Made by a program: the position numbers and the translations under genes. DNA of 58,464 nucleotides from a virus: positions 1 to 58,464 of IMG/VR virus record IMGVR_UViG_3300021964_000073, one strand, 5' to 3'. Positions 1-58,464 of the stretch are shown piece by piece; the stretch's first letter is position 1; the number at the start of each line of letters is the position of its first letter. The notes below the pieces were generated by a model. That model did not search any database. It was not told where the DNA came from and saw only the letters and a program-made list of their open reading frames with translations.

Positions 1-160
1 CTACAGTTTGCACTGGTGCATTCTTTTCTTTTCTATCTATACTTGGATCAACTTGTAATCCACATATAAGATATTCACATTGTTCTTTTGCTTCACGCAA
101 CATAATCAAATGTCCTGCGTGTAACAAATCAAATGTACTACAAGTAAATCCTACTTTCAT
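1..160 (-). CDS. Cytidylyltransferase-like nucleotidyltransferase, cut by window edge
   Basis: Only the first 53 codons are inside the window; the rest lies beyond the left edge. The N-terminus reads MKVGFTCSTFDLLHAGHLIM, with the HxGH signature (HAGH) of the nucleotidyltransferase superfamily in the DLLHAGH form typical of glycerol-3-phosphate cytidylyltransferase and related enzymes that transfer a nucleotide onto a phosphorylated substrate. The start ATG overlaps the stop of the upstream gene (ATGA at 157-160), so it is probably the distal gene of the polymerase transcription unit. The substrate cannot be told from this fragment. Confidence 0.75.
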   Translation of the reverse strand, partial: MKVGFTCSTFDLLHAGHLIMLREAKEQCEYLICGLQVDPSIDRKEKNAPVQTV

Positions 161-345
161 ATATCAACCTCGTTTATTTGTATACAAACTGCTTGACTGG
201 ATAGGTTAAAGTATCCGCTTCCTTTACCAACTTGTTCACTAAGCATGTCTCGCATACGGAAACATTCTTCCATTGTTCCTGGTAAGTCAACAACCGTACT
301 AAAAGATACTCCTGCTTCTATCCATATATACACTAAGTACCACAT
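157..345 (-). CDS. Small conserved-looking protein, function unknown
   Basis: A 62-residue protein with no motif I recognise. It begins MWYLVYIWIEAG, is partly hydrophobic at the N-terminus and has two Cys residues. A Shine-Dalgarno GGAG precedes the ATG. It follows the DNA polymerase gene by 2 bases and overlaps the next gene by ATGA, so it is co-transcribed with both. The regular spacing supports a real gene; no function is inferred. Confidence 0.6.
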   Translation of the reverse strand: MWYLVYIWIEAGVSFSTVVDLPGTMEECFRMRDMLSEQVGKGSGYFNLSSQAVCIQINEVDI

Positions 346-347
346 AG

Positions 348-3014
348 TTATTCTCCAAACTCAAATAGACTTCCAAATGTAGTGTGTTGTTTTGTATCTT
401 CTAGTGGATAGTTAAGCACACCAATTAGGTTATCTAGTTTGTTATCAATAATAGTTTCTGCCATTGCCGCATCATCGAATGGAAGTTCTTTGAACCAATC
501 TGGAATACGCAATTCATCTGTAGGATATGCAACACTAGTATAACCTAACGGATTTTGTTTTAATTTACAAACAATAACTTTCATACCGTCAACAACTTCT
601 TGCGAGTACTTGTCACCGTTCATACGTTTAAGTGTGTTCCAGTTAATACTTGCTCTAACGTGTCCTGGCATATTTGCTTTGCCTTGCTTTTCTTCAAGAC
701 GCTGATAGTGTCCAACTTTGTTTGCACGTTTCGGACTACCTTTCTCCCAACCCGGACGTTCACTAAACTCTTTACGGAATGTTGTAATACGTTCAAGTAC
801 ATCTTCTTGCGGAACGTCAGTAAGTACCATCTCAAGTAATTCTTTTAAGAAGTCTTGCATAAACACCGGAGTGTCTGACCTACGCAAGTCTAAGCCCATT
901 GCTTTTATCTTACCATTGCTATCAATATCAGTTCTAAATCCTTCATTATCAATTACTAGTGCCGCATAACGCTTCTTAGTAATATATAAACCTGACTGTG
1001 CTACAATCTCTCTACCTGCCGCAATAACATCTGATCTGCTCTTTGGACAATGAAATGCTTGTGCCATAAACTTTGGAAATGTTTCATTAGCCGCTTCGCA
1101 TACTTGATCATACAGTGTAATTACATTTTCTTTAGTCCAAGGTAACTTTCCTGAATCAATTTGTTCTTTAAGTACAGGATATGCACTAAAGTAACAAGAG
1201 TCAGTATCACCATATATCATTGCTTCGCCAACATGATCATACGTACCTGTAATAACCTTGTTTACTTCTGCACTCATATGCTTAACAATAGTACGTCCTG
1301 TTAGCGTTGTAGACTGACCGATACGTTTATCAAAGAATCTACAGCCTGGATTAAGAATAGCACCGTATAAACTGTTCAAGTTAATCTTCTTAACTAGCTG
1401 TCTTTTATCCCAGTATTCAATCTCTGCTTCGTTGCCTGCGTCTTTAGCTTTCTTTAACATCTTCTGCATGTCTTTACGCTCTGCATACCAACGTTTTAGT
1501 AGTCCAGGAATAACACCTTCAAATTCTGTTGTAAAGATTGTACCGTTTGAACTAAGCATCCAAGGTTGATTACCATCAAAAATTAGTTTGTAAATCTCAG
1601 CACCACTTAGTGTATCTGTTTGGCCATTTTCCCAATCCACAGTTAGTGCAATATCACGCTTTTGCTCCATGACTGCTTCATATTCTTCTGTGCTAAAACG
1701 TCCTTCCCAGCTACCTGCAAATGACTTCTTCTTAAGAGTCATGTCTTCTTGTACACGCCCTTCACTTATGTCCGGACGAATTTGTCCTACAACAGTTTCA
1801 GGAGCCATATTCAACGCACGAATCACACTAGGATATAGTGAATTCAAATCCATCGAACCTACCCATTTGTGCAAGCCTTTTTTCGGAAATGCTACATATG
1901 CACCTGCCGCTTGTGTGTTTTCATCATCACGCTTCTTACGATTAGGAACTTGTAGTCCTCTGTGATGTGCTTCGTTAACAATGCCTTGTTCTGTAACTGC
2001 AACTGCACCCATAGTGGTCTGTAGGAGAACTGTGTTCTCGTGTGCAACAGTATTACTAAGATCAATAAACCTTAGTTTTTTGTCCAGCTTGTCCAGTAGT
2101 GCGGTATCTTGTATGTTGTATTCGATGAATTTTCTAAAGTCATTGTTGTACAACTGATCCAAAGTGCCTTCATAAGGGACTTTGTTCTCTCCAACTTCGA
2201 TTTCGCCAATGGCATCAAGTCTATATGTGTGTCGTTCTTCATAAGTGTATTTACGATATAATTCTAAACTATCTAAATGCACTCTGCCTATTAGGTCAAA
2301 GGTTACAGCTGATTTGCCATACTTCTCATATTCACGTTTCTTAGGAAGTTGTCCCCACAAACAAAAACGTCTTGTGTCATCTTTGCTTAGTACACGACTT
2401 GTTCTGTTTACAGTGTACGGAATATCATAACCTTCACTGTTCCAACCTGATAATATGTCTGCATCTTCAATCAGCGTTAAGAAAGTGTCAATCATTTCGC
2501 TTTCTTTTTCAAACAACATTACATTGTCAATGCCTTCTAGTTCTACTTTTGCTTGCTCCATTGTAAGTGTTTTAGGAGGTACAGCCAAACATACCATTGT
2601 TTCCATCCACTGTAAATATACAGAGATAGAAGTAATTGGCATAAAAGGATCAGCAGGATCAGCAAAGCCTCGCTCTGGATCAAAGTCTGTCTCAATATCA
2701 AAAAATGCAATGTTTAGTTTAGGAGCATCTTGGTTAAGATAGTTTTCACTTAGACATTGGAAAATAGGATTAACATCACTTTCAAACAAAGTCTTGTCAC
2801 GGTTAATTGCAACTTCTTTGCGAAAGTCTTTGGTGTTCTTACATACAATACGTGTTAGTGGATCTCCGTAAACGCTTTTGTATTTGCCTCTAGGGTCTTT
2901 ATAATAGAATGTATATTTTGCATTATATTCGTGATAATGTCTTTTTCCGTCTTTACGTTCAACAACTCTGATGATATCAGAATCGCGATCAAATAGTGCG
3001 TCTACGTAACTCAT
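348..3014 (-). CDS. 43: Family B DNA polymerase (T4 gp43-like)
   Basis: The replicative DNA polymerase with 3'-5' proofreading, 888 residues (T4 gp43 has 898). All six diagnostic motifs are present: Exo I FFDIETD with D106 and E108, Exo II GWNSEGYDIP with D197, Exo III EYNIQD with D303, polymerase motif A MDLNSLYPS with D389, motif B KKINLNSLYG at about 542-551, and motif C YGDTDS with D603 and D605. The gene is intact, with no intein or split. AAGGAG lies just upstream of the ATG. It should work with the clamp loader encoded at 24213-25127. It probably belongs to the early unit that begins at the promoter at 4493-4521. Confidence 0.97.
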   Translation of the reverse strand: MSYVDALFDRDSDIIRVVERKDGKRHYHEYNAKYTFYYKDPRGKYKSVYGDPLTRIVCKNTKDFRKEVAINRDKTLFESDVNPIFQCLSENYLNQDAPKLNIAFFDIETDFDPERGFADPADPFMPITSISVYLQWMETMVCLAVPPKTLTMEQAKVELEGIDNVMLFEKESEMIDTFLTLIEDADILSGWNSEGYDIPYTVNRTSRVLSKDDTRRFCLWGQLPKKREYEKYGKSAVTFDLIGRVHLDSLELYRKYTYEERHTYRLDAIGEIEVGENKVPYEGTLDQLYNNDFRKFIEYNIQDTALLDKLDKKLRFIDLSNTVAHENTVLLQTTMGAVAVTEQGIVNEAHHRGLQVPNRKKRDDENTQAAGAYVAFPKKGLHKWVGSMDLNSLYPSVIRALNMAPETVVGQIRPDISEGRVQEDMTLKKKSFAGSWEGRFSTEEYEAVMEQKRDIALTVDWENGQTDTLSGAEIYKLIFDGNQPWMLSSNGTIFTTEFEGVIPGLLKRWYAERKDMQKMLKKAKDAGNEAEIEYWDKRQLVKKINLNSLYGAILNPGCRFFDKRIGQSTTLTGRTIVKHMSAEVNKVITGTYDHVGEAMIYGDTDSCYFSAYPVLKEQIDSGKLPWTKENVITLYDQVCEAANETFPKFMAQAFHCPKSRSDVIAAGREIVAQSGLYITKKRYAALVIDNEGFRTDIDSNGKIKAMGLDLRRSDTPVFMQDFLKELLEMVLTDVPQEDVLERITTFRKEFSERPGWEKGSPKRANKVGHYQRLEEKQGKANMPGHVRASINWNTLKRMNGDKYSQEVVDGMKVIVCKLKQNPLGYTSVAYPTDELRIPDWFKELPFDDAAMAETIIDNKLDNLIGVLNYPLEDTKQHTTFGSLFEFGE

Positions 3015-3055
3015 GTTTCTCCTTCGTTGCTTGTGGCCAACTTAACCTTCTTCAT
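3011..3055 (-). CDS. Possible 14-aa leader peptide coupled to polymerase start
   Basis: A 14-codon reading frame (MKKVKLATSNEGET) whose TGA overlaps the polymerase ATG as ATGA. Its own ribosome site is poor, and the polymerase Shine-Dalgarno lies inside it. If translated it would couple polymerase translation to upstream ribosomes. T4 gp43 is known to control its own translation at this position with an RNA hairpin, so some control here would not be surprising. It may be chance. Confidence 0.25.
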   Translation of the reverse strand: MKKVKLATSNEGET

Positions 3056-3063
3056 GCCTGCTT

Positions 3064-3720
3064 TTAAGCGTCTGGCGATTTGTATATAATATCATTTATG
3101 TTTCCAGCCAACACATGCCTCTTAGATGTGGTAGGATACACTTTATGATCCAGGAAACTTGGAAAAAATACAATCATTCCTGGATATGCTTGTAAATGAT
3201 ATTCTTCTACTGATTTATAATTGCCATACTTTGGTATAGCTTTTTTTACAAATGTCAATGGACTTCCGTCCGGCTCACAATCTAAATAATAAACAAAACT
3301 TGTTCTACTAATTGATCCATGATTGTGTTCATCGGCCCTGTCACCTTTTTCGTATTCTGAATACCATACTTCGGCATCCAACTCAAAATCTCTTTCTTGT
3401 TTTATTAAGCCTGGAACATCTAGTTCGTTACGAGGATGTGAAACATTTATGTTGTGCCAATCTAAAATGTCCATCATTAATTCTTCTAATATATCATGAT
3501 GATCTAAATGTGCTTTCCAACTTGTTCTCCAACCTGTTAGATTGCTTGGCTCGTAGTGAGGATTGTCTTTTCTAAACTTTTTAAAATAGTCAATTATTGT
3601 TTTATCATCTCCTAAAGAGCGACCTAAATGACCATGCTGTACTTTACACGGATAATCAATATGCAATGTTGAAACTGCATGTTGTTTTCTTAAATACTGT
3701 TCTTCTAAAGTTTTAACCAT
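3064..3720 (-). CDS. 2OG-Fe(II) oxygenase-like protein
   Basis: 218 residues resembling the phage 2-oxoglutarate/Fe(II)-dependent dioxygenases (prolyl-4-hydroxylase-like fold). The C-terminal half has the expected order: a His-rich segment DEHNHGSISRTSFVYYL, the strand PGMIVFFPSFLDH carrying the distal Fe-binding His, and a following Arg (TTSKRHVLAGN) suited to 2-oxoglutarate. Such enzymes hydroxylate protein or small-molecule substrates; the target is unknown. It ends 8 bases inside the start of its upstream neighbour's reading frame. A second member of this superfamily is encoded at 23216-23860. Confidence 0.75.
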   Translation of the reverse strand: MVKTLEEQYLRKQHAVSTLHIDYPCKVQHGHLGRSLGDDKTIIDYFKKFRKDNPHYEPSNLTGWRTSWKAHLDHHDILEELMMDILDWHNINVSHPRNELDVPGLIKQERDFELDAEVWYSEYEKGDRADEHNHGSISRTSFVYYLDCEPDGSPLTFVKKAIPKYGNYKSVEEYHLQAYPGMIVFFPSFLDHKVYPTTSKRHVLAGNINDIIYKSPDA

Positions 3721-3934
3721 AAAACAATCCTACTACATATATAACAGTTAGTCCGGCATTAAGAACAACAAGACTTTGTTCTTTCCATAAAATTCCTATT
3801 AGTACCCAAAGTCCATTACTTGCAATAAATGCATAAATGTACCATGGGTATATATTAAATGCCGCCATTGTAGCCGCAACTAATAGACATGCTGTACTAA
3901 ACCATGCTAGTGGTTGATAGGGTTTTACCACCAT
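3713..3934 (-). CDS. Small membrane protein
   Basis: 73 residues, almost wholly hydrophobic, with two or three predicted membrane segments (AWFSTACLLVAATMAAF, then WYIYAFIASNGLWVLIGIL, then SLVVLNAGLTVIYVVGLF). It overlaps both neighbours by about 8-10 bases. Together with the next gene it could form a small inner-membrane pair. The loose hydrophobic pattern recalls PnuC-type transporters, but no signature residue is visible and I do not assign that function. Confidence 0.6.
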   Translation of the reverse strand: MVVKPYQPLAWFSTACLLVAATMAAFNIYPWYIYAFIASNGLWVLIGILWKEQSLVVLNAGLTVIYVVGLFYG

Positions 3935-4206
3935 AGTGCCGCAACCCCATATCCAAATACATTAATAACAGCAAAATATCCTGTTAATAACATTACCCAT
4001 GCCGCGCCTCTGCGTACAGCCGCGTAGCATTGGGTTACCGATCCTACAAAGAAGAACGGATATATAATTAGCATGTTCGGATCTCTAGCATTAAATGCCA
4101 AAGTCAAACTTGCCATAACTGTAAATACGAAACTTATTAATTCGAATCCAAAAGCAACCTTATCACTTTTGTAACTATTGATCCAAAAATCTTTTATTTT
4201 TTGCAC
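3925..4206 (-). CDS. Three-segment membrane protein
   Basis: 93 residues with about three transmembrane stretches after an amphipathic N-terminus. The start is GTG, not ATG, and overlaps the TAG of the upstream gene (TAGTG at 4204-4208), which implies translational coupling. It pairs with the 73-residue membrane protein downstream. Function is not recognised. Confidence 0.6.
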   Translation of the reverse strand: MQKIKDFWINSYKSDKVAFGFELISFVFTVMASLTLAFNARDPNMLIIYPFFFVGSVTQCYAAVRRGAAWVMLLTGYFAVINVFGYGVAALWW

Positions 4207-4469
4207 TACACTTTATCCTTACCAACAGTAACAACTAATGTTTCTAAGTCGTCAAACTCGTCAGCAACACGCTCCCAATCAGCTTTTTGTGCAATTTTAA
4301 TTGCCTTGTTAATAAGACTAGGCTTAATGTCTAGTTCTTCTGCTACTGCTTTTACAGTATCTTTAAGACCTGCTTGTAGATCTTCTACTTCTTGAAGTAC
4401 CGTAACACCTTCGTTAACTAGTCTTTCAAGTTTTGCTTTTTCATCAGCACCGTATGTTCGTTCACTCAT
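4206..4469 (-). CDS. dsbA: DsbA-like dsDNA-binding protein (T4 family)
   Basis: 87 residues, charged and helical, close in length to T4 DsbA (89 residues), a double-stranded DNA-binding protein that aids late transcription. The core LQAGLKDTVKAVAEELDIKP followed by NKAIKIAQK has the layout of that family (helix, then lysine-rich helix). AAGGAG lies before the ATG. It is the first gene after a perfect sigma70 promoter, so it should be expressed early. The identity is inferred from size, composition and position rather than an exact motif. Confidence 0.6.
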   Translation of the reverse strand: MSERTYGADEKAKLERLVNEGVTVLQEVEDLQAGLKDTVKAVAEELDIKPSLINKAIKIAQKADWERVADEFDDLETLVVTVGKDKV

Positions 4470-4492
4470 GATATCTCCTTATTATTAAGTTA

Positions 4493-4521
4493 ATTATACA
4501 CTATTTTTTTAACAATGTCAA
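4493..4521 (-). promoter_or_regulatory. Consensus sigma70 promoter for dsbA-like/polymerase unit
   Basis: On the minus strand this reads TTGACA, 17 bases, TATAAT: a perfect match to both hexamers with ideal spacing. It lies 24 bases before the ATG of the DsbA-like gene and should drive the early unit running down to the polymerase. Confidence 0.85.
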
Positions 4522-4525
4522 CTGT

Positions 4526-5665
4526 TTATTTAGATTTATAGTAACAACTTGCATTGAATCCAGAGTGTACATTCACGTTTTCCTGGGTTCTGCCTCTTCT
4601 AAAGTGTTCATTACGTGGATTAATGTATATTCCGTATTCTTCTTCAACAATTTTTGTAAGATTAGTTGCATTTTGATGCATATGTGGTCTTGCATTTTTT
4701 GGACCAGTGATATGATTCTTACCTTTGTATCCTTTTTCGCTAAACTTTTCTAATGATTTGTTTCCTAGGATTGTTTTGTCAATACTTGCCTGTACACGTG
4801 GTCCTATAACAGGATCATTAAACAAATCTACACCATTAGCTCTAGCAATAATCATATAACCTAATACTGCATCTACACCAAGTGTATGGTACCAATAGTC
4901 TCTATTACCGCGCCAACTGTTATTTTCAATCCAACCGTCTTTACGGAAATGTTTTTTGATAATTTTCTTACGATATTTAATTTCTTTAGCAAACAATCGA
5001 GAATCTCTAGTCCATCGTGCATAAGCTAAGTTTCCAATACCTCCATTTGATCCAGCATAGAATCCAGTACTCCAATTATTAAATGCCTGAGGCTTAATAA
5101 ACCGTTTATGCATTTTACTAAAGTAACGATCAAACTTTACTCTTTGTTCAGGTGAAATATATTCTTCTAATATTACTGCACTTATCAATATACCTGAAAT
5201 AAATGACGTTGCAAATTCAGGATGATGATATGCACACTTACCGTTAGGTCCCTTCCAACAAGATTGTCCTGCAACATCAGACCAATTTTCCCAGTTGTAC
5301 ATTAAATTTGTATCTGCCGCTTCTTCAATAGTTTCAAGGATCATTTGTGCATAATCTTCGTCCTTATTACTTGCCGCATAGTAAGACATGTCAAGCAACC
5401 TAAGAATTCTATCACCTATATAATTCCATTTGACTGTAAGAGAATTACTGTTATATAATTCGTCTGGTTGAATACCAATAAGTTCATCGATAAAATATAT
5501 ATTATCTTCTGATAAATCAGTTATACCACACTGTTTTACTTCGTCTACAAAAAAGTCGTTTGCAAAGTTTACATGTTCTGGAGTTTTACTAAAAGTTATG
5601 CCTGCATTTGTAGTAGTATTACACGCACTTAGGATTAATATGATTGTAAATAGTAGATACTTCAT
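4526..5665 (-). CDS. Predicted lipoprotein, alginate/polysaccharide lyase-like
   Basis: About 379 residues. The N-terminus MKYLLFTIILILSACN is a typical lipoprotein signal with lipobox LSAC, so the protein should be exported and lipid-anchored. The body is alpha-rich with WENWSDVAGQSCW, AFNNWSTGFYAGSNGG and NNSWRGNRDYWYHTLGVDA, a pattern like the alpha-toroid alginate lyase families in which Asn, Trp, His and Tyr residues bind and cleave uronate sugars. I chose the ATG at 5665, which overlaps the stop of a 30-codon frame as TAATG; a GTG nine bases upstream is possible. A lipid-anchored lyase is odd for a tailed phage. Lyase activity is inferred from weak similarity. Confidence 0.5.
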   Translation of the reverse strand: MKYLLFTIILILSACNTTTNAGITFSKTPEHVNFANDFFVDEVKQCGITDLSEDNIYFIDELIGIQPDELYNSNSLTVKWNYIGDRILRLLDMSYYAASNKDEDYAQMILETIEEAADTNLMYNWENWSDVAGQSCWKGPNGKCAYHHPEFATSFISGILISAVILEEYISPEQRVKFDRYFSKMHKRFIKPQAFNNWSTGFYAGSNGGIGNLAYARWTRDSRLFAKEIKYRKKIIKKHFRKDGWIENNSWRGNRDYWYHTLGVDAVLGYMIIARANGVDLFNDPVIGPRVQASIDKTILGNKSLEKFSEKGYKGKNHITGPKNARPHMHQNATNLTKIVEEEYGIYINPRNEHFRRGRTQENVNVHSGFNASCYYKSK

Positions 5666-5757
5666 TACGCACACCCACTAACACATACCATGAATACTTC
5701 GTTACCAAATACTTTTGTAATAATCCACATGACGCCTACAATTTCTAACATTCCCAT
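5665..5757 (-). CDS. Possible 30-aa hydrophobic leader peptide
   Basis: A 30-codon frame beginning MGMLEIVGVMWIITKV, hydrophobic and probably membrane-inserting. Its TAA shares one base with the ATG of the lyase-like gene (TAATG), the junction type used throughout this genome. It is the first frame after the promoter at 5793-5821. Its own Shine-Dalgarno is weak. Confidence 0.4.
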   Translation of the reverse strand: MGMLEIVGVMWIITKVFGNEVFMVCVSGCA

Positions 5758-5792
5758 GATCTTGAATCTTTCATACTGTTAATAATACAACT

Positions 5793-5821
5793 ATTATACT
5801 GTATGTTTAGATGAAAGTCAA
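5793..5821 (-). promoter_or_regulatory. Sigma70 promoter for lyase-like lipoprotein gene
   Basis: Minus strand: TTGACT, 17 bases, TATAAT. Five of six and six of six matches with ideal spacing, directly upstream of the 30-codon frame and the lipoprotein gene. Confidence 0.8.
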
Positions 5822-5836
5822 TGTGTTTTGGTAAAT

Positions 5837-6439
5837 TTATTTGATAAATGCACCGATTCTTCCATGTACGTCAGGATAGTTTCGGTAAGAATATCCAGTT
5901 GGAGGAGTGGTGTCTTCGCCTTCCCAGACTGGGATAAAATGATTGATGTTCCCGTCAAAGTCTTCATTGCGTCTTAGATGTACTTCGATAAGTTTATCAC
6001 CTATGAACTCACAGTTCATCCAAGGATGATATTGAACTAATTCATTTAGTATAGTTGGAAACATAAATTTTTTATCATCTCTGCGCCAATCAGTCCATTT
6101 GGTAAATGTATCTGCAGGCTTGTGTCCTTGTACAGATAACATTTGCTTACCTTTGAAATAATCAACACTATAATGATCACCTTCAAAGAATTCGCACCAA
6201 AAGTGACCTACTGGAAGATGCATTGTTTCTTTTTCAATCCATACTTTTTGTGTACCGAGTCCTAGTCCTAACATGTTTACACACGGTCGAACAATATACC
6301 AACCCGGAATAGATACATCTAGTCCTATTGGTCCGCAATTATATTTAAGTTTACGTGAAAGTATAAGTTTATCTAAAGCCCAAATGTGATCTGGGTCAAT
6401 ACTCTGCCAAACAAAGTCTTCTTCAGTGTCTTCCCACAC
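5837..6439 (-). CDS. Unknown protein, faint ATP-grasp-like C-terminus
   Basis: 200 residues of unknown function. The C-terminal part CEFIGDKLIEVHLRRNEDF followed by INHFIPVWEG resembles the end of ATP-grasp domains, where a Glu and a following Asn bind Mg-ATP, but no clear N-terminal ATP-binding part is seen. The start is GTG and overlaps the TAG of the upstream gene (TAGTG at 6437-6441). It lies at the end of the late block running from about 11000 downwards. Confidence 0.55.
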   Translation of the reverse strand: MWEDTEEDFVWQSIDPDHIWALDKLILSRKLKYNCGPIGLDVSIPGWYIVRPCVNMLGLGLGTQKVWIEKETMHLPVGHFWCEFFEGDHYSVDYFKGKQMLSVQGHKPADTFTKWTDWRRDDKKFMFPTILNELVQYHPWMNCEFIGDKLIEVHLRRNEDFDGNINHFIPVWEGEDTTPPTGYSYRNYPDVHGRIGAFIK

Positions 6440-6834
6440 TATTTGGTGTTCTTCAAAGCCTCTAATCTAGAAGCTAAAGACTCTTTGTAGGGATCTTTAA
6501 CAGTTTCATTCTTCTTCTTTTCATTTTTTGAAGCATGAACTGCTTTACGCTGTGCGTCATTTTTGTATTTGCCTTCTTTTACAGCTTCAAAGGCATTTTC
6601 GTAATCCATATGATGATAAACAGATGCCATATAGTCAGCACTTTTAGTAATTTTAGACTGGACCCATCCTTCAAGACCTTCTTGCTCACTTACACCTTTA
6701 AGCATTTCGTGAAGTTTGATAGCATACTTTGCTACTTTGTAAATTTCTGCACGAGCCATTTGTACTTCGTGATCAGCTTCTACTTTATATGCTAAATCAG
6801 CTAGACCTTTTTCAGTTAATTGTTTTTCATTCAT
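6439..6834 (-). CDS. Conserved phage protein, helical, unknown
   Basis: 131 residues, highly charged and alpha-helical. The segment HEVQMARAEIYKVAKYAIK followed by EGLEGWVQSKITKSADYM and VYHHMDYE is of a kind I associate with a conserved protein of marine T4-like phages; its role is not known to me. A late promoter motif (6852-6859) lies 18 bases upstream, so it is probably made late and could be a virion or assembly protein. Confidence 0.65.
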   Translation of the reverse strand: MNEKQLTEKGLADLAYKVEADHEVQMARAEIYKVAKYAIKLHEMLKGVSEQEGLEGWVQSKITKSADYMASVYHHMDYENAFEAVKEGKYKNDAQRKAVHASKNEKKKNETVKDPYKESLASRLEALKNTK

Positions 6835-6851
6835 AATATCATTCCTTGTAA

Positions 6852-6859
6852 GTATTTAT
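6852..6859 (-). promoter_or_regulatory. T4-type late promoter
   Basis: Minus strand GATAAATAC, matching the ATAAATAC element that recurs in this window and the T4 late promoter TATAAATA. It overlaps the stop codon of the upstream gene and precedes the 131-residue gene by 18 bases. Confidence 0.65.
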
Positions 6860-7200
6860 CTTTTTGCTATCTTACCGCCAAAGAAACTATCATTAGCATC
6901 TAGTGCGTTTACAACAGTTCCATCTGCATTTTTCTTAGATTTTTTCTTAGGAATACCATTCTTATCACGTGGTATTTGTCCGTGTGCGTGTACTGGATTT
7001 GCTACTGTGGCAACATTGCCTGCACTAGTAGCGCCTGCTGTTGCTGTTTCATTTGTTTTAGATAAACGTTGTATTTCATGGCAATTACAATGAGCACATT
7101 CTGGCCCACAACTACATTCCATAACAGGTGCGCCACAACATGCATCTGGACACATTAGTTCACCTTTTACTTTTCTTTCAATAAGGTCTCTGATTCTCAT
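6856..7200 (-). CDS. Cys-rich small protein with capsid-targeting-like N-terminus
   Basis: 114 residues. Residues 17-41 hold a dense Cys/His cluster (CPDACCGAP, CSCGPECAHCNCHE) that probably binds zinc, followed by a low-complexity Ala/Thr/Lys tail. The N-terminus MRIRDLIERKV resembles those of the neighbours at 7197-7403 and 9026-9931 and contains LIE, fitting the (I/L)xE rule of the T4 prohead protease. It could be packaged in the head; that is inference. Confidence 0.6.
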   Translation of the reverse strand: MRIRDLIERKVKGELMCPDACCGAPVMECSCGPECAHCNCHEIQRLSKTNETATAGATSAGNVATVANPVHAHGQIPRDKNGIPKKKSKKNADGTVVNALDANDSFFGGKIAKR

Positions 7201-7403
7201 TTTTTCTTTCCACCTTTCATATTAGCACACCAGTGATACATTTTAGCCTTCTCACCACTGCTGTTTTTAGCTCGTTTGCGTAGTGCTGTTACACTACCAT
7301 TGCAACTAGCACCTGACTTTTTTACACGCCCTGGTCTGCTTTTGCCTTTTTTCTTACCATCAGCAAAGTTTTCTTGTATTTTTATTAATTCACGTAGTCT
7401 CAT
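7197..7403 (-). CDS. Basic small protein with capsid-targeting-like N-terminus
   Basis: 68 residues, very basic (many Lys and Arg), with the motif KSGASCNGSVTALRKRAKN and KMYHWCANMKGG that recurs in marine T4-like phages. The N-terminus MRLRELIKIQEN contains IQE, a possible prohead-protease site. Basic, small and beside other tagged genes, it may be an internal head protein that neutralises DNA charge. It overlaps the next gene by ATGA. Confidence 0.6.
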   Translation of the reverse strand: MRLRELIKIQENFADGKKKGKSRPGRVKKSGASCNGSVTALRKRAKNSSGEKAKMYHWCANMKGGKKK

Positions 7404-8811
7404 GTCGTTTTAATCCGATAATAAGTCTATATGCATTAGGATCATCACTGTATTGTTCGTCATACTGTGCATCATTATAACCGTCACCATCTTGTACATT
7501 GTAGCCAAGACGTTTTAGTTGTTTTAACATATATACTTTTTCTTTGTCTCCACCATAAAACTGTACCATGATATCTGGATCGTCTGGATTCATATCAGAT
7601 TTGTCAACATCTTTAACATTAGCCATGTTAGTGCCAAGTTTTATAAAGTCATAGTCTGCATCTGATTTAACTATTGTAGTATTTTTAGGATTAGGTATTA
7701 AGTCGCCTTCTTTAGCTATTTTATCAGTTGCAGGTTGTTGCATGTGTTGTTTTATGTTTTTAGCAGTTCTTTCAAACTTATGATCCTTGTGTTTGAATCC
7801 AACACCACCTGATGCTTCCCATTTAGAAATATTACTTCCAAAATCATCAATTAATATATTAGGTGTACCGTCTGACTGTGTAGCATACTTTTGTTTGTCT
7901 GCTGTAATAATAATATTCTTAGGTGGAAAAAAACTAAGATTCTTTTTAATCCATTCACGCTTGTGTGGCTCGGCTTTTTTATCGCCTGCTAACGGAGCAG
8001 AAAGAATAGTATAGCTACCTTTAACATCTTTAATTAAATTAAGTAAAGGTTTTGCATTAGCAGTCAGTGGCAAACTTAACCAAAAATCGTCTTTGTCTCT
8101 AATTGCTTGTAGTGCAGGTTCAATTGCTTTGCCTTTTACGTCACGCCAACCTTTGCCAATTAATTTTTGCCACTCACCAAAAAAATCAGCAAGTACACCA
8201 TCCATATCTACAAATACTTCTGAACTTTGTCCTAAATCTGTTACTGCTTCTTCTAAGTCTGATTTGTTTTTAATGTTATCAACTAATAATTTTTGGATTT
8301 GTTTTAAAAGTCTTATTAGCTCATTAGGCAATTTATTTTTTTGTATAAATGATATGTACTTGTTATAAAACATATTCAAGTCTCTAATAAACTTTTTAGG
8401 ATCTTGTCCTGCTTGAATTACTTTACCTATCTGTCTAAGTTTTTGTGCTGTTGATTTCCACTGAAATTGCCTACCAACTGATCTTTTCCATATTTCTTCG
8501 GCTCTTGCTTCTAATTCTATTGCGTGTCTAATATGTAAAGCTGGATCTTTAGATTCTGTCATTCCTAAATTAAAAAGAACATTAGTACTAGAGCCTTTTA
8601 CTTTCTTACTTAATGTTGCAGGACGTCCGTCTTTGTCTACTTTGTTGCCAAACTTTCCTGCTTCTTTTGAAATACTATTAACATCTACATCTGCTGTAGT
8701 GTTGACACCTTTTACAATACGCCCATCTTCCTCAAGTTGACGCATAACATGTCTGATACTACCGGGCTTAGGAATTTTTTTATCAATGTCTTTTAAACTG
8801 TTAAACTTCAT
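7390..8811 (-). CDS. HAD-type 5'-deoxynucleotidase-like domain in a larger protein
   Basis: About 473 residues. The middle (roughly 200-345) is a HAD phosphatase: motif I VFVDMDGVLADFF, motif II YTILSAPL, a motif III Lys in HKREWIKKN, and motif IV NILIDDFGSN. This arrangement matches cytosolic 5'(3')-deoxyribonucleotidases, which dephosphorylate dNMPs. The N-terminal 200 residues and C-terminal 120 residues are unassigned. I chose the ATG at 8811 because it forms an ATGA overlap with the upstream gene; a longer frame from 8868 would run 60 bases into that gene. It sits among genes with head-targeting-like N-termini. Confidence 0.7.
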   Translation of the reverse strand: MKFNSLKDIDKKIPKPGSIRHVMRQLEEDGRIVKGVNTTADVDVNSISKEAGKFGNKVDKDGRPATLSKKVKGSSTNVLFNLGMTESKDPALHIRHAIELEARAEEIWKRSVGRQFQWKSTAQKLRQIGKVIQAGQDPKKFIRDLNMFYNKYISFIQKNKLPNELIRLLKQIQKLLVDNIKNKSDLEEAVTDLGQSSEVFVDMDGVLADFFGEWQKLIGKGWRDVKGKAIEPALQAIRDKDDFWLSLPLTANAKPLLNLIKDVKGSYTILSAPLAGDKKAEPHKREWIKKNLSFFPPKNIIITADKQKYATQSDGTPNILIDDFGSNISKWEASGGVGFKHKDHKFERTAKNIKQHMQQPATDKIAKEGDLIPNPKNTTIVKSDADYDFIKLGTNMANVKDVDKSDMNPDDPDIMVQFYGGDKEKVYMLKQLKRLGYNVQDGDGYNDAQYDEQYSDDPNAYRLIIGLKRHETT

Positions 8812-9026
8812 TTCTTTTTGCGTCCTCGAAATTGAACTTGCCCTGTCATATAAGGTTTGCTGAACCAAAGTTTAAACCAATCTGCGTCACCTGGCTTTAG
8901 TCCAAGTTTCTTTTCTTTATCTTTTATTTTTGCCGCGGTAATACTAGGATTTTCATCTATTTGGTATTCTGAATATCCTTGGAATTCGTTTATACCTGCA
9001 AGTCTTTTGAGTGTTGCAATATCCAT
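8808..9026 (-). CDS. Small basic protein, unknown
   Basis: 72 residues ending in a basic tail (FRGRKKK). The N-terminus MDIATLKRLAGINEFQG contains INE, a possible (I/L)xE prohead-protease site like those of its neighbours. Its ATG overlaps the TAA of the nucleotidyltransferase gene (TAATG at 9026). Confidence 0.55.
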   Translation of the reverse strand: MDIATLKRLAGINEFQGYSEYQIDENPSITAAKIKDKEKKLGLKPGDADWFKLWFSKPYMTGQVQFRGRKKK

Positions 9027-9931
9027 TATAGTTCCGCTTTTCGTATATCGTGATCAATTCCTAAATTTTTAAATAGATTAGCAGTTGTTTGTATACTTGT
9101 CAACGCTTTTTTCATCTTATCTTGGTATTCTGGATTGTCATCAAACTTCATCATAAACTTTTTAGCGGCATCAGGCTTAATATAAATTACCCTTCCGCTC
9201 CATGCCGCCTGCGGCGAATAGAAACTAATAAAATGTTCTTTACCATCTGCACGTGATGCAATGTAATCTAATACTTTCATTTTATTTGGATCTTGATTTT
9301 TTACACTTGTATTATCAACTTTATCTTTACCAAAGATAAGTTCGTCTACTTGTTGTTCTTCAACTGGGTCTGTACCTAAATAACCTTGTAATGTATCAAA
9401 CATTTTCTTAGCAAAAGGTTTTGCACTTTTAGTTACATTCTTTTCGAAAGTTTCATAATCATTTTGTATTGCGGCTTGACGTAATTTTGTAGCACTTGCT
9501 CCGTCAGCGTCTTCGCTTGCTGAATTTCTACTTAATCTTTCTTGTTTAATAGTTTCAAAATTAAAAAACCCATGTGGTCCTTCGTTACCGTTATACTTTT
9601 GTATTAAAGGAGTAAGTTTATTTTCTCCTTCTAGTATTGTTAGATTAGTATAACCTTCTTTAAATAATTCTGTAGCCGCAAAAAAAATATTTTTTGCAAG
9701 TTTTACATCTATATCTGGAAAACTTTTTTGTGCCCATGCTAGTTTTTCTGATGGTGCTAAAGGATCATCTGGTAGCTTTGCAGGTCTATCAGTTAAGTAA
9801 AGTCTACTGTCTCCCGGAGCCTGTTTTAGTGCTTCTACTAATAATCCATGTCCTACGTGTGCAGGATTTAATCTGCCTAACGCAATACTAATTTCTTTAC
9901 TAGGAGCTTCAAACAGTTGTCTAAGACGCAT
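9026..9931 (-). CDS. HxGH nucleotidyltransferase with extra C-terminal domain
   Basis: 301 residues. After a short tag MRLRQLFEAPS comes ISIALGRLNPAHVGHGLL with the HxGH motif (HVGH), and near residue 150 DADGASATKLRQAA, the equivalent of the ISxTxxR motif. This is the nucleotidyltransferase fold of NMN or pantetheine-phosphate adenylyltransferases; the substrate is not clear. A C-terminal domain of about 100 residues (ISFYSPQAAWSGRVIYI) is unassigned. The LFE in the tag fits prohead-protease cleavage, which suggests the enzyme may be packaged. Junctions at both ends are one-base TAATG overlaps. Confidence 0.75.
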   Translation of the reverse strand: MRLRQLFEAPSKEISIALGRLNPAHVGHGLLVEALKQAPGDSRLYLTDRPAKLPDDPLAPSEKLAWAQKSFPDIDVKLAKNIFFAATELFKEGYTNLTILEGENKLTPLIQKYNGNEGPHGFFNFETIKQERLSRNSASEDADGASATKLRQAAIQNDYETFEKNVTKSAKPFAKKMFDTLQGYLGTDPVEEQQVDELIFGKDKVDNTSVKNQDPNKMKVLDYIASRADGKEHFISFYSPQAAWSGRVIYIKPDAAKKFMMKFDDNPEYQDKMKKALTSIQTTANLFKNLGIDHDIRKAEL

Positions 9932-10254
9932 TATAGTTTTCCTTTATTGAAGTAATCAATATCGGTATCCATAACGTTTGCTCTTAGTTTTGATTTGTCA
10001 TCAGGATTTAATAATTCTCTTGGGTGCATAGGTAGTTTATACTTTTTGCAATAATCTACTGTTGCTCTATCTATCATTCGATCAAGTATACCCGGCACTT
10101 GGTCGTCTTCTTTACATTTACTACATTGGTCTAATGCAGGTAAGTATTCACCTCGATAAAATGCAGGGTCGTTACGCATATGAAATTGCATATCGTCTAC
10201 TACATCAAAAGGTAATTTATCGTCTTTTCTTATATTAAAGTCTTCAGCTTTCAT
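9931..10254 (-). CDS. Conserved phage protein with CxxC, unknown
   Basis: 107 residues from the ATG at 10254, which has GGAAG upstream and follows the previous stop by one base. A longer frame beginning at 10311 is unlikely since it would overlap the coding C-terminus of the upstream gene. It contains DQCSKCKEDDQVPG, a lone CxxC. No function recognised. Confidence 0.6.
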   Translation of the reverse strand: MKAEDFNIRKDDKLPFDVVDDMQFHMRNDPAFYRGEYLPALDQCSKCKEDDQVPGILDRMIDRATVDYCKKYKLPMHPRELLNPDDKSKLRANVMDTDIDYFNKGKL

Positions 10255-10255
10255 A

Positions 10256-10825
10256 TTACCACTTCCTACATGACCAGTAACGTGCCTTAGTACGTGGACC
10301 CGGATTATCACAGTTGTGTCTAGCCCGGAATGAACGTCTACGTGCAGGGTTTGACTTTTTAATCTTCATGTTAGGATCACCAAAGTTTACTTTTTTAACA
10401 TTTTTAGTCTTTGGGTCCTTGACATATACTTTAAACTTTTTAACATCGCCACGCATTGGCTTACCAAGTTTTACTTTGCGTCCTTGATACTCTGCTTCGT
10501 CAACTTCTTCATCTTCGTTGAACCACATAGTACCGTATGCTTCAAAAAACTCGTCACCGTCGTATGTTTCTTCATCAATATTAGCATCTTCACCTGTGCT
10601 AATTTCAATATCAAAATCTTCATAGCCATTTTCAAACATCATATTTGCTAGTTTATTAGCATACTCGTCTGCTTGTTCTTCAGAAAGTGTAGTTGCTAAC
10701 GGAATCTCAATAACAGATACTTCTTGTTCTGTTTCAAACATATCTACATTTTCAAAAACAGAAGTCATTAAACTTTCATTAAGTTTATTCTGCTTGTCCA
10801 TTATAATTCTTACAAAGTTTTCCAT
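10256..10825 (-). CDS. Bipartite acidic/basic protein, probable head-associated
   Basis: 189 residues. The N-terminal two-thirds is strongly acidic; the C-terminal third is strongly basic and ends in ARRRSFRARHNCDNP and TKARYWSCRKW, a Cys/Trp/Arg module seen in several proteins of marine T4-like phages. The N-terminus holds KLNES, a possible (I/L)xE cleavage site. The charge layout and late position suggest a prohead core or head-associated protein; this is inference. AAGGA precedes the ATG. Confidence 0.6.
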   Translation of the reverse strand: MENFVRIIMDKQNKLNESLMTSVFENVDMFETEQEVSVIEIPLATTLSEEQADEYANKLANMMFENGYEDFDIEISTGEDANIDEETYDGDEFFEAYGTMWFNEDEEVDEAEYQGRKVKLGKPMRGDVKKFKVYVKDPKTKNVKKVNFGDPNMKIKKSNPARRRSFRARHNCDNPGPRTKARYWSCRKW

Positions 10826-10834
10826 TACTATTCC

Positions 10835-11176
10835 TTAATTATTTAACAATATACTACTTACACTACCATCAGTATACACTAACTTTGCTCTTATGTAAAC
10901 AAAATTTCCTGTAAAGTTGGCAAATTTATTGGCAGTTTCATTACTTGCTGTGTAAGTATGTACAGCAAACCAATCCGAATCAGTAGGTGTATTTGCTAGA
11001 GTTGCTTGGATGGTTATAGTGCCAGTTAACCCTGTAAAGTTATACTGCACCGTATGGACACCGTCGGCTCTACTGTAGTATCCGTCACCTTTAAAATTAG
11101 ATCCTGTAACAGTCTCAGTTGTACTGTCCCCTGGATGTGTTTGATTTGATAAAATTATTTCACTATTACTTGGCAT
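10835..11176 (-). CDS. Beta-rich virion structural protein
   Basis: 113 residues, rich in Thr, Ser, Gly and Asn, with alternating hydrophobic strands (VQYNFTGLTGTITIQATL, then FTGNFVYIRAKLVYTDGSV). This is the composition of a beta-sandwich phage structural or decoration protein. There is no Shine-Dalgarno. The late promoter at 11181-11188 ends 4 bases before the ATG, which places the expected transcript start on the A of ATG: a probable leaderless mRNA. Confidence 0.65.
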   Translation of the reverse strand: MPSNSEIILSNQTHPGDSTTETVTGSNFKGDGYYSRADGVHTVQYNFTGLTGTITIQATLANTPTDSDWFAVHTYTASNETANKFANFTGNFVYIRAKLVYTDGSVSSILLNN

Positions 11177-11180
11177 GCAT

Positions 11181-11188
11181 GTATTTAT
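11181..11188 (-). promoter_or_regulatory. T4-type late promoter at leaderless distance
   Basis: Minus strand GATAAATAC, four bases, ATG. T4 late promoters start transcription about five bases after TATAAATA, so the predicted start coincides with the start codon at 11176. Confidence 0.7.
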
Positions 11189-11787
11189 CTTATTTCATCC
11201 CTAGTAACATGTTTGACGATTCGCTTGATAGTAGCGCCTGCCATTATACACAAACTTAAATATCGTTTATCTTTAAGCCAAAAGTAAAGGCCACCAGTTG
11301 ATCCTCTATTTACAGCATCCATTGCTGTCTTTCCTATTTTTATCTTGTCTTCATTTGCTTCAACAAAATCTTTAAATGCTGGATTACATTTATAACCAAG
11401 AAAGCATTTATAACGCCATTGAACTGGTTTGTCAACTATAACAACATTAGGATGTTCTAATAAAAATTCTATATCGTTATGACTTTTTGGAGTGTGTATT
11501 TCAGCTAAACCTATTCTTTTATCAAGATGTTCAAGCCAAGCTAGGTCATTGGTATATATGCCAAGTGTTATTCCTTCAGCCCGTAGTGTGTATTCTGATT
11601 CTAAACTTTTTAATTCGTCAAACAACACACAAGCATCTGCAAATTCATCAAACTTAACTGTTTGTTGATACGCTCTTGCAGGGTTATATAAAGGCATACC
11701 AGCTTCGGCGTTAGCTTGTAAATAGTCTAAATTTGTTTTAATGGATTTAAGGTTAGCATTCCGAAAAACGCTAGCCAAACTTGTCAT
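11185..11787 (-). CDS. Unknown conserved protein
   Basis: 200 residues from the ATG at 11787, preceded by AAGGGTG. The open frame extends to 11853, but that extension overlaps the coding end of clpA, so I prefer the internal ATG. Mixed alpha/beta with segments such as LGIYTNDLAWLEHLDKR and NVVIVDKPVQWRYKCFLGY; no motif recognised. It lies between clpA and the late structural block. Confidence 0.6.
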   Translation of the reverse strand: MTSLASVFRNANLKSIKTNLDYLQANAEAGMPLYNPARAYQQTVKFDEFADACVLFDELKSLESEYTLRAEGITLGIYTNDLAWLEHLDKRIGLAEIHTPKSHNDIEFLLEHPNVVIVDKPVQWRYKCFLGYKCNPAFKDFVEANEDKIKIGKTAMDAVNRGSTGGLYFWLKDKRYLSLCIMAGATIKRIVKHVTRDEIR

Positions 11788-11833
11788 TATTACACCCTTA
11801 CATACAAACTTATTGTAAAAAAGTGTATTAGTA

Positions 11834-14092
11834 TCATGCCTCTTGGAGGACATTGTTCTTATCTACTGTTAATATGATTTCTTCGTCAGCATCAATTGTA
11901 AGAGTTCCTCCATCTTTAAGATCACCAAACAACATTTTCTTAGATAAAGGACGCTTAATATCTTTATCAATAACACGTTGTAATGGACGAGCTCCCATTG
12001 CTTTATCAAAACCTTTTTCAACCAAATAATCAATACATTCATTTGTTACACTAACTGTAATTTTTTTGTCATTTAACATAATTCTAAGTTCTTTTAAGAA
12101 TTTGCCAACAATTTTAATCATTACATTTTTATCTAGTTTGTTAAATGTAACAACACCGTCAAGTCTATTTCTAAATTCAGGTGCAAAGTATTTCTTCAAT
12201 TCAGTATCTTCGTAATTAGTGTCTTCTGCGTCACCAAATCCAATAGTGCTTTTTTCTGCTTGTTCAGCACCAAGGTTTGTAGTTAGAATAAGTGTACAAT
12301 TACGTGCATCTGCTTCTTTACCATCACTACCAGTTACTTTACCGTTATCCATAACCTGTAACAAGATTTGTGCAACATCGGGATGAGCTTTTTCTATTTC
12401 ATCCAGGAGTAGAACACAATTAGGATTTTCTTGTAATTTATTAATTAATATACCACTGCCTTCATCGTGTCCTACGTAACCTGGAGGAGAGCCAATTAGT
12501 TTAGCAAGACTATGTTTTTCTTGAAATTCTGACATATCAAAACGTACAAGTTTTACATTTAAGTTGTGTGCTAACTGTTTTGCTAGTTCTGTTTTACCAA
12601 CACCAGTTGGACCCATGAATACAAAGGCTCCAATTGGTTTATCTTCGCTTTTTAATCCTGCTTGGGCTACAAGAATTTTATCAGTAATTTCATCTACTGC
12701 TGTATCTTGGCCGAACACCTCGGATTTTATATTTTTAGCCAATGATGCTAAGTTACTTGTTTCCTTCTGCTGAATCTGATCAGGTGGTAAACCAACAACT
12801 TTAGCAAGTTCAAATTGAATCTCTTCTTTTCCTACTACTCTTTCTGAAACATCCATAACTTTAAATCTTGAACACGCTAAGTCAATTAAGTCGATTGCTT
12901 TATCAGGCAACTTTTTATCTGTCATATACTTAACGCTAAGTTTCACTGCTTCTTCAATTGCTTCGTCAGTAATCTCAGCTTCGTGATGTTCTTCATAATA
13001 TTTTTTAATACCTTTTAAAATATCATATGTAATTTCTTTAGTAGGTTCTTCAACACTAACACGTTGGAATCTACGCATTAATGCTCTATCTTTTTCAAAA
13101 TACTTTCTGTATTCGTCCCAAGTAGTAGATGCTACTACTTTAATGTCACCTTTACCTAGTGCCGGCTTTAACATGTTTGCAAGATCATTTGCATTACCTT
13201 GTCCGCCTGAACCTGCACCATTCATCATGTGTGCTTCGTCGATGAATACAATACATTTACCTTGTTTTTTAATACCGGCCATTACTAGCTTAAAGCGTTC
13301 TTCAAAATCTCCGCGGTATTTACTACCAGCAAGCATAGCACCAATATCTAAATTATAAACTGAATAGTCTTGTAAGAAACTAGGAACTTGTTTGTTAACA
13401 ATTTTGTGTGAAAGACCTTCTGCAATAGCAGTTTTACCTACACCTGGCTCACCAACAAGTAAGACATTGTTTTTACTTCTACGTCCTAGTGCAAGAGCTA
13501 ATGTTTCAAGCACATCTTCACGTCCGATAACAGGATCAATTTTACCTTTGTCAACTTCTTTGTTAAGATTAGTTGTAAATGCACGTAACGCTTTTTGTGC
13601 GGCACCTGCAAGTTCTGCATCTTCAATATCTTGATCAACATTTAATTCAAGATATTCAGTAAATTCTTCTTTGTTTATGCCAACTTTATGTATCTCATAT
13701 AATGACCAACTTTTTTGCTCACTAAGTAAACTTAGAAAGATATCATTCACTTCAATGGTATTACGTCCAGCAAATAAAACTTGTGCAAATGCTCTGTTCA
13801 AAGCACGTTCAACTGCTTGTGTTTTTTTAGGCTTAAAGTTTGTTACATCTTCTGGTAGAGTAATTTCTTCAAGTTTAGTTTTTAAATAATGTTCAATATT
13901 TTTCTTTAACAACTCTGAATCGGAACCATATTCATCTATCACTTTTGCAAAACTTTCGTGACATAGCATTGCATAAAGCAAATGCTCTAAGGTTACATAT
14001 TCGTGTCGTAATTTACGAGCATCTTGGACAGCTTTATCAAATACTGCCTGCAAATTTTTACTTGGTTCTACCATGTTGTTAATATTCTCCAT
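11834..14092 (-). CDS. clpA: ClpA-type AAA+ unfoldase
   Basis: 752 residues, the ATP-driven unfoldase partner of ClpP. An N-terminal Clp repeat domain (about 1-150) is followed by D1 with Walker A GEPGVGKTAIAEG and Walker B CIVFIDEAH, then D2 with Walker A GPTGVGKTELAKQ and Walker B VLLLDEIEKAH; no ClpB-type middle domain is present. A D2 loop reads STIGFGDAE: IGF fits the [LIV]-G-[FL] loop by which ClpA and ClpX dock on ClpP. A ClpP is encoded at 56481-57098, so the phage can supply the whole protease. It has its own sigma70 promoter, 12 bases from the ATG, and no clear Shine-Dalgarno. Confidence 0.95.
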   Translation of the reverse strand: MENINNMVEPSKNLQAVFDKAVQDARKLRHEYVTLEHLLYAMLCHESFAKVIDEYGSDSELLKKNIEHYLKTKLEEITLPEDVTNFKPKKTQAVERALNRAFAQVLFAGRNTIEVNDIFLSLLSEQKSWSLYEIHKVGINKEEFTEYLELNVDQDIEDAELAGAAQKALRAFTTNLNKEVDKGKIDPVIGREDVLETLALALGRRSKNNVLLVGEPGVGKTAIAEGLSHKIVNKQVPSFLQDYSVYNLDIGAMLAGSKYRGDFEERFKLVMAGIKKQGKCIVFIDEAHMMNGAGSGGQGNANDLANMLKPALGKGDIKVVASTTWDEYRKYFEKDRALMRRFQRVSVEEPTKEITYDILKGIKKYYEEHHEAEITDEAIEEAVKLSVKYMTDKKLPDKAIDLIDLACSRFKVMDVSERVVGKEEIQFELAKVVGLPPDQIQQKETSNLASLAKNIKSEVFGQDTAVDEITDKILVAQAGLKSEDKPIGAFVFMGPTGVGKTELAKQLAHNLNVKLVRFDMSEFQEKHSLAKLIGSPPGYVGHDEGSGILINKLQENPNCVLLLDEIEKAHPDVAQILLQVMDNGKVTGSDGKEADARNCTLILTTNLGAEQAEKSTIGFGDAEDTNYEDTELKKYFAPEFRNRLDGVVTFNKLDKNVMIKIVGKFLKELRIMLNDKKITVSVTNECIDYLVEKGFDKAMGARPLQRVIDKDIKRPLSKKMLFGDLKDGGTLTIDADEEIILTVDKNNVLQEA

Positions 14093-14104
14093 AACTTAAT
14101 ATAC

Positions 14105-14133
14105 ATTGTACTTTAAAACTGTTGCAAAGTCAA
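14105..14133 (-). promoter_or_regulatory. Sigma70 promoter for clpA
   Basis: Minus strand TTGACT, 17 bases, TACAAT. Transcription should start about 5-6 bases before the clpA ATG, giving a very short leader. Confidence 0.7.
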
Positions 14134-14142
14134 ATACTTATT

Positions 14143-14946
14143 TTACCAAATCTCTTTTATTTTATTAAGTAGATCATCTGGTATATCTTTAGGTATAACT
14201 CCTTTTAGTTCTATTATTATCTTTCCAGTTCTTCCTGTTTTTCTGTCAGGTAATCCGTAACCAGGGATTGCCATTCTTGTACCAGGAGGAGTTTTTGGCT
14301 TCACATTGAGCATTAAGGTTGAGCCTTTTGGAGTTTTAAATTCTAACTGTGTGCCTGTTATTAGATGAAATATGTTTGTGTCTTTAATTGTAATTAAGTC
14401 TATACCATTAACTTGGTAGTCAGGACTGGCTTTAACTCTTACCTTTACATTAAGGTTACCTCTTGGCAATCCTTGAATATTATCTTGACCCATTCCGTTG
14501 TATCTTATAGTATCGTTAGGTCGTATTCCAGGAGGTATAACTATATTTACTGTTTCCATTCTATTACTAGCTAATCTATAATTAACAACATATTCTTTAC
14601 CGGTATAGATATCAGGTATTTCTATTTCAACAGCAATAGTAATGTCATCATTTTGCATCCTTTGTTGCCTTCCGCCCATATTAAAACCAAAATTGGCAAA
14701 TACGTCTTCAAATCCGCCCATGCCTTGGAAGCCATTAGGCCCAAAACCCTGAGGTTGTGGATTATCATATTCTTGACGTTTTTGAGGATCTTTAAGAGTT
14801 GAGTATGCTTCGTTAATTTCTTTGAACTTAGAATCGTCACCACCTGTACGATCAGGATGATGTTGCATACTTAATTTCTTGTATGCTGATTTAAGTTCTT
14901 TGTCCGAAGCGTTTTTTGAAACACCTAAAGTAGAATAGTAGTCCAT
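14143..14946 (-). CDS. dnaJ: DnaJ/CbpA-like co-chaperone
   Basis: 267 residues. The J domain is at 1-65 with YSTLGVSKNASDKELKSAYK and the essential HPD tripeptide (QHHPDRTGG), which stimulates Hsp70 ATPase. A Gly/Phe-rich linker follows, then two C-terminal substrate-binding beta domains (VVIPPGIRPNDTIRYNGMG-like and PKGSTLMLNVKPKTPPGTR). The Cys-rich zinc finger is absent, so it is a type II, CbpA-like protein. No DnaK is seen here, so it presumably recruits the host DnaK. It ends 50 bases upstream of clpA. Confidence 0.92.
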   Translation of the reverse strand: MDYYSTLGVSKNASDKELKSAYKKLSMQHHPDRTGGDDSKFKEINEAYSTLKDPQKRQEYDNPQPQGFGPNGFQGMGGFEDVFANFGFNMGGRQQRMQNDDITIAVEIEIPDIYTGKEYVVNYRLASNRMETVNIVIPPGIRPNDTIRYNGMGQDNIQGLPRGNLNVKVRVKASPDYQVNGIDLITIKDTNIFHLITGTQLEFKTPKGSTLMLNVKPKTPPGTRMAIPGYGLPDRKTGRTGKIIIELKGVIPKDIPDDLLNKIKEIW

Positions 14947-14963
14947 ACTATTACTTATAGTAA

Positions 14964-15371
14964 CTATTTCTTAGATTTACTAGATCCGGTGTATAAGCCA
15001 AACCATGCCGCACCAGCACCAACTACAATACTAACAAGACCACTTTGTTCAAAACTCGGAGCAGGCAATGCCATAAACCATATTACTACTTTGTATAATA
15101 ATACAATGTAAACAGTTAAGAACATTCTTGGAAAAATTCTCCAAGCATCAATTGCTCTTGCTAAGTGTATTAATCTAGCATATGGGTTAGGACCCATATC
15201 TTTTACACTTGTGTCAACTTCTAAATCTAATTTTACTTTACGTGTAGTTGAATCACTAGTTGAAACTACTTCTGCTTGATACTCTTGTTCTTGGTACTTA
15301 ATAGGTTCTTTTTTAGGCGTCGATTCTTTTGTCGCCGGCTTATCTAATTCATCTAGACTTTTTCTAGGCAT
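14964..15371 (-). CDS. Two-segment membrane protein, holin candidate
   Basis: 135 residues: a charged N-terminal cytoplasmic part of about 75 residues, then two hydrophobic stretches (FLTVYIVLLYKVVIWFMAL and SGLVSIVVGAGAAWFGLY) and a short basic tail (GSSKSKK). Two membrane spans, a basic end and a position beside the lipase, spanins and endolysin make it the best holin candidate in the window. AGGGAG precedes the ATG, which overlaps the lipase stop by 8 bases. No residue proves the holin function. Confidence 0.6.
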   Translation of the reverse strand: MPRKSLDELDKPATKESTPKKEPIKYQEQEYQAEVVSTSDSTTRKVKLDLEVDTSVKDMGPNPYARLIHLARAIDAWRIFPRMFLTVYIVLLYKVVIWFMALPAPSFEQSGLVSIVVGAGAAWFGLYTGSSKSKK

Positions 15372-16125
15372 TATTTGCTCCCTCTATATGTTTAATATAT
15401 TCATCCATGCTGTGGTCTCCAAAGTTATCAATCTTACCTTGCTTGATGCCCATCCACATGCCTCTAAATTTATCCTTGACTAATTGCCAAGCAGTAGGCT
15501 TTCTGTATTTGCCATATGCGTTTAGATAATGTTCAGTACCATGGTGTACATATCCCATTAACCATAAAGGAACACTTGTAACAATATCATTATTATTCTT
15601 CCATCTATGATGGTTTACACCTAAACTCTTAACATACTTTCTCCAACCTACACGAGGAGATCCAAATGTATAAAGTTCAACTGGATCATTTAACTCTATA
15701 TTGTATAAGCAACGACTTGACATTATAGTAGCCATTGCCGCGCCTAAACTATGTCCACAAAACCAAAGTGTCTTGCCTAGGTTTACTTTTCTATTGATGT
15801 CTTCGCATATCATAGGCCATAAGTCATCTACTTCTTTTTTAAATCCTTGATGTACCTTACCTACAGTTTCTGCCATTACAGGTATTGCTTTAAGATCTGC
15901 ACTAATATCATTAAACTCTGACGGCTGTGTTCCGCGACATGCAATAACTAAATCTTCTTTGTTCATGAAGCGATATGCTTGTGCGCCATCTTTTTCATAA
16001 AATTCAACAGTTGTAAATCCTAATTTTCTAACAGCTTTTTTAACATCTTTCTCATCCATATATGCTATAGATGATAGTTTTGCAAACAATACACTCTTTT
16101 CTAAAAAAGTCATTTTGTTTATCAT
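15364..16125 (-). CDS. Class 3 lipase
   Basis: 253 residues with an alpha/beta-hydrolase lipase core. The nucleophile elbow WFCGHSLGAAMA holds Ser126 in GxSxG; FGSPRVGW follows, as in fungal and bacterial class 3 lipases. The catalytic Asp is probably in NNNDIVTSVP, and the His in HHGTEHYL or GDHSMDEY. It hydrolyses acyl esters of glycerolipids. No signal peptide is seen. Its place in the lysis block suggests it weakens the host membrane late in infection; that role is inferred. The start overlaps the upstream gene by ATGA. Confidence 0.85.
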   Translation of the reverse strand: MINKMTFLEKSVLFAKLSSIAYMDEKDVKKAVRKLGFTTVEFYEKDGAQAYRFMNKEDLVIACRGTQPSEFNDISADLKAIPVMAETVGKVHQGFKKEVDDLWPMICEDINRKVNLGKTLWFCGHSLGAAMATIMSSRCLYNIELNDPVELYTFGSPRVGWRKYVKSLGVNHHRWKNNNDIVTSVPLWLMGYVHHGTEHYLNAYGKYRKPTAWQLVKDKFRGMWMGIKQGKIDNFGDHSMDEYIKHIEGANNA

Positions 16126-16406
16126 TTTTTCTTGCCCTCCATTTTCTTAATGCGGGCTTCTAATTCATCTATTTTTTTAGTTACGTGTGGATATTTTTTA
16201 CGCCATGCATCCGTAGGTTGCTCTAACCAAGTCCAACCATAACGTTCGACTAAAAAGTCTACGCATAAATCAAACTTAGCATATAGCCATAGTCCTATTC
16301 GTGTGCTTTTAAAATATGTTGAAAACGCAAGCCCGAATAGCGATCCAACTAATGCCGTATAAATCCACAGGCGATCGCTCGCCATTCTTTCAATCATTTC
16401 CCACAT
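16122..16406 (-). CDS. Membrane-anchored coiled-coil protein in lysis block
   Basis: 94 residues. A hydrophobic segment at about 13-32 (LWIYTALVGSLFGLAFSTYF) is followed by a Trp/Tyr-rich stretch and a basic helical end (KIDELEARIKKMEGKKK). A late promoter lies 27 bases upstream. It sits between the spanins and the lipase, so a lysis-related or envelope role is plausible. Confidence 0.6.
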   Translation of the reverse strand: MWEMIERMASDRLWIYTALVGSLFGLAFSTYFKSTRIGLWLYAKFDLCVDFLVERYGWTWLEQPTDAWRKKYPHVTKKIDELEARIKKMEGKKK

Positions 16407-16432
16407 AGTTTACCCTTTTGTATTAACTATGT

Positions 16433-16440
16433 GTATTTAT
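16433..16440 (-). promoter_or_regulatory. T4-type late promoter
   Basis: Minus strand AATAAATAC, overlapping the stop of the o-spanin gene and 27 bases before the ATG of the 94-residue gene. Confidence 0.65.
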
Positions 16441-16823
16441 TCAGATTGGTCGTCTTCTGGAAGGGGTTGTACAGCATTCTCGTAGTATACAATAATGGCT
16501 TTTTGCTGTTCTATATAACGTCTTAGTTCGGCAAAGTTCTTAGATAAATTTTCGTAGTCTTTTATACTAATAGCAATATATGCATCGCCACCGTTCTTTG
16601 CTTCAAATTCTTTCTTAAATTCTTCGAAGTTTTCTTCAGGTGATACAACATAAATTTTTATGTCGTTCATTTGCACAGGCTTAGGCATTGGAACAACAGG
16701 TACTACTGTTTTCTCAATTTTAGTAACCACTTTAATTTGTGGCTCTTGAAAAGTACTACAACTACTCAGTAGGAGTGTCGCTAGTAATAGACTCGAGATC
16801 ATCCCAAAGTTTATCTGTCGCAT
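16437..16823 (-). CDS. o-spanin (outer-membrane lipoprotein, Rz1-like)
   Basis: 128 residues with a lipoprotein signal ending in lipobox LSSC (LLLATLLLSSCSTFQEP), so it should be anchored in the outer membrane. A Pro-rich stretch (VVPVVPMPKPVQ) and a short coiled-coil-like end follow. Its 5' end overlaps the i-spanin gene by 62 bases in another frame, the classic Rz/Rz1 arrangement. With the i-spanin it should fuse inner and outer membranes at the last step of lysis of a Gram-negative host. Confidence 0.82.
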   Translation of the reverse strand: MRQINFGMISSLLLATLLLSSCSTFQEPQIKVVTKIEKTVVPVVPMPKPVQMNDIKIYVVSPEENFEEFKKEFEAKNGGDAYIAISIKDYENLSKNFAELRRYIEQQKAIIVYYENAVQPLPEDDQSE

Positions 16824-17148
16824 TTTGTGTCCTAGTTTCGATTAAGCCTGGCTTCTTGTTAGCCAAGTGTGTTAAGTTGTGCTTGTTTAGAGTAGCACGA
16901 AGTTCATCTCCGTACTGCTCTGATTTAGTTAAGTCTGCGTTAAGTTGATCAGTAAGTGTGTTTAGTCTAGCATTGTCTGCTTTAAGTGTTGCAATACTTG
17001 CTTCACTTGTTTCTATAGCAGTTTCTAATTTAGCATTATTAAGTCGGGCAATTTCCAAATTGGATTGTAGTTGTTTTACATAAAACAATCCTCCTCCAGC
17101 ACTTGCTAACACAATAAAAACTAATGCAATTTTTAATCCACTAAACAT
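16762..17148 (-). CDS. i-spanin (inner-membrane, Rz-like)
   Basis: 128 residues: one N-terminal membrane segment (LKIALVFIVLASAGGGLFYV) and then a long periplasmic coiled coil (about residues 25-90). This is the form of phage i-spanins, which link the inner membrane to the o-spanin. The following lipoprotein gene overlaps it by 62 bases. No good Shine-Dalgarno is seen; a late-promoter variant (GTAAATAC) lies exactly four bases before the ATG, so its mRNA may be leaderless. Confidence 0.82.
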   Translation of the reverse strand: MFSGLKIALVFIVLASAGGGLFYVKQLQSNLEIARLNNAKLETAIETSEASIATLKADNARLNTLTDQLNADLTKSEQYGDELRATLNKHNLTHLANKKPGLIETRTQNATDKLWDDLESITSDTPTE

Positions 17149-17152
17149 ATTT

Positions 17153-17160
17153 GTATTTAC
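17153..17160 (-). promoter_or_regulatory. Late promoter variant at leaderless distance
   Basis: Minus strand GTAAATAC, four bases, ATG (17148). One base differs from the ATAAATAC consensus; the spacing to ATG is the same as at 11176 and 50481. Confidence 0.55.
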
Positions 17161-18005
17161 CCTAGTAACTTTCCCAGCGTTTTTGGTCCTACAATACCGT
17201 CAGCAGTAAGTCCATTTGAACTTTGCCACTCTTTAACAATACGTGCAGTTCCCGGACCAAAGATGCCATCAGCAGGTGAAATGTCAAGTTTCTCTTGTAC
17301 TTCTGCTACTAATGGACCACGTGATCCTTGCCTAATTGTTTGATTGTAGTCTGTTTCTGGTTCTTCAAAATCACCACCTAGTACATCCATTGCATGTAGG
17401 TAATGTTTCTTACGATCGTCTAAACCAATTGTACCACCGTTAATTCTTTTTGTTGCTCCAACAATGTCCATGTTATCACAATACTTGTTAAGTCCGTTTG
17501 TATCCCAGAACCAACATGCTGAGTCTAGTGCGCCTTTCTTAGTGCGTACATAGTCTACTGCTTCTTCTGGTGACATGTCCATTTCTTTTGCAAATTGTGT
17601 GTAGTTGTAACGTCCTGTAAGTTGCAATATGCCGCCACCTCTGAAGCGCCAGCCATCACCGCTATCGGTATCGCCGTTGTCCATGCGACTTGCATATATG
17701 ACGTTAGCGATTGCTTCTGGTTTTCTGTGATATTCATTTGCATCTCTTCCTGCTCGTCTAAAATATTTAGGGAAAATTGTGTTTAGTGCTTTGGCGCTAT
17801 AATTTAAGTTTTCACTTAGTACTCTAAAGCCGCCAGACTCATGTCCGCACTGTGCAATAAACATTGCTACACGCTCTGCTGTATTTACTTCCCATAAAGG
17901 AAGTATTTCTAGCATTGCTTCGTACCAATCTTTCCAGTCTTCTCTATGAATTAGATCTTCTGCCATCCATTCTTGGAAGTCGAATTTAAAATGTTCCTTA
18001 GCCAT
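17157..18005 (-). CDS. Endolysin: GH19-type muramidase/chitinase domain plus peptidoglycan-binding domain
   Basis: 282 residues. The N-terminal catalytic domain (about 1-210) has AMFIAQCGHESGGFRVLSEN with Glu56 and Glu65 as likely catalytic acids, and FRGGGILQLTGRYNYTQFA, both typical of glycoside hydrolase family 19 phage endolysins, which cut the glycan strand of peptidoglycan. The C-terminal part (about 219-280) is a type 1 peptidoglycan-binding domain (VQEKLDISPADGIFGPGT, then GLTADGIVGPKTLGKLL). No signal peptide, so release depends on a holin. It heads the spanin gene pair. Confidence 0.95.
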   Translation of the reverse strand: MAKEHFKFDFQEWMAEDLIHREDWKDWYEAMLEILPLWEVNTAERVAMFIAQCGHESGGFRVLSENLNYSAKALNTIFPKYFRRAGRDANEYHRKPEAIANVIYASRMDNGDTDSGDGWRFRGGGILQLTGRYNYTQFAKEMDMSPEEAVDYVRTKKGALDSACWFWDTNGLNKYCDNMDIVGATKRINGGTIGLDDRKKHYLHAMDVLGGDFEEPETDYNQTIRQGSRGPLVAEVQEKLDISPADGIFGPGTARIVKEWQSSNGLTADGIVGPKTLGKLLG

Positions 18006-18150
18006 TATTGGTATCCTCTTTTATGCACGAATTACATCTGCAATGGTCACAGACAGTAATCGGATATGTTGCGCCATTGTAATCAGACTCGGTACGTTGT
18101 AACCTAGTGCCACAATGTGATTCATGTCCGCAATTTTTACAATTTTGCAT
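17998..18150 (-). CDS. 50-aa zinc-ribbon-like peptide
   Basis: A 50-codon gene beginning MQNCKNCGHESHCGTRLQ with a second cluster VCDHCRCNSC. Two CxxC pairs plus extra Cys and His suggest one or two zinc sites. Its stop overlaps the endolysin start by 8 bases, and it starts 4 bases after the previous gene. No strong Shine-Dalgarno. The role is unknown. Confidence 0.5.
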   Translation of the reverse strand: MQNCKNCGHESHCGTRLQRTESDYNGATYPITVCDHCRCNSCIKEDTNNG

Positions 18151-18154
18151 ACTA

Positions 18155-18340
18155 CTACTTAGTTTTGTTTTGCTTGTTTAACCAAGCTTCTGGTGGATCC
18201 TGAAACCAAAGTTTGTCACATTTTTTACAGTTCCATGTATGCTTTATAGTATAATTTTTACTATTCATAACTGTGTATTGGTGGATATCTGTATGAGGAC
18301 AATCTTCTTGGATTTTGATTTCTTCGGGACTTAGTTCCAT
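18155..18340 (-). CDS. 61-aa zinc-binding small protein
   Basis: 61 residues with Cys14, His16, His20 and a CxxC (WNCKKCDKLWF) that could form one zinc site. It is beside another Cys-rich small gene (17998-18150). No function recognised. Confidence 0.5.
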   Translation of the reverse strand: MELSPEEIKIQEDCPHTDIHQYTVMNSKNYTIKHTWNCKKCDKLWFQDPPEAWLNKQNKTK

Positions 18341-18350
18341 AATCGTACTC

Positions 18351-19061
18351 CTATCTTCTGTTTACAATTAAGACTTTGCCTTCGTTTTCCAAAGTAAATT
18401 TATCTCCGTACTTATTAATGTCATAATCACCAAGATATTTACTTAGATATATAACTTCAGCAAAGTCATTAAAATTATAACTTTCTGTTATTTCATCATA
18501 TTTAGCTTTGCCGCCTACATCAATGAATTCTAAATTGAGAGGTTCAGCATAACGTTTCTTAATTTGAATTATATTATCTAGCATGTCTACGCTTTCAATA
18601 TAACTCTTACTAAAGAAATTTTGGTAGTTTTCCATTTGCATATTTGATATTGTAGACTCATACGAATCTTCATCTAATGGTAGCATTTCAGATAATGCTT
18701 CCGCTGTTGCATCTTTACTTCTAAAGTTCTTGTAATATCTAAATTTCATACTATCAATTTCAGATAGTTTCTTTATGCCATCTACTATTTCAAGTATTTG
18801 TGTTGGATTTTCTTTTTCTCTTTCAAGCTCAACGAATACTTTATATGTACCATCAGATTGTTCACCTGATGTCATATCAGCATCTAATACAAAAGGATAA
18901 CCTTTTTCAATAAAAGTCATCAAATCTTTTGCTACTTGATTTTCTTTTACACTAAAACTAAGCACACATATATTTTTATCGTCGCCCATTTTACTTTTGA
19001 AACTATCTATTTCAAAAATATCATCAACCATATGTTTTAAATCACCTTGACGTAAACTCAT
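18351..19061 (-). CDS. Conserved T4-like marine phage protein, probable virion or assembly component
   Basis: 236 residues beginning MSLRQGDLKHMVDDIFEID, with FVLDADMTSGEQSDGTYKVF and FRYYKNFRSKDATAEAL. These segments match my memory of a conserved protein of T4-like marine phages that lies near the head genes; its biochemical role is unknown. It overlaps the upstream gene by ATGA and is in a late unit starting at 19890-19897. Confidence 0.65.
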   Translation of the reverse strand: MSLRQGDLKHMVDDIFEIDSFKSKMGDDKNICVLSFSVKENQVAKDLMTFIEKGYPFVLDADMTSGEQSDGTYKVFVELEREKENPTQILEIVDGIKKLSEIDSMKFRYYKNFRSKDATAEALSEMLPLDEDSYESTISNMQMENYQNFFSKSYIESVDMLDNIIQIKKRYAEPLNLEFIDVGGKAKYDEITESYNFNDFAEVIYLSKYLGDYDINKYGDKFTLENEGKVLIVNRR

Positions 19062-19336
19062 TTCATTATACCTATTTCATCTATAAGTTGCTGAACAACA
19101 CGCCAGTTTGTATTGTTACTATTAATTTCTTTTAACGCCATTCTAGTTAATGACGTAATATTTGACTTTGGACAGTCATCATGATCTAAAAGCATTTGAA
19201 TATCTGATTGGCCAATTATCGCAACTAGTTTATGTTTATTTTCAGTCATATCTCGCATTGAAGATATCTTATCAACTATTATATGTGATATTTCATGTAT
19301 TAATTTATTTTGAACAATTTCTTCATCTAACGTCAT
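19058..19336 (-). CDS. Unknown small protein in head-gene-type cluster
   Basis: 92 residues, mixed charge, helical. It is linked to the upstream gene by TAATG at 19336 and downstream by ATGA, so all three genes of this unit should be translated together. No motif recognised. Confidence 0.55.
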   Translation of the reverse strand: MTLDEEIVQNKLIHEISHIIVDKISSMRDMTENKHKLVAIIGQSDIQMLLDHDDCPKSNITSLTRMALKEINSNNTNWRVVQQLIDEIGIMK

Positions 19337-19863
19337 TATACTACTGCCCCTTCTTCAGCGCCAGCGTTGGCTGTTGCTTCAGCTTGTTCTACTTCTGGAC
19401 TTGCAATTTCTTGTTGAGTTGCAGGATCAGTTACAGCATTTATCATTTCAGCATAGCCGCCGTATATATCTGCAATTATTTTCTTAGGCATCATAATTTC
19501 TACTACCCATATAGGCATACGATCTAGTTTGCCTTTTTTAGTTCCTGGACGCATATCATCTGGTTTACGAATTTTACGTGGAGTTAGTATAGAATCTTTT
19601 TTATAGGTAACACGACAGTCATAATCTAATAGACGTTTGCCTCCCATTGGATCTGGCATCTTATTTCTTGGCCACATAAAGCCACATGTTATCCAATGTC
19701 GCTCTATCTTTGGACCCATGACTAATTCACCGTCTGCCCAGTTATCGTAAACATATAAGTCAAGCTCGTCTAACACACGCTCATAGTCTTTAAGGACTTG
19801 AAACTGTGTATCGCTTTCGTATATGCTTTCTATGTTTTTTATTACTTCTAAAATATCTTTCAT
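19336..19863 (-). CDS. Conserved T4-like marine phage protein, probable virion component
   Basis: 175 residues. HWITCGFMWPRNKMPDPMGG, then LLDYDCRVTYKKDS and a Pro/Lys-rich stretch before IWVVEIMMPKKIIADIYGG. Similar proteins lie close to head genes in marine T4-like phages. An Ala/Glu-rich tail ends the protein. It is first in a late unit, with the promoter 27 bases before its ATG. Confidence 0.65.
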   Translation of the reverse strand: MKDILEVIKNIESIYESDTQFQVLKDYERVLDELDLYVYDNWADGELVMGPKIERHWITCGFMWPRNKMPDPMGGKRLLDYDCRVTYKKDSILTPRKIRKPDDMRPGTKKGKLDRMPIWVVEIMMPKKIIADIYGGYAEMINAVTDPATQQEIASPEVEQAEATANAGAEEGAVV

Positions 19864-19889
19864 TGTATCACCTGAAAACTTTACTATAT

Positions 19890-19897
19890 GTATTTAT
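19890..19897 (-). promoter_or_regulatory. T4-type late promoter
   Basis: Minus strand AATAAATAC, 27 bases before the ATG at 19863. It faces away from the sigma70 promoter of phoH, so this intergenic stretch splits early plus-strand and late minus-strand transcription. Confidence 0.7.
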
Positions 19898-19924
19898 TCC
19901 AAAACATAAGTTACTATATAATCA

Positions 19925-19952
19925 TTGACACACAAAGGTAAATATCTATACA
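19925..19952 (+). promoter_or_regulatory. Sigma70 promoter for phoH
   Basis: Plus strand TTGACA, 16 bases, TATACA, about 46 bases before the phoH ATG. Confidence 0.75.
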
Positions 19953-19998
19953 GGACGCAACGTTCTGTTTGATAGGCTAAATCCAGAAGGAGAACTGA

Positions 19999-20727
19999 AT
20001 GGGTGCAAAGCGGGCTCGCAAGAGCAAAAAAACTAACTTTTACAACAACGTAGTACAAATAAACAATTACCTTCCAGAAAAGAAGGAGAGTGTTAAGATT
20101 ATTCCAAGGAATAAACATCAAGAGGAATACACTTTAAAATTATCCAACCCCAAAAAAGACATTATATTCGGCATCGGACCAGCAGGAACAGGCAAAACCC
20201 TGATTGCTGTGCTGAATGCTATTCAAATGTTTAAAGCAGGTGTAGTGGATAAAATAATTGTTACTAGACCAGCAGTAAGTGTCGATGAAGATTTAGGATT
20301 CTTACCAGGTACGCTAGAACAAAAAATGGCGCCCTGGACAAGACCTATATTTGACGTACTGAGGGAGTACTTTACAAGTCCAGAAATCGAAGGTATGATT
20401 GAAGAAGGAATTATTGAAATTGCTCCTTTAGCATATATGCGTGGACGTACATTTAAAAGTGCTTACATTATAGCAGATGAAATGCAAAATGCAACACCGA
20501 GTCAAATGAAAATGTTGTTAACCAGACTAGGAGAAGGATCCAAGATGGCAGTAACGGGCGACTTAGCTCAAGCTGATAGAATGTCAGATAATGGCTTACT
20601 AGACTTTATAAAACATCTAAGATCAAGTAGTAGTGTGAGTAGATTAGACATAGTTGAATTCTATCACGAAGATATAGAGAGACATCAAGCAGTCAAGGAG
20701 GTTCTTGAAGTATACGGAGACGAATAA
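19999..20727 (+). CDS. phoH: PhoH-like P-loop ATPase
   Basis: 242 residues. Walker A GIGPAGTGKTLIAV, the PhoH signature VTRPAVSVDEDLGFLPGTLE, and Walker B AYIIADEMQNATPSQMK. PhoH proteins are ATPases or helicase-like enzymes of uncertain role that are very common in marine phages. It is the only long gene on the plus strand, with its own sigma70 promoter, GGAGA before the ATG, and a terminator right after the stop, so it is an isolated transcription unit. Confidence 0.93.
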   Translation: MGAKRARKSKKTNFYNNVVQINNYLPEKKESVKIIPRNKHQEEYTLKLSNPKKDIIFGIGPAGTGKTLIAVLNAIQMFKAGVVDKIIVTRPAVSVDEDLGFLPGTLEQKMAPWTRPIFDVLREYFTSPEIEGMIEEGIIEIAPLAYMRGRTFKSAYIIADEMQNATPSQMKMLLTRLGEGSKMAVTGDLAQADRMSDNGLLDFIKHLRSSSSVSRLDIVEFYHEDIERHQAVKEVLEVYGDE

Positions 20728-20729
20728 AG

Positions 20730-20750
20730 AAAGGGGCTTTATGCCCCTTT
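20730..20750. terminator. Bidirectional terminator between phoH and thyX
   Basis: An 8-bp inverted repeat AAAGGGGC / GCCCCTTT with a 5-base loop. The arms carry A- and T-runs on both sides, so it can stop transcription from phoH (plus) and from the long thyX operon (minus). The thyX stop codon lies in the loop. Confidence 0.8.
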
Positions 20751-21410
20751 CAACTCTTCAACTAATGGAAAAATTTTAGCAATAGCTTTTGCACATTCTA
20801 CTGCTATTTCCATATGCTCTTTTTGTGTGCCATTTGCACTACGTAATTCAATGTAGTGTACCCAACTTCTTATTGTTCCGTTCATGTACAAACGTGTTTT
20901 TGTAAGTCCTTCTGGAAGTACTGCACGAGCTTGTTCTTTTGCTATTCCGTTATTAATAGCCCACTCATATGCTTTACCTGCTGTATACATTACATCTTGT
21001 TGCATTTCTTCCCATTTATCGTTTAGTACAGTATCTTCTGTTTCAATACTATTTTGTCTATTTTTAGTATCTTGTAAACGGGCTTCTCTTACAACAAACA
21101 TATCACCCATTTCACTAGGCTCTGCGTAACGTTGACTAAACTCTTGAAAAGCAAAACTACGGTGACGTACAATTTGATGTGCAATATCACGTGTAGTTTC
21201 AATTTCTAATGTAGCATTAGCCATTTCTAAAGGTGACCAGTGTTGATGCTTGATTAGATACTTAATTAAACGTTCACTTGTTTCTTTATTAATCTGCGCC
21301 GCTGGATTTGAAACTTTAGCACAAAACGCAATTAAGTCCTGTACGTTTTCTAATCCTTCATTGATAAATTCTTGGGTAGGTTGCGAGTAGCTTACTAGTT
21401 TTACATTCAT
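20739..21410 (-). CDS. thyX: Flavin-dependent thymidylate synthase ThyX
   Basis: About 223 residues. The ThyX motif RHRX7SxR is present as RHRSFAFQEFSQRYAE, the site that binds dUMP and FAD. The enzyme makes dTMP from dUMP with methylene-tetrahydrofolate and reduced flavin. I place the start at 21410, where ATG overlaps the halogenase stop (TAATG) and GGAA lies upstream; the ATG at 21422 has no ribosome site. It is the last gene of the operon that begins at 25972-26000. Confidence 0.95.
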   Translation of the reverse strand: MNVKLVSYSQPTQEFINEGLENVQDLIAFCAKVSNPAAQINKETSERLIKYLIKHQHWSPLEMANATLEIETTRDIAHQIVRHRSFAFQEFSQRYAEPSEMGDMFVVREARLQDTKNRQNSIETEDTVLNDKWEEMQQDVMYTAGKAYEWAINNGIAKEQARAVLPEGLTKTRLYMNGTIRSWVHYIELRSANGTQKEHMEIAVECAKAIAKIFPLVEELKGA

Positions 21411-22906
21411 TAATTTTTCCATTCTAATAATGTTGGGTCCATACTCATATTCAGATATAAACCGTAGTTGTCAATTGCTTCTTTATGTGTTACTGTTCCG
21501 TTCTTTGTTTGGCTTTCATCCATTTGTGATTTCCAATCTTTAAGAACTTCTAATGCAGTTTCGTCAGATATGTTAGATGTTGCACCTATTTCTTTTTCAG
21601 TTTGTAATAACCAACATAGCCAATTACTACCTCCGAAGAAGTGCCCTTTACCGTCATTAGGTAAACGTTTACCTTCTTTGATTAGTCTACGATACCATAA
21701 TAGTGTTTCACTAGGAATATAAGTTTCTTTTACAAAATTCCAAAATGGTGTATCAAAATCACTTCTTGCATAATGCATGTTTATGAAGTCAATAGTATCT
21801 TCATATATACTTGTCATAATTGAATTGTACATATCAATATCAGCTTGTGTAAAATATTGCTGTCTAATACGTGCGGCTAATGTATAAATTGCTCCTGTAA
21901 TAGTAGCAAGACCTGTACTTTCAAGTGGTTCAATAAATCCTCCACTAAGTCCAATAGCACAAACATTTTTATCCCAAGGGTTAGTATTATAATAAGGCGT
22001 CCAGTCGATAACTTTTAATTGTTCTGGTGTAATTCTATTATTCCAATATTCACAAAAACGTTTCTTTGCTTCTTCCGGACTTGTTATACTTCTATTAAAA
22101 ACTAGTCCACTACCAATGCGTGTTTGTACAGGAATATTCCAAACCCAACCGCAATCAACTGCTTCACTAACAACATAAGGATGTTTTTCTCTAAGTTCAT
22201 TTTCGTAAGGCACATGACCTGCTACTGCTGTATCACAAAACAGTCTACCTTTTAAGTCGACTCTATCTGCGTTATTTTGTAGCAGTTGTTTGAATCCAGT
22301 ACAATCTACAAAAAAGTCACCTTTTACATTTTGTCCATCTAATAAATCAATACTAGTAATAAAACCTTCGTCGTCTCTATTGATGTTTGTCATTTCACTT
22401 TTAATTACTGTTACATGATCTTTCAATTGATCTTGCAACCATTGTACTAGTTTACTAGCATCAATATGACTGGCATAAAAATTTAAATTTTCTGTGTCAA
22501 CTTTATTATCCTGACTTAGGCGCCAAAATGCTCCTAACTCTGTAAAGTCAAAATCCTTTTGGTGATGAGTCCAGGCTTCAAAAACACTAGTTTCTTTTTC
22601 AGGATATTCTCTATTAAGGAAAAAAGGATGCCATACTAAATTGTCATCTTTGCCCCAATTTGGAAAAAGTATACCACTTTTATATGTACTGTCAATTAAA
22701 TCAAACCAACTGTCTGTAGGGAATCCACAGCGTTTTAAAAAGGTATCAAAATGCAACAAAGTGCCTTCACCTACGCCAACACTAGCACCAACTTCTTTAT
22801 CAACTAGAGTAACATGCATATCTAAATTACGTGCTATAAAAGCCGCAGTAAACCATGCACTTGTGCCACCGCCTACAATTACTACACTATTAACTTCTTT
22901 AAACAT
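21410..22906 (-). CDS. Flavin-dependent tryptophan halogenase-like protein
   Basis: 498 residues. The FAD motif VVIVGGGTSAWFTAAFIAR is at the N-terminus, VGVGEGTLLHFDTFLKRCGF is in the region that carries the catalytic Lys of PrnA-type enzymes, and the halogenase signature WxWxIP is present as GWVWNIPVQ. These enzymes use reduced FAD, oxygen and halide to chlorinate or brominate tryptophan or related aromatics. I chose the ATG at 22906, which follows AGGACAGG and overlaps the parvulin stop (TAATG). Free or protein-bound substrate is unknown. Confidence 0.9.
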   Translation of the reverse strand: MFKEVNSVVIVGGGTSAWFTAAFIARNLDMHVTLVDKEVGASVGVGEGTLLHFDTFLKRCGFPTDSWFDLIDSTYKSGILFPNWGKDDNLVWHPFFLNREYPEKETSVFEAWTHHQKDFDFTELGAFWRLSQDNKVDTENLNFYASHIDASKLVQWLQDQLKDHVTVIKSEMTNINRDDEGFITSIDLLDGQNVKGDFFVDCTGFKQLLQNNADRVDLKGRLFCDTAVAGHVPYENELREKHPYVVSEAVDCGWVWNIPVQTRIGSGLVFNRSITSPEEAKKRFCEYWNNRITPEQLKVIDWTPYYNTNPWDKNVCAIGLSGGFIEPLESTGLATITGAIYTLAARIRQQYFTQADIDMYNSIMTSIYEDTIDFINMHYARSDFDTPFWNFVKETYIPSETLLWYRRLIKEGKRLPNDGKGHFFGGSNWLCWLLQTEKEIGATSNISDETALEVLKDWKSQMDESQTKNGTVTHKEAIDNYGLYLNMSMDPTLLEWKN

Positions 22907-23229
22907 TAACCTGTCCTTACAATTATATGTACACCGAACGGTGTAATGCATGGAGGAGCAAGCGTATCTATACCTGAAATTTTAACAGCATTACTAAAAT
23001 CTGGATGCATTTGTTCTTCTTCAAACCAACCCAAGTCTCCATAAGATCTTTTTCCACTAGGACACGCACTATTTTTAGCCGCGGCATCGTTCCAAGTAGT
23101 CTTGCCTGTTTCAATATCTCTTATAATATTTGCCGCATCTTGCATAGCTACACCGAGCGGTCTATTATGTGTACTCATCTCTGCTTTGTCATAACTTAAT
23201 AAAATATGTTTTGCTTTAAGCTTCATCAT
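22906..23229 (-). CDS. Parvulin-type peptidyl-prolyl isomerase
   Basis: 107 residues, a single parvulin domain: KAKHILLSYDK at the start, NSACPSGKRSYGDLGWFEEE in the middle, and CITPFGVHIIVRT at the end, all family landmarks. It has no signal peptide or membrane anchor, so it should act in the cytoplasm on proline bonds of folding proteins. It sits between the 2OG oxygenase and the halogenase genes, with TAATG to the halogenase. Confidence 0.85.
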   Translation of the reverse strand: MMKLKAKHILLSYDKAEMSTHNRPLGVAMQDAANIIRDIETGKTTWNDAAAKNSACPSGKRSYGDLGWFEEEQMHPDFSNAVKISGIDTLAPPCITPFGVHIIVRTG

Positions 23230-23860
23230 TTCTCCCTAGTATTGGATGATTAAATACAGTTAAATTCATTGCAACTGTACAACGTAATTTATCTGATTTT
23301 TGTTCTTTAAAGTAATGATTCAGATACGGAGGAAACCAAATAATGTCTCCTTCTTCTACTTTTATAGCAGTATCTAAGTCGTCACAATATTGTGGAACAT
23401 TTTGTTTTTCGTTAGTAGGCCATAAACTACGAATCATAGCGGCCTGTGGATTTTGAAAATTTGTACTTTCATGTTCTTCATTATCAAATACTGCATAATG
23501 AATACCGCTCCACTGTACTTGTAATGGGCCACCTACATGATCATGTACGTGTTGCCATCCGCCTTTACGACTAAAATTATACCAACTGTCTAAATTAACA
23601 TGCCAATTTACATCTGAACTAAATTTCATATCAGATAATAATTCCATTATATTATCTTCGTATAATGGATTAATAAATTTTTGATCTAGTGCATTTTCTT
23701 TATTGTCGTAATCAGTATAAACGTCAGTACCAATAAGATTACTTTTTGCTTTTTCCTCACCAGGATAGATATCATCTAGCAAATATTTTTTAATTTGTTC
23801 TTGATTTTTACATTTCTGTCTTATAATAGGAACTTGAAACAATCCATATACTTCGCCCAT
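23216..23860 (-). CDS. 2OG-Fe(II) oxygenase-like protein
   Basis: 214 residues. GGWQHVHDHVGGPL supplies an HxD pair, and GDIIWFPPYLNHYF the distal His, followed by an Arg (LRCTVAMNL), as in phage 2-oxoglutarate dioxygenases. The N-terminal part includes the segment GEVYGLFQVPI typical of the 2OG-FeII_Oxy_5-like group. It overlaps the parvulin gene by 14 bases and shares TAATG with the ferredoxin gene. Being next to a ferredoxin and a halogenase suggests, but does not prove, a joint pathway. Confidence 0.78.
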   Translation of the reverse strand: MGEVYGLFQVPIIRQKCKNQEQIKKYLLDDIYPGEEKAKSNLIGTDVYTDYDNKENALDQKFINPLYEDNIMELLSDMKFSSDVNWHVNLDSWYNFSRKGGWQHVHDHVGGPLQVQWSGIHYAVFDNEEHESTNFQNPQAAMIRSLWPTNEKQNVPQYCDDLDTAIKVEEGDIIWFPPYLNHYFKEQKSDKLRCTVAMNLTVFNHPILGRNDEA

Positions 23861-24213
23861 TAATCACCACCACCTGGTTTTTCACTGAAGTGGTCTCTTA
23901 ATTTATTAGGAACACCATTCCATTCTTCTGCATCTTTAGGTACATCTTCAGGGCGTACTTGGCTTATTACTGGCCATTCATTTGAATATTTAAAATTTAA
24001 TAATTCCCATTGTTCGCGTTCACCGTCAGGCAACATACTATCTTGTACAATAGCATCTGCTGGACATTCGGGTTCACATACTCCGCAATCAATACATTCG
24101 TCTGGATTAATTACAAGCATGTTTTCACCTTCATAAAAACAATCCACAGGACATACTTCTACACAATCCATATGCTTACATTTAATACAGTTTTCTGTAA
24201 CTAGATAAGACAT
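23860..24213 (-). CDS. fdxA: 7Fe-type ferredoxin (FdxA family)
   Basis: 117 residues. Two Cys clusters, [20 protein letters not shown] and [16 protein letters not shown], match the bacterial [3Fe-4S][4Fe-4S] ferredoxin family of Azotobacter FdI almost residue for residue, and the C-terminal tail ([16 protein letters not shown]) also matches that family. It carries low-potential electrons. This differs from the plant-type 2Fe-2S ferredoxin (PetF) of cyanophages. It lies between the clamp-loader gene and the 2OG oxygenase gene with one-base TAATG overlaps at both ends. The redox partner is unknown. Confidence 0.93.
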
Positions 24214-25127
24214 TATAACCTCGCTAATCTAATTAGCGTTGCCGCCAAATTAATTTCAGGATCTACAACTAATGTATGATCCACCATTCCTTGTTTAATA
24301 GTTAGTACGGCTGTATCCTGTTTTTCTTCATCGCCGAACAACTCAATGTTGTCATACAGCCAACGATAAATCTCTTCCATTTCTTCTGGACGAACTGCTC
24401 CGCATAATAGTTTACGTGCTTCTTGAATCTTACCTGCTTTAAATAATTCAACCATATCAAGTTTCCAGTCAGCTTCGCCTGTGTCGCCTTCATGTGGTTT
24501 AAGTAAACTACCATCTTGACAGTTCATTTGTACTGTGTTAATACACTTACGCAAGTCTGGGTACGTTGCTTTTACATATGTATCAAGTGTATCTAAGTCT
24601 GGAGTGATGCCTTCTGTAATAAGAATCTCTGCAACTCTTGCTGTAAATTCTGTTTGATCTATTTTAGCAATGTGAAACCCTTGACAACGACTGTGCAAAG
24701 CAGGAATAATACGGTTGGGGTAATTACAAGTAAGAATAAACCTTGAAGTGGTGTGATATTCTTCCATAACTCCACGTAACGCCGCTTGAGCATTCGGACT
24801 AAGATAATCAGCTTCATCAAGTAATACAACTTTAAAATCTCCAAAAGGTATCATCTGTACAAAGTTAACAATCTTATCTCTAACATCATCAACACTATTT
24901 GTACGACTTGCGTTAATTTCTAAAATGTCTAAGTCTTGTATATCAAGTTCATTAAACAATAGTTTTGCAAGTGTAGTCTTACCAATACCTGCATTACCAC
25001 TAAACAGTAAATGCGGAATAGTTTTATCTTTGATCCAAGTCTTTACTTGGTTGCGTTGTGCATCATCACGAAATACATATCCGTCTACCGTCTTAGGACG
25101 ATACTTTTCTACCCATAACTCTTTCAT
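24213..25127 (-). CDS. 44: Sliding-clamp loader large subunit (T4 gp44-like)
   Basis: 304 residues of the AAA+ clamp-loader family. [15 protein letters not shown] at the start, Walker [21 protein letters not shown], Walker [13 protein letters not shown], sensor 1 [11 protein letters not shown] and the SRC arginine-finger motif (LHSRCQGF). It loads the sliding clamp for the polymerase encoded at 348-3014. The start lies inside the end of the preceding 53-codon gene. Confidence 0.95.
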
Positions 25128-25254
25128 CTTTTGCCTTTTCTACTTTAAATGATTTTTCATAACCTTTTGCTGACTTTTTTGCTTTTAGATATTTAAAGTC
25201 TTTTTCGTCAACAACGGTCCCATCTGGACTCATATAGTATTGTTTATCTGCCAT
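25093..25254 (-). CDS. 53-aa lysine-rich small protein
   Basis: A 53-codon gene beginning MADKQYYMSPDGTVVDEKDF, very basic in the second half. AGGAG lies 6-7 bases before the ATG. It overlaps the exonuclease gene by 11 bases and the clamp-loader start by 35 bases. No function recognised; the strong ribosome site supports a real gene. Confidence 0.6.
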   Translation of the reverse strand: MADKQYYMSPDGTVVDEKDFKYLKAKKSAKGYEKSFKVEKAKDERVMGRKVSS

Positions 25255-25783
25255 TAGTTACTCCTAAGTGTTTGTATGATTGTTGTACACACTTAGCCTG
25301 ATAAAAACAATCAGCTAGTGCGTTATGTAGTTCTTCTTGTATTGCTTTTCGTGGATCACTCGGCATCATAGCAAACAGTGTACGACTGTCTCTAATCTGC
25401 CAATAATTCCACGGAGTAGGCTTTTGTATATTTTTATAAAAGTCCTGCAATATAACAAAGTCGAATGTTGGACCTTGACACCAAATATAGTCTAGTCCTA
25501 CACACCATTTATTAAGTTGTTTGGCTAGACTATCACATGTTACACGCTCATGATCTCCAAACGCTTCGTCTTGTATTGATTGGCTTTGCTTACCCCACCA
25601 TGCTAACGTATTCTCGTCAATAGTTCTATTATAAACTTCTGACTGTTCTTCTACATCAGCTCTTAGGTATAAAGGTGTATGCGGTTCAGAATCACTAAAA
25701 GGATCAAACTTGATAGCACCAAGTGTCATAATAACACTATCAGGTTCAACACCTAGTGTTTCTAAGTCAATCATCCCGTGCAT
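25244..25783 (-). CDS. dexA: DEDDh 3'-5' exonuclease (DexA-like)
   Basis: 179 residues. The DEDD acidic residues are visible: MIDLETLG (Asp and Glu), GPTFDFVILQDF (Asp), and LHNALADCFYQA with the His and final Asp of the DEDDh type. T4 DexA and relatives degrade single-stranded DNA 3' to 5'. The start ATG overlaps the stop of the 54-codon gene (TAATG at 25781-25785). Confidence 0.82.
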   Translation of the reverse strand: MHGMIDLETLGVEPDSVIMTLGAIKFDPFSDSEPHTPLYLRADVEEQSEVYNRTIDENTLAWWGKQSQSIQDEAFGDHERVTCDSLAKQLNKWCVGLDYIWCQGPTFDFVILQDFYKNIQKPTPWNYWQIRDSRTLFAMMPSDPRKAIQEELHNALADCFYQAKCVQQSYKHLGVTNGR

Positions 25784-25947
25784 TATGGTTGCCTCTTATT
25801 CTCTTGTCCGATACCCATTAATATGAGTAATACATAAAGTATAGGCCACGCCCATCCTGTTAGTTCATTTGTGATATGAAGGTACATTAGAACAACGCCT
25901 GTTAGACCGGCTGTTCCTAAACCTGTTAATTGTGTTGGTAATTTCAT
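25783..25947 (-). CDS. 54-aa membrane peptide
   Basis: A 54-codon gene beginning MKLPTQLTGLGTAGLTGVVL with two hydrophobic stretches (the second is WAWPILYVLLILMGIG). AAGGAG is placed before the ATG. It is the first gene after the promoter at 25972-26000 and leads the long dexA-to-thyX operon. Confidence 0.65.
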   Translation of the reverse strand: MKLPTQLTGLGTAGLTGVVLMYLHITNELTGWAWPILYVLLILMGIGQENKRQP

Positions 25948-25971
25948 AAAAACTCCTTATACATATATCAT

Positions 25972-26000
25972 ATTATACGATAAAATGTATAAGAAGTCAA
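25972..26000 (-). promoter_or_regulatory. Sigma70 promoter for the dexA-44-fdxA-halogenase-thyX operon
   Basis: Minus strand TTGACT, 17 bases, TATAAT, 25 bases before the first ATG. The operon it drives appears to run without a break to the terminator at 20730-20750. Confidence 0.82.
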
Positions 26001-26176
26001 GTACTATTTGCTCTAAATCTTTCGTAGGCTTTCCAAAGTTCCCATGTTACATACAGAATAGTGGCTGATACAAAGCCACCTCCCATTAATGTTACTAATA
26101 TTAATACTTGGAATACTTTGGCGAATATTGCTACAACTAAGAAGTCATACCATTCAAAGTCATTAAAGATCTCCAT
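25997..26176 (-). CDS. Small membrane protein
   Basis: 59 residues from the ATG at 26176 (a frame from 26215 would extend further into mazG). MEIFNDFEWYDFLVVAIFAK then VLILVTLMGGGFVSATILYV gives about two membrane spans. Function is unknown. Confidence 0.5.
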   Translation of the reverse strand: MEIFNDFEWYDFLVVAIFAKVFQVLILVTLMGGGFVSATILYVTWELWKAYERFRANST

Positions 26177-26582
26177 CTTTTCTATTCTCTGAATAGTGTA
26201 CATCAAACTCGCCACCTGGGTAACGTGCTTTTAGTTTGTTTACGTTTTCTTCGATTACTTCGTTAGGGTCCAAACTAAGGCTCCGGCAAGCAGTAATCCA
26301 ATACCACATAATATCGCCAAGTTCTCGTTTACAATGAAATATAGTTTCATCGTCCATAGGTTTACCTTGGAAGATACATTTTTTAACAATTTCTGCAAAT
26401 TCGCCTCCTTCACTGGCAATGCCAATTGCGCCTGTCATCAATGACGCCGCATTTACTTTCATTTTACTTTCAACAGTTTCAATATCAATCATACGATTAT
26501 ACATCTGCATACTTGACATTGATTCGTTGCTAGTTACTTCTTTTACAAAGTCTTTGTATTTGTTTAAATCTACGTTACTCAA
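26163..26582 (-). CDS. mazG: MazG-like nucleotide pyrophosphohydrolase
   Basis: 139 residues of the all-alpha NTP pyrophosphatase family. The metal-binding helices are visible as GIASEGGEFAEIVKK and ELGDIMWYW (EExxE...ExxD pattern). MazG-like enzymes hydrolyse (d)NTPs to monophosphates and are common in marine phages. The start is TTG at 26582 with AGAGG upstream; no closer ATG fits. It follows the GroES-like gene. Confidence 0.83.
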   Translation of the reverse strand: MSNVDLNKYKDFVKEVTSNESMSSMQMYNRMIDIETVESKMKVNAASLMTGAIGIASEGGEFAEIVKKCIFQGKPMDDETIFHCKRELGDIMWYWITACRSLSLDPNEVIEENVNKLKARYPGGEFDVHYSENRKDGDL

Positions 26583-26593
26583 TTTTACCTCTA

Positions 26594-26989
26594 TTAATTT
26601 GCGCCAAAGTCTTCTGGACGTATGTCTGCTGGGCCATCTGAATATGTAATGCCCATGTTCACGTCTTCTGGTTTAGTATCAGATACAGCAAGCACTGATT
26701 CTTTTTCAACCATACGCAACGTAAGATCTCCGTCATCTGAATCCATATCTAAACCACGTGTCCAACGACCGTGTTCAATTAGAATCCAATCACCTACTTT
26801 ATAGTCGTCTTTGTTACGAGGACCTATAGAGTAGACTCTACCCCAACGTGGGTAAATGCCTCGAGTTTGGCCATTATCGTCTCCGATAATAAGTCCACTC
26901 TTTGTTTTTTGTTCTCCGAAGTGCATATCACTTACAAGCACTCGATCACCTATTGCCTTAAGTGTGCCTTTAAATTTATTAATAGCCAT
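26594..26989 (-). CDS. 31: Co-chaperonin, GroES/gp31-like
   Basis: 131 residues. AIGDRVLVSDMHFGEQKTKS followed by GLIIGDD is the GroES start with its mobile loop region, and GRVYSIGPRNKDDYKVGDW and ILIEHGRW match the GroES beta-barrel strands. T4 gp31 replaces host GroES to fold the capsid protein. It shares TAATG with the upstream gene. A C-terminal extension of about 30 residues goes beyond host GroES. Confidence 0.82.
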   Translation of the reverse strand: MAINKFKGTLKAIGDRVLVSDMHFGEQKTKSGLIIGDDNGQTRGIYPRWGRVYSIGPRNKDDYKVGDWILIEHGRWTRGLDMDSDDGDLTLRMVEKESVLAVSDTKPEDVNMGITYSDGPADIRPEDFGAN

Positions 26990-27390
26990 TAGTCACCTTT
27001 TTTCACAAAATTGCCGTCTGCGTCTTCAACCCATTCGTCTTCAACTTTAGCTTCTGCTTTAGTTTGTCCGGCTTTACGAGCTGGTGCTTTTTTTGTTGGA
27101 GCATCGTCAACCATTTCACTTACTGGTTCTGGTGCTTCAGCTTCTTGTTCTTTTGCTTTTACTGGTGCATCATCTGGTACAGGCATTGGATTATCTTCAT
27201 AGAAACTTTGTAAAACATCTTCACGTTTCTTAATAATCTTACCACCTGGTCCTAATTCGTCACCACGTGCATTTACTCTTGCGTTACCTACTGCTTGAGT
27301 AAGTTCGTTACGCTGACGTAATAAGTCCATATCTACTGCTTTACCTTGCATAGTTTTGTACTGTTTACGTCCTGTTTGTTTTAGAGCCAT
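26989..27390 (-). CDS. Disordered conserved phage protein
   Basis: 133 residues. The N-terminal half (MALKQTGRKQYKTMQGKAVD, then ELTQAVGNARVNARGDELGPG) resembles a conserved protein of marine T4-like phages; the second half is Ala/Pro/Lys/Glu-rich and probably disordered. GGAGAA precedes the ATG. Role unknown. Confidence 0.6.
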   Translation of the reverse strand: MALKQTGRKQYKTMQGKAVDMDLLRQRNELTQAVGNARVNARGDELGPGGKIIKKREDVLQSFYEDNPMPVPDDAPVKAKEQEAEAPEPVSEMVDDAPTKKAPARKAGQTKAEAKVEDEWVEDADGNFVKKGD

Positions 27391-27418
27391 ATTTTTTCTC
27401 CTTTAGTTATAATACTAC

Positions 27419-27973
27419 TTATCTCAAGAACTCATGCCAGTCCAGGCCATATTGGATTGAGTCTATTTTGTGTACTCCTATTAAATATAGCACATATGAT
27501 GCTACACTTGATCCACGTCCTACACCCCATACAATATCATTCTCACGCATAAAGTCTACAAGATAGATCATATACTGTAATAATGGATACATACCACGCT
27601 TTTCAAATTCGATAAGTTCTTCGGTTACTCTAATCCATTCATACGTATGTGTTTCTTTAACATCATCTGTTTGATATTTTTCCATTAATTTTTCTTCAAG
27701 CCATTTATTAGGATTAATAGCCTTGTATGCATCGGGCATAAACCATTCACTTTGACATACACCGTCAAAAGTCTTTTGATCTACATCTAATGGAATATAC
27801 TTTTGTAGTTTGCTAAGGCCTTGTTCTTCCATAGCCTCATTAAACTTGTCTACATCATCGTTGGCATCACATAATACCACATGGACTTTATCTGCATGAC
27901 CACTATAGATCATATCGATTAAGTCTTTGTTTGTAAATCGCGGAATCCCGAGAGAGTCTGTTTTCATAATCAT
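27419..27973 (-). CDS. Orphan DNA polymerase III alpha-like fragment
   Basis: 184 residues. The C-terminus IVWGVGRGSSVASYVLYLIG followed by VHKIDSIQYGLDWHEFLR matches the PolIII-alpha (C family) palm region GPGRGSxxGS...IDPxxxxLxFERFLN, but the protein stops exactly there, before the catalytic PDxDxD. It therefore cannot be a polymerase. It may bind dNTPs or DNA, or regulate replication. Similar stand-alone genes occur in marine T4-like phages. The ATG at 27973 has no Shine-Dalgarno; its promoter -10 ends six bases upstream, so the mRNA is probably leaderless. Confidence 0.75.
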   Translation of the reverse strand: MIMKTDSLGIPRFTNKDLIDMIYSGHADKVHVVLCDANDDVDKFNEAMEEQGLSKLQKYIPLDVDQKTFDGVCQSEWFMPDAYKAINPNKWLEEKLMEKYQTDDVKETHTYEWIRVTEELIEFEKRGMYPLLQYMIYLVDFMRENDIVWGVGRGSSVASYVLYLIGVHKIDSIQYGLDWHEFLR

Positions 27974-27979
27974 ACTTGT

Positions 27980-28008
27980 ATTTTAACTGATATTAATCAG
28001 ATTGTCAA
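27980..28008 (-). promoter_or_regulatory. Sigma70 promoter at leaderless distance
   Basis: Minus strand TTGACA, 17 bases, TAAAAT, six bases, ATG (27973). The expected transcript start falls on the A of ATG. The promoter overlaps the end of the upstream late gene. Confidence 0.75.
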
Positions 28009-28213
28009 GATCTTTATTGTCATTATCTTGATTTAATTTTTGTTTTGCTAGTTTTACCTGCAATTCAGTCTTATATATGTCAAGAAATGTAGCAATTTGA
28101 TCTCTAACTTGTGGATTTGCAGTCGAGTGGTATTTTCTAGACAATTCCAAAATCTTTTGTTCAACTTGTGGTATTGTTAAATCTTCTAGTTCAGGCTGAA
28201 ATGGATGAAACAT
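27983..28213 (-). CDS. Small helical protein
   Basis: 76 residues, charged and helical (PQVEQKILELSRKYHSTANP, then TELQVKLAKQKLNQDNDN). It shares TAATG with the fibre-like gene upstream, so it is probably a late product. No function recognised. Confidence 0.55.
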   Translation of the reverse strand: MFHPFQPELEDLTIPQVEQKILELSRKYHSTANPQVRDQIATFLDIYKTELQVKLAKQKLNQDNDNKDLDNLINIS

Positions 28214-28788
28214 TATGCTGGCGCCGTGAACGTACCTTTGTATTCTGCAAATATAGTAGTGCCACCATCAATTGTCATGAAGTTGATAATAGTATAATCT
28301 GCATCACTACCAATTACAGTTGTATTATTTGATGTAGGCCAGTTTGTATCAACTTTAATACTACCGCCAGATTCAACTGCCCATGTAACTGTTCGATTTG
28401 ATCCGTCATTCAATAGCATTACGGTTAGTTTACCTACTTTTGCCGCCGCTGGCCAATCAGACAATGTAAGTGTTAGGTCTGCACCGATGGAGAATGTTTG
28501 AATATTTCCGTTTGCAAAACTTACGTTTTGTCCCGAGTTAATTGTACCACCTGGATATAATGTTTCAGTGTTAGCAATTAAGTCAGCACCTGTAATTTGA
28601 TTACCAAAGAAATTGTTGTTTGCATTTGTTTTAGCAGTATTGTCTTGTAATGATTCTATTTCAGCTTTTGCACTTACAAAGTTATTTTTAACAGTTGCAA
28701 AGTTATCTCTAAAACCTTGTGAATCGTTATCAACTCCTGCTACAGGATAAGATTCGTTTATGTTAGTTGTGTTTATATTACTGGCCAT
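28213..28788 (-). CDS. Fibre-like virion protein
   Basis: 191 residues, rich in Asn, Thr and Gly. The N-terminus holds the module YPVAGVDNDSQGFRDNFATV, a relative of the N-terminal module shared by three other tail genes here (31819, 36901, 37374). The C-terminal half has beta-strand repeats of fibre type. A late promoter lies 19 bases upstream. Confidence 0.7.
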   Translation of the reverse strand: MASNINTTNINESYPVAGVDNDSQGFRDNFATVKNNFVSAKAEIESLQDNTAKTNANNNFFGNQITGADLIANTETLYPGGTINSGQNVSFANGNIQTFSIGADLTLTLSDWPAAAKVGKLTVMLLNDGSNRTVTWAVESGGSIKVDTNWPTSNNTTVIGSDADYTIINFMTIDGGTTIFAEYKGTFTAPA

Positions 28789-28806
28789 ATTATTTGTTCT
28801 CCATTA

Positions 28807-28814
28807 GTATTTAT
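28807..28814 (-). promoter_or_regulatory. T4-type late promoter
   Basis: Minus strand GATAAATAC, 19 bases before the ATG at 28788; it lies just before the coding end of the 999-residue gene. Confidence 0.65.
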
Positions 28815-28819
28815 CGCAG

Positions 28820-31819
28820 TTATACGTTATATTGATAATTTCCGAAAACAATGTATTGCTCTTCGCTGTTACCTTTAGTACTGTCTATTATATATCTATC
28901 TATATCAAAGTCAAGTACTTTAAAGTCAAAACCGCTGTTTTTGATATTTAATAATATATCGGCACTTGTTCCGGGTTTACAATAGCATAACGGAACAGCC
29001 GGCACAAATCCTAGTGTACCTTGTCCTAGAGTTTGTTGTGTACGCATCCAAAGTGGTAAAAACTCTCTTTCAGTATCACCTACTTGTTTTATTCTGTTAC
29101 GCATATTTGTAATATTTGTAAGATATCTAAATTGGTCTTTTGACTGACTTGCATTAACACCTTGTGTATCTGCTTTAATAGTATTTGTATTGGGTCTAAA
29201 TCTATAAGGTTCTGCAGGGTCTCCTGGCAAAATTGAATTACTATTAAACTGTGTACTGCCGTCATTACTAAACACAACTACAGATCCAGTTGTTGTTACA
29301 AATTGTTCACCTTCTCTAGTAACAATGATCAACGAGTCGTCTACAGATGGAACACTAAGAGTTGCACCCCTACCTAATATTTCTAATCCAGATCGTCCTG
29401 TACCAATGCCGCTATTATCATCTTTTTCTTCGACATTAACACTGTCGACTGTTATACTTTGATTATTTGATATCTTAATTTTATTTTTAGATCTTCCGAT
29501 TGTAGGTTCTGCTGGATCAATTATCTCTACATAAACTACTTCGTATACTATATCATTACTGCCACGTGCAGTTGCTTTTGCAGTTTTTACAGAACCAAAT
29601 CTAAATCGTTTTCTTTTGTGATTTAATCCTGCCGCGCCTATATAGGTTTCTATTTCTTTAGTTTCAATGCCTGCATATGCTAACATTTTTAAATTAGTTT
29701 GTAATCCAAACTGTGAATCATTAGGTCTGTAAATACTTGCTGGAGTAAAGATGTTTGGATTAGATATAAACTGATTGAATAAATTTTTATTTTGTTCTTT
29801 CATCAACGGACGCATACTTAAATTACTGTACAATGTATCATCAGGATCAATTGTACTTAAAGTAAATTGTCTTTCAATAGCACTAAATCCAAATTGGTCT
29901 TGGGCTCGTATAGTAAATGTATATTTTCTATCAATAGTAGTTTCAGAACCATCAAATGTTGTTGTTTTATTATCAAATACTGTTAATCCAAGATTTTCAA
30001 CAGTACCAAACTGTGTAATTTTACCTACTATTTCTCCGTCAATAGCTAAACTTAATCCAGGAGGTAGTTTGCCACTTACTAATGTATAAAATAATTTTCC
30101 ATCAGGCACGTTTGTACTTGCTTTTACACCTAATGTACTAATAAAATTTGCTCTTAGTGTTCCAAGATTTTCAGCAGTTAGCCATGAAATAGTACTTTCA
30201 ACTTCACCTAATAGTTTTACAGTAAATGTTTTTTCACTTTCTACAGTATCTGCTTCACTATTAGTAGTTTGTACAAAGAATGTTGTACCTCTTGGTATTA
30301 CTGTACCATAATAAATTTTTGTATATTCTGTAATGTCTTGTGCTAGTGTGCCGTCGATATTAATAATACCGTAATCAACTCCGTCAATAGTTTCAACTTC
30401 TAATCCTTCAAACTTATGTGATGTTGCACCGTCATAGTATACACCCGAAATATCAGTTGTAGTAGGATTATAAACTTTAATACGTCCTGCACCTGTAAGG
30501 TTATCTGCTGTTGCTAAAAAATAAGTTGAACTTTTTAAAGGCTCAGTCAATTCTACAGTATCAAAATCGTTACTTTGTGTGCCAGTTAAAATGTTTGCAT
30601 ACGTTTGACTTTTTGTACTAAGTCTTGGTAGACTTAACAACGTATCTAAATTAATAACTTTTGTAATTTTTACAAACTTTGTTCCGCCTAGTACCGGAGC
30701 ATCTTCGTATAAATCAAATTGTGTTTCTTCATAATCAATATCTGCAATCTGCCTAATAGCACTGATTGTAAATTTATATTCTCTTGTTATTGCAGGTTGG
30801 TAAGGAACTCGTCCTGCAATTTCACCTGTTCTAGAATCAAGTGCAAGTCCAGGAGGCAATGTACTTTCACTACCATCGTCATTAGTTTGTTTTAATATAT
30901 AACTGATTACACCTGTTGTACTAGCCGGATCATATGTATCTAAAAATAATGTTACATAGTTGTCTGCACGTCTAAATCCTAAATCACCCGGAGTTAACCA
31001 TACTGGCTTTCTTAGGTTTGTATTATCTGCTGTAAACAATCCTGAAGCAACTTGCATAATTGTGTTGTCTGTACGTAAGAAGTCATCACCTACAAGGTAT
31101 AATTGAAACTTACGTTTGGAAACTGTTGTTCCGTCGCTAACACTTACTATGAACTCATAATAGCGATTTAATTTTTTTGGACTACGTGTCGGTGTGTTAA
31201 AATCATAAAATGTTGTATCAAAGAAATAACTATCAAAACCATTAGAGCTTTTAACTCCAAAGTCGAAAGGAAATTCTCCATATGTATTTGTGTCAAAATA
31301 TCCTGTGTTTGCACGATTCTGTAATGCAAGTATAGGTTCAACTGCTCCAACAATCTTACCATCGGTTGTTAATCTTAATCCCGGAGGCAATTCTCCATCT
31401 TCGCTTGCAATCCAATATTCTAAATTTTCACCTGCTTTAAGATCAGGATCTAATACTTCTAATTGAAAATCTACAATACTACTATCTAATACATATGCTT
31501 TGGTGTTTGGTCCCATACCTAAAGCACCTTCAGGTGTTACCCAAGTTGGAGCATCCATGCCATCGATTGTTAGATTAAATGTTCTATCTTGTTTAAAGAT
31601 GCCACTTGTAGCTCTAATACAAAATGTGCTAGTTATACTTCTAGCAACTTCAAAAGGAGTTCCTTCTAATCTATTATTTTCTATTCTTAATCCTGCAGGA
31701 AGTTTACCACTTATTAGTGTTAGTGTAGGAGCGTTTTGAACAGGCAAGGGAATTGATTGGGTTGTGCCTTCTTGAAAAGTCCCAAGATTATATCCTGTTG
31801 CTACTGTCCATAGTTCCAT
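28820..31819 (-). CDS. Large tail-fibre-like protein with putative Ig domains
   Basis: 999 residues. At least four copies of a putative Ig (He_PIG-like) strand motif are visible: SGKLPAGLRIENNRLEG, DGELPPGLRLTTDGKIVG, ESTLPPGLALDSRTGEIAG and SGKLPPGLSLAIDGEIVG, each about 100-250 residues apart. Such domains bind surface polysaccharides or serve as spacers in long fibres. The C-terminus (FGNYQYNV) is unassigned. It shares TAATG with the next upstream gene. Confidence 0.8.
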   Translation of the reverse strand: MELWTVATGYNLGTFQEGTTQSIPLPVQNAPTLTLISGKLPAGLRIENNRLEGTPFEVARSITSTFCIRATSGIFKQDRTFNLTIDGMDAPTWVTPEGALGMGPNTKAYVLDSSIVDFQLEVLDPDLKAGENLEYWIASEDGELPPGLRLTTDGKIVGAVEPILALQNRANTGYFDTNTYGEFPFDFGVKSSNGFDSYFFDTTFYDFNTPTRSPKKLNRYYEFIVSVSDGTTVSKRKFQLYLVGDDFLRTDNTIMQVASGLFTADNTNLRKPVWLTPGDLGFRRADNYVTLFLDTYDPASTTGVISYILKQTNDDGSESTLPPGLALDSRTGEIAGRVPYQPAITREYKFTISAIRQIADIDYEETQFDLYEDAPVLGGTKFVKITKVINLDTLLSLPRLSTKSQTYANILTGTQSNDFDTVELTEPLKSSTYFLATADNLTGAGRIKVYNPTTTDISGVYYDGATSHKFEGLEVETIDGVDYGIINIDGTLAQDITEYTKIYYGTVIPRGTTFFVQTTNSEADTVESEKTFTVKLLGEVESTISWLTAENLGTLRANFISTLGVKASTNVPDGKLFYTLVSGKLPPGLSLAIDGEIVGKITQFGTVENLGLTVFDNKTTTFDGSETTIDRKYTFTIRAQDQFGFSAIERQFTLSTIDPDDTLYSNLSMRPLMKEQNKNLFNQFISNPNIFTPASIYRPNDSQFGLQTNLKMLAYAGIETKEIETYIGAAGLNHKRKRFRFGSVKTAKATARGSNDIVYEVVYVEIIDPAEPTIGRSKNKIKISNNQSITVDSVNVEEKDDNSGIGTGRSGLEILGRGATLSVPSVDDSLIIVTREGEQFVTTTGSVVVFSNDGSTQFNSNSILPGDPAEPYRFRPNTNTIKADTQGVNASQSKDQFRYLTNITNMRNRIKQVGDTEREFLPLWMRTQQTLGQGTLGFVPAVPLCYCKPGTSADILLNIKNSGFDFKVLDFDIDRYIIDSTKGNSEEQYIVFGNYQYNV

Positions 31820-32496
31820 TAAATATCACCTAAGTCTACATTTAGTTGATTCGGGCTTACATAAGTTCCAAAGTCAACATCGGTTGTTGCTTCAATAAAT
31901 TCAATAAAATTTGTTGCTACTTTGTTAATATCACCAAAATCAAAACCTTTAACAAAACTTTGTATGCCATCAACTTCACGCATGTCTACACCGAACACTG
32001 TAGTTCGTACATCCCCGGAACCTGTAATATTAAATCCGTTTGTGTCTAAGTTATTACCTAAGCGTGGATTTGAGTCTGATTGTAATACTGTTTGACTTGC
32101 TATAGTAACACTATTATCTGTGACAGTTGTTGTTACGTTTGAACCGCCTGCTATAGTAAGTGCAGAATTAGATTGATCAAGTGTACTATTACCTGTATCA
32201 GCAATAACACTTATTCCATTTAATCCTGTTGCAGTTGAGCTTATTGTAATACCATTTGCAGTTGCAACTAATGTAGTTCCTGATCCTGCAATTATTTTTT
32301 TAAATTGTAAGTCAGCATTAACTCTTTGTGCAAATATACCTTCACCTGAACTACCTAAGTTACTAGCAGTTGTTGCTTCGACTATGCGATTGTCTAATTC
32401 TGAAAAGTTACTATTTGCTTTAGTAAACGCTTCTCTTAGATCATCTCCGCTACCGTCGTTTGCAACAGTTCCTATGTTAATTGTTTTTATTGCCAT
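31819..32496 (-). CDS. Fibre protein with shared N-terminal module
   Basis: 225 residues. MAIKTINIGTVANDGSGDDL then REAFTKANSNFSELDNR is the module also found at 36901-37374 and 37374-43937. The rest is low-complexity Thr/Asn/Gly/Ala beta-repeat of fibre type. A late promoter variant (32514-32521) lies 18 bases upstream. Confidence 0.75.
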   Translation of the reverse strand: MAIKTINIGTVANDGSGDDLREAFTKANSNFSELDNRIVEATTASNLGSSGEGIFAQRVNADLQFKKIIAGSGTTLVATANGITISSTATGLNGISVIADTGNSTLDQSNSALTIAGGSNVTTTVTDNSVTIASQTVLQSDSNPRLGNNLDTNGFNITGSGDVRTTVFGVDMREVDGIQSFVKGFDFGDINKVATNFIEFIEATTDVDFGTYVSPNQLNVDLGDI

Positions 32497-32498
32497 CT

Positions 32499-34994
32499 TT
32501 AACTCCTGATACTGTATTTACCTGATATTGTGCTTGTACTAGAATTTAATTTATTATATCTTTGTACAGCTACACGTCTAGGCCCGCCCATAGCGTCATT
32601 TGTATCGCCATATCCTGTAAGTGATCCTGCTTGCATTGTTTCTACACTATCATTATGTACCATAGTCTTTAACTGTGCTGGAGTCAGCATAGGATTGGCT
32701 TGCAAGTATAATGCTCCAATACCGCACATCTGTGGACTAGCCATACTAGTGCCTTGAATGTTACATTGTCTAAAACCGCCACCACCGTAATATGCGGCAT
32801 CAGTAAATTTGTTAGTTGTGCTTGTACAACTTGTAATCTCGTCACCAGCGGCATAGATATCTACACCCGGCCCTGTTGTACTAAATCCAACTTTGTTATC
32901 TGCTGTTGAATTTTGTGCAAGCAAACTTCCTACCATAAATGCTTCTGTACTATATGGTGAACTACCTCTGTGGTAAAAACGACTGCCGCCACTATACACT
33001 ACAATATTACCATAGTCATCACCGCCATCTACATCTACTTTAAAACTATTGTTACCTGCGGCAATACATACATGTACGCCTTCGTCTATAAGTTCTTGTA
33101 CGTCTGTATCTACACTTGTAACTCTTACAGGAACTCTATAAGATCCATTAGAAAAGTATGGATACAATCCGTAGGTATCTCTTAGGTGTGATCTAGTTGC
33201 AAAACTTGGATCATTACTACTACTATAGGTAGTTCCTCTGTACTCAATTGAAGTTGCTGTTCCATATCCTGTACTGTAGCCCCAACTCATGTTTACTATA
33301 GTTGGACGTTTACGTCCTGTTACAGGATCAATTGGTTTATTCCTGTGCCATAATTTTATAACATCAAAACAATTACTAATACTAATACCTGTACCACTGT
33401 CACCTGAGCCTTCTAGGCCTGCAACTTTGACACTATATACTCTTGAATTTTTTGCCCAACCAAAGTGTTTACCAGCCGCAGTGCCAGCAACGTGTGTACC
33501 GTGACCGTCTGTATCTCTGTAATGATTTACACTCTGTGCAAAACTTAATCCACTTGCTTCGGCCCAATTTATTTGATGTACTCTATATCCTGTATCTGCA
33601 ACATATCCTGAACCACCTGCTATTGCTGGATTGTCTTGTGCTGGTGTATTGCCGTCTTGGAATATGCTTCTAATAGTAGCAAGCGGTGGCTTACTAATAA
33701 CTGGAGCAATGTATGTGTTGTGGAAAGCATAACCTAATGGATTGTTTGCTAGAATACCTGCTTTAGTACGCATATCGTCTGTCCACTCTGGAGCAAGACT
33801 TCCGCCTTCCCATAAACTTGTATATTCAAACATACAAAAGTTTAGTAGATACAAGTATTCTTTTGCCGCTACTTCAAATGCATCTGCATCAGTCTTCCAA
33901 GCATTTCCGCCATATCCTGATGAATCCCATTTGCCTGCATCATATGCTTCTTCCATTGCCGCATACAAATCACCTGACTGCCAATCAGCGGCTAAGAAAC
34001 TATATAATTTTATATCATCTGCAGGTAAACCGTGCATGTGTAGAGTGTGTAATACGTGTTCAATAACTTCTTGTGCGTCTATGTCGCCGTCGCCATAACC
34101 ATCACCAGTTGAGTTCAAATACCAAACCATATCGTTTGCTACATGGCTATCAAATAGTGGTGATAGATTCCAAAAAGTAATACCAGCATCTGTTAAGAAG
34201 TTTGTGCTATAGTCTCCACCGGCTCCTCTTGCTACTCGTTGTAGTGTTGGCAATCCAGCGTGATAAGTCCCTGTGTCACCACGTAGTGTTTTAATCATCA
34301 TCCTCTGGTATGTTTTATTAATACCCGCGGCATTTGGATCTAAGAACAGTTCAAACATACGTGCTACTTTTTCTAGCCACGCATCTGGAACTGCTGTTTG
34401 TCCACCTACTCCGCCAGCACCCATTATTCTTACACCGTTGGTTGTAACTTCACGTTTGAAGAAATCACTGCCATTACCGTTAACATTAATAATTGAGCCA
34501 TTTCTGTAATCAACATCAAGATCATCAATAGCAAACTCTGGATGGTCAACTTGTAGTCCACTATCTTGTATTACAACATCTACTCCTTCACCATCTAAGG
34601 CATAATCGTAACTGCCTACTAATGATGTAGACCATGTTGTATCTTCTGTGGTTATACTATGACGTCTTTTACCCCAGTCTATAACTTGTGTGCTAAGTTC
34701 ACTAGTTCCTTTATAAAAAGTTCCTGTAACTCTAGCTTGTATTCCTATTTCTAAACTATCATCTTGTTCGGGTGGAATAGCAACATCAAGAACTCTGCTA
34801 TCACTTTTAAGTGCATCAGCTTCAGCTTCTGTAAGCAAGTAATGTGTATTACGTTGTGAACCTGGTCTTGCGTTTGCTACTGTGGTTGATCTGTTTGGTA
34901 TGTTACCAGCACCAGTTTCTTCAATCATTTCCTGATTAAATGCTTCGTAGTCTACACCTTTTTTAAGAGTAACTACATATTCTACTTCACTCAT
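32499..34994 (-). CDS. Subtilisin-like serine protease with large insertion
   Basis: 831 residues. The S8 catalytic triad is intact: VIQDSGLQVDHPEF (Asp144), DTDGHGTHVAGTAAG (His498) and IQGTSMASPQMCG (Ser near 765). The first 75 residues resemble an I9-type propeptide. Between the Asp and His motifs lies an insertion of about 310 residues holding an EF-hand-like loop (STGDGYGDGDIDAQEV) and a His-rich helix (EHVLHTLHMHGL). It sits inside the tail-fibre block and should be late. It may process fibres or cut host surface proteins; neither is proven. Confidence 0.88.
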   Translation of the reverse strand: MSEVEYVVTLKKGVDYEAFNQEMIEETGAGNIPNRSTTVANARPGSQRNTHYLLTEAEADALKSDSRVLDVAIPPEQDDSLEIGIQARVTGTFYKGTSELSTQVIDWGKRRHSITTEDTTWSTSLVGSYDYALDGEGVDVVIQDSGLQVDHPEFAIDDLDVDYRNGSIINVNGNGSDFFKREVTTNGVRIMGAGGVGGQTAVPDAWLEKVARMFELFLDPNAAGINKTYQRMMIKTLRGDTGTYHAGLPTLQRVARGAGGDYSTNFLTDAGITFWNLSPLFDSHVANDMVWYLNSTGDGYGDGDIDAQEVIEHVLHTLHMHGLPADDIKLYSFLAADWQSGDLYAAMEEAYDAGKWDSSGYGGNAWKTDADAFEVAAKEYLYLLNFCMFEYTSLWEGGSLAPEWTDDMRTKAGILANNPLGYAFHNTYIAPVISKPPLATIRSIFQDGNTPAQDNPAIAGGSGYVADTGYRVHQINWAEASGLSFAQSVNHYRDTDGHGTHVAGTAAGKHFGWAKNSRVYSVKVAGLEGSGDSGTGISISNCFDVIKLWHRNKPIDPVTGRKRPTIVNMSWGYSTGYGTATSIEYRGTTYSSSNDPSFATRSHLRDTYGLYPYFSNGSYRVPVRVTSVDTDVQELIDEGVHVCIAAGNNSFKVDVDGGDDYGNIVVYSGGSRFYHRGSSPYSTEAFMVGSLLAQNSTADNKVGFSTTGPGVDIYAAGDEITSCTSTTNKFTDAAYYGGGGFRQCNIQGTSMASPQMCGIGALYLQANPMLTPAQLKTMVHNDSVETMQAGSLTGYGDTNDAMGGPRRVAVQRYNKLNSSTSTISGKYSIRS
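32514..32521 (-). promoter_or_regulatory. Late promoter variant
   Basis: Minus strand GTAAATAC, 18 bases before the ATG at 32496, inside the end of the subtilase gene. Confidence 0.5.
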
Positions 34995-35003
34995 GTTAAC
35001 TCC

Positions 35004-36890
35004 TTAATGTAAGTCTACCCACGCACCGTTAGCATATCCTTGAAACTTATTAGTTGTAGTGTTATAAATTGTATCTCCGTTAACTGCTGTAAGAGCATTA
35101 CGTTCAGTAGTAGTGAAACTTGCCATGGTCAATGGACTCTTATTAATGACAACTCTATCTGTTGCACTTAGGTTTATACTTGAAGCACTTTCTATTGTAG
35201 GTACTCCTGCACCTGTGCTAACAATATTAGATGCTGTAATTGTTCCTGTTACGGTTAAGTCATTGTCAACAGTAAGATTATTTTCAACATCAAGATCACT
35301 GCTCATTGTTACTGCTGGAGTAATTGTAATACCGCTTGAATCGTCTGTGTCAATAATACTAGAACTTAATGTAAAGTTACCGATTGAGTCTCCGCCGCCT
35401 TGTGCTACCCAAGCGTAATCTCCACTAGTCCAACTTAGTACGTAACCATCAGTAGGATTGCTTTGATTTAAATGTGTGTCTACATCTGCGTTTGCATATG
35501 CATCAGTAATTCCAAATCCTGATATTGTAGTCGGCTTGCCTGTAAGTGCCGCCCATGAAGCTGATGCTGTAATACCGGTTAAGTTACTACCGTCACCGTA
35601 GAAATTATTTGCATAAACATTATTCCACTTATTGGCAACAGACCCTAAGTCTACTGAGTTTGCAGTTGCACCTGTTAGCACACCTGTACTAAATGGTTGT
35701 GTAGTTGAACTACCTCCTGTAATAACTTGATCTAAACTAATACTTGTTAAGTTACTTCCGTTACCATAAAGCGTATCTGCTTTGAATGTTCCAGTAACAT
35801 CTAAATTATATAATGGAGTAGTGTTCCATAAACCTATTCTACCTGCACTAGTATCTACAAATAATGCAGTTACCGCAGTACTTACTGGTTTTGTTTTTAT
35901 ATATAAATCATGCCCAACAGTATTAATACTCATGTCAACTGCTGTAGCTGTTGTGCTTATTGTAAAGTCGCTGTCTGCACCTAGAATTATTCCACCATCG
36001 TTTGAAACAGTAAGGCTACCTGTAATATTTTGATTACCTAATCTACCCAGTGCGTCTGTAATTCCGTAACCAGCTAATGTAGTTGGTGTTCCAGTTAATG
36101 AACTCCATGCACCGTCAAAAGTATTCGGAGTGTTTGAAAAGTTGTTATAGTCTAAATAATAACTTCCAGCAAATCCGCCAAGTGTTGATGCATCTAATCC
36201 ACCACCACCTTCTGCAATATCTGCGGCAGGCGCCCAGTTTGAGCCATTCCATTTTAATACTTGTCCTGCTGTTGGTGGTGTGCTTGATGTATCTACATCT
36301 GCTAAATCATCTATGTCGTTTGGAATAGTTGGTTTATCAGTTAAGTTTACATAACTACCTGTAGTTGCAACACTTGCTAAACTAGGTGTACCTATTACTT
36401 CATTGTAATTAATGTAACTGTTTACAAATGCTTGTTGCACACCGTCAAATTTTAATGTTTGGTTTGCACTTGGAGTTGTTAAAATAACATCACTTAAATC
36501 TTCAATTTCTCCAGCCGCGCCTCCGCCACCGCCTGTGTTTATAACAGTTAGTGTTCCTGCGGCATCGTTATATGTTAAATCTATCCCGGTACCTTCGGTT
36601 AGCATTGCGGCAACAATGTCTTGTACTCTTTCAGCTGTGTGATATAAATTAGTACTGCCTTCTGGTAACTCGTCAGTTGTTTGTGCAACTACTGCCGGCT
36701 TGTTTGTTAAGTCTGCATAACTTCCGCTGAACGGACTATATGCTACACCTGCTATAGTTAATCCTGTAGCGGCTATCGATCCTGCGTTTACTATTCCGCT
36801 TCCTGCTAAATTTAAATTATCACCTATCGGTAACTCTTTTAATTTATTGCCATCATCTGTATCAATTATTAGTGGAAATCTATTTGCCAT
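35004..36890 (-). CDS. Tail-fibre protein with repeats
   Basis: 628 residues. It begins MANRFPLIIDTDDGNKLKEL and has repeated units such as WSSLTGTPTTLAGYGITDAL, WAALTGKPTTISGFGITDAY and YGNGSNLTSISLDQ / YGDGSNLTGITASA, the phage tail-collar/fibre repeat style. The C-terminus (TNKFQGYANGAWVDLH) is a typical fibre end. It should form a trimeric fibre contacting the host. Confidence 0.82.
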   Translation of the reverse strand: MANRFPLIIDTDDGNKLKELPIGDNLNLAGSGIVNAGSIAATGLTIAGVAYSPFSGSYADLTNKPAVVAQTTDELPEGSTNLYHTAERVQDIVAAMLTEGTGIDLTYNDAAGTLTVINTGGGGGAAGEIEDLSDVILTTPSANQTLKFDGVQQAFVNSYINYNEVIGTPSLASVATTGSYVNLTDKPTIPNDIDDLADVDTSSTPPTAGQVLKWNGSNWAPAADIAEGGGGLDASTLGGFAGSYYLDYNNFSNTPNTFDGAWSSLTGTPTTLAGYGITDALGRLGNQNITGSLTVSNDGGIILGADSDFTISTTATAVDMSINTVGHDLYIKTKPVSTAVTALFVDTSAGRIGLWNTTPLYNLDVTGTFKADTLYGNGSNLTSISLDQVITGGSSTTQPFSTGVLTGATANSVDLGSVANKWNNVYANNFYGDGSNLTGITASASWAALTGKPTTISGFGITDAYANADVDTHLNQSNPTDGYVLSWTSGDYAWVAQGGGDSIGNFTLSSSIIDTDDSSGITITPAVTMSSDLDVENNLTVDNDLTVTGTITASNIVSTGAGVPTIESASSINLSATDRVVINKSPLTMASFTTTERNALTAVNGDTIYNTTTNKFQGYANGAWVDLH

Positions 36891-36900
36891 ATCTTTATCC

Positions 36901-37374
36901 TTATAACGCCGCTATTCTTGTTTGGAAGTCTGCAAAGTCGGCACTTGCCGCTACTTCTGTTTTTAGTGTTGCGAGTGTAATTGTTTCTGCTTGTAATGCA
37001 GTTGCCGCCAATGCACCTTGTGCAGATGTTGCCGCATCTGTAATTCCGTAACCTGCTAGTGTAGTTGGTGTACCGTTTAATACTGCCCACGATATAGTAG
37101 AATTAACAGCATCAACAAGTAACGTACTATCGTCTGCAAACACACTACCGGTTAAATCGCCGTTAAAAGTATTTGTAGATGCATTTACAATAACAGTACT
37201 GTCTTGTCCAATAACATCACCTTTAACACTTTGTACTGTAATAGCATTATCGTTATCTACAACAGCAAGATATAATTCTGTAAAGTTGTCATTTACTTTA
37301 TCAAATGCTGTTCTAATTGCATCACCGTCACCTTTGTTAGCACTTGAACCTATATTAATTAACTGTTGTGTCAT
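36901..37374 (-). CDS. Short fibre protein with shared N-terminal module
   Basis: 157 residues. LINIGSSANKGDGDAIRTAF then DKVNDNFTELYLAVVD is the module also seen at 31819 and 37374. It contains one WAVLNGTPTTLAGYGITDAA repeat like those of the 628-residue fibre. It shares TAATG with the 2187-residue gene. It could be a truncated paralogue or an adaptor that joins fibre to baseplate. Confidence 0.72.
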   Translation of the reverse strand: MTQQLINIGSSANKGDGDAIRTAFDKVNDNFTELYLAVVDNDNAITVQSVKGDVIGQDSTVIVNASTNTFNGDLTGSVFADDSTLLVDAVNSTISWAVLNGTPTTLAGYGITDAATSAQGALAATALQAETITLATLKTEVAASADFADFQTRIAAL

Positions 37375-40300
37375 TATACTCTCCCTACAACGACTTCAAC
37401 TAAGCCCTTGCCGTCATCTGTTTTAGATCCAACTGCTTTACCTATAACTTGTCCTATACCTGGACTATTATTAACAATAGCATAACCTTCTATAGCACTT
37501 GTTACAAGCATGTCGCCTTTACGTACCATACCAATTACTTTACATGGAACTCTACCTTGTAATGCTAATGGAACAACGTGTTCGCCATCTAATGCACTAT
37601 TCATTAAGTGTGCTGGATTTTCTGAAACAATACCTGCTACTCTTGTATTACCTTTTTCATTAGTAATTGTAATTTCTTGTTCGCCGCCAAACACAACCAC
37701 TGTACCAAATTCATATTTTGCATCAGCTAGATAATTCTCAGCCAAGTCAGCATACTGTGCAGATGTAGCAGTACCATAAATTGTGCCAAAAGCGTTTGTA
37801 CCAGAACCAATATCATATGTTCCGTTTGTATAAGGTATAAACTTAGTTTGTTGGAATGTTATAGCTGGCTGGTTATCATTTGCAATTATTGCAACTTCAC
37901 CTGCGTCACTAAATCCTGTACCTGCGCCGATTGCTATACCTGTACCGCTGGCATCTTTTTCACCTGGTGCTTCAATAAAGCTACTGTAGATCCAGTCAAC
38001 GCCAAGTCTTGATTGGTTAAGTGTACTATCTGTATTACTACCGTAACTTGAGTTCTTTTGGTGTGTACTTGGAGCAACTCCTACACTACCAATATCAACG
38101 CTACCTGCAAAAGTTGTTGTTGTATTACTAGGTATTGTACCAACACTATCAAATATACTTGCACCACCCGGTGTAGTTACATTAAGAGTGTTTGCTGTTT
38201 GGTCAATAATTTTATAGTTATCAATATATAAACTTTGTCCGTCTATGCCACCATCTGATTTTGTTTTTACAATACTATCTGCTTGTCCTGTTGTACTAAA
38301 TGTACCACCAGTGTTAACAACGTCAGCGAATGTAACTGCATCTGGTTGACCAGCGCCTGCTGATGTTCTACCAATAACATAGTTTTGAGGAATATCAGGG
38401 AATAATTCAAATTGTAGTCCGGCATTCTTAATATAGATCCATCCGTTTGAATCTTCAAATTGTAAGCTATTAAACGAAGCAACACCTAAATCATTTTGTG
38501 TAATACCTGTTGCATTTAATCTAGTAGTTGCGGCATTAAGTAATAATTTACTTTGTGCAATTATAGCGTTAGCGGCAATGTCACTATCTTCAATTGCTCC
38601 TGGAGTAATTCCAAATGTTGCAATATTATTAGCTACGCTGATAGTTATATCACCTGCTGGAGTTGCATTGTCGTATGTAGTGCCGTCGTATATTAATAAA
38701 TCATTAGTTGCTCTATTACCAATGTCTGCACCAATTGCTTCTGTACCAAAAGGTGTTCTACCGTCAACATAACTTTTTGTTGTTGCATCTTGTGGCTGAT
38801 CACTTCTTGGATCTGCCAAGTTAGCAATTTGATTACTACCCGCATTAAGGTTTCCAGTCAGCGATGTTGAACCATCTCTAGCAAGTACACCCGGGCCTAA
38901 TTGTCTATTAAGACCAACAACAGTTCCGTCTCTTTGGAAATGCAACCTTCTGTTAATAAATTCATCTACTGCAAATTCTGTAGGTACTGCCTGTGGATCT
39001 GCATCACTTAATAAGTCATCGTTTGAGAACTCACTAATTCTTACACCACGTCTAAATCCTAATCCGTCTAAGTTACTAATAGCAATACTTGCCGCGAAAG
39101 TAACTGTACCTGTACCTTGATCAACTTCAAAGTACTTACCAACTCTAAAGAATCCATCTTGGTCTGTACTTACCCAGAACACTCTACCTTTGCCACGTTC
39201 GTCAACCTCAGCGGCTTGTGAAGGTGTCTTAGTAGGCGGTCCATAAATAACACCTGGATAGTTTGATTCATTAAATCCGCCTGATCCAATATCGTTAAAG
39301 TCATGTCCGTTAGCTCTTAGTGTTGAAATACTAATTGTAATTGTTGCGTTTTCACCTGCAGGTAATGATAATGGTATAGTACGCTGTTGTGGAGTTCCAC
39401 CACCAAATTTAATACTTGAAACTAATCCTGCACTAGTTGCCGGACTGTTAATATCTGTACCTGAAACATCGTTAATAACAACAGTTGCATATTCGTAGTC
39501 ACCGTTTCCTGCATCAACTCTTGGAGTATAGTTTGAAACTCTAAAAGTTTTACCATCATGTGTAAAGATCATATCTGCATTATTAATTCTATCAATATCA
39601 ATAGTGCTTGAAATTCTAGTTATAGCAAGTACTCTATCTCCTGCTGTAGCACCCATTGTAGTTCCTGCACCTGCATATGTTGAGTCGCTTGCATATGTAT
39701 TGTCTAGTAATAAATTTAAATAATCAAATCCACTATCAAAAACAATTTGTGATTGATCTGATGGAAGTGCCGCATTGTCACTGTCTTGGTTGTTATAACT
39801 AATTGTTCTGTAAACTTGTGTTGGCTGTTCATCAAAGATAATAGCAGTTGATGGTCTAATTGTAGTTGCTGGCTCAACACTATCAAACAAGAAGTTTTTA
39901 TTTTGTCTTATTGCTAAAATATCGCCATTGTTAATTACTGCCGCTAGTCCTTCGTCACCACCTATTGTTAATCTATAAACTGGTAAGTTTGAACCTTTTG
40001 TTCCTGTTGCTGTAACACCATCGACTACGCTAACGTTGGTTATTTCATATTGAACATTTGATGTACCATCGTCAACATCTAGTAATGAATTATTGTATGG
40101 AGGATAATCACAGTCAGTAACATATACACTTGTAGCACCTACTGGCATCGTATATGTTGCATCTGTAAATCCTTCAACTGGCTGTGTCATAGGACGTAGT
40201 GTTGTGACTATATCAACTTCTTCGTTTGGATCTGACCCTGCTGATACTAATCCATAGTTACCATTTGAGTTAGAACAGTTCAACGCTCTAATAATACTAC

Positions 40301-43300
40301 CGTTGTTACACATAAACGCTGTATGGTTGTAATATGTAAATGTTGAAACTTGCTCTGACAACGCACCATTGTTTACAAATAGTCCATAACCTAAGTCGTT
40401 AACTTGTGTATAGTCGTTTGCTAACATACTTCTGTTACCAGCTGTTTGTGTAAAGATGTCAATTGGAGAAGCTATTGCTGTATCAAACCCTGCACCTTCA
40501 TTACTTAAACTATTTAGAAGAAGTGTTGCTGTACCTGCTTCTGCATCATAATTTGTTACAGCATCAATTTGGTAACGCTTACCGCTAATAAAGAATGGCG
40601 CTGGAGTTTCAGGTTTTCTAATTCTTAAACCTTTACCAACTGCCGAACTTACATTCAGTGTAAAGTTATCAGTTTTGCTATCAATTTGCATTTCTAAGTT
40701 TCCTGAGAATGCATCAATATACATACCACCTCTGAACGCTTGTTCGTTTACACTCTGTGAGAATGAACCACAGACTTGCATGTAAGGTGATTTAATTAGA
40801 ATTTGTCCATCTGGATCAAGTACCTGTGCAAATCCACCGTGACCTTGGAATGTCATATTTGCTAATCTTGTAGCATCATTCATTAAGAATACATCAATTT
40901 CTTTATTATTCAATGGTGTTGATGTTATGTCAGTTGGATCTTGTCTGTAATGATAACCGTAGTTAGCAGTTTGTTTAATATGCCATGCGCCTGAAGCAAT
41001 ATCACTTAGGTTAGGTAATCTGTTTACTGTTAGTCTTACAGTGAAACTAGTACTACCAACATCACTTTGTTCAATTAAGCCAACTGCTCCGTTGTCAGTA
41101 TAGAACCATGCGCCTGCCCATGATGTAGGAGAAATGTTATCAGCTGGAGTAACTGTTATTAATCCACCAATATCGTTTTCACCTGAGAAACTAATAGTTT
41201 GAGCAGTAGCAAGGTCTGCACCTATTCTTGCTGTAACTGCTAAGTTATCAATTAACTTGTCTCTATAGAAATATGTGTTAATCCAAGGCGACTGCGAAAT
41301 TCTATCTGCTGGACGTATAATACAACGTCTAAAGTCTGAGCCTTTAATACTAACGTTTGCAGGAACCTTTAACGGATAGTCTTCGTAGTAAATACCTGTT
41401 TCAACATTGATAACAATTTGTTTGGTACGTGTAAAGTTACCGTATTCTAGTTCTTCACCTAGTTCAAATACTTTTGCTTCTTGTAATACAACTTCAACTC
41501 TATCGTATGCTGTACCACCTAAACTGTCACCGCTTGAATATTTTACAATTCTACCAATTGCTCCTGAGCTTTTACCGCGTATAACTTTTCCTGGAAGAAT
41601 ATCAACATTGGTGTTAACACCTTGGTCAACACTATCTTCACTACCATTTGAAAAGTCAATAGTGTATGTACTACCTTCAACAAGTCCTGGTTTACTTGCA
41701 GGACCGTTTTGTATAATAGTTGTAATGATGTCAAACTTAGCACTGATACTATTTCTAACAGTAAGTGAAGGTTGTGCAATGCCTGCATCTAATTTTTGTT
41801 GCATCAATGTTTGTAATGCTGTGTAGTTATTCTGTAAAACTACTTGTGCAATAATTGTATTAATTTGATTAATTGCCGCAATAGTTTGAGTACCTTGCGA
41901 AATTCTTGCTTTAGCACTACTTGGACTTCCGTAGTATCTAACACCTGACTGAATAGCATGGAAGTTAACATTAACACCGTTACCGATATCAATTAATAAT
42001 CCGTTAACAATTGATTCAACATCTCTTTCACAAGTGTTACCAGACTTTGTAGGTTGAACAGGTGCTGGCAAATCATTTAAACCATTTGTAATAACATCTG
42101 TAATAATAGCAAATAGTGTTGTAACTCTTGCAGTTAAGTTTGCTTCAACTGTTTCTGTAAATATTCTTTGTGTATCAACAATAGGATCTTGCAAAGGTGT
42201 ATACGCTACACCTGCTAAAATATTGTTTAAGATTAAATCTCTTGTTTGGTTAAGAGCCGCTACTGTTTGTTGTACTTGTCCAAAAACTCTATTAGCGTTA
42301 TTAGACCAATATGACTTAGCCATTCTACGTGTTTCTATATTACCACCACGTCCAATGTCATGTACCATAGCATCAACAATTTTAATTGTGTCTCTTTTAC
42401 ATTTTGCACTGTTATATACAAATGAATTCCAAATACCTGATCCGCCAGCATTTGCTATTTGATCGTCGATCCATGCAACAGTTTCTGTACCAATAAAATC
42501 TTTGTTCTCATGTAGCATTGCTTCTGCAATAGGATTAACTACATTTGTATCTGCATATTCTAAATTAGGATATGTTGTATTAATAAATGCTAAAACTTCT
42601 TTAGCAATAAACTTTTTATTTTTTGTAATAATATCAATAGCAGGCTGTGCATCTGCATATGGAGTAGTTACACCTACAGCATTTGTAATTGATATGCCTT
42701 CACCTTGATCGTAGGTAATAGTTTGTATGTATGCACCTGGCTCTAACGGACTTGCTTCAATAATTGTTTGTGCTTTTTGTGCGGCCGCGCCAACAGTTTT
42801 AAATGCATAATTTAAACTTCTGCCTTCTTTACCAACTGGTGAATTAGTTTGTGCATCGTCGCCACTTGTACTAACATATAAATCTACGTTACTTGCAAAA
42901 CTTGTATTGTCTACATAAAATTTTGTTGCGGCTTGTAAGTCTTCAGTAATACCTGTGTTTGTTCCTGCTAAGTCACCTGGATGATCATGCAAGAATAATG
43001 CACCTGTCATTCTGTCGCCTTGACGTCTTACAATACTTTCTCTTGGCAATGATTCATTATTTTTCCAAAAGCCTAATAACGTACTATCATATTCGTTATC
43101 AACTATAGTATCTGTTCCTACTGGAACAACAGTATCACCGTTATTAATATTAACTTTGACTCGTGTTGTATTGTCATTGTTTTGTGCTTCGGCTTTTGAA
43201 GTATGTAAACTTACAAAGTTTTCATTTACAACACGTATATAATAAATTGTATCGGCTATTAAATTAGTAGGTACAGTGTCTGTTGCTTTGTATTGGAACG

Positions 43301-43937
43301 GACTTCCATTAGCACCACTGTTTAAGCCGTGACCGATAACTTCTATGTTACCTGATCTATATTCAGTAATTGTTTTTGTGTATTCGGATCCATCAGTGGG
43401 TTCAGCTCTTACAAAATCTGCTCTATCTTCAAAAAGACCGTTAACACCATAATGTTGATCACTAAACTTTTTATCAATGACAAGGTCGTCTTGTGTAATT
43501 TGTGTACCATGTGTAGTATTAAACTGACTTACTGCTGTACTATCAGTTGCAATTTGCCCAATTCCATAAACAACGTTGCCACTTAGATGTCCACCTAACA
43601 CTGGAGCTGTGTCAGCACTAACATTAGCACCTACGTTATTAATAACAATTCTACCTTCTTGTGTACTGTCAACAGTAATACCTGTACCAGCTTGTAACTG
43701 GCGTTCAATAATTTCTGTACCTAATTGGTTAGTACCTAAAATAAAAGCCGCTCCTGGAGGGCTTGGTGTTAATGCATCTGGTGTGTCACTTAACGCTTTG
43801 AAAGTAATACTTCCGCCCTGTCCAAATACTGCATATAACTCTGTAAAGTTACCATTTGCTTTTCTAAAGGCTTCTCTAATACTGTCACCAGTACCGTCAT
43901 TACCTTCAACACCTAAGTAAATATCTTGTCTTGCCAT
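37374..43937 (-). CDS. Giant tail-fibre protein with G2-like C-terminal domain
   Basis: 2187 residues, the largest gene here. The N-terminus YLGVEGNDGTGDSIREAFRK then ANGNFTELYAVFG is the shared module. Long central beta-helical and repeat regions follow. The last 130 residues, YADLAENYLADAKYEFGTVV then FGGEQEITIT and GIVSENPAHLMN, match the peptidase G2-like or intramolecular chaperone-type domain found at fibre C-termini, which often trims itself after trimer folding. Self-cleavage is inferred. Confidence 0.85.
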   Translation of the reverse strand: MARQDIYLGVEGNDGTGDSIREAFRKANGNFTELYAVFGQGGSITFKALSDTPDALTPSPPGAAFILGTNQLGTEIIERQLQAGTGITVDSTQEGRIVINNVGANVSADTAPVLGGHLSGNVVYGIGQIATDSTAVSQFNTTHGTQITQDDLVIDKKFSDQHYGVNGLFEDRADFVRAEPTDGSEYTKTITEYRSGNIEVIGHGLNSGANGSPFQYKATDTVPTNLIADTIYYIRVVNENFVSLHTSKAEAQNNDNTTRVKVNINNGDTVVPVGTDTIVDNEYDSTLLGFWKNNESLPRESIVRRQGDRMTGALFLHDHPGDLAGTNTGITEDLQAATKFYVDNTSFASNVDLYVSTSGDDAQTNSPVGKEGRSLNYAFKTVGAAAQKAQTIIEASPLEPGAYIQTITYDQGEGISITNAVGVTTPYADAQPAIDIITKNKKFIAKEVLAFINTTYPNLEYADTNVVNPIAEAMLHENKDFIGTETVAWIDDQIANAGGSGIWNSFVYNSAKCKRDTIKIVDAMVHDIGRGGNIETRRMAKSYWSNNANRVFGQVQQTVAALNQTRDLILNNILAGVAYTPLQDPIVDTQRIFTETVEANLTARVTTLFAIITDVITNGLNDLPAPVQPTKSGNTCERDVESIVNGLLIDIGNGVNVNFHAIQSGVRYYGSPSSAKARISQGTQTIAAINQINTIIAQVVLQNNYTALQTLMQQKLDAGIAQPSLTVRNSISAKFDIITTIIQNGPASKPGLVEGSTYTIDFSNGSEDSVDQGVNTNVDILPGKVIRGKSSGAIGRIVKYSSGDSLGGTAYDRVEVVLQEAKVFELGEELEYGNFTRTKQIVINVETGIYYEDYPLKVPANVSIKGSDFRRCIIRPADRISQSPWINTYFYRDKLIDNLAVTARIGADLATAQTISFSGENDIGGLITVTPADNISPTSWAGAWFYTDNGAVGLIEQSDVGSTSFTVRLTVNRLPNLSDIASGAWHIKQTANYGYHYRQDPTDITSTPLNNKEIDVFLMNDATRLANMTFQGHGGFAQVLDPDGQILIKSPYMQVCGSFSQSVNEQAFRGGMYIDAFSGNLEMQIDSKTDNFTLNVSSAVGKGLRIRKPETPAPFFISGKRYQIDAVTNYDAEAGTATLLLNSLSNEGAGFDTAIASPIDIFTQTAGNRSMLANDYTQVNDLGYGLFVNNGALSEQVSTFTYYNHTAFMCNNGSIIRALNCSNSNGNYGLVSAGSDPNEEVDIVTTLRPMTQPVEGFTDATYTMPVGATSVYVTDCDYPPYNNSLLDVDDGTSNVQYEITNVSVVDGVTATGTKGSNLPVYRLTIGGDEGLAAVINNGDILAIRQNKNFLFDSVEPATTIRPSTAIIFDEQPTQVYRTISYNNQDSDNAALPSDQSQIVFDSGFDYLNLLLDNTYASDSTYAGAGTTMGATAGDRVLAITRISSTIDIDRINNADMIFTHDGKTFRVSNYTPRVDAGNGDYEYATVVINDVSGTDINSPATSAGLVSSIKFGGGTPQQRTIPLSLPAGENATITISISTLRANGHDFNDIGSGGFNESNYPGVIYGPPTKTPSQAAEVDERGKGRVFWVSTDQDGFFRVGKYFEVDQGTGTVTFAASIAISNLDGLGFRRGVRISEFSNDDLLSDADPQAVPTEFAVDEFINRRLHFQRDGTVVGLNRQLGPGVLARDGSTSLTGNLNAGSNQIANLADPRSDQPQDATTKSYVDGRTPFGTEAIGADIGNRATNDLLIYDGTTYDNATPAGDITISVANNIATFGITPGAIEDSDIAANAIIAQSKLLLNAATTRLNATGITQNDLGVASFNSLQFEDSNGWIYIKNAGLQFELFPDIPQNYVIGRTSAGAGQPDAVTFADVVNTGGTFSTTGQADSIVKTKSDGGIDGQSLYIDNYKIIDQTANTLNVTTPGGASIFDSVGTIPSNTTTTFAGSVDIGSVGVAPSTHQKNSSYGSNTDSTLNQSRLGVDWIYSSFIEAPGEKDASGTGIAIGAGTGFSDAGEVAIIANDNQPAITFQQTKFIPYTNGTYDIGSGTNAFGTIYGTATSAQYADLAENYLADAKYEFGTVVVFGGEQEITITNEKGNTRVAGIVSENPAHLMNSALDGEHVVPLALQGRVPCKVIGMVRKGDMLVTSAIEGYAIVNNSPGIGQVIGKAVGSKTDDGKGLVEVVVGRV

Positions 43938-43949
43938 TCTATTGCTCCG

Positions 43950-44306
43950 TTAACTAGGTATCTCTAATTTGTCCATATCAAAATTTACACTAACTCCACA
44001 TCCACATGAGCTTTGTGCGTTAGGATTTTGTATGTCAAACATTGAACCAAACACTTCTTTTTTGTAATCAATTGTCGTTCCAATTAAAAACATTATACTT
44101 GCTTGGCCTACTGCAAGTTTACCGTTACTAGTCTCTATAATTTCGTCGTCTTTTTCTAAATCATCGTTAGTCGATGTACCCCATGTATATTCAAAACCAG
44201 CACAGCCTCCGCCCTTCATGTTTAAAGTTACAGCGTCTATACCGTCTTTTTCACATAATTCGTTGATTTTTTCTTTAGCGTTGTCAGTTAATGCAAGTAT
44301 ACCCAT
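43950..44306 (-). CDS. HesB/IscA-type iron-sulfur carrier
   Basis: 118 residues. The three conserved Cys of A-type carriers are present: KGGGCAGFEYTW (Cys35) and SSCGCGVSVNF (Cys101 and Cys103). They bind an Fe-S cluster for delivery to client proteins; the phage FdxA ferredoxin is one possible client. A late promoter lies 21 bases upstream, so it is probably made late and may even be a virion-associated protein as suggested for other marine phages. Confidence 0.9.
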   Translation of the reverse strand: MGILALTDNAKEKINELCEKDGIDAVTLNMKGGGCAGFEYTWGTSTNDDLEKDDEIIETSNGKLAVGQASIMFLIGTTIDYKKEVFGSMFDIQNPNAQSSCGCGVSVNFDMDKLEIPS

Positions 44307-44326
44307 GGTTTTTCCTTATAACAAAT

Positions 44327-44334
44327 GTATTTAT
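44327..44334 (-). promoter_or_regulatory. T4-type late promoter for hesB
   Basis: Minus strand GATAAATAC, 21 bases before the hesB ATG. Confidence 0.65.
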
Positions 44335-44356
44335 CGTATGATTTTATAATCTTAAT

Positions 44357-44364
44357 GTAAATAT
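44357..44364 (+). promoter_or_regulatory. Possible late-type promoter at leaderless distance (plus strand)
   Basis: Plus strand GTAAATAT, four bases (AGTT), ATG at 44369: the same spacing as at the minus-strand leaderless late sites. A TATAAT at 44345-44350 is an alternative sigma70 -10, but no -35 is seen. Confidence 0.4.
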
Positions 44365-44368
44365 AGTT

Positions 44369-44656
44369 ATGTTTTTAAAAGAATATTCCATATCGAAGCG
44401 ACATGTACGTACTAGTAAGACAGGTAAAGAACATGCTTATAAACGTCAATTAACTATGTGTGTGTTTATATGTGATAATTGTGATGCACATTTTGAACGT
44501 GCAAGGGGCAGTATGGATCCTAAACGTTTAAGCAACAACTATTTTCATGTATGTGGAAATTGTGATAGTAAAGTTTTTGCACAACGCAAAGGTGTAGAAC
44601 GCAAGCAAGTATGGAACTTGCCTGCGTCAAGTAATCTGCCTATTGGTAAATTTTAG
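44369..44656 (+). CDS. Zinc-ribbon protein conserved in marine T4-like phages
   Basis: 95 residues, one of two plus-strand genes. Two CxxC pairs, FICDNCDAHF and HVCGNCDSKVF, about 25 residues apart, form a probable zinc ribbon; the N-terminus is basic (KRHVRTSKTGKEHAYKRQ). This layout resembles small HNH-like or nucleic-acid-binding proteins, but no HNH His is clear. There is no Shine-Dalgarno. Its end overlaps the convergent 53-codon gene by 4 bases. Confidence 0.7.
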   Translation: MFLKEYSISKRHVRTSKTGKEHAYKRQLTMCVFICDNCDAHFERARGSMDPKRLSNNYFHVCGNCDSKVFAQRKGVERKQVWNLPASSNLPIGKF

Positions 44657-44814
44657 TCTTTCTTCCAGATAGTCCATGCGCCGTATGCAATAGCAAGTCC
44701 AGCCGCAATTTTAGCTAATGGTGCTAAAAATAATACCATTAGTCCTAATGCTATCAAAGCCGCGCCATCCCAAGATGTACGCTCTTTCATTCTTGATTTA
44801 ATCCAAGTTCTCAT
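44653..44814 (-). CDS. 53-aa membrane protein
   Basis: A 53-codon gene beginning MRTWIKSRMKERTSWDGAAL with two hydrophobic stretches (LIALGLMVLFLAPLAKIAA, then GLAIAYGAWTIW) and basic ends. AGGGAAA lies before the ATG, and it starts 2 bases after the upstream gene. It could be a small holin-like or membrane-adaptor protein; the role is unknown. Confidence 0.65.
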   Translation of the reverse strand: MRTWIKSRMKERTSWDGAALIALGLMVLFLAPLAKIAAGLAIAYGAWTIWKKD

Positions 44815-44816
44815 AA

Positions 44817-45098
44817 TTATTTCCCTCTATTCTGCAAATTTGTGATACTACTGTCGTGTCTAGACAATTTACGTTCTAGTACGCTAATAGCTGATCTTTG
44901 CTTACGGAGTTGTTCTTCTAAACTTTGTACATAACGCAGGGTTGGTATTTGCTGTTGAGCACCATCTTCTCCCAACATTGTTAAATGATCAACACCTTGT
45001 CCTTTTAGTCCACCTGTAACCCTATTAGGATTTTTATCAGATGATGACTGGCTCGGGCTCGGTGCTTTTCTGCCGTACATTTTGTTTAAATAACTCAT
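44817..45098 (-). CDS. Small protein with C-terminal coiled coil
   Basis: 93 residues. A Ser/Pro-rich N-terminal half is followed by a coiled coil (YVQSLEEQLRKQRSAISVLE). A late promoter lies 17 bases upstream, inside the end of the UvdE gene, which it overlaps by 62 bases. Possibly a small structural or assembly protein. Confidence 0.6.
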   Translation of the reverse strand: MSYLNKMYGRKAPSPSQSSSDKNPNRVTGGLKGQGVDHLTMLGEDGAQQQIPTLRYVQSLEEQLRKQRSAISVLERKLSRHDSSITNLQNRGK

Positions 45099-46131
45099 TA
45101 TGTTTCTCCGTATTGTATTTATGTAGAGCGATACTGGCTAGGTTCTTACATTTGGATTCACACATAATGTCTGCATACGGCAAAAATGACAATGCATAGT
45201 CGTTAACAGCATTGTTTGGATAGTAATCACTGTGTGCTCTTAGTTTGCCTTTCTTATGTCCTGCTTCTAGTAGTGCTGGAAAGTCGGGCATTGTATCGTG
45301 TGCAAAGCCTTCGGGTAGTGCTTCGTCTCTACTGTATGAATAATGTATTACAGGTCGTACGCCTCGCCATGAATCTATTACACGAGCAAATCTATCGTCG
45401 GTGGGATGTATATATTCACCTTCGCGGCACCAGTGATGGTGTATGTCAAGTACGAGAGCACAGGTGTCGACAAGTTCGAGGCTGTCTTGGATGCCCCATT
45501 TGTTTTCGTCGTTTTCGATCGTAATAGAGTTTCTCGCTTCTTGAGATAATCTTGTGTTAACTGCGTGTTTGATACCGGCTGGACCTTGCCTACCGGATAT
45601 ATGGACGTTGCATTTAAAGTCTTGGAATGAGCGTCCATAGCCCATCCACCTGATGACATCGGTGTGATATTCAAATTCTTCTACGCTCCTATCTACAATT
45701 TCGGGGTTGTCGCTCGCAAGTACAGTAAATTGGCCTGGGTGCATCGATAGTCGGACATCGAGGGCTCTTGCCGTTTCTCCGACTTTTGCGAACTCTCGTT
45801 CTGCGTAGGCAACAACGTCAGGACGCTTCCAATAATAGCACCAATCACGCTGGGTATAAACAGGAAGTACATCAGAACCCAATCGTACCATCCGTAATTC
45901 AGTTGGAAGAGATCCCACATATTCAATCAACCTTTTGTATGACGCAATGTTATGGACCATAATGTCCCACAAGCGTTCTTCAGCAACATCACGTGTCTGT
46001 CTGTTAAGCCACTGTACTGTTGTGCTACGAGTATTTAGCGGTCGCTGAATTTCTTCTAGTAGTTTCTTCTTCTGCGTTTGATCTGGGTGCATGTACTTAC
46101 ATGCGAAGCCTATACGTTTTATATCATTCAT
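45037..46131 (-). CDS. uvdE: UV damage endonuclease UvdE/UvsE
   Basis: 364 residues from the ATG at 46131. Family landmarks: IKRIGFACKYMHPDQ at the start, VRLSMHPGQFTVL, CNVHISGR, SITIENDENKW and LVLDIHHHWC, which supply the metal-binding His, Glu and Asp of a TIM-barrel endonuclease. It nicks DNA 5' of UV photoproducts. The sigma70 -10 ends six bases before this ATG and there is no Shine-Dalgarno, which supports this start and a leaderless mRNA. Longer in-frame starts lie upstream of the promoter. Confidence 0.93.
   Translation of the reverse strand: MNDIKRIGFACKYMHPDQTQKKKLLEEIQRPLNTRSTTVQWLNRQTRDVAEERLWDIMVHNIASYKRLIEYVGSLPTELRMVRLGSDVLPVYTQRDWCYYWKRPDVVAYAEREFAKVGETARALDVRLSMHPGQFTVLASDNPEIVDRSVEEFEYHTDVIRWMGYGRSFQDFKCNVHISGRQGPAGIKHAVNTRLSQEARNSITIENDENKWGIQDSLELVDTCALVLDIHHHWCREGEYIHPTDDRFARVIDSWRGVRPVIHYSYSRDEALPEGFAHDTMPDFPALLEAGHKKGKLRAHSDYYPNNAVNDYALSFLPYADIMCESKCKNLASIALHKYNTEKHNELFKQNVRQKSTEPEPVII
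45115..45122 (-). promoter_or_regulatory. T4-type late promoter
   Basis: Minus strand CATAAATAC, 17 bases before the ATG at 45098. Confidence 0.6.
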
Positions 46132-46137
46132 AGTGTT

Positions 46138-46166
46138 ATTATAGTGCCTTTTGTTAAGTTTGTCAA
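46138..46166 (-). promoter_or_regulatory. Sigma70 promoter for uvdE at leaderless distance
   Basis: Minus strand TTGACA, 17 bases, TATAAT (perfect hexamers), six bases, ATG at 46131. Confidence 0.85.
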
Positions 46167-46172
46167 TAGTAA

Positions 46173-47030
46173 TTAAACCCAATTCTTTGTAACCCATGAA
46201 TCATTACAATCGTGAGGATGTGGTTCACCATGGAATACAGCAATAGCAGTCTGGTCTTTGATTATAGGTGGCTTATCTTCTTTAAAGTTTCGTTTACCGT
46301 CTATCCTAATAAGATCTCTTCGATCTCGCATTTCCCATTTATAACTTTGTATCCATTCATCTGGCCACCAAACAAAATCATCTCGTTTGGTTTGATCGTG
46401 TATATAATCTTGGTCACCATGCATTCTATGTATATAATGTTTAGGATGTCTAGCAAACTCGTCGTATAGATAATGCATAGTACCTGTTTGATAACGGAAC
46501 ACACTACTGTTCATCTTCTTCCAGTCAGACCGTAACGACCTATTAAAGTCTCTTATGATGCAAAACTTTTCTGGATTAAATGTAAACAGTTTGTCTATGT
46601 TTCTAAAGACTATAACGTCTAAATCCATATACAATATGTTTCCTTTAACTGGAAGATTTTTATTAAAGAACATCGGCTTATACCACCAACCATGTGCTTC
46701 GCTAAGTGCAGGTAAAGGATATGTAACAATTGATTTGTCAATACCAGTAGTGTCTTCTGTAAAACAAACAAATGTGTACGGTATGGTAAGATTACGTTTT
46801 ACCATTCTTGCTAACGTGTTTACGTATTCAGGTCCGTACTTCTTTCCGTGCTTTAAACAAACAACATAGTTTTCTGTTTCGCCTTTTGCAATAGCAAAGG
46901 CTTCACTTTCATCAACTGTAGGTTTAGGTTGCGATTTTGCAAGTTTGGCAAGTTCTTTATCTTGCCTACGCTGTTCGCGAATTACTTTCCACTGTTCTTT
47001 TGTGTATTGTCGTTTATCAATCTTAGCCAT
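46173..47030 (-). CDS. GT-A-like glycosyltransferase
   Basis: 285 residues from the ATG at 47030; a longer frame runs well into queD. NILYMDLDVIVFRNIDKLF has the DxD motif that binds metal and sugar-nucleotide, and MHGDQDYIHD and VFHGEPHPHD lie at positions typical of GT8-like enzymes. The first 45 residues form a basic helix. It may glycosylate a host surface sugar or a phage protein. It overlaps queD by 8 bases and should be transcribed from the queD promoter. Confidence 0.72.
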   Translation of the reverse strand: MAKIDKRQYTKEQWKVIREQRRQDKELAKLAKSQPKPTVDESEAFAIAKGETENYVVCLKHGKKYGPEYVNTLARMVKRNLTIPYTFVCFTEDTTGIDKSIVTYPLPALSEAHGWWYKPMFFNKNLPVKGNILYMDLDVIVFRNIDKLFTFNPEKFCIIRDFNRSLRSDWKKMNSSVFRYQTGTMHYLYDEFARHPKHYIHRMHGDQDYIHDQTKRDDFVWWPDEWIQSYKWEMRDRRDLIRIDGKRNFKEDKPPIIKDQTAIAVFHGEPHPHDCNDSWVTKNWV

Positions 47031-47499
47031 TAAATCTAATCTTCTGTGATTCGAATGGAGTATAGATTGCACTATTTGCTCCATGCTCAGCACACTCGAC
47101 AGATTCAACCCAACAACGATCGTCAGTTGCTTCTCTAATCAATTTGTCTGCAAAATTAAATGCGTGTTCTGCAAACTTCTCTGCACCAACACCGTCAAAC
47201 TCTCTTACTTCACACAATCCTTTTTCTTGTAGATCATAAAAGTCTTGTTTGTGTGGGTCGTTAATGTCTACACAAGTCTTGTGATCAAAACTATCTTCAA
47301 GCCATGCTTTAACTTGTTTCAAGCCGCCAAAGTCTACTGCCCAATTTTTATTATCTAGTTTTGCACATCCAAAAGTAAATTTAAATTGCAAACTGTATCC
47401 ATGTAGCAGATGACAGTGTGAATGATCTGCGTTAGGTTGTCTAAAGACTGCTGAAAGTCCTATGTTGTGTCCGTATGTTTTTGTGCTATAATAAGCCAT
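47023..47499 (-). CDS. queD: QueD/6-pyruvoyl-tetrahydropterin synthase-like enzyme
   Basis: 158 residues of the T-fold family. HSHCHLLHGYSLQFKF carries the catalytic Cys region and zinc-site His, NWAVDFGGLK and DSFDHKTCV follow, and VESVECAEHGANSAIYTPF ends the active site. QueD makes 6-carboxy-tetrahydropterin on the way to preQ0 and queuosine. The usual HGH is HGY here, a variant I associate with a subgroup of bacterial and phage proteins. AGGAG lies before the ATG, and the 5' leader can form a pseudoknot like a preQ1 switch. Confidence 0.85.
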   Translation of the reverse strand: MAYYSTKTYGHNIGLSAVFRQPNADHSHCHLLHGYSLQFKFTFGCAKLDNKNWAVDFGGLKQVKAWLEDSFDHKTCVDINDPHKQDFYDLQEKGLCEVREFDGVGAEKFAEHAFNFADKLIREATDDRCWVESVECAEHGANSAIYTPFESQKIRFNG

Positions 47500-47516
47500 A
47501 TTATTCTCCTATATAA

Positions 47517-47552
47517 TAGCGGCAGAATTAGGAGGGTTGACGCTAAGTCCTC
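47517..47552 (-). promoter_or_regulatory. Candidate preQ1-like riboswitch (H-type pseudoknot) in queD leader
   Basis: In the transcript, GAGG (47552-47549) can pair with CCUC (47535-47532), and loop bases UAGCG (47545-47541) can pair with CGCUA (47521-47517), giving an H-type pseudoknot. The GAGG...UAGC...ACCCUC order recalls the preQ1-I class, although the A-rich tail of that class is missing. The Shine-Dalgarno AGGAG begins 7 bases after the second helix. Folded by eye only. Confidence 0.45.
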
Positions 47553-47567
47553 TTTGTTAATGTACTT

Positions 47568-47596
47568 ATTATACTATAAATTGTCTAGCGTGTCAA
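47568..47596 (-). promoter_or_regulatory. Sigma70 promoter for queD-glycosyltransferase unit
   Basis: Minus strand TTGACA, 17 bases, TATAAT (perfect hexamers). It gives a leader of about 60 bases before the queD ATG, enough for the pseudoknot. Confidence 0.85.
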
Positions 47597-48116
47597 CCGA
47601 AACGTTTGGAAAATCCCAGTCTTTTGGTAACTTCCAATCAGCTGTGTTTAGTATTGTATATTGTTTTTCTTTGTAAGTGTCGAAAATTCGTGCAAGTTGG
47701 TATATCCAATAACTAGGATCTACATCTTTTGTATTGTAATTAGGAGTAGCTCTATATATATTTCCTTTGTACAAGTCAAACCCAATTAAGCATATACTAT
47801 TACTTAACTGTGATCCTAGTAATACTGCGTATGGACCACTCCCCCAATTAATAGGTTCGTCTTGTCGTTGTTTACCTTTGTAAGGAAGATCTGGAACTGA
47901 GTGTAAACTAGGATGGTTAAATGCTAGTTTCCATCGTTGTCTTGTGTAAATTGGATTAATGTTTTTAGCAATAGATTCTTTGACCATTCTTTTATCACAG
48001 GCTACAAGATAATCAACCTTGTAATCTCTACATATTGCATTACACCCTATTTTTGTACCGGCGTATTTGTTAAGGTCAATCCCTTTGCGACTTTCGCCGT
48101 TGCCAATTACTAACAT
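47574..48116 (-). CDS. DUF115/GT42-like protein
   Basis: 180 residues. MLVIGNGESRKGIDLNKYAG at the start, a Asn/Cys segment GCNAICRDYKVDYLV, and WGSGPYAVLLGSQL followed by ICLIGFDLYKG match the layout of the DUF115 / sialyltransferase-like Rossmann proteins (GNGxS near the N-terminus, SGxxA and GxDxY later). A glycan-related role with the nearby glycosyltransferase is plausible. There is no Shine-Dalgarno; a degenerate late motif (48119-48126) lies just before the ATG. Confidence 0.6.
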   Translation of the reverse strand: MLVIGNGESRKGIDLNKYAGTKIGCNAICRDYKVDYLVACDKRMVKESIAKNINPIYTRQRWKLAFNHPSLHSVPDLPYKGKQRQDEPINWGSGPYAVLLGSQLSNSICLIGFDLYKGNIYRATPNYNTKDVDPSYWIYQLARIFDTYKEKQYTILNTADWKLPKDWDFPNVSVDTLDNL

Positions 48117-48118
48117 AA

Positions 48119-48126
48119 ATTTATTT
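48119..48126 (-). promoter_or_regulatory. Degenerate late promoter near start codon
   Basis: Minus strand CTAAATAA shortly before the ATG at 48116. It fits the leaderless pattern if GCTAAATA is read as the T4 octamer, followed by five bases and the ATG, but the match is weak. Confidence 0.25.
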
Positions 48127-48598
48127 AGCGTGGGTCAACTACTAGTAAAATATTATCGTATGTTTGAGTTTTTTCTGTTTGGAATATCATATGATTACAA
48201 GTGAACACACCTGTCATACTAACACGATATTCTCCACCTATAATCATATCGTTTGGAACAGCCATGCTCCATTGATTAGGAATAGCTTCTCCGGGGCGTG
48301 TGTTGCGAGTGTATTGTTTTGTAAACTTGTCTAATCTATGCGTATGTCCATCTTTATGATATGCTGTGCCATATACTTGTGTACTGGCGCACTCGTGCTT
48401 CTTAGTACCTATCATTATAAACTCTATGTCGTCATGCTTTTCAATTGGATTATTTACTACTTCAATTTTAACATCTTGGAATACAAAAGCATTATCAAAA
48501 CTCATATACATTATTCCTAATGTTATAAGTGTCACCATACTTAGTCCGCTGATTACATTAGCCATTGCCTTAACTATTATATACCTTTTATTCGTCAT
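48125..48598 (-). CDS. Single-span membrane protein with extracytoplasmic domain
   Basis: 157 residues: one N-terminal membrane segment (ISGLSMVTLITLGIMYMSF) and a beta-rich domain of about 115 residues with two Cys (KKHECASTQ and GVFTCNHM) that could form a disulfide in the periplasm. It overlaps the upstream membrane gene by 11 bases. Function unknown. Confidence 0.6.
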   Translation of the reverse strand: MTNKRYIIVKAMANVISGLSMVTLITLGIMYMSFDNAFVFQDVKIEVVNNPIEKHDDIEFIMIGTKKHECASTQVYGTAYHKDGHTHRLDKFTKQYTRNTRPGEAIPNQWSMAVPNDMIIGGEYRVSMTGVFTCNHMIFQTEKTQTYDNILLVVDPR

Positions 48599-48911
48599 TT
48601 TTTAAGTCCTTAACTTCTTTGGTTACCGCAATGAATTCAGAACGTACTTCTTGTAAATTTTTGCTTGCCCTATTGAGTGTTTTAACTAAGTGTCTTATAG
48701 TGTATATAGTCCAAAACCACCAAGTTACTGCTGTTACAGCAAACAGTCCGAGACCCACCCAGAATGCTTGCTCAAAGTCTATTACGCCTGTTGTTACTAA
48801 TATTAGATTGATCACTAGAAATACTGTTGGCACTAGTCGTGCGAACAGGTCCCAGCGTTCAACCTGAGCCTCAATGTTGTTTATATTTGCCTGTTTTTGT
48901 GTTTTATTCAT
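48588..48911 (-). CDS. Two-span membrane protein with coiled-coil tail
   Basis: 107 residues. Two membrane spans (LVPTVFLVINLILVTTGVI and FWVGLGLFAVTAVTWWFW) are followed by a charged coiled coil. AGGGAG is found before the start. Membrane adaptor or superinfection-related roles are possible but unproven. Confidence 0.6.
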   Translation of the reverse strand: MNKTQKQANINNIEAQVERWDLFARLVPTVFLVINLILVTTGVIDFEQAFWVGLGLFAVTAVTWWFWTIYTIRHLVKTLNRASKNLQEVRSEFIAVTKEVKDLKNDE

Positions 48912-48968
48912 TCGTGATTTCTCCCTTAATAGAATTCATAACAAATTCCATATACTTTTTAGTACAAT

Positions 48969-48976
48969 GTATTTAA
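48969..48976 (-). promoter_or_regulatory. Possible late promoter variant
   Basis: Minus strand TTAAATAC, 57 bases before the ATG at 48911, in the 95-base stretch after the fibre gene. One base off the recurrent motif. Confidence 0.35.
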
Positions 48977-49006
48977 ATTTATTTTTGGGTTTATTAAATG
49001 TTTGCT

Positions 49007-49411
49007 TTATGTAGCAATTAGTCCGAATGGTTTCCATTCGCCGGGTGTACCAGTTCTAATACAAACCCATCCAACATAACCACCTATTGTTGCTTGGTTA
49101 TTCCAAACAATATCGCCCTGATTATATGTTCCAGTTTCTGGAATAATATTTGACGATTGCATTTTAATATTATCAAATGATATAGCACCGTTTGACATAA
49201 AAGAAACATCACTAGGTATGTTGTTTACACCAATTGCAATCTTTCCATCTACATGTAAATTTTCTTGTACGCACACCTTGCCGTCTGACGTTACGTTTAA
49301 TGGACGATTGTCGCCTATTTGTGTTAAAAGAGTTTCAACAGCATCACCTAGATTAACAAGTCCTTCACTCATCTGTGTTAATACATTTGCATCTAAACTA
49401 ACTAGTTTCAT
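49007..49411 (-). CDS. Short fibre-like protein with shared C-terminal domain
   Basis: 134 residues. The C-terminal 45 residues (GTYNQGDIVWNNQATIGGYV, then GWVCIRTGTPGEWKPFG) are closely similar to the end of the upstream 356-residue protein. The N-terminal 30 residues are helical. TAATG joins the two genes, which probably arose by duplication and should act in the same fibre or whisker. Confidence 0.68.
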   Translation of the reverse strand: MKLVSLDANVLTQMSEGLVNLGDAVETLLTQIGDNRPLNVTSDGKVCVQENLHVDGKIAIGVNNIPSDVSFMSNGAISFDNIKMQSSNIIPETGTYNQGDIVWNNQATIGGYVGWVCIRTGTPGEWKPFGLIAT

Positions 49412-50481
49412 TATGCTTCAATCCTTCCAAACGCTTTCCAAACACCAGGTAGACCGCTTTCAATACATATCCAGCCTACAAACCCTTCAGCTGTTGGATT
49501 AGTGTTATAAGTTATGTCGCCCTTCATGTAACTACCTTCTGTTGGCGCTTGTACATCATACTGTATCTTTTTGTTCTGAATGCTTATTGGTCCTGCTATT
49601 GTTAAGTCAGCATCAGCTCTTGGAGCAGTTTTAACTCCAATTGAACTAGTTACTTTTATGTCGCCTGTTTTTTCAACATTAATTCTAGTAGTATTATCTG
49701 TAATAATTTCTAAGTTACTAGTAGTATATGTACCTATCTTAACTGTATCAAACCAAGGATCAACTACAAATTCTGCTTCATTACTGCTTACACTAAGTTG
49801 TCCATTAGGTAACTCATTACCGATTGACAATCTCATCAATCCGCTATCCCAAGTTACCCAACCTTCATCAAAGTTAAAATCACCTGAGGTATGTAAATTA
49901 TTAAGAACACCAACGCTTTGTAATTCACTGTATGTTACTGTAGATCCTAGAGCACCGGCACTTAGTACATCAATGTTATCAATTTTAAGACTTGCATCTC
50001 TATGTAAGTTAATTGAATCACTAGCATAAAAACTATTTGTTCTATCTTGCCAAACAAACAACTTTGTGTCTTCACCTGGTTTTCTCCAGTTAATTCCAAC
50101 AAGATCAATGCTACCATTTTCGGTTGCAAAATCTATATTAGCTGTGTGTCTTTGATCTGTAATAAATTCTGTTGTAACAATTTTATTTGCTGTTAGTACT
50201 CCGTCAACTGTAAAGTCACCTGTAGCAACTGTATTGCCTACAAGTGTGTCAGTATCAACAGCATCAACAGTAATACCATCATCAGCAACAAGTAAAACTA
50301 GTCTACTTGCATTATCAGTTATACCTGTGCTTCTAAATAATGTTAGTTTTCCACCGTGAACTGCATTGCCGCTGATAGAGTTACGACCGGGTGTATCCAG
50401 CGAAACTTCAGCGTTTGCAAGTGTTTTAATTGTTTGATCTAGGCGTACTAAACCTTCTCTAATACTTGTGTTTGTGCTCAT
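49411..50481 (-). CDS. Fibre-like protein
   Basis: 356 residues, beta-rich, low in Cys. It begins MSTNTSIREGLVRLDQTIKT and ends GSYMKGDITYNTNPTAEGFV then GWICIESGLPGVWKAFG, the domain shared with the next gene. The middle repeats (LNADNIDV-like, ITDNTTRINVEKTGDIKV) are of fibre type. No Shine-Dalgarno; the late promoter at 50486-50493 lies four bases before ATG, so a leaderless mRNA is predicted. Confidence 0.7.
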   Translation of the reverse strand: MSTNTSIREGLVRLDQTIKTLANAEVSLDTPGRNSISGNAVHGGKLTLFRSTGITDNASRLVLLVADDGITVDAVDTDTLVGNTVATGDFTVDGVLTANKIVTTEFITDQRHTANIDFATENGSIDLVGINWRKPGEDTKLFVWQDRTNSFYASDSINLHRDASLKIDNIDVLSAGALGSTVTYSELQSVGVLNNLHTSGDFNFDEGWVTWDSGLMRLSIGNELPNGQLSVSSNEAEFVVDPWFDTVKIGTYTTSNLEIITDNTTRINVEKTGDIKVTSSIGVKTAPRADADLTIAGPISIQNKKIQYDVQAPTEGSYMKGDITYNTNPTAEGFVGWICIESGLPGVWKAFGRIEA

Positions 50482-50485
50482 GCAA

Positions 50486-50493
50486 GTATTTAT
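50486..50493 (-). promoter_or_regulatory. T4-type late promoter at leaderless distance
   Basis: Minus strand GATAAATAC, four bases (TTGC), ATG at 50481: same geometry as at 11181-11188. Confidence 0.7.
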
Positions 50494-51785
50494 CAGATTA
50501 CCTTAAGTAGAATCGTTTCAGGATTACACCTACCATTAAGTTTTGTGTCAGTAGTTTTAATATCCTCTAAGAATGTACGTAGTTTAACTTTACCTGCGTC
50601 TTTAAATTCTTTGAGTTGATCTGCTGGTTTACGTAGTGTCTTTTGTACACTCTTTGCTTCATCAAACGCAAGGATTGTAGTACCTTTTACAGTTAAACCA
50701 CTACCTTCTCTACCCATTCCTTTAGGGTCAATATTTTTAGCCACATACTTTCCTAGTTTACGTGTCTTACTATTGAATACCCATAGCTCACTAGCACCAA
50801 CAATATCTGCAGGATTTATACTTGCTAATTTAAATTTCTCATCTAGTTTTAGATATTTTAATTTTGCTACAAGTTTATCTGCACTGTACACTTTTGGCTT
50901 ACGTGGCTTACGAGTTGCTTTTGCAGTATCAATAACAAAATCAAGAGCAATAATTAATTCGTTTATTGCAATTCTATAATTTCTTACATCTGCTTTTTTA
51001 AAATGTCCGTATCCTTCTTTGAGCTGTAACCACTGATCTTGATCATGTTCGCTCATTTTTTTAAGTTGTCCTGCTGTAGGATATCTTTCTAGCTCATCAA
51101 AGTCTGTCAATGCATCTACATAAAAAGTTTTTAGTTTGCGGGCATGTGCTTGTGTAACATTTAGCTCCCTAAAATGATTTTTAAAGTTGAACCCTTTCGG
51201 GTCGAATGACTTTGGGTCTGTTATCCAACCTTCTAGCCAGTCATCAATCTTTTCACTTTGTAGATATGCTTGATCTCGAATACGTTCTTGGATAGTAGGA
51301 ACATATACATTTTCTTTTTCTTTTTCAACTTCTTTCTTTTCTTCAACTACGCTAGTACCTGCTTCTATTGCACGTTCAATTCGAGCTTTCAAAAACTTTG
51401 ATGCAGGAGCAGTATCGCCCATTGTTCCAGGTAGACTTTGCCAATACTTGTCATGCTTTTCGTTATAGTCAGGCATGCCGTTCATCAACAGTTTTGCTGT
51501 AATGCCGGCTGTAATGCTTAGTTCAAAACTAGGAGCGGCCTTTGCTTGTCTAAGTTGTTCTTTGGTGTAATCATTTTGCTCCATCCATTTCCATACGGCT
51601 GGATACAAATCTACAGGCTTGTAGTTTTCGTAATACCATGCTCTAGCACTTTGAGAAGCACGATGATATTGTTCACCTGTCCATTCTTCCCAACCTTCCC
51701 AACTAGGCTCAGTTAATTTGTTTCCTCTTTTAATACGAGGCGCACCTCTGACAGTTTTCTTTTTAGTTCTTTTTGGAATAGCCAC
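50493..51785 (-). CDS. Conserved phage protein, basic, function unknown
   Basis: 430 residues. A very basic N-terminus (MAIPKRTKKKTVRGAPRIKR) precedes helical domains with WEEWTGEQYHRASQSARAWY and, near residue 290, RKPRKPKVYSADKLVAKLKY. The start is GTG at 51785 with GGAG upstream. A perfect sigma70 promoter precedes it, so it should be an early or middle gene and not a fibre. The basic ends suggest nucleic-acid binding; no catalytic motif is seen. Confidence 0.65.
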   Translation of the reverse strand: MAIPKRTKKKTVRGAPRIKRGNKLTEPSWEGWEEWTGEQYHRASQSARAWYYENYKPVDLYPAVWKWMEQNDYTKEQLRQAKAAPSFELSITAGITAKLLMNGMPDYNEKHDKYWQSLPGTMGDTAPASKFLKARIERAIEAGTSVVEEKKEVEKEKENVYVPTIQERIRDQAYLQSEKIDDWLEGWITDPKSFDPKGFNFKNHFRELNVTQAHARKLKTFYVDALTDFDELERYPTAGQLKKMSEHDQDQWLQLKEGYGHFKKADVRNYRIAINELIIALDFVIDTAKATRKPRKPKVYSADKLVAKLKYLKLDEKFKLASINPADIVGASELWVFNSKTRKLGKYVAKNIDPKGMGREGSGLTVKGTTILAFDEAKSVQKTLRKPADQLKEFKDAGKVKLRTFLEDIKTTDTKLNGRCNPETILLKVI

Positions 51786-51808
51786 ATAAATCTCCTGCTG
51801 TTTTATGT

Positions 51809-51837
51809 ATTATATAGTCGAATAGTTAAAATGTCAA
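51809..51837 (-). promoter_or_regulatory. Consensus sigma70 promoter
   Basis: Minus strand TTGACA, 17 bases, TATAAT (perfect hexamers), 24 bases before the GTG at 51785. Confidence 0.85.
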
Positions 51838-51842
51838 GTCTT

Positions 51843-53165
51843 TTAAATTTTTTCACCAGCTTTGAAACCCCTAAAGGTTTTAAAACGAGGGAAACGCAAA
51901 CTATACGTATCACTGTCTTGTGACTTAGTTCTTGCGTCTGCTCTAATTTCTATTAGCTGACCAATGAGACTAGCACGTTCAGTCCAGTACTCATCACGTT
52001 GAGAGTCAGTGAAACCGCTCCCACAGTTAAGGCGATAATTGTATCCATCGTCTTCTCCTTCTACTATTACGGCACCTAGTCTCCCCGCATTACGTCCAGT
52101 GCCTTCCTCGACGTCTACGACTTTTAGTGTAATTTCAATAAATGGTTTTGCTTTAAGCCAAGCATGTGTTCGTTTACATTCGTAGGGTGCATCAACATCT
52201 TTGATCATAACCCCTTCGTAACCACCGTCTACAGCCGTCTTATTAAGCTCTACAAAGCGTTTATTACCTTCTTCAGTACTAAGGTCTACCTCTTCCCATT
52301 CACACGCTGTAACGTGCTTTAAAAGGTCTTCGTTCTCTAGCACCCAATACTTGACTAAGTTACTACGATATGTTTGTGGTTTATCCCAACCACCTTCTAA
52401 AAAGTCTTTCAACGGAATAAAGTCAAACAAGTGTAGTACTGAGTCAGTTGCGGCCTTGCCGTCTTTTCTATGTACTTGCTTCATAAGGTCTTGAAAGTCT
52501 TTGCTCATTACTTCACCGTCTAGTACACAATCATATGGACTAGGCTTTCGTTCTAGTACTGATTCAATCTCTTCGATGATGTGTGGGAAGTTATGAAACT
52601 GTTTACCATTACGACTAAACAATTCTACCTTGCCTGAACGACATATAGCTAATACTCTTACACCGTCCAATTTAACTTCAATTTGTTTCTTGCCTACCAT
52701 TTTCTTTTCATGGTTAGCTGAATCGTGTGCTAAGGCACAAGTAAATGTTGGAATTGTATATTGTGGAAATTTCTTAGCAATTTTGTTAACAGTCTTTTCA
52801 CTTACACCGCAACGTAGGTCTTTGATTAAAATGCGTCTGTAAAAGCCGTTCCACTGTTCGGCAGTAGCAACACTCATTGCAAGTGCAATAGCATCACGTG
52901 CCGCATGTCCTGTAAGTTCACGGTTGATAAGTTGATTAGCCAGTACCTTAAAGTTACTCCAATCTAGTCCTTGTCCGTCCCATTCACTGTCTGCTTCTGG
53001 AACTTGTTTAACACCAAATGTAACAAGTGGATCTAGTGCCATTTTAACACCTTCAAAGAACTCATCTAGTCCTTCTTCCATTGCTTCTAAGATTACTTGT
53101 TCTTTTGCTAGACGACTGTTGTCTGCTTCTAGTTTTTGTATAATAGCCTGTGGTTGCGTTCTCAT
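51843..53165 (-). CDS. 30: ATP-dependent DNA ligase (T4 gp30-like)
   Basis: 440 residues. Motif I QIEVKLDGVRVLA has the nucleotidyl Lys165 (KxDG), motif III VELFSRNGKQF lies nearby, motif IV region is CVLDGEVM, and motifs IIIa-V are seen as GYEGVMIKD and AWLKAKPFIE (KxK). An OB-fold C-terminus follows. It seals nicks with ATP in lagging-strand synthesis and repair. The promoter at 53196-53224 lies 31 bases upstream. Confidence 0.95.
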   Translation of the reverse strand: MRTQPQAIIQKLEADNSRLAKEQVILEAMEEGLDEFFEGVKMALDPLVTFGVKQVPEADSEWDGQGLDWSNFKVLANQLINRELTGHAARDAIALAMSVATAEQWNGFYRRILIKDLRCGVSEKTVNKIAKKFPQYTIPTFTCALAHDSANHEKKMVGKKQIEVKLDGVRVLAICRSGKVELFSRNGKQFHNFPHIIEEIESVLERKPSPYDCVLDGEVMSKDFQDLMKQVHRKDGKAATDSVLHLFDFIPLKDFLEGGWDKPQTYRSNLVKYWVLENEDLLKHVTACEWEEVDLSTEEGNKRFVELNKTAVDGGYEGVMIKDVDAPYECKRTHAWLKAKPFIEITLKVVDVEEGTGRNAGRLGAVIVEGEDDGYNYRLNCGSGFTDSQRDEYWTERASLIGQLIEIRADARTKSQDSDTYSLRFPRFKTFRGFKAGEKI

Positions 53166-53195
53166 GTGTGCCTCTCATTAATTAATTATGTGTAT

Positions 53196-53224
53196 ATATT
53201 AGCACCATTTGATATAATTGTCAA
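53196..53224 (-). promoter_or_regulatory. Sigma70 promoter for DNA ligase gene
   Basis: Minus strand TTGACA, 17 bases, TAATAT. It starts just after the 3' end of tRNA-Cys, so the ligase need not depend on the attenuated tRNA transcript. Confidence 0.8.
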
Positions 53225-53231
53225 CCGAAAA

Positions 53232-53305
53232 TGGACACTAAGGCCGGAATCGAACCGGCGTACACGGAGTTGCAGTCCGTTGCATAGCCACTCTGCCACT
53301 TAGTG
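53232..53305 (-). tRNA. tRNA-Cys (GCA), CCA encoded
   Basis: A 74-base cloverleaf: acceptor CACTAAG / CTTAGTG, anticodon stem ACGGA / TCCGT around loop CTGCAAC (anticodon GCA), T-loop GTTCGAATC, discriminator T and encoded CCA. Last of three close-packed tRNA genes downstream of the attenuator-like leader. It reads TGT and TGC; the leader peptide has TGT. Confidence 0.95.
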
Positions 53306-53307
53306 AT

Positions 53308-53384
53308 TGGTCGGAGTAGTAGGATTCGAACCTACGATCTCTTGGTCCCAAACCAAGCGCCTTACCAAACTAGGCCATACTCCG
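53308..53384 (-). tRNA. tRNA-Pro (TGG), CCA encoded
   Basis: A 77-base cloverleaf: acceptor CGGAGTA / TACTCCG, anticodon stem CTTGG / CCAAG around loop TTTGGGA (anticodon TGG), encoded CCA. It abuts tRNA-Trp with no gap and is 2 bases from tRNA-Cys. It reads CCA, the codon used twice in the leader peptide. Confidence 0.95.
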
Positions 53385-53458
53385 TGGCATCGGTGCAGGG
53401 AGTCGAACCCCGGCTTACAGTTTTGGAGACTGTCGTGCTACCATAACACTTCACCGAT
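53385..53458 (-). tRNA. tRNA-Trp (CCA), CCA encoded
   Basis: A 74-base cloverleaf: acceptor ATCGGTG / CACCGAT, anticodon stem ACAGT / ACTGT around loop CTCCAAA (anticodon CCA), discriminator G and encoded CCA end. Its 5' end is directly next to the T-run of the terminator at 53459-53495, so no separate promoter fits between them. Confidence 0.95.
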
Positions 53459-53495
53459 AAAAAAAGCCCCTAACCGAATTAACTGCTAGGGGCTT
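53459..53495 (-). terminator. Rho-independent terminator/attenuator before tRNA-Trp
   Basis: Minus-strand hairpin with a 9-bp stem AAGCCCCTA / TAGGGGCTT (53495-53487 and 53472-53464), a 14-base loop and a seven-T run ending at 53459. It lies between the leader peptide and the first tRNA of the cluster, so it must be passed for the tRNAs to be made from the visible promoter. Confidence 0.88.
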
Positions 53496-53523
53496 ACTTA
53501 AAATAACTTTTTAAAAAGTCACG

Positions 53524-53583
53524 TCAAGACATACCCCCGGATGGTGGCCAACAAGTAATATATGCTGTATTAGTCTTGATCAT
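53524..53583 (-). CDS. 19-aa leader peptide with Cys-Trp-Pro-Pro codons
   Basis: MIKTNTAYITCWPPSGGMS, preceded by AAGGA at an ideal distance. Codons 11-14 are TGT TGG CCA CCA, the exact codons read by the three downstream tRNAs. Bases 53548-53543 (overlapping the Pro codons) can pair with GGGGGT (53538-53533, the Gly-Gly codons), and the same GGGGGT can pair with GCCCCT in the 5' arm of the terminator. This is the mutually exclusive pairing of a classical attenuator. Pairings were made by eye. Confidence 0.75.
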   Translation of the reverse strand: MIKTNTAYITCWPPSGGMS

Positions 53584-53615
53584 GTTAAAATTCCTTTGTT
53601 TCTTAGTATGTATAT

Positions 53616-53644
53616 ACTATACTACATTTATTTATCGTTGTCAA
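53616..53644 (-). promoter_or_regulatory. Sigma70 promoter for leader peptide and tRNA cluster
   Basis: Minus strand TTGACA, 17 bases, TATAGT, about 26 bases of leader before the peptide's ATG. A late-like ATAAATAA lies inside the spacer and could allow late use as well. Confidence 0.8.
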
Positions 53645-53666
53645 CCTTTAAATTATTAGTTTTGAG

Positions 53667-54281
53667 TTAATCCCATAGACTTTCGTAATATCTGCCAAAC
53701 AATCTAAACCCGTTTGTCATACGTTCTTGGTGTGCATTAGCACCTTCACTGTCCCATTTGTTGTAGTCGTAATCTGACATCCAGTCGTCTCGACACTTTT
53801 GTTCGAACGCCCAGATCATTTCATCTAAGATCCAATCCCAACGCTCAAAAAACTTTTCGTCAGTGGTTCCATCTTTCTTATATGCTAATTTTTGATGAAC
53901 ATTCATGCGTAGCTCTTTAGGGACATCTACGTTTTCAACATAAGGAGCACCGTGCTTGGTTTCTTTCAACTGTTTAAGCATAGGTAAGATGATAGGAGCA
54001 AGAGTATGATCCATACTCCATGTGTCCCAACGATCAATATGTACCTTTACCTTTTGCACTCTCCTGTCAAGGAATAGATTAATAGTGCAGTTGTAGATAG
54101 TCTGCAAAATATCTTCCAGTTTTTCCAAGAACGCTTCTTTAAACGGTTGATGTTTGCCTGGGCCTAAACCTTTACTTGAACCATACACTGGCCAATCCAC
54201 ATAGCCATACTTTCGATCCATATAACGTGTATGAACGTTGCTTATCCATCTGTTGGGATAATTTCTAATACTAATCTTCAT
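53667..54281 (-). CDS. Widespread phage protein of unknown function
   Basis: 204 residues. MKISIRNYPNRWISNVHTRY and DRWDTWSMDHTLAPIILPML followed by KQLKETKHGAP are strongly conserved, to my memory, in many T4-like and other large phages, yet no function is established. It ends 23 bases upstream of the tRNA-cluster promoter, and a separate sigma70-type promoter lies at 54362-54390. Confidence 0.75.
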   Translation of the reverse strand: MKISIRNYPNRWISNVHTRYMDRKYGYVDWPVYGSSKGLGPGKHQPFKEAFLEKLEDILQTIYNCTINLFLDRRVQKVKVHIDRWDTWSMDHTLAPIILPMLKQLKETKHGAPYVENVDVPKELRMNVHQKLAYKKDGTTDEKFFERWDWILDEMIWAFEQKCRDDWMSDYDYNKWDSEGANAHQERMTNGFRLFGRYYESLWD

Positions 54282-54317
54282 AATAATCTACAACTATTCT
54301 GTTAACACTATTGTATT

Positions 54318-54403
54318 ACTAGTGTGCTTATACATGCTCTAACTAACACTAGTGTAGTAGTTGTATACTCTATCCAACATTTGACAGCAACTCTATCCAA
54401 CAT
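54318..54403. repeat. Direct repeats and palindrome in 128-base intergenic stretch
   Basis: The 14-base ACTCTATCCAACAT occurs twice (54367-54380 and 54390-54403), 23 bases apart, flanking and overlapping the promoter of the 204-residue gene. A perfect 10-base palindrome ACACTAGTGT is at 54346-54355 and a related ACTAGTGT at 54318-54325. They could be operators for a repressor or activator. Confidence 0.5.
54362..54390 (-). promoter_or_regulatory. Probable sigma70 promoter overlapping direct repeats
   Basis: Minus strand TTGCTG, 17 bases, TATACA; weaker -35 than most. It is embedded in the repeat ACTCTATCCAACAT, which suggests regulation. Confidence 0.5.
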
Positions 54404-54409
54404 CTTGCG

Positions 54410-54922
54410 TTACTCATGTTCGCCACCTGGATCGTTAGGATCTAAAGGAACCTTACGAGCATTGCCTTTTTCATCACGCCAAATAGTATATGTTCTACCT
54501 CGACCATATGATGTGTATCCATTAGCAAAATTAAAAGCACTAGGCTTACGTTTTGCTGTTTCAAACGTACCTACTGTGATTGCAATAGCACCTAACAGTA
54601 ATGTGTGTAGTACCATACTAAACACTCCCATGTACATGCTACCTACAATGATACCAAATACAATACACCACATCCATGCAAGTACCTGCATAATCATATG
54701 TCGTGTGCTAAAGTCTGGAATTGCACTTAGAGGATTCTTGTTATGATCCATTACTACATTCCAACAATTATAAATCCACTCTCTCATGGAAGTCTCCTTT
54801 TCAAATGTTACTTTCTTAGGGTAATGTGCATCGGCTACATCTCGCCAGTCTATAGCATCATACAAGTCGACAAATGATTGTGTGACTTTATGATTCTTGA
54901 AGTATGCTGTTACTCTATACAT
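54410..54922 (-). CDS. Membrane protein with two spans, unknown
   Basis: 170 residues: a cytoplasmic N-terminal part, two membrane spans (MQVLAWMWCIVFGIIVGSMY and VLHTLLLGAIAITVGTF) and a soluble basic tail (GRGRTYTIWRDEKGNARKVP). There is no Shine-Dalgarno; the sigma70 -10 ends six bases before ATG, so the mRNA should be leaderless. Confidence 0.6.
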   Translation of the reverse strand: MYRVTAYFKNHKVTQSFVDLYDAIDWRDVADAHYPKKVTFEKETSMREWIYNCWNVVMDHNKNPLSAIPDFSTRHMIMQVLAWMWCIVFGIIVGSMYMGVFSMVLHTLLLGAIAITVGTFETAKRKPSAFNFANGYTSYGRGRTYTIWRDEKGNARKVPLDPNDPGGEHE

Positions 54923-54928
54923 TTTATT

Positions 54929-54957
54929 AATATAACACTTTTTTCACTGTATGTCAA
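54929..54957 (-). promoter_or_regulatory. Sigma70 promoter at leaderless distance
   Basis: Minus strand TTGACA, 17 bases, TATATT, six bases (AATAAA), ATG at 54922. Confidence 0.78.
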
Positions 54958-54963
54958 ATATTT

Positions 54964-55047
54964 TGGTGCGCCTGGAGGGACTTGAACCCCCACGCCGTAA
55001 AGCACTGGTACCTAAAACCAGCGTGTCTACCATTTCACCACAGGCGC
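54964..55047 (-). tRNA. tRNA-Leu (TAG), CCA encoded
   Basis: An 84-base class II cloverleaf: acceptor GCGCCTG / CAGGCGC, anticodon stem CTGGT / ACCAG around loop TTTAGGT (anticodon TAG), a variable arm, T-loop GTTCAAGTC, discriminator A and encoded CCA. It lies 34 bases after the gene at 55082, with a GAGAG / CTCTC hairpin between them. Confidence 0.95.
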
Positions 55048-55081
55048 GGTTGAGAGCTAACCGTTGACTCTCGCGAGCGTA

Positions 55082-55312
55082 TTAAGTCGCCACACTATCC
55101 TGTAATTCCTCTTGATCGACGTCATCGACAACTTCAGGCTCATCTAACTCTTTCTGATAATACTGTATTAGTTTTTCTTTTAGATCAACTCCGTCAAACT
55201 CGCCATCTTCTAGCCTTCGTATTGCGTCACCTTGACCGCTTGCTTGTTTAGTTCTAATTAGGTATGTACATACTCCAACTAAATCTGTTCTATTGATGCC
55301 TGTTTTTTGCAT
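55082..55312 (-). CDS. Small acidic-tailed protein, unknown
   Basis: 76 residues from the ATG at 55312 (MQKTGINRTDLVGVCTYLIR); a TTG start nine codons upstream is possible. A helical body is followed by a very acidic tail (DEPEVVDDVDQEELQD). It lies between tRNA-Gly and tRNA-Leu and is probably co-transcribed with them. A small transcription-factor role would fit the size and charge but is speculation. Confidence 0.5.
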   Translation of the reverse strand: MQKTGINRTDLVGVCTYLIRTKQASGQGDAIRRLEDGEFDGVDLKEKLIQYYQKELDEPEVVDDVDQEELQDSVAT

Positions 55313-55361
55313 CGCTTCTTCAATGAAGACTCTCCCCAATATCTTTACCTTTCAAGTAAGT

Positions 55362-55435
55362 TGGAGCGGGTAAGGAGAATCGAACTCCTATCATTAGCTT
55401 GGAAGGCTAAGGTCTTACCATTACACAATACCCGC
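55362..55435 (-). tRNA. tRNA-Gly (TCC), CCA encoded
   Basis: A 74-base cloverleaf: acceptor GCGGGTA / TACCCGC, anticodon stem TTAGC / GCTAA around loop CTTCCAA (anticodon TCC), T-loop GTTCGATTC, encoded CCA. Confidence 0.95.
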
Positions 55436-55439
55436 GTGT

Positions 55440-55529
55440 TGGCGGAAGATGTAGGATTCGAACCCACGGAAGAGTTACCCCTTCGACGGTTTAGTAAACC
55501 GTTGCTTTAAACCACTCAGCCAATCTTCC
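55440..55529 (-). tRNA. tRNA-Ser with unusual ACT anticodon, CCA encoded
   Basis: A 90-base class II cloverleaf: acceptor GGAAGAT / ATCTTCC, anticodon stem ACGGT / ACCGT around loop TTACTAA, a long variable arm, T-loop GTTCGAATC, discriminator G and encoded CCA. Read normally, the anticodon is ACT (codon AGT, Ser). A34 is rare in bacterial and phage tRNAs, where GCT is the usual serine AGY reader. Confidence 0.85.
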
Positions 55530-55540
55530 AATGTTATATT

Positions 55541-55987
55541 CTACTTAGTGTAACGTAGCGAATAACTACGTCCATTAGAGTAAAAGTTAATAGTACTATG
55601 GCTATAAACTTCTTCTCTTGATTCTTCATAACGTGTTTCAATATTACAGCGTCTTTGTGTGCCGCCAGTAGCCTTTGAATTGTTATGACCAATCATGCCT
55701 CCAAGTACAGCACCTAAAGCACCACCGTTTTTAACATCACCTACATTGTTACCAATGATGCCTCCAATGATAGCACCTTTAAGCATGTCACCTGATTTGT
55801 CTCCACCGTAAGAATAATCTTTACAAACTTCAACACGGTAAGGTGTTTGGTTAACTACCCATTTGTAATGATCTGTTACTTGGCCATTAACTGAACCTTC
55901 AGCATGTGCCGCACCACTAAATCCTAGTGTTAAGCCTACTGCGGCTGAGATAACAAAGGTGTGGAAAGTTTTTTCAAAATATTTCAT
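55541..55987 (-). CDS. Secreted glycine-zipper protein
   Basis: 148 residues. A signal peptide ending AHA (TLGFSGAAHAEG) precedes a domain with a glycine zipper (MLKGAIIGGIIGNNVGDVKN then GGALGAVLGGMIGHN) of the type found in 17-kDa surface antigens and other envelope proteins. It should insert in the outer membrane or periplasm and could alter the infected cell's surface, for example against superinfection. AGGAG lies before the ATG. tRNA-Ser starts 12 bases downstream. Confidence 0.75.
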   Translation of the reverse strand: MKYFEKTFHTFVISAAVGLTLGFSGAAHAEGSVNGQVTDHYKWVVNQTPYRVEVCKDYSYGGDKSGDMLKGAIIGGIIGNNVGDVKNGGALGAVLGGMIGHNNSKATGGTQRRCNIETRYEESREEVYSHSTINFYSNGRSYSLRYTK

Positions 55988-55996
55988 TTTAATCTC

Positions 55997-56284
55997 CTAT
56001 GATGATGATTGGACTTTAGTTACACGATCATATTTAAATGAACGCCAACCTTTAGCATTGATGTCCCAAACAGTTACATTACCTTTAGGAGGTTCTTTTT
56101 CTGTCTTAGGACGGTTCTCTTCAGGAATAATATCATATGACTTTGTGCATGTCATAACTCTTTCATCTCCGTCAAGTTTATTAAAAGTAACAACAAGTGT
56201 GCTTTCTTTTAACTGTTTATTTAGTTCCTCTACTGTAGGGATACCTTTTAATTCTGCAATTTTATCTTGTACTTCTGGTGCCAT
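55997..56284 (-). CDS. WYL_2 (DUF2693)-like small protein
   Basis: 95 residues. LVVTFNKLDGDERVMTCTKS and VTVWDINAKGWRSFKYDRVT match the small SH3/Sm-like beta-barrel family known as WYL_2 or DUF2693, common in large phages and possibly nucleic-acid-binding. It shares TAATG with the upstream gene. Confidence 0.7.
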   Translation of the reverse strand: MAPEVQDKIAELKGIPTVEELNKQLKESTLVVTFNKLDGDERVMTCTKSYDIIPEENRPKTEKEPPKGNVTVWDINAKGWRSFKYDRVTKVQSSS

Positions 56285-56481
56285 TATAATTCCTCCGCAA
56301 TGCCTAGTATTTCAGCAACAAGTAACCCTGCGGCTAACCAACCCCAAGCGCCTGTGGCTAGGGCAACTACACATCCTGCAATACGTATTGCACTTTTTAC
56401 AAGACTAATATAAAAATGTTTCTTACTTGGATCCTTAGGTTCAGGTGCTCCGGGAACATATACTCTTTCTGGAATAGGCAT
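56284..56481 (-). CDS. Small membrane protein
   Basis: 65 residues with a Pro-rich N-terminus and two hydrophobic stretches (IRIAGCVVALATGAWGWLA, then AGLLVAEILGIA). It is joined to clpP and the WYL_2-like gene by TAATG overlaps. Function unknown. Confidence 0.55.
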   Translation of the reverse strand: MPIPERVYVPGAPEPKDPSKKHFYISLVKSAIRIAGCVVALATGAWGWLAAGLLVAEILGIAEEL

Positions 56482-57098
56482 TATCGTTTCTCCACAACCA
56501 TATCAGCAAGACCCCATTCGACTGCTTCTTCGGCAGTCAAGAATGTATCAAACTTCATCGTTTCAGCCATTTCGTCATATGTCTTACCTGCTGTATTGTG
56601 TTTCACATATAATTCTGTAAGACGCTTGTTTACTTTCTTAGACTCTTCCATAGAACGACGAGCATCTTCAAATTCTAACTCTTGTACATATACACTACCG
56701 CTTGTGCCTCGTGTACCACTTGACACTCTGTGAATCATTGTACGACTCTCTGGAAGCACTACACGTTTGCCTTTTGCACCTGCTTGTGCTAAGAATGATC
56801 CCATTGAACATGCCTGACCCATTACAGTAGTTCTTACATCACTCTTGATGTACTGCATTGTATCGTAAATAGCTAGGCCGGCTGTAACTTGTCCGCCGGG
56901 TGAATTAATATATAAATTAATATCTTTTTCTGCATTATCACTTTCTAAGAAAAGCATCTGTGCTACAATCAAGTTAGCCATGTTATCTTCAACAGGACCA
57001 TTAAGCATAATAATGCGGTCTTTCATTAAACGTGAATAGATATCGTATGAGCGTTCGCCTCTGCGTTCTTGCTCAACTACCATAGGTACTAGTGGCAT
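56481..57098 (-). CDS. clpP: ClpP protease
   Basis: 205 residues. The catalytic triad is intact: [14 protein letters not shown] (Ser98), [10 protein letters not shown] (His123) and [12 protein letters not shown] (Asp184, aligned with Asp171 of mature E. coli ClpP). [17 protein letters not shown] also matches the family. ClpP forms the tetradecameric barrel that degrades proteins fed by ClpA. A ClpA is encoded 42 kb away at 11834-14092, so both parts of a ClpAP protease are phage-encoded. It shares TAATG with both neighbours. Confidence 0.96.
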
Positions 57099-57292
57099 TA
57101 TTTGACCTCCATCATAGGATCAACAGTATTACTATCGTGCCAGTCTGATTGATCTGAATTAAATTTACGTGTTGTTACTTCCTTACGTAATATACCATCT
57201 TTGATACGGTACGTAATTAGTTCTTGTTTAACTACACCTGTAGGATCGCTTTCAAAAGCACTTACAAGTGGTCCATCAAATTTGCTACTCAT
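57098..57292 (-). CDS. Small protein upstream of clpP, unknown
   Basis: 64 residues, polar, no motif recognised ([20 protein letters not shown]). TAATG joins it to clpP and ATGA joins it to the upstream gene. Confidence 0.55.
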
Positions 57293-57519
57293 CGTCCTCG
57301 TCCTTCTTTTGTTATGTGTTCAATAGGTCCCGGAGTTGTAAATTCGTATCCAAATGCATTACCGACATATACTCTTCCGTTGTATTTCATATGAATCTTA
57401 TTAGTTGCCATTGCAACAATACAATGATCTTTTTCTTTGTAAGACATTACTTCTGCTTCTACAATTCTATCGTTATTAGTACAAGTTACCTTGCATGTTT
57501 CTTCAATGTGCGATTTCAT
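57289..57519 (-). CDS. Small protein, unknown
   Basis: 76 residues from the ATG at 57519, which has AAGGA upstream (MKSHIEETCKVTCTNNDRIV). It holds two Cys and a beta-rich body. First gene of the unit leading to clpP and the tRNA-Ser/Gly pair. Confidence 0.55.
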   Translation of the reverse strand: MKSHIEETCKVTCTNNDRIVEAEVMSYKEKDHCIVAMATNKIHMKYNGRVYVGNAFGYEFTTPGPIEHITKEGRGR

Positions 57520-58138
57520 AATTATCCTTAATATTAACACGATTTACTTCAGTTGTCAACCTTTTTCTTACCATTTTGTGTATACCAGGATTGACTTTTA
57601 ATACGTGATGCATCATATTGTGTCTAATATGATTTCTCATGTAACTGGTATCGTTATTACTTTCATCTTCTAAGTATGGTACATTTTTAATATTGCACCA
57701 AAGCTCTAAATCACGTTTACGGTTATGTCTAAATGGACGAATTACATTTCCTCTAGCATACGGAATAGTTCTACTCTCACCATGCATACTAGTAAACATC
57801 CAAGTTTCAACACAATCATCTAAATGATGTCCCATAACAACTGTTTCTCTAATATTATGTAGGAACTTGTATCTTTCGTCTCTCCAGTGTTCTTCTTGAC
57901 TCTTTTCGGCAGGCTTAGGATGACCTTTAATTTCATCTGAAATAAATTCTAATTTATGTTTAGTACAGTAGTCGTCAAGAAAGTCGTATGCTTCGATACC
58001 GTGCGGTGTTAGGTGATTGTAATAGGCAACTTGTACATCATGATTACGTTTTAGAAAATCTAAAATAGCCATGCTATCTGCGCCGCCTGAACAAGCAACT
58101 ACAACGTTACGTGGAAGTTTTCCTTCGACTTTAATCAT
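57503..58138 (-). CDS. tilS: TilS-like tRNA(Ile)-lysidine synthetase domain
   Basis: 211 residues, matching the catalytic N-terminal domain of TilS. The PP-loop SGGADS (VVVACSGGADSMAILDFL) binds ATP, and VVMGHHLDDCVETWMFTSMH, VIRPFR and the C-terminal YLEDESNNDTSYMRNHIRHN are TilS landmarks. TilS converts C34 of tRNA-Ile to lysidine so that AUA is read as Ile. The C-terminal tRNA-binding domains of larger TilS proteins are missing. The start overlaps the upstream stop by ATGA. Confidence 0.82.
   Translation of the reverse strand: MIKVEGKLPRNVVVACSGGADSMAILDFLKRNHDVQVAYYNHLTPHGIEAYDFLDDYCTKHKLEFISDEIKGHPKPAEKSQEEHWRDERYKFLHNIRETVVMGHHLDDCVETWMFTSMHGESRTIPYARGNVIRPFRHNRKRDLELWCNIKNVPYLEDESNNDTSYMRNHIRHNMMHHVLKVNPGIHKMVRKRLTTEVNRVNIKDNYEIAH
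57531..57559 (-). promoter_or_regulatory. Sigma70 promoter for the clpP unit
   Basis: Minus strand TTGACA, 17 bases, TAATAT, 11 bases before the ATG at 57519; it lies within the coding end of tilS. Confidence 0.75.
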
Positions 58139-58464
58139 ACTTTATATAACTTTACATAGTTTAGACGAGTTTCGTTAGCACCAAACAATTTATTCTTTGT
58201 TTGTGATTTTACTTTTGCTTTGATACGTTTCATATCGCCTACGTTGTGTTCGAACTTGTTCATAAAACTAATCAAGTTACCGTCTATAACTGCTGTATAG
58301 TTATAGCTCTCCCAATGTGTGCTATAACGCTTGTCAAGAATCTTAGCAACACCTTCAACAACATCTTTTTCTTTGCCTAAGTATTGACTATCGCGGTATT
58401 CTATACGGATCTCTTTTGTTAGTCCTGTTTCGTGTTGATCACGTTTTACAAACTCAGGGATAAA
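58135..58464 (-). CDS. Unknown protein, cut by right window edge
   Basis: The last 109 codons of a gene that begins beyond the window. The visible part has KEIRIEYRDSQYLGKEKDVV and SYNYTAVIDGNLISFMNKFE; no motif recognised. Its TGA overlaps the tilS ATG. Confidence 0.6.
   Translation of the reverse strand, partial: FIPEFVKRDQHETGLTKEIRIEYRDSQYLGKEKDVVEGVAKILDKRYSTHWESYNYTAVIDGNLISFMNKFEHNVGDMKRIKAKVKSQTKNKLFGANETRLNYVKLYKV

Follow-up and report, generated by a model that had tools for sequence, protein, structure and literature searches.

In the attenuators of enteric bacteria, the position of a ribosome on a leader that carries control codons decides whether an antiterminator or a terminator forms in the nascent RNA; a 1:2 pause hairpin is not universal among attenuators. 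A leader peptide with Trp codons is also employed by rtpA (anti-TRAP) of Bacillus subtilis. The reason why phages carry tRNA genes has been unclear for more than 50 years (PMC10264068). In that work, phage tRNAs are proposed to restore host tRNAs depleted by anticodon nucleases during infection, and the destruction of host tRNAs by defense nucleases is one published setting for tRNA scarcity. It concerns nuclease-resistant anticodon loops; a term search gave no mention of promoters, and a switch for supply on demand does not appear to be described in it.

Here, we describe a locus within a viral DNA fragment of 58,464 nt (the window, by which the whole analysed stretch is meant). We consider it highly probable that a ribosome-mediated transcription attenuator controls the phage tRNA operon at this locus; translation, stalling, and the choice between termination and readthrough are inferred, without expression data. 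With somewhat less assurance, but still as a probable reading, the operon family to which it belongs gauges several of its own tRNAs via one leader, the codons of which are re-tuned by selection as the operon content changes. Such a self-programming homeostat would possibly release replacement tRNAs upon host tRNA destruction. What can be read from the sequences is the anatomy, its conservation, in-frame co-variation of codons and tRNAs including synonymous codons, a positional cutoff, and predicted hairpins that exclude each other. What makes the tRNAs scarce, whether cleavage of host tRNAs or a heavy demand by the phage, is inferred.

The elements are ordered as promoter, AAAGGA, ORF, terminator, and the genes for tRNA-Trp, tRNA-Pro, and tRNA-Cys, with no gap between the terminator and tRNA-Trp (Table 1). 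The sequence-only reading had described a promoter, a ribosome site, a 19-codon frame with TGT TGG CCA CCA, a terminator with seven T, and gapless tRNAs, and all of these are present on the minus strand. A short ORF with a ribosome-binding site thus lies between promoter and terminator, which is the first feature required of a ribosome-mediated attenuator, and in the window the leader stop codon sits 7 nt beyond the G run. A simple scan for terminators, which allowed loops of 3–8 nt only, did not list the leader terminator; folding gave −17 kcal/mol. Additionally, a promoter-like TTGACG-16-TATTTT is found at 53527-53500 (minus strand) within the antiterminator hairpin. Its position ahead of the terminator, and its loss in leaders reading TTAACG, mean that it does not bypass the switch.

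Table 1. Features of the tRNA operon leader and its surroundings (positions in the window)
Feature	Position	Strand	Basis or remark
sigma70-like promoter TTGACA-17-TATAGT	53616..53644	-	11/12 match to consensus
Shine-Dalgarno-like AAAGGA	53592..53597	-	read from sequence
Leader ORF MIKTNTAYITCWPPSGGMS*, 19 codons, ATG 53583 to TGA 53524	53524..53583	-	sequence; sole frame with codon–tRNA match
Control codons TGT TGG CCA CCA	53542..53553	-	TGG = 53550-53548
GGGGGT (G run)	53538-53533	-	sequence
Antiterminator hairpin	53488..53538	-	predicted fold, about −20 kcal/mol
Antiterminator 5' strand GGGGGTATGTCTTGACGTGACTTT	53538-53515	-	partner: 3' strand AAAGTTATTTTAAGTAAGCCCCT, 53510-53488
Intrinsic terminator AAGCCCCTAGC...GGTTAGGGGC TTTTTTT	53459..53495	-	sequence and fold, −17 kcal/mol
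Terminator arm GCCCCT	53493-53488	-	common to terminator and antiterminator
T7 run	53465-53459	-	sequence
tRNA-Trp(CCA), operon gene 1	53385..53458	-	directly abuts T run
tRNA-Pro(TGG)	53308..53384	-	second operon gene
tRNA-Cys(GCA), last operon gene	53232..53305	-	ligase promoter comes after
Separate promoter for next gene, ATP-dependent DNA ligase	53224-53196	-	3' of tRNA-Cys

Related loci were gathered via two neighboring proteins, a DNA pattern, and the terminator alone. The DNA pattern covers the region past the control codons and contains no Trp codon. The three routes combined yielded 90 distinct leaders of this type from viral contigs; the leader is no one-off, and its codons match the operon tRNAs beyond chance as judged by shuffling (see below). 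The arrangement of leader and terminator before a tRNA cluster is attributed to marine giant phages. tRNA-Trp(CCA) is the first tRNA after the leader in all 90 cases, having been read by eye in three of them (L213, L202, and L293; finder miss or contig end). An in-frame TGG is present in each of the 88 leaders with a readable frame, mostly 10, 13, or 16 nt from GGGG (in a few at 7, 11, 12, or 19 nt), and in nearly all leaders this distance equals 1 modulo 3. A promoter with at least 9/12 matches precedes 79 of 85 related leader ORFs, the AAGGA-type Shine-Dalgarno motif recurs among relatives, and the N terminus of the peptide is partly conserved. In a sample picked by the DNA ligase gene, and hence blind to leader presence, leader and/or terminator sequence was found in 30 of 35 distinct tRNA-Trp upstream regions.

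No second leader per genome was seen in 10 large contigs, in which the terminator pattern occurred once (eight contigs) or not at all (two). The leader used as a DNA query against isolated phages gave only weak matches to unrelated phages (E 0.02 or worse among the matches listed), and no exact match to the leader pattern was found in bacterial or archaeal genomes. Similarly, Rfam at the gathering score reported only tRNAs and no known element for the leader.

The second feature to be expected is present: the frame of the ORF contains control codons that correspond to what the operon encodes. From W−3 to W+3, after deduplication, the leader offers a decodable codon to 121 of 137 non-Trp operon tRNAs, compared to 79.8±3.6 on shuffling among all leaders and 89.4±3.9 on shuffling within the leader class; the observed value was not attained in any of 5000 shuffles. 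With a tighter operon definition the match is 116/126 versus 75.2±3.6 (z 11). Wobble rules were assumed for these counts, with CAT read as Ile2 and TCC reading GGT. From W−4 to W+3, a codon is found for every operon with tRNA-Cys (41/41), tRNA-Pro (34/34), tRNA-Ile(TAT) (12/12), and tRNA-Tyr (4/4), and for most with tRNA-Ser(TGA) (10/12), a CAT tRNA (10/11), or tRNA-Gln (6/7). Synonymous codons follow the same pattern: where the operon holds a TAT or CAT tRNA, the Ile codons of the leader are ATA in 38 cases and ATT/ATC in none, and without such a tRNA the ratio is 12 to 38 (P 1e-14 for the contrast).

Individual leaders illustrate the exchange of codons. In L322, CWPP is replaced by CWRR and the operon is Trp-Arg-Cys, with tRNA-Arg instead of tRNA-Pro. 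RWCPE precedes Trp-Pro-Cys-Glu-Arg in L172, YWYPI precedes Trp-Ile-Tyr-Pro in L288, and GWPS precedes Trp-Pro-Gly-Ser in L167; GW in L206 goes with a tRNA-Gly in the operon, and YW in L211 with a Trp-Tyr operon. Leaders found after the hypothesis had been formed mostly fit, namely L308 (Trp-CAT-Pro; ATA and CCA), L343 (Trp-CAT; ATA), and L344 (Trp-Pro-His, with a His codon at W−4). The misfits among them are L337 (Ser/Gln) as well as L279 and L291 (tRNAs for Glu and Arg that lie another 48 nt downstream). Overall, no leader codon is present for about 8% of operon tRNAs (e.g., Lys in L216 and Ala in L181), many Trp-only operons retain CWPP despite having neither tRNA-Cys nor tRNA-Pro, L104 has ATA codons without an Ile tRNA, and L312 has an Ile tRNA and a leader without ATA.

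These counts rest on partly related sequences. A leader is inherited along with its operon, and shuffling disregards the tree, so that the match could be a by-product of common codon bias or descent, with no regulatory role. To limit relatedness, each leader was paired with its nearest relative having another operon, as judged by sequence outside the control codons. A leader's own codons suited its operon better in 22 of these pairs, worse in none, and equally well in 16. As the stratified shuffles are still far exceeded and no association is seen beside GGGG or in other frames, we give the by-product explanation hardly any credence. Co-variation of leader codons with tRNA identity among relatives had been put forward as a check of the sequence-only reading; the outcome is strongly positive, with 22:0 among pairs and a signal in the translated frame only. 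Its central proposal, an attenuator-like leader controlling a tRNA operon, gains support from this co-variation, while readthrough upon stalling remains an inference.

In frames +1 and +2, codon–tRNA matches show no excess over shuffles, and this confinement to the translated frame distinguishes translation from direct pairing between RNA and tRNA. It bears on a T-box-like or riboswitch-like RNA, in which uncharged tRNA would pair with leader triplets and stabilize the antiterminator without translation. The leader triplets do match the anticodons of the operon tRNAs, and T-boxes are known for antitermination in response to tRNA. Such an RNA would need a specifier that works without translation, whereas the signal is found in the translated frame alone. 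A T-box would also have a conserved T-box/antiterminator sequence and a specifier loop. Moreover, a single leader matches several different tRNAs, no T-box or other riboswitch in Rfam matched the 58,464 nt at the gathering score, and the matching triplets cease at a ribosome-sized distance from GGGG. A T-box-like mechanism is therefore regarded as extremely unlikely.

The footprint of a bacterial ribosome extends about 10 nt past the codon in its A site. When sorted by the distance from the codon end to GGGG, the codon–tRNA association is strong at 10, 13, 19, 22, and 25 nt, weaker at 7 nt, and not separately significant at 16 nt; the positional profile across leaders gave no association at 4 or 1 nt from GGGG or inside it. 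The cutoff consequently falls about where a stalled ribosome would start covering GGGG. Judged by geometry only, the leaders meet a third expectation, that a stall leaves the antiterminator strand free and full translation masks it. In the window's own leader, the sensing zone takes in Cys (13 nt) and Trp (10 nt); of the two Pro codons, the first (7 nt) is a borderline case and the second (4 nt) falls beyond the zone. Of the codons pointed out from the single sequence, only Cys and Trp clearly remain.

The invariant Trp, followed in many leaders by Pro-Pro, a known slow motif, could also point to nascent-peptide arrest of the TnaC kind or to Pro-Pro pausing, with the peptide rather than the tRNA supply stalling the ribosome. 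Leaders with WCSP, WRR, WPL, or WPS have no Pro-Pro, and the synonymous Ile codons track the tRNA set. An arrest peptide should furthermore have conserved arrest residues at fixed spacing, but Trp alone is invariant and its neighbors vary with the operon. We thus rate peptide-driven stalling as very improbable, and stalling for want of a charged tRNA remains the preferred reading.

With the 3' arm of the terminator removed, folding predicts one long hairpin in which GGGGGUAUGUCUUGACGUGACUUU is paired with AAAGUUAUUUUAAGUAAGCCCCU, at about −20 kcal/mol compared to −17 kcal/mol for the terminator. This putative antiterminator is a conserved hairpin of about 20 bp that begins at the GGGG run and would exclude the terminator. 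It is predicted in 90/90 leaders, with the G run pairing with the 5' arm of the terminator and the GCCCC arm common to both structures. With the loop and 3' side alone shuffled, its median z is −3.3 over 75 distinct sequences. In L114, L233, L238, and L288, the 3' strands are quite different and pairing with the conserved 5' strand is maintained. When the 5' strand is masked, as by a ribosome at the stop codon, the remaining RNA folds as the terminator. By prediction only, antiterminator and terminator are mutually exclusive structures with a common strand, as an attenuator demands. RNAalifold on a MAFFT alignment of 30 sequences recovered the outer 6-bp helix only, because the length of the 3' strand varies, and per-sequence folding against shuffles was used in its place. 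Covariation was found just at the edge of the GGGG/CCCC helix, since GGGG and CCCC are nearly invariant.

The sequence-only reading had let GGGGGT pair either with the terminator arm GCCCCT or with bases over the Pro codons. The former pairing is upheld in 90/90 leaders, as part of a long hairpin instead of the 6-bp helix envisaged as the antiterminator. The latter was dropped as weak and not conserved, the true partner being the antiterminator hairpin of about 20 bp. Similarly, a 1:2 pause or protector hairpin is not supported by the folds and leader alignments, in which the sole hairpin 5' of GGGG is weak and lacks conservation. As such hairpins are not universal, this absence limits the statement that the element is a trp-type leader, not the statement that it works like one.

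In L114, L125, and L143–L146, the ORF is cut short or changes frame close to its end, with the 5' strand of the antiterminator intact; conservation of this strand in spite of such changes to the ORF indicates that it is kept as RNA. A tiny ordinary gene with its own terminator, with transcription of the tRNAs left to incidental readthrough or to promoters upstream, would account for the full unit of promoter, ribosome-binding site, ORF, and terminator and for the partly conserved N terminus, and small genes are common in phages. It would not account for L114, L125, and L143, in which the ORF is cut or frame-shifted and the RNA hairpin retained, nor for codons, synonymous Ile ones included, that track the downstream tRNAs. 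In addition, ORF and terminator vanish jointly where tRNA-Trp has its own promoter. Very little credence can be given to an ordinary gene.

Under the attenuation reading, RNA polymerase would initiate just past 53616, with a ribosome trailing on the 19-codon leader. With charged Trp and Cys tRNAs plentiful (in relatives, the other listed tRNAs), the ribosome would reach the stop codon and mask GGGGGUAUGUCUUGACGUGAC. No antiterminator could then form from the masked 5' strand, GCCCC would pair with GGGGC, and transcription would end before tRNA-Trp. A ribosome stalled at an undecodable codon at least about 7–10 nt upstream of GGGG would leave GGGG exposed; the free GGGG would allow the antiterminator of about 20 bp to capture GCCCC, and the polymerase would proceed into the tRNA genes. 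Because the output is the scarce tRNA itself, the loop would act as a homeostat, with leader codons evolving together with the operon content. Masking of GGGGGTATGTCTTGA in the leader RNA would be expected to raise termination. As no conserved hairpin lies upstream of GGGG, an untranslated leader should read through.

The earlier reading would have been refuted by relatives that keep the tRNAs without the peptide. This situation is met in 5 of the 35 regions of the ligase-anchored sample, but these lack the terminator as well as the leader, and in them a promoter of their own ends 11–13 nt before tRNA-Trp. A lone tRNA-Trp without leader or terminator, an unregulated version of the same gene, is found in L101, L126, L147–L149, and L159. 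In about 20 leaders, an insert of 70–95 nt separates the T run from tRNA-Trp (e.g., L106:4700-4787, L093, L121, L133, L206, L242, and L172). Most inserts fold well as RNA and fall into two or three types, one with a 10-bp closing stem and the hairpin loop CUGCAA, which could pair with UUGCAG, and another with AUGAGUACACUC...GAGUGUAUUCAU. The inserts in L218, L106, L117, L172, and L211 matched no Rfam family even at a lax threshold; they could be a processing element or a ribozyme (compare theta ribozymes, PMC10879173).

Among isolates, the DNA polymerase of the 58-kb fragment is closest to those of jumbo phages of Rhizobiales, and PhoH, ThyX, and ClpP are also encoded. The main tRNA-rich stretches of Sinorhizobium phage Phosso, Agrobacterium phage Atu_ph07, and Vibrio phage 2.275.O have no such leader; tRNA-Trp is present there in two of the three isolates nearest by DNA polymerase, the leader being absent. 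A TilS-like PP-loop protein is encoded at 57503-58138 (minus strand), named by its resemblance to tRNA-Ile lysidine synthetase. It may, by inference, fit lysidine-modified CAT tRNAs, that is, Ile tRNAs decoding ATA, and the ATA codons in leaders of CAT-tRNA operons fit such a protein. A tryptophan halogenase family protein is encoded at 21410-22951 (minus strand; Pfam E 1e-86); a tie to the Trp switch is possibly coincidence.

Should operons of this kind indeed be turned on when their own charged tRNAs run short, their tRNAs would be a supply that the phage draws on as needed. Models with tRNA scarcity during infection, caused by nuclease defense or by heavy demand, would then be favored over those with constant codon compensation. 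The leader codons would be a readable record of which tRNAs are limiting for the phage, and the leader could serve as a natural reporter when tRNAs are depleted. In the open-access papers searched, no leader-peptide attenuator was found in front of tRNA genes, phage or bacterial. The principle of attenuation is known; tRNA genes as the product, the sensing of multiple tRNAs, and the co-evolution of codons and operon appear to be new.

Like the enteric trp, his, and phe leaders and pheST/pheM, the phage leaders have a short ORF, translated by inference, in which control codons stand for the sensed amino acid; they also have an antiterminator and a terminator with a common strand, between which the ribosome position would decide. 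The enteric attenuators act on biosynthetic enzymes or an aminoacyl-tRNA synthetase, whereas the phage leader would act on the cognate tRNA cluster, would sense several amino acids at once, and has control codons that track the operon; attenuation would thereby be extended from enzymes and synthetases to tRNA genes. Compared to the classical trp leader, there is no conserved 1:2 pause hairpin, and readthrough is expected without translation. A shortage of charged tRNA is likewise sensed by T-box regulators and by rtpA (anti-TRAP) of B. subtilis, the latter with a Trp-codon leader peptide, but no T-box motif was found in the window, the sensing by the phage leaders depends on the frame, and their output would be tRNA genes. 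TnaC-type attenuation similarly has a short Trp-containing leader ORF preceding a regulated terminator. That terminator is Rho-dependent, whereas the phage leaders have an intrinsic one, contain no fixed peptide motif except Trp, and track synonymous codons.
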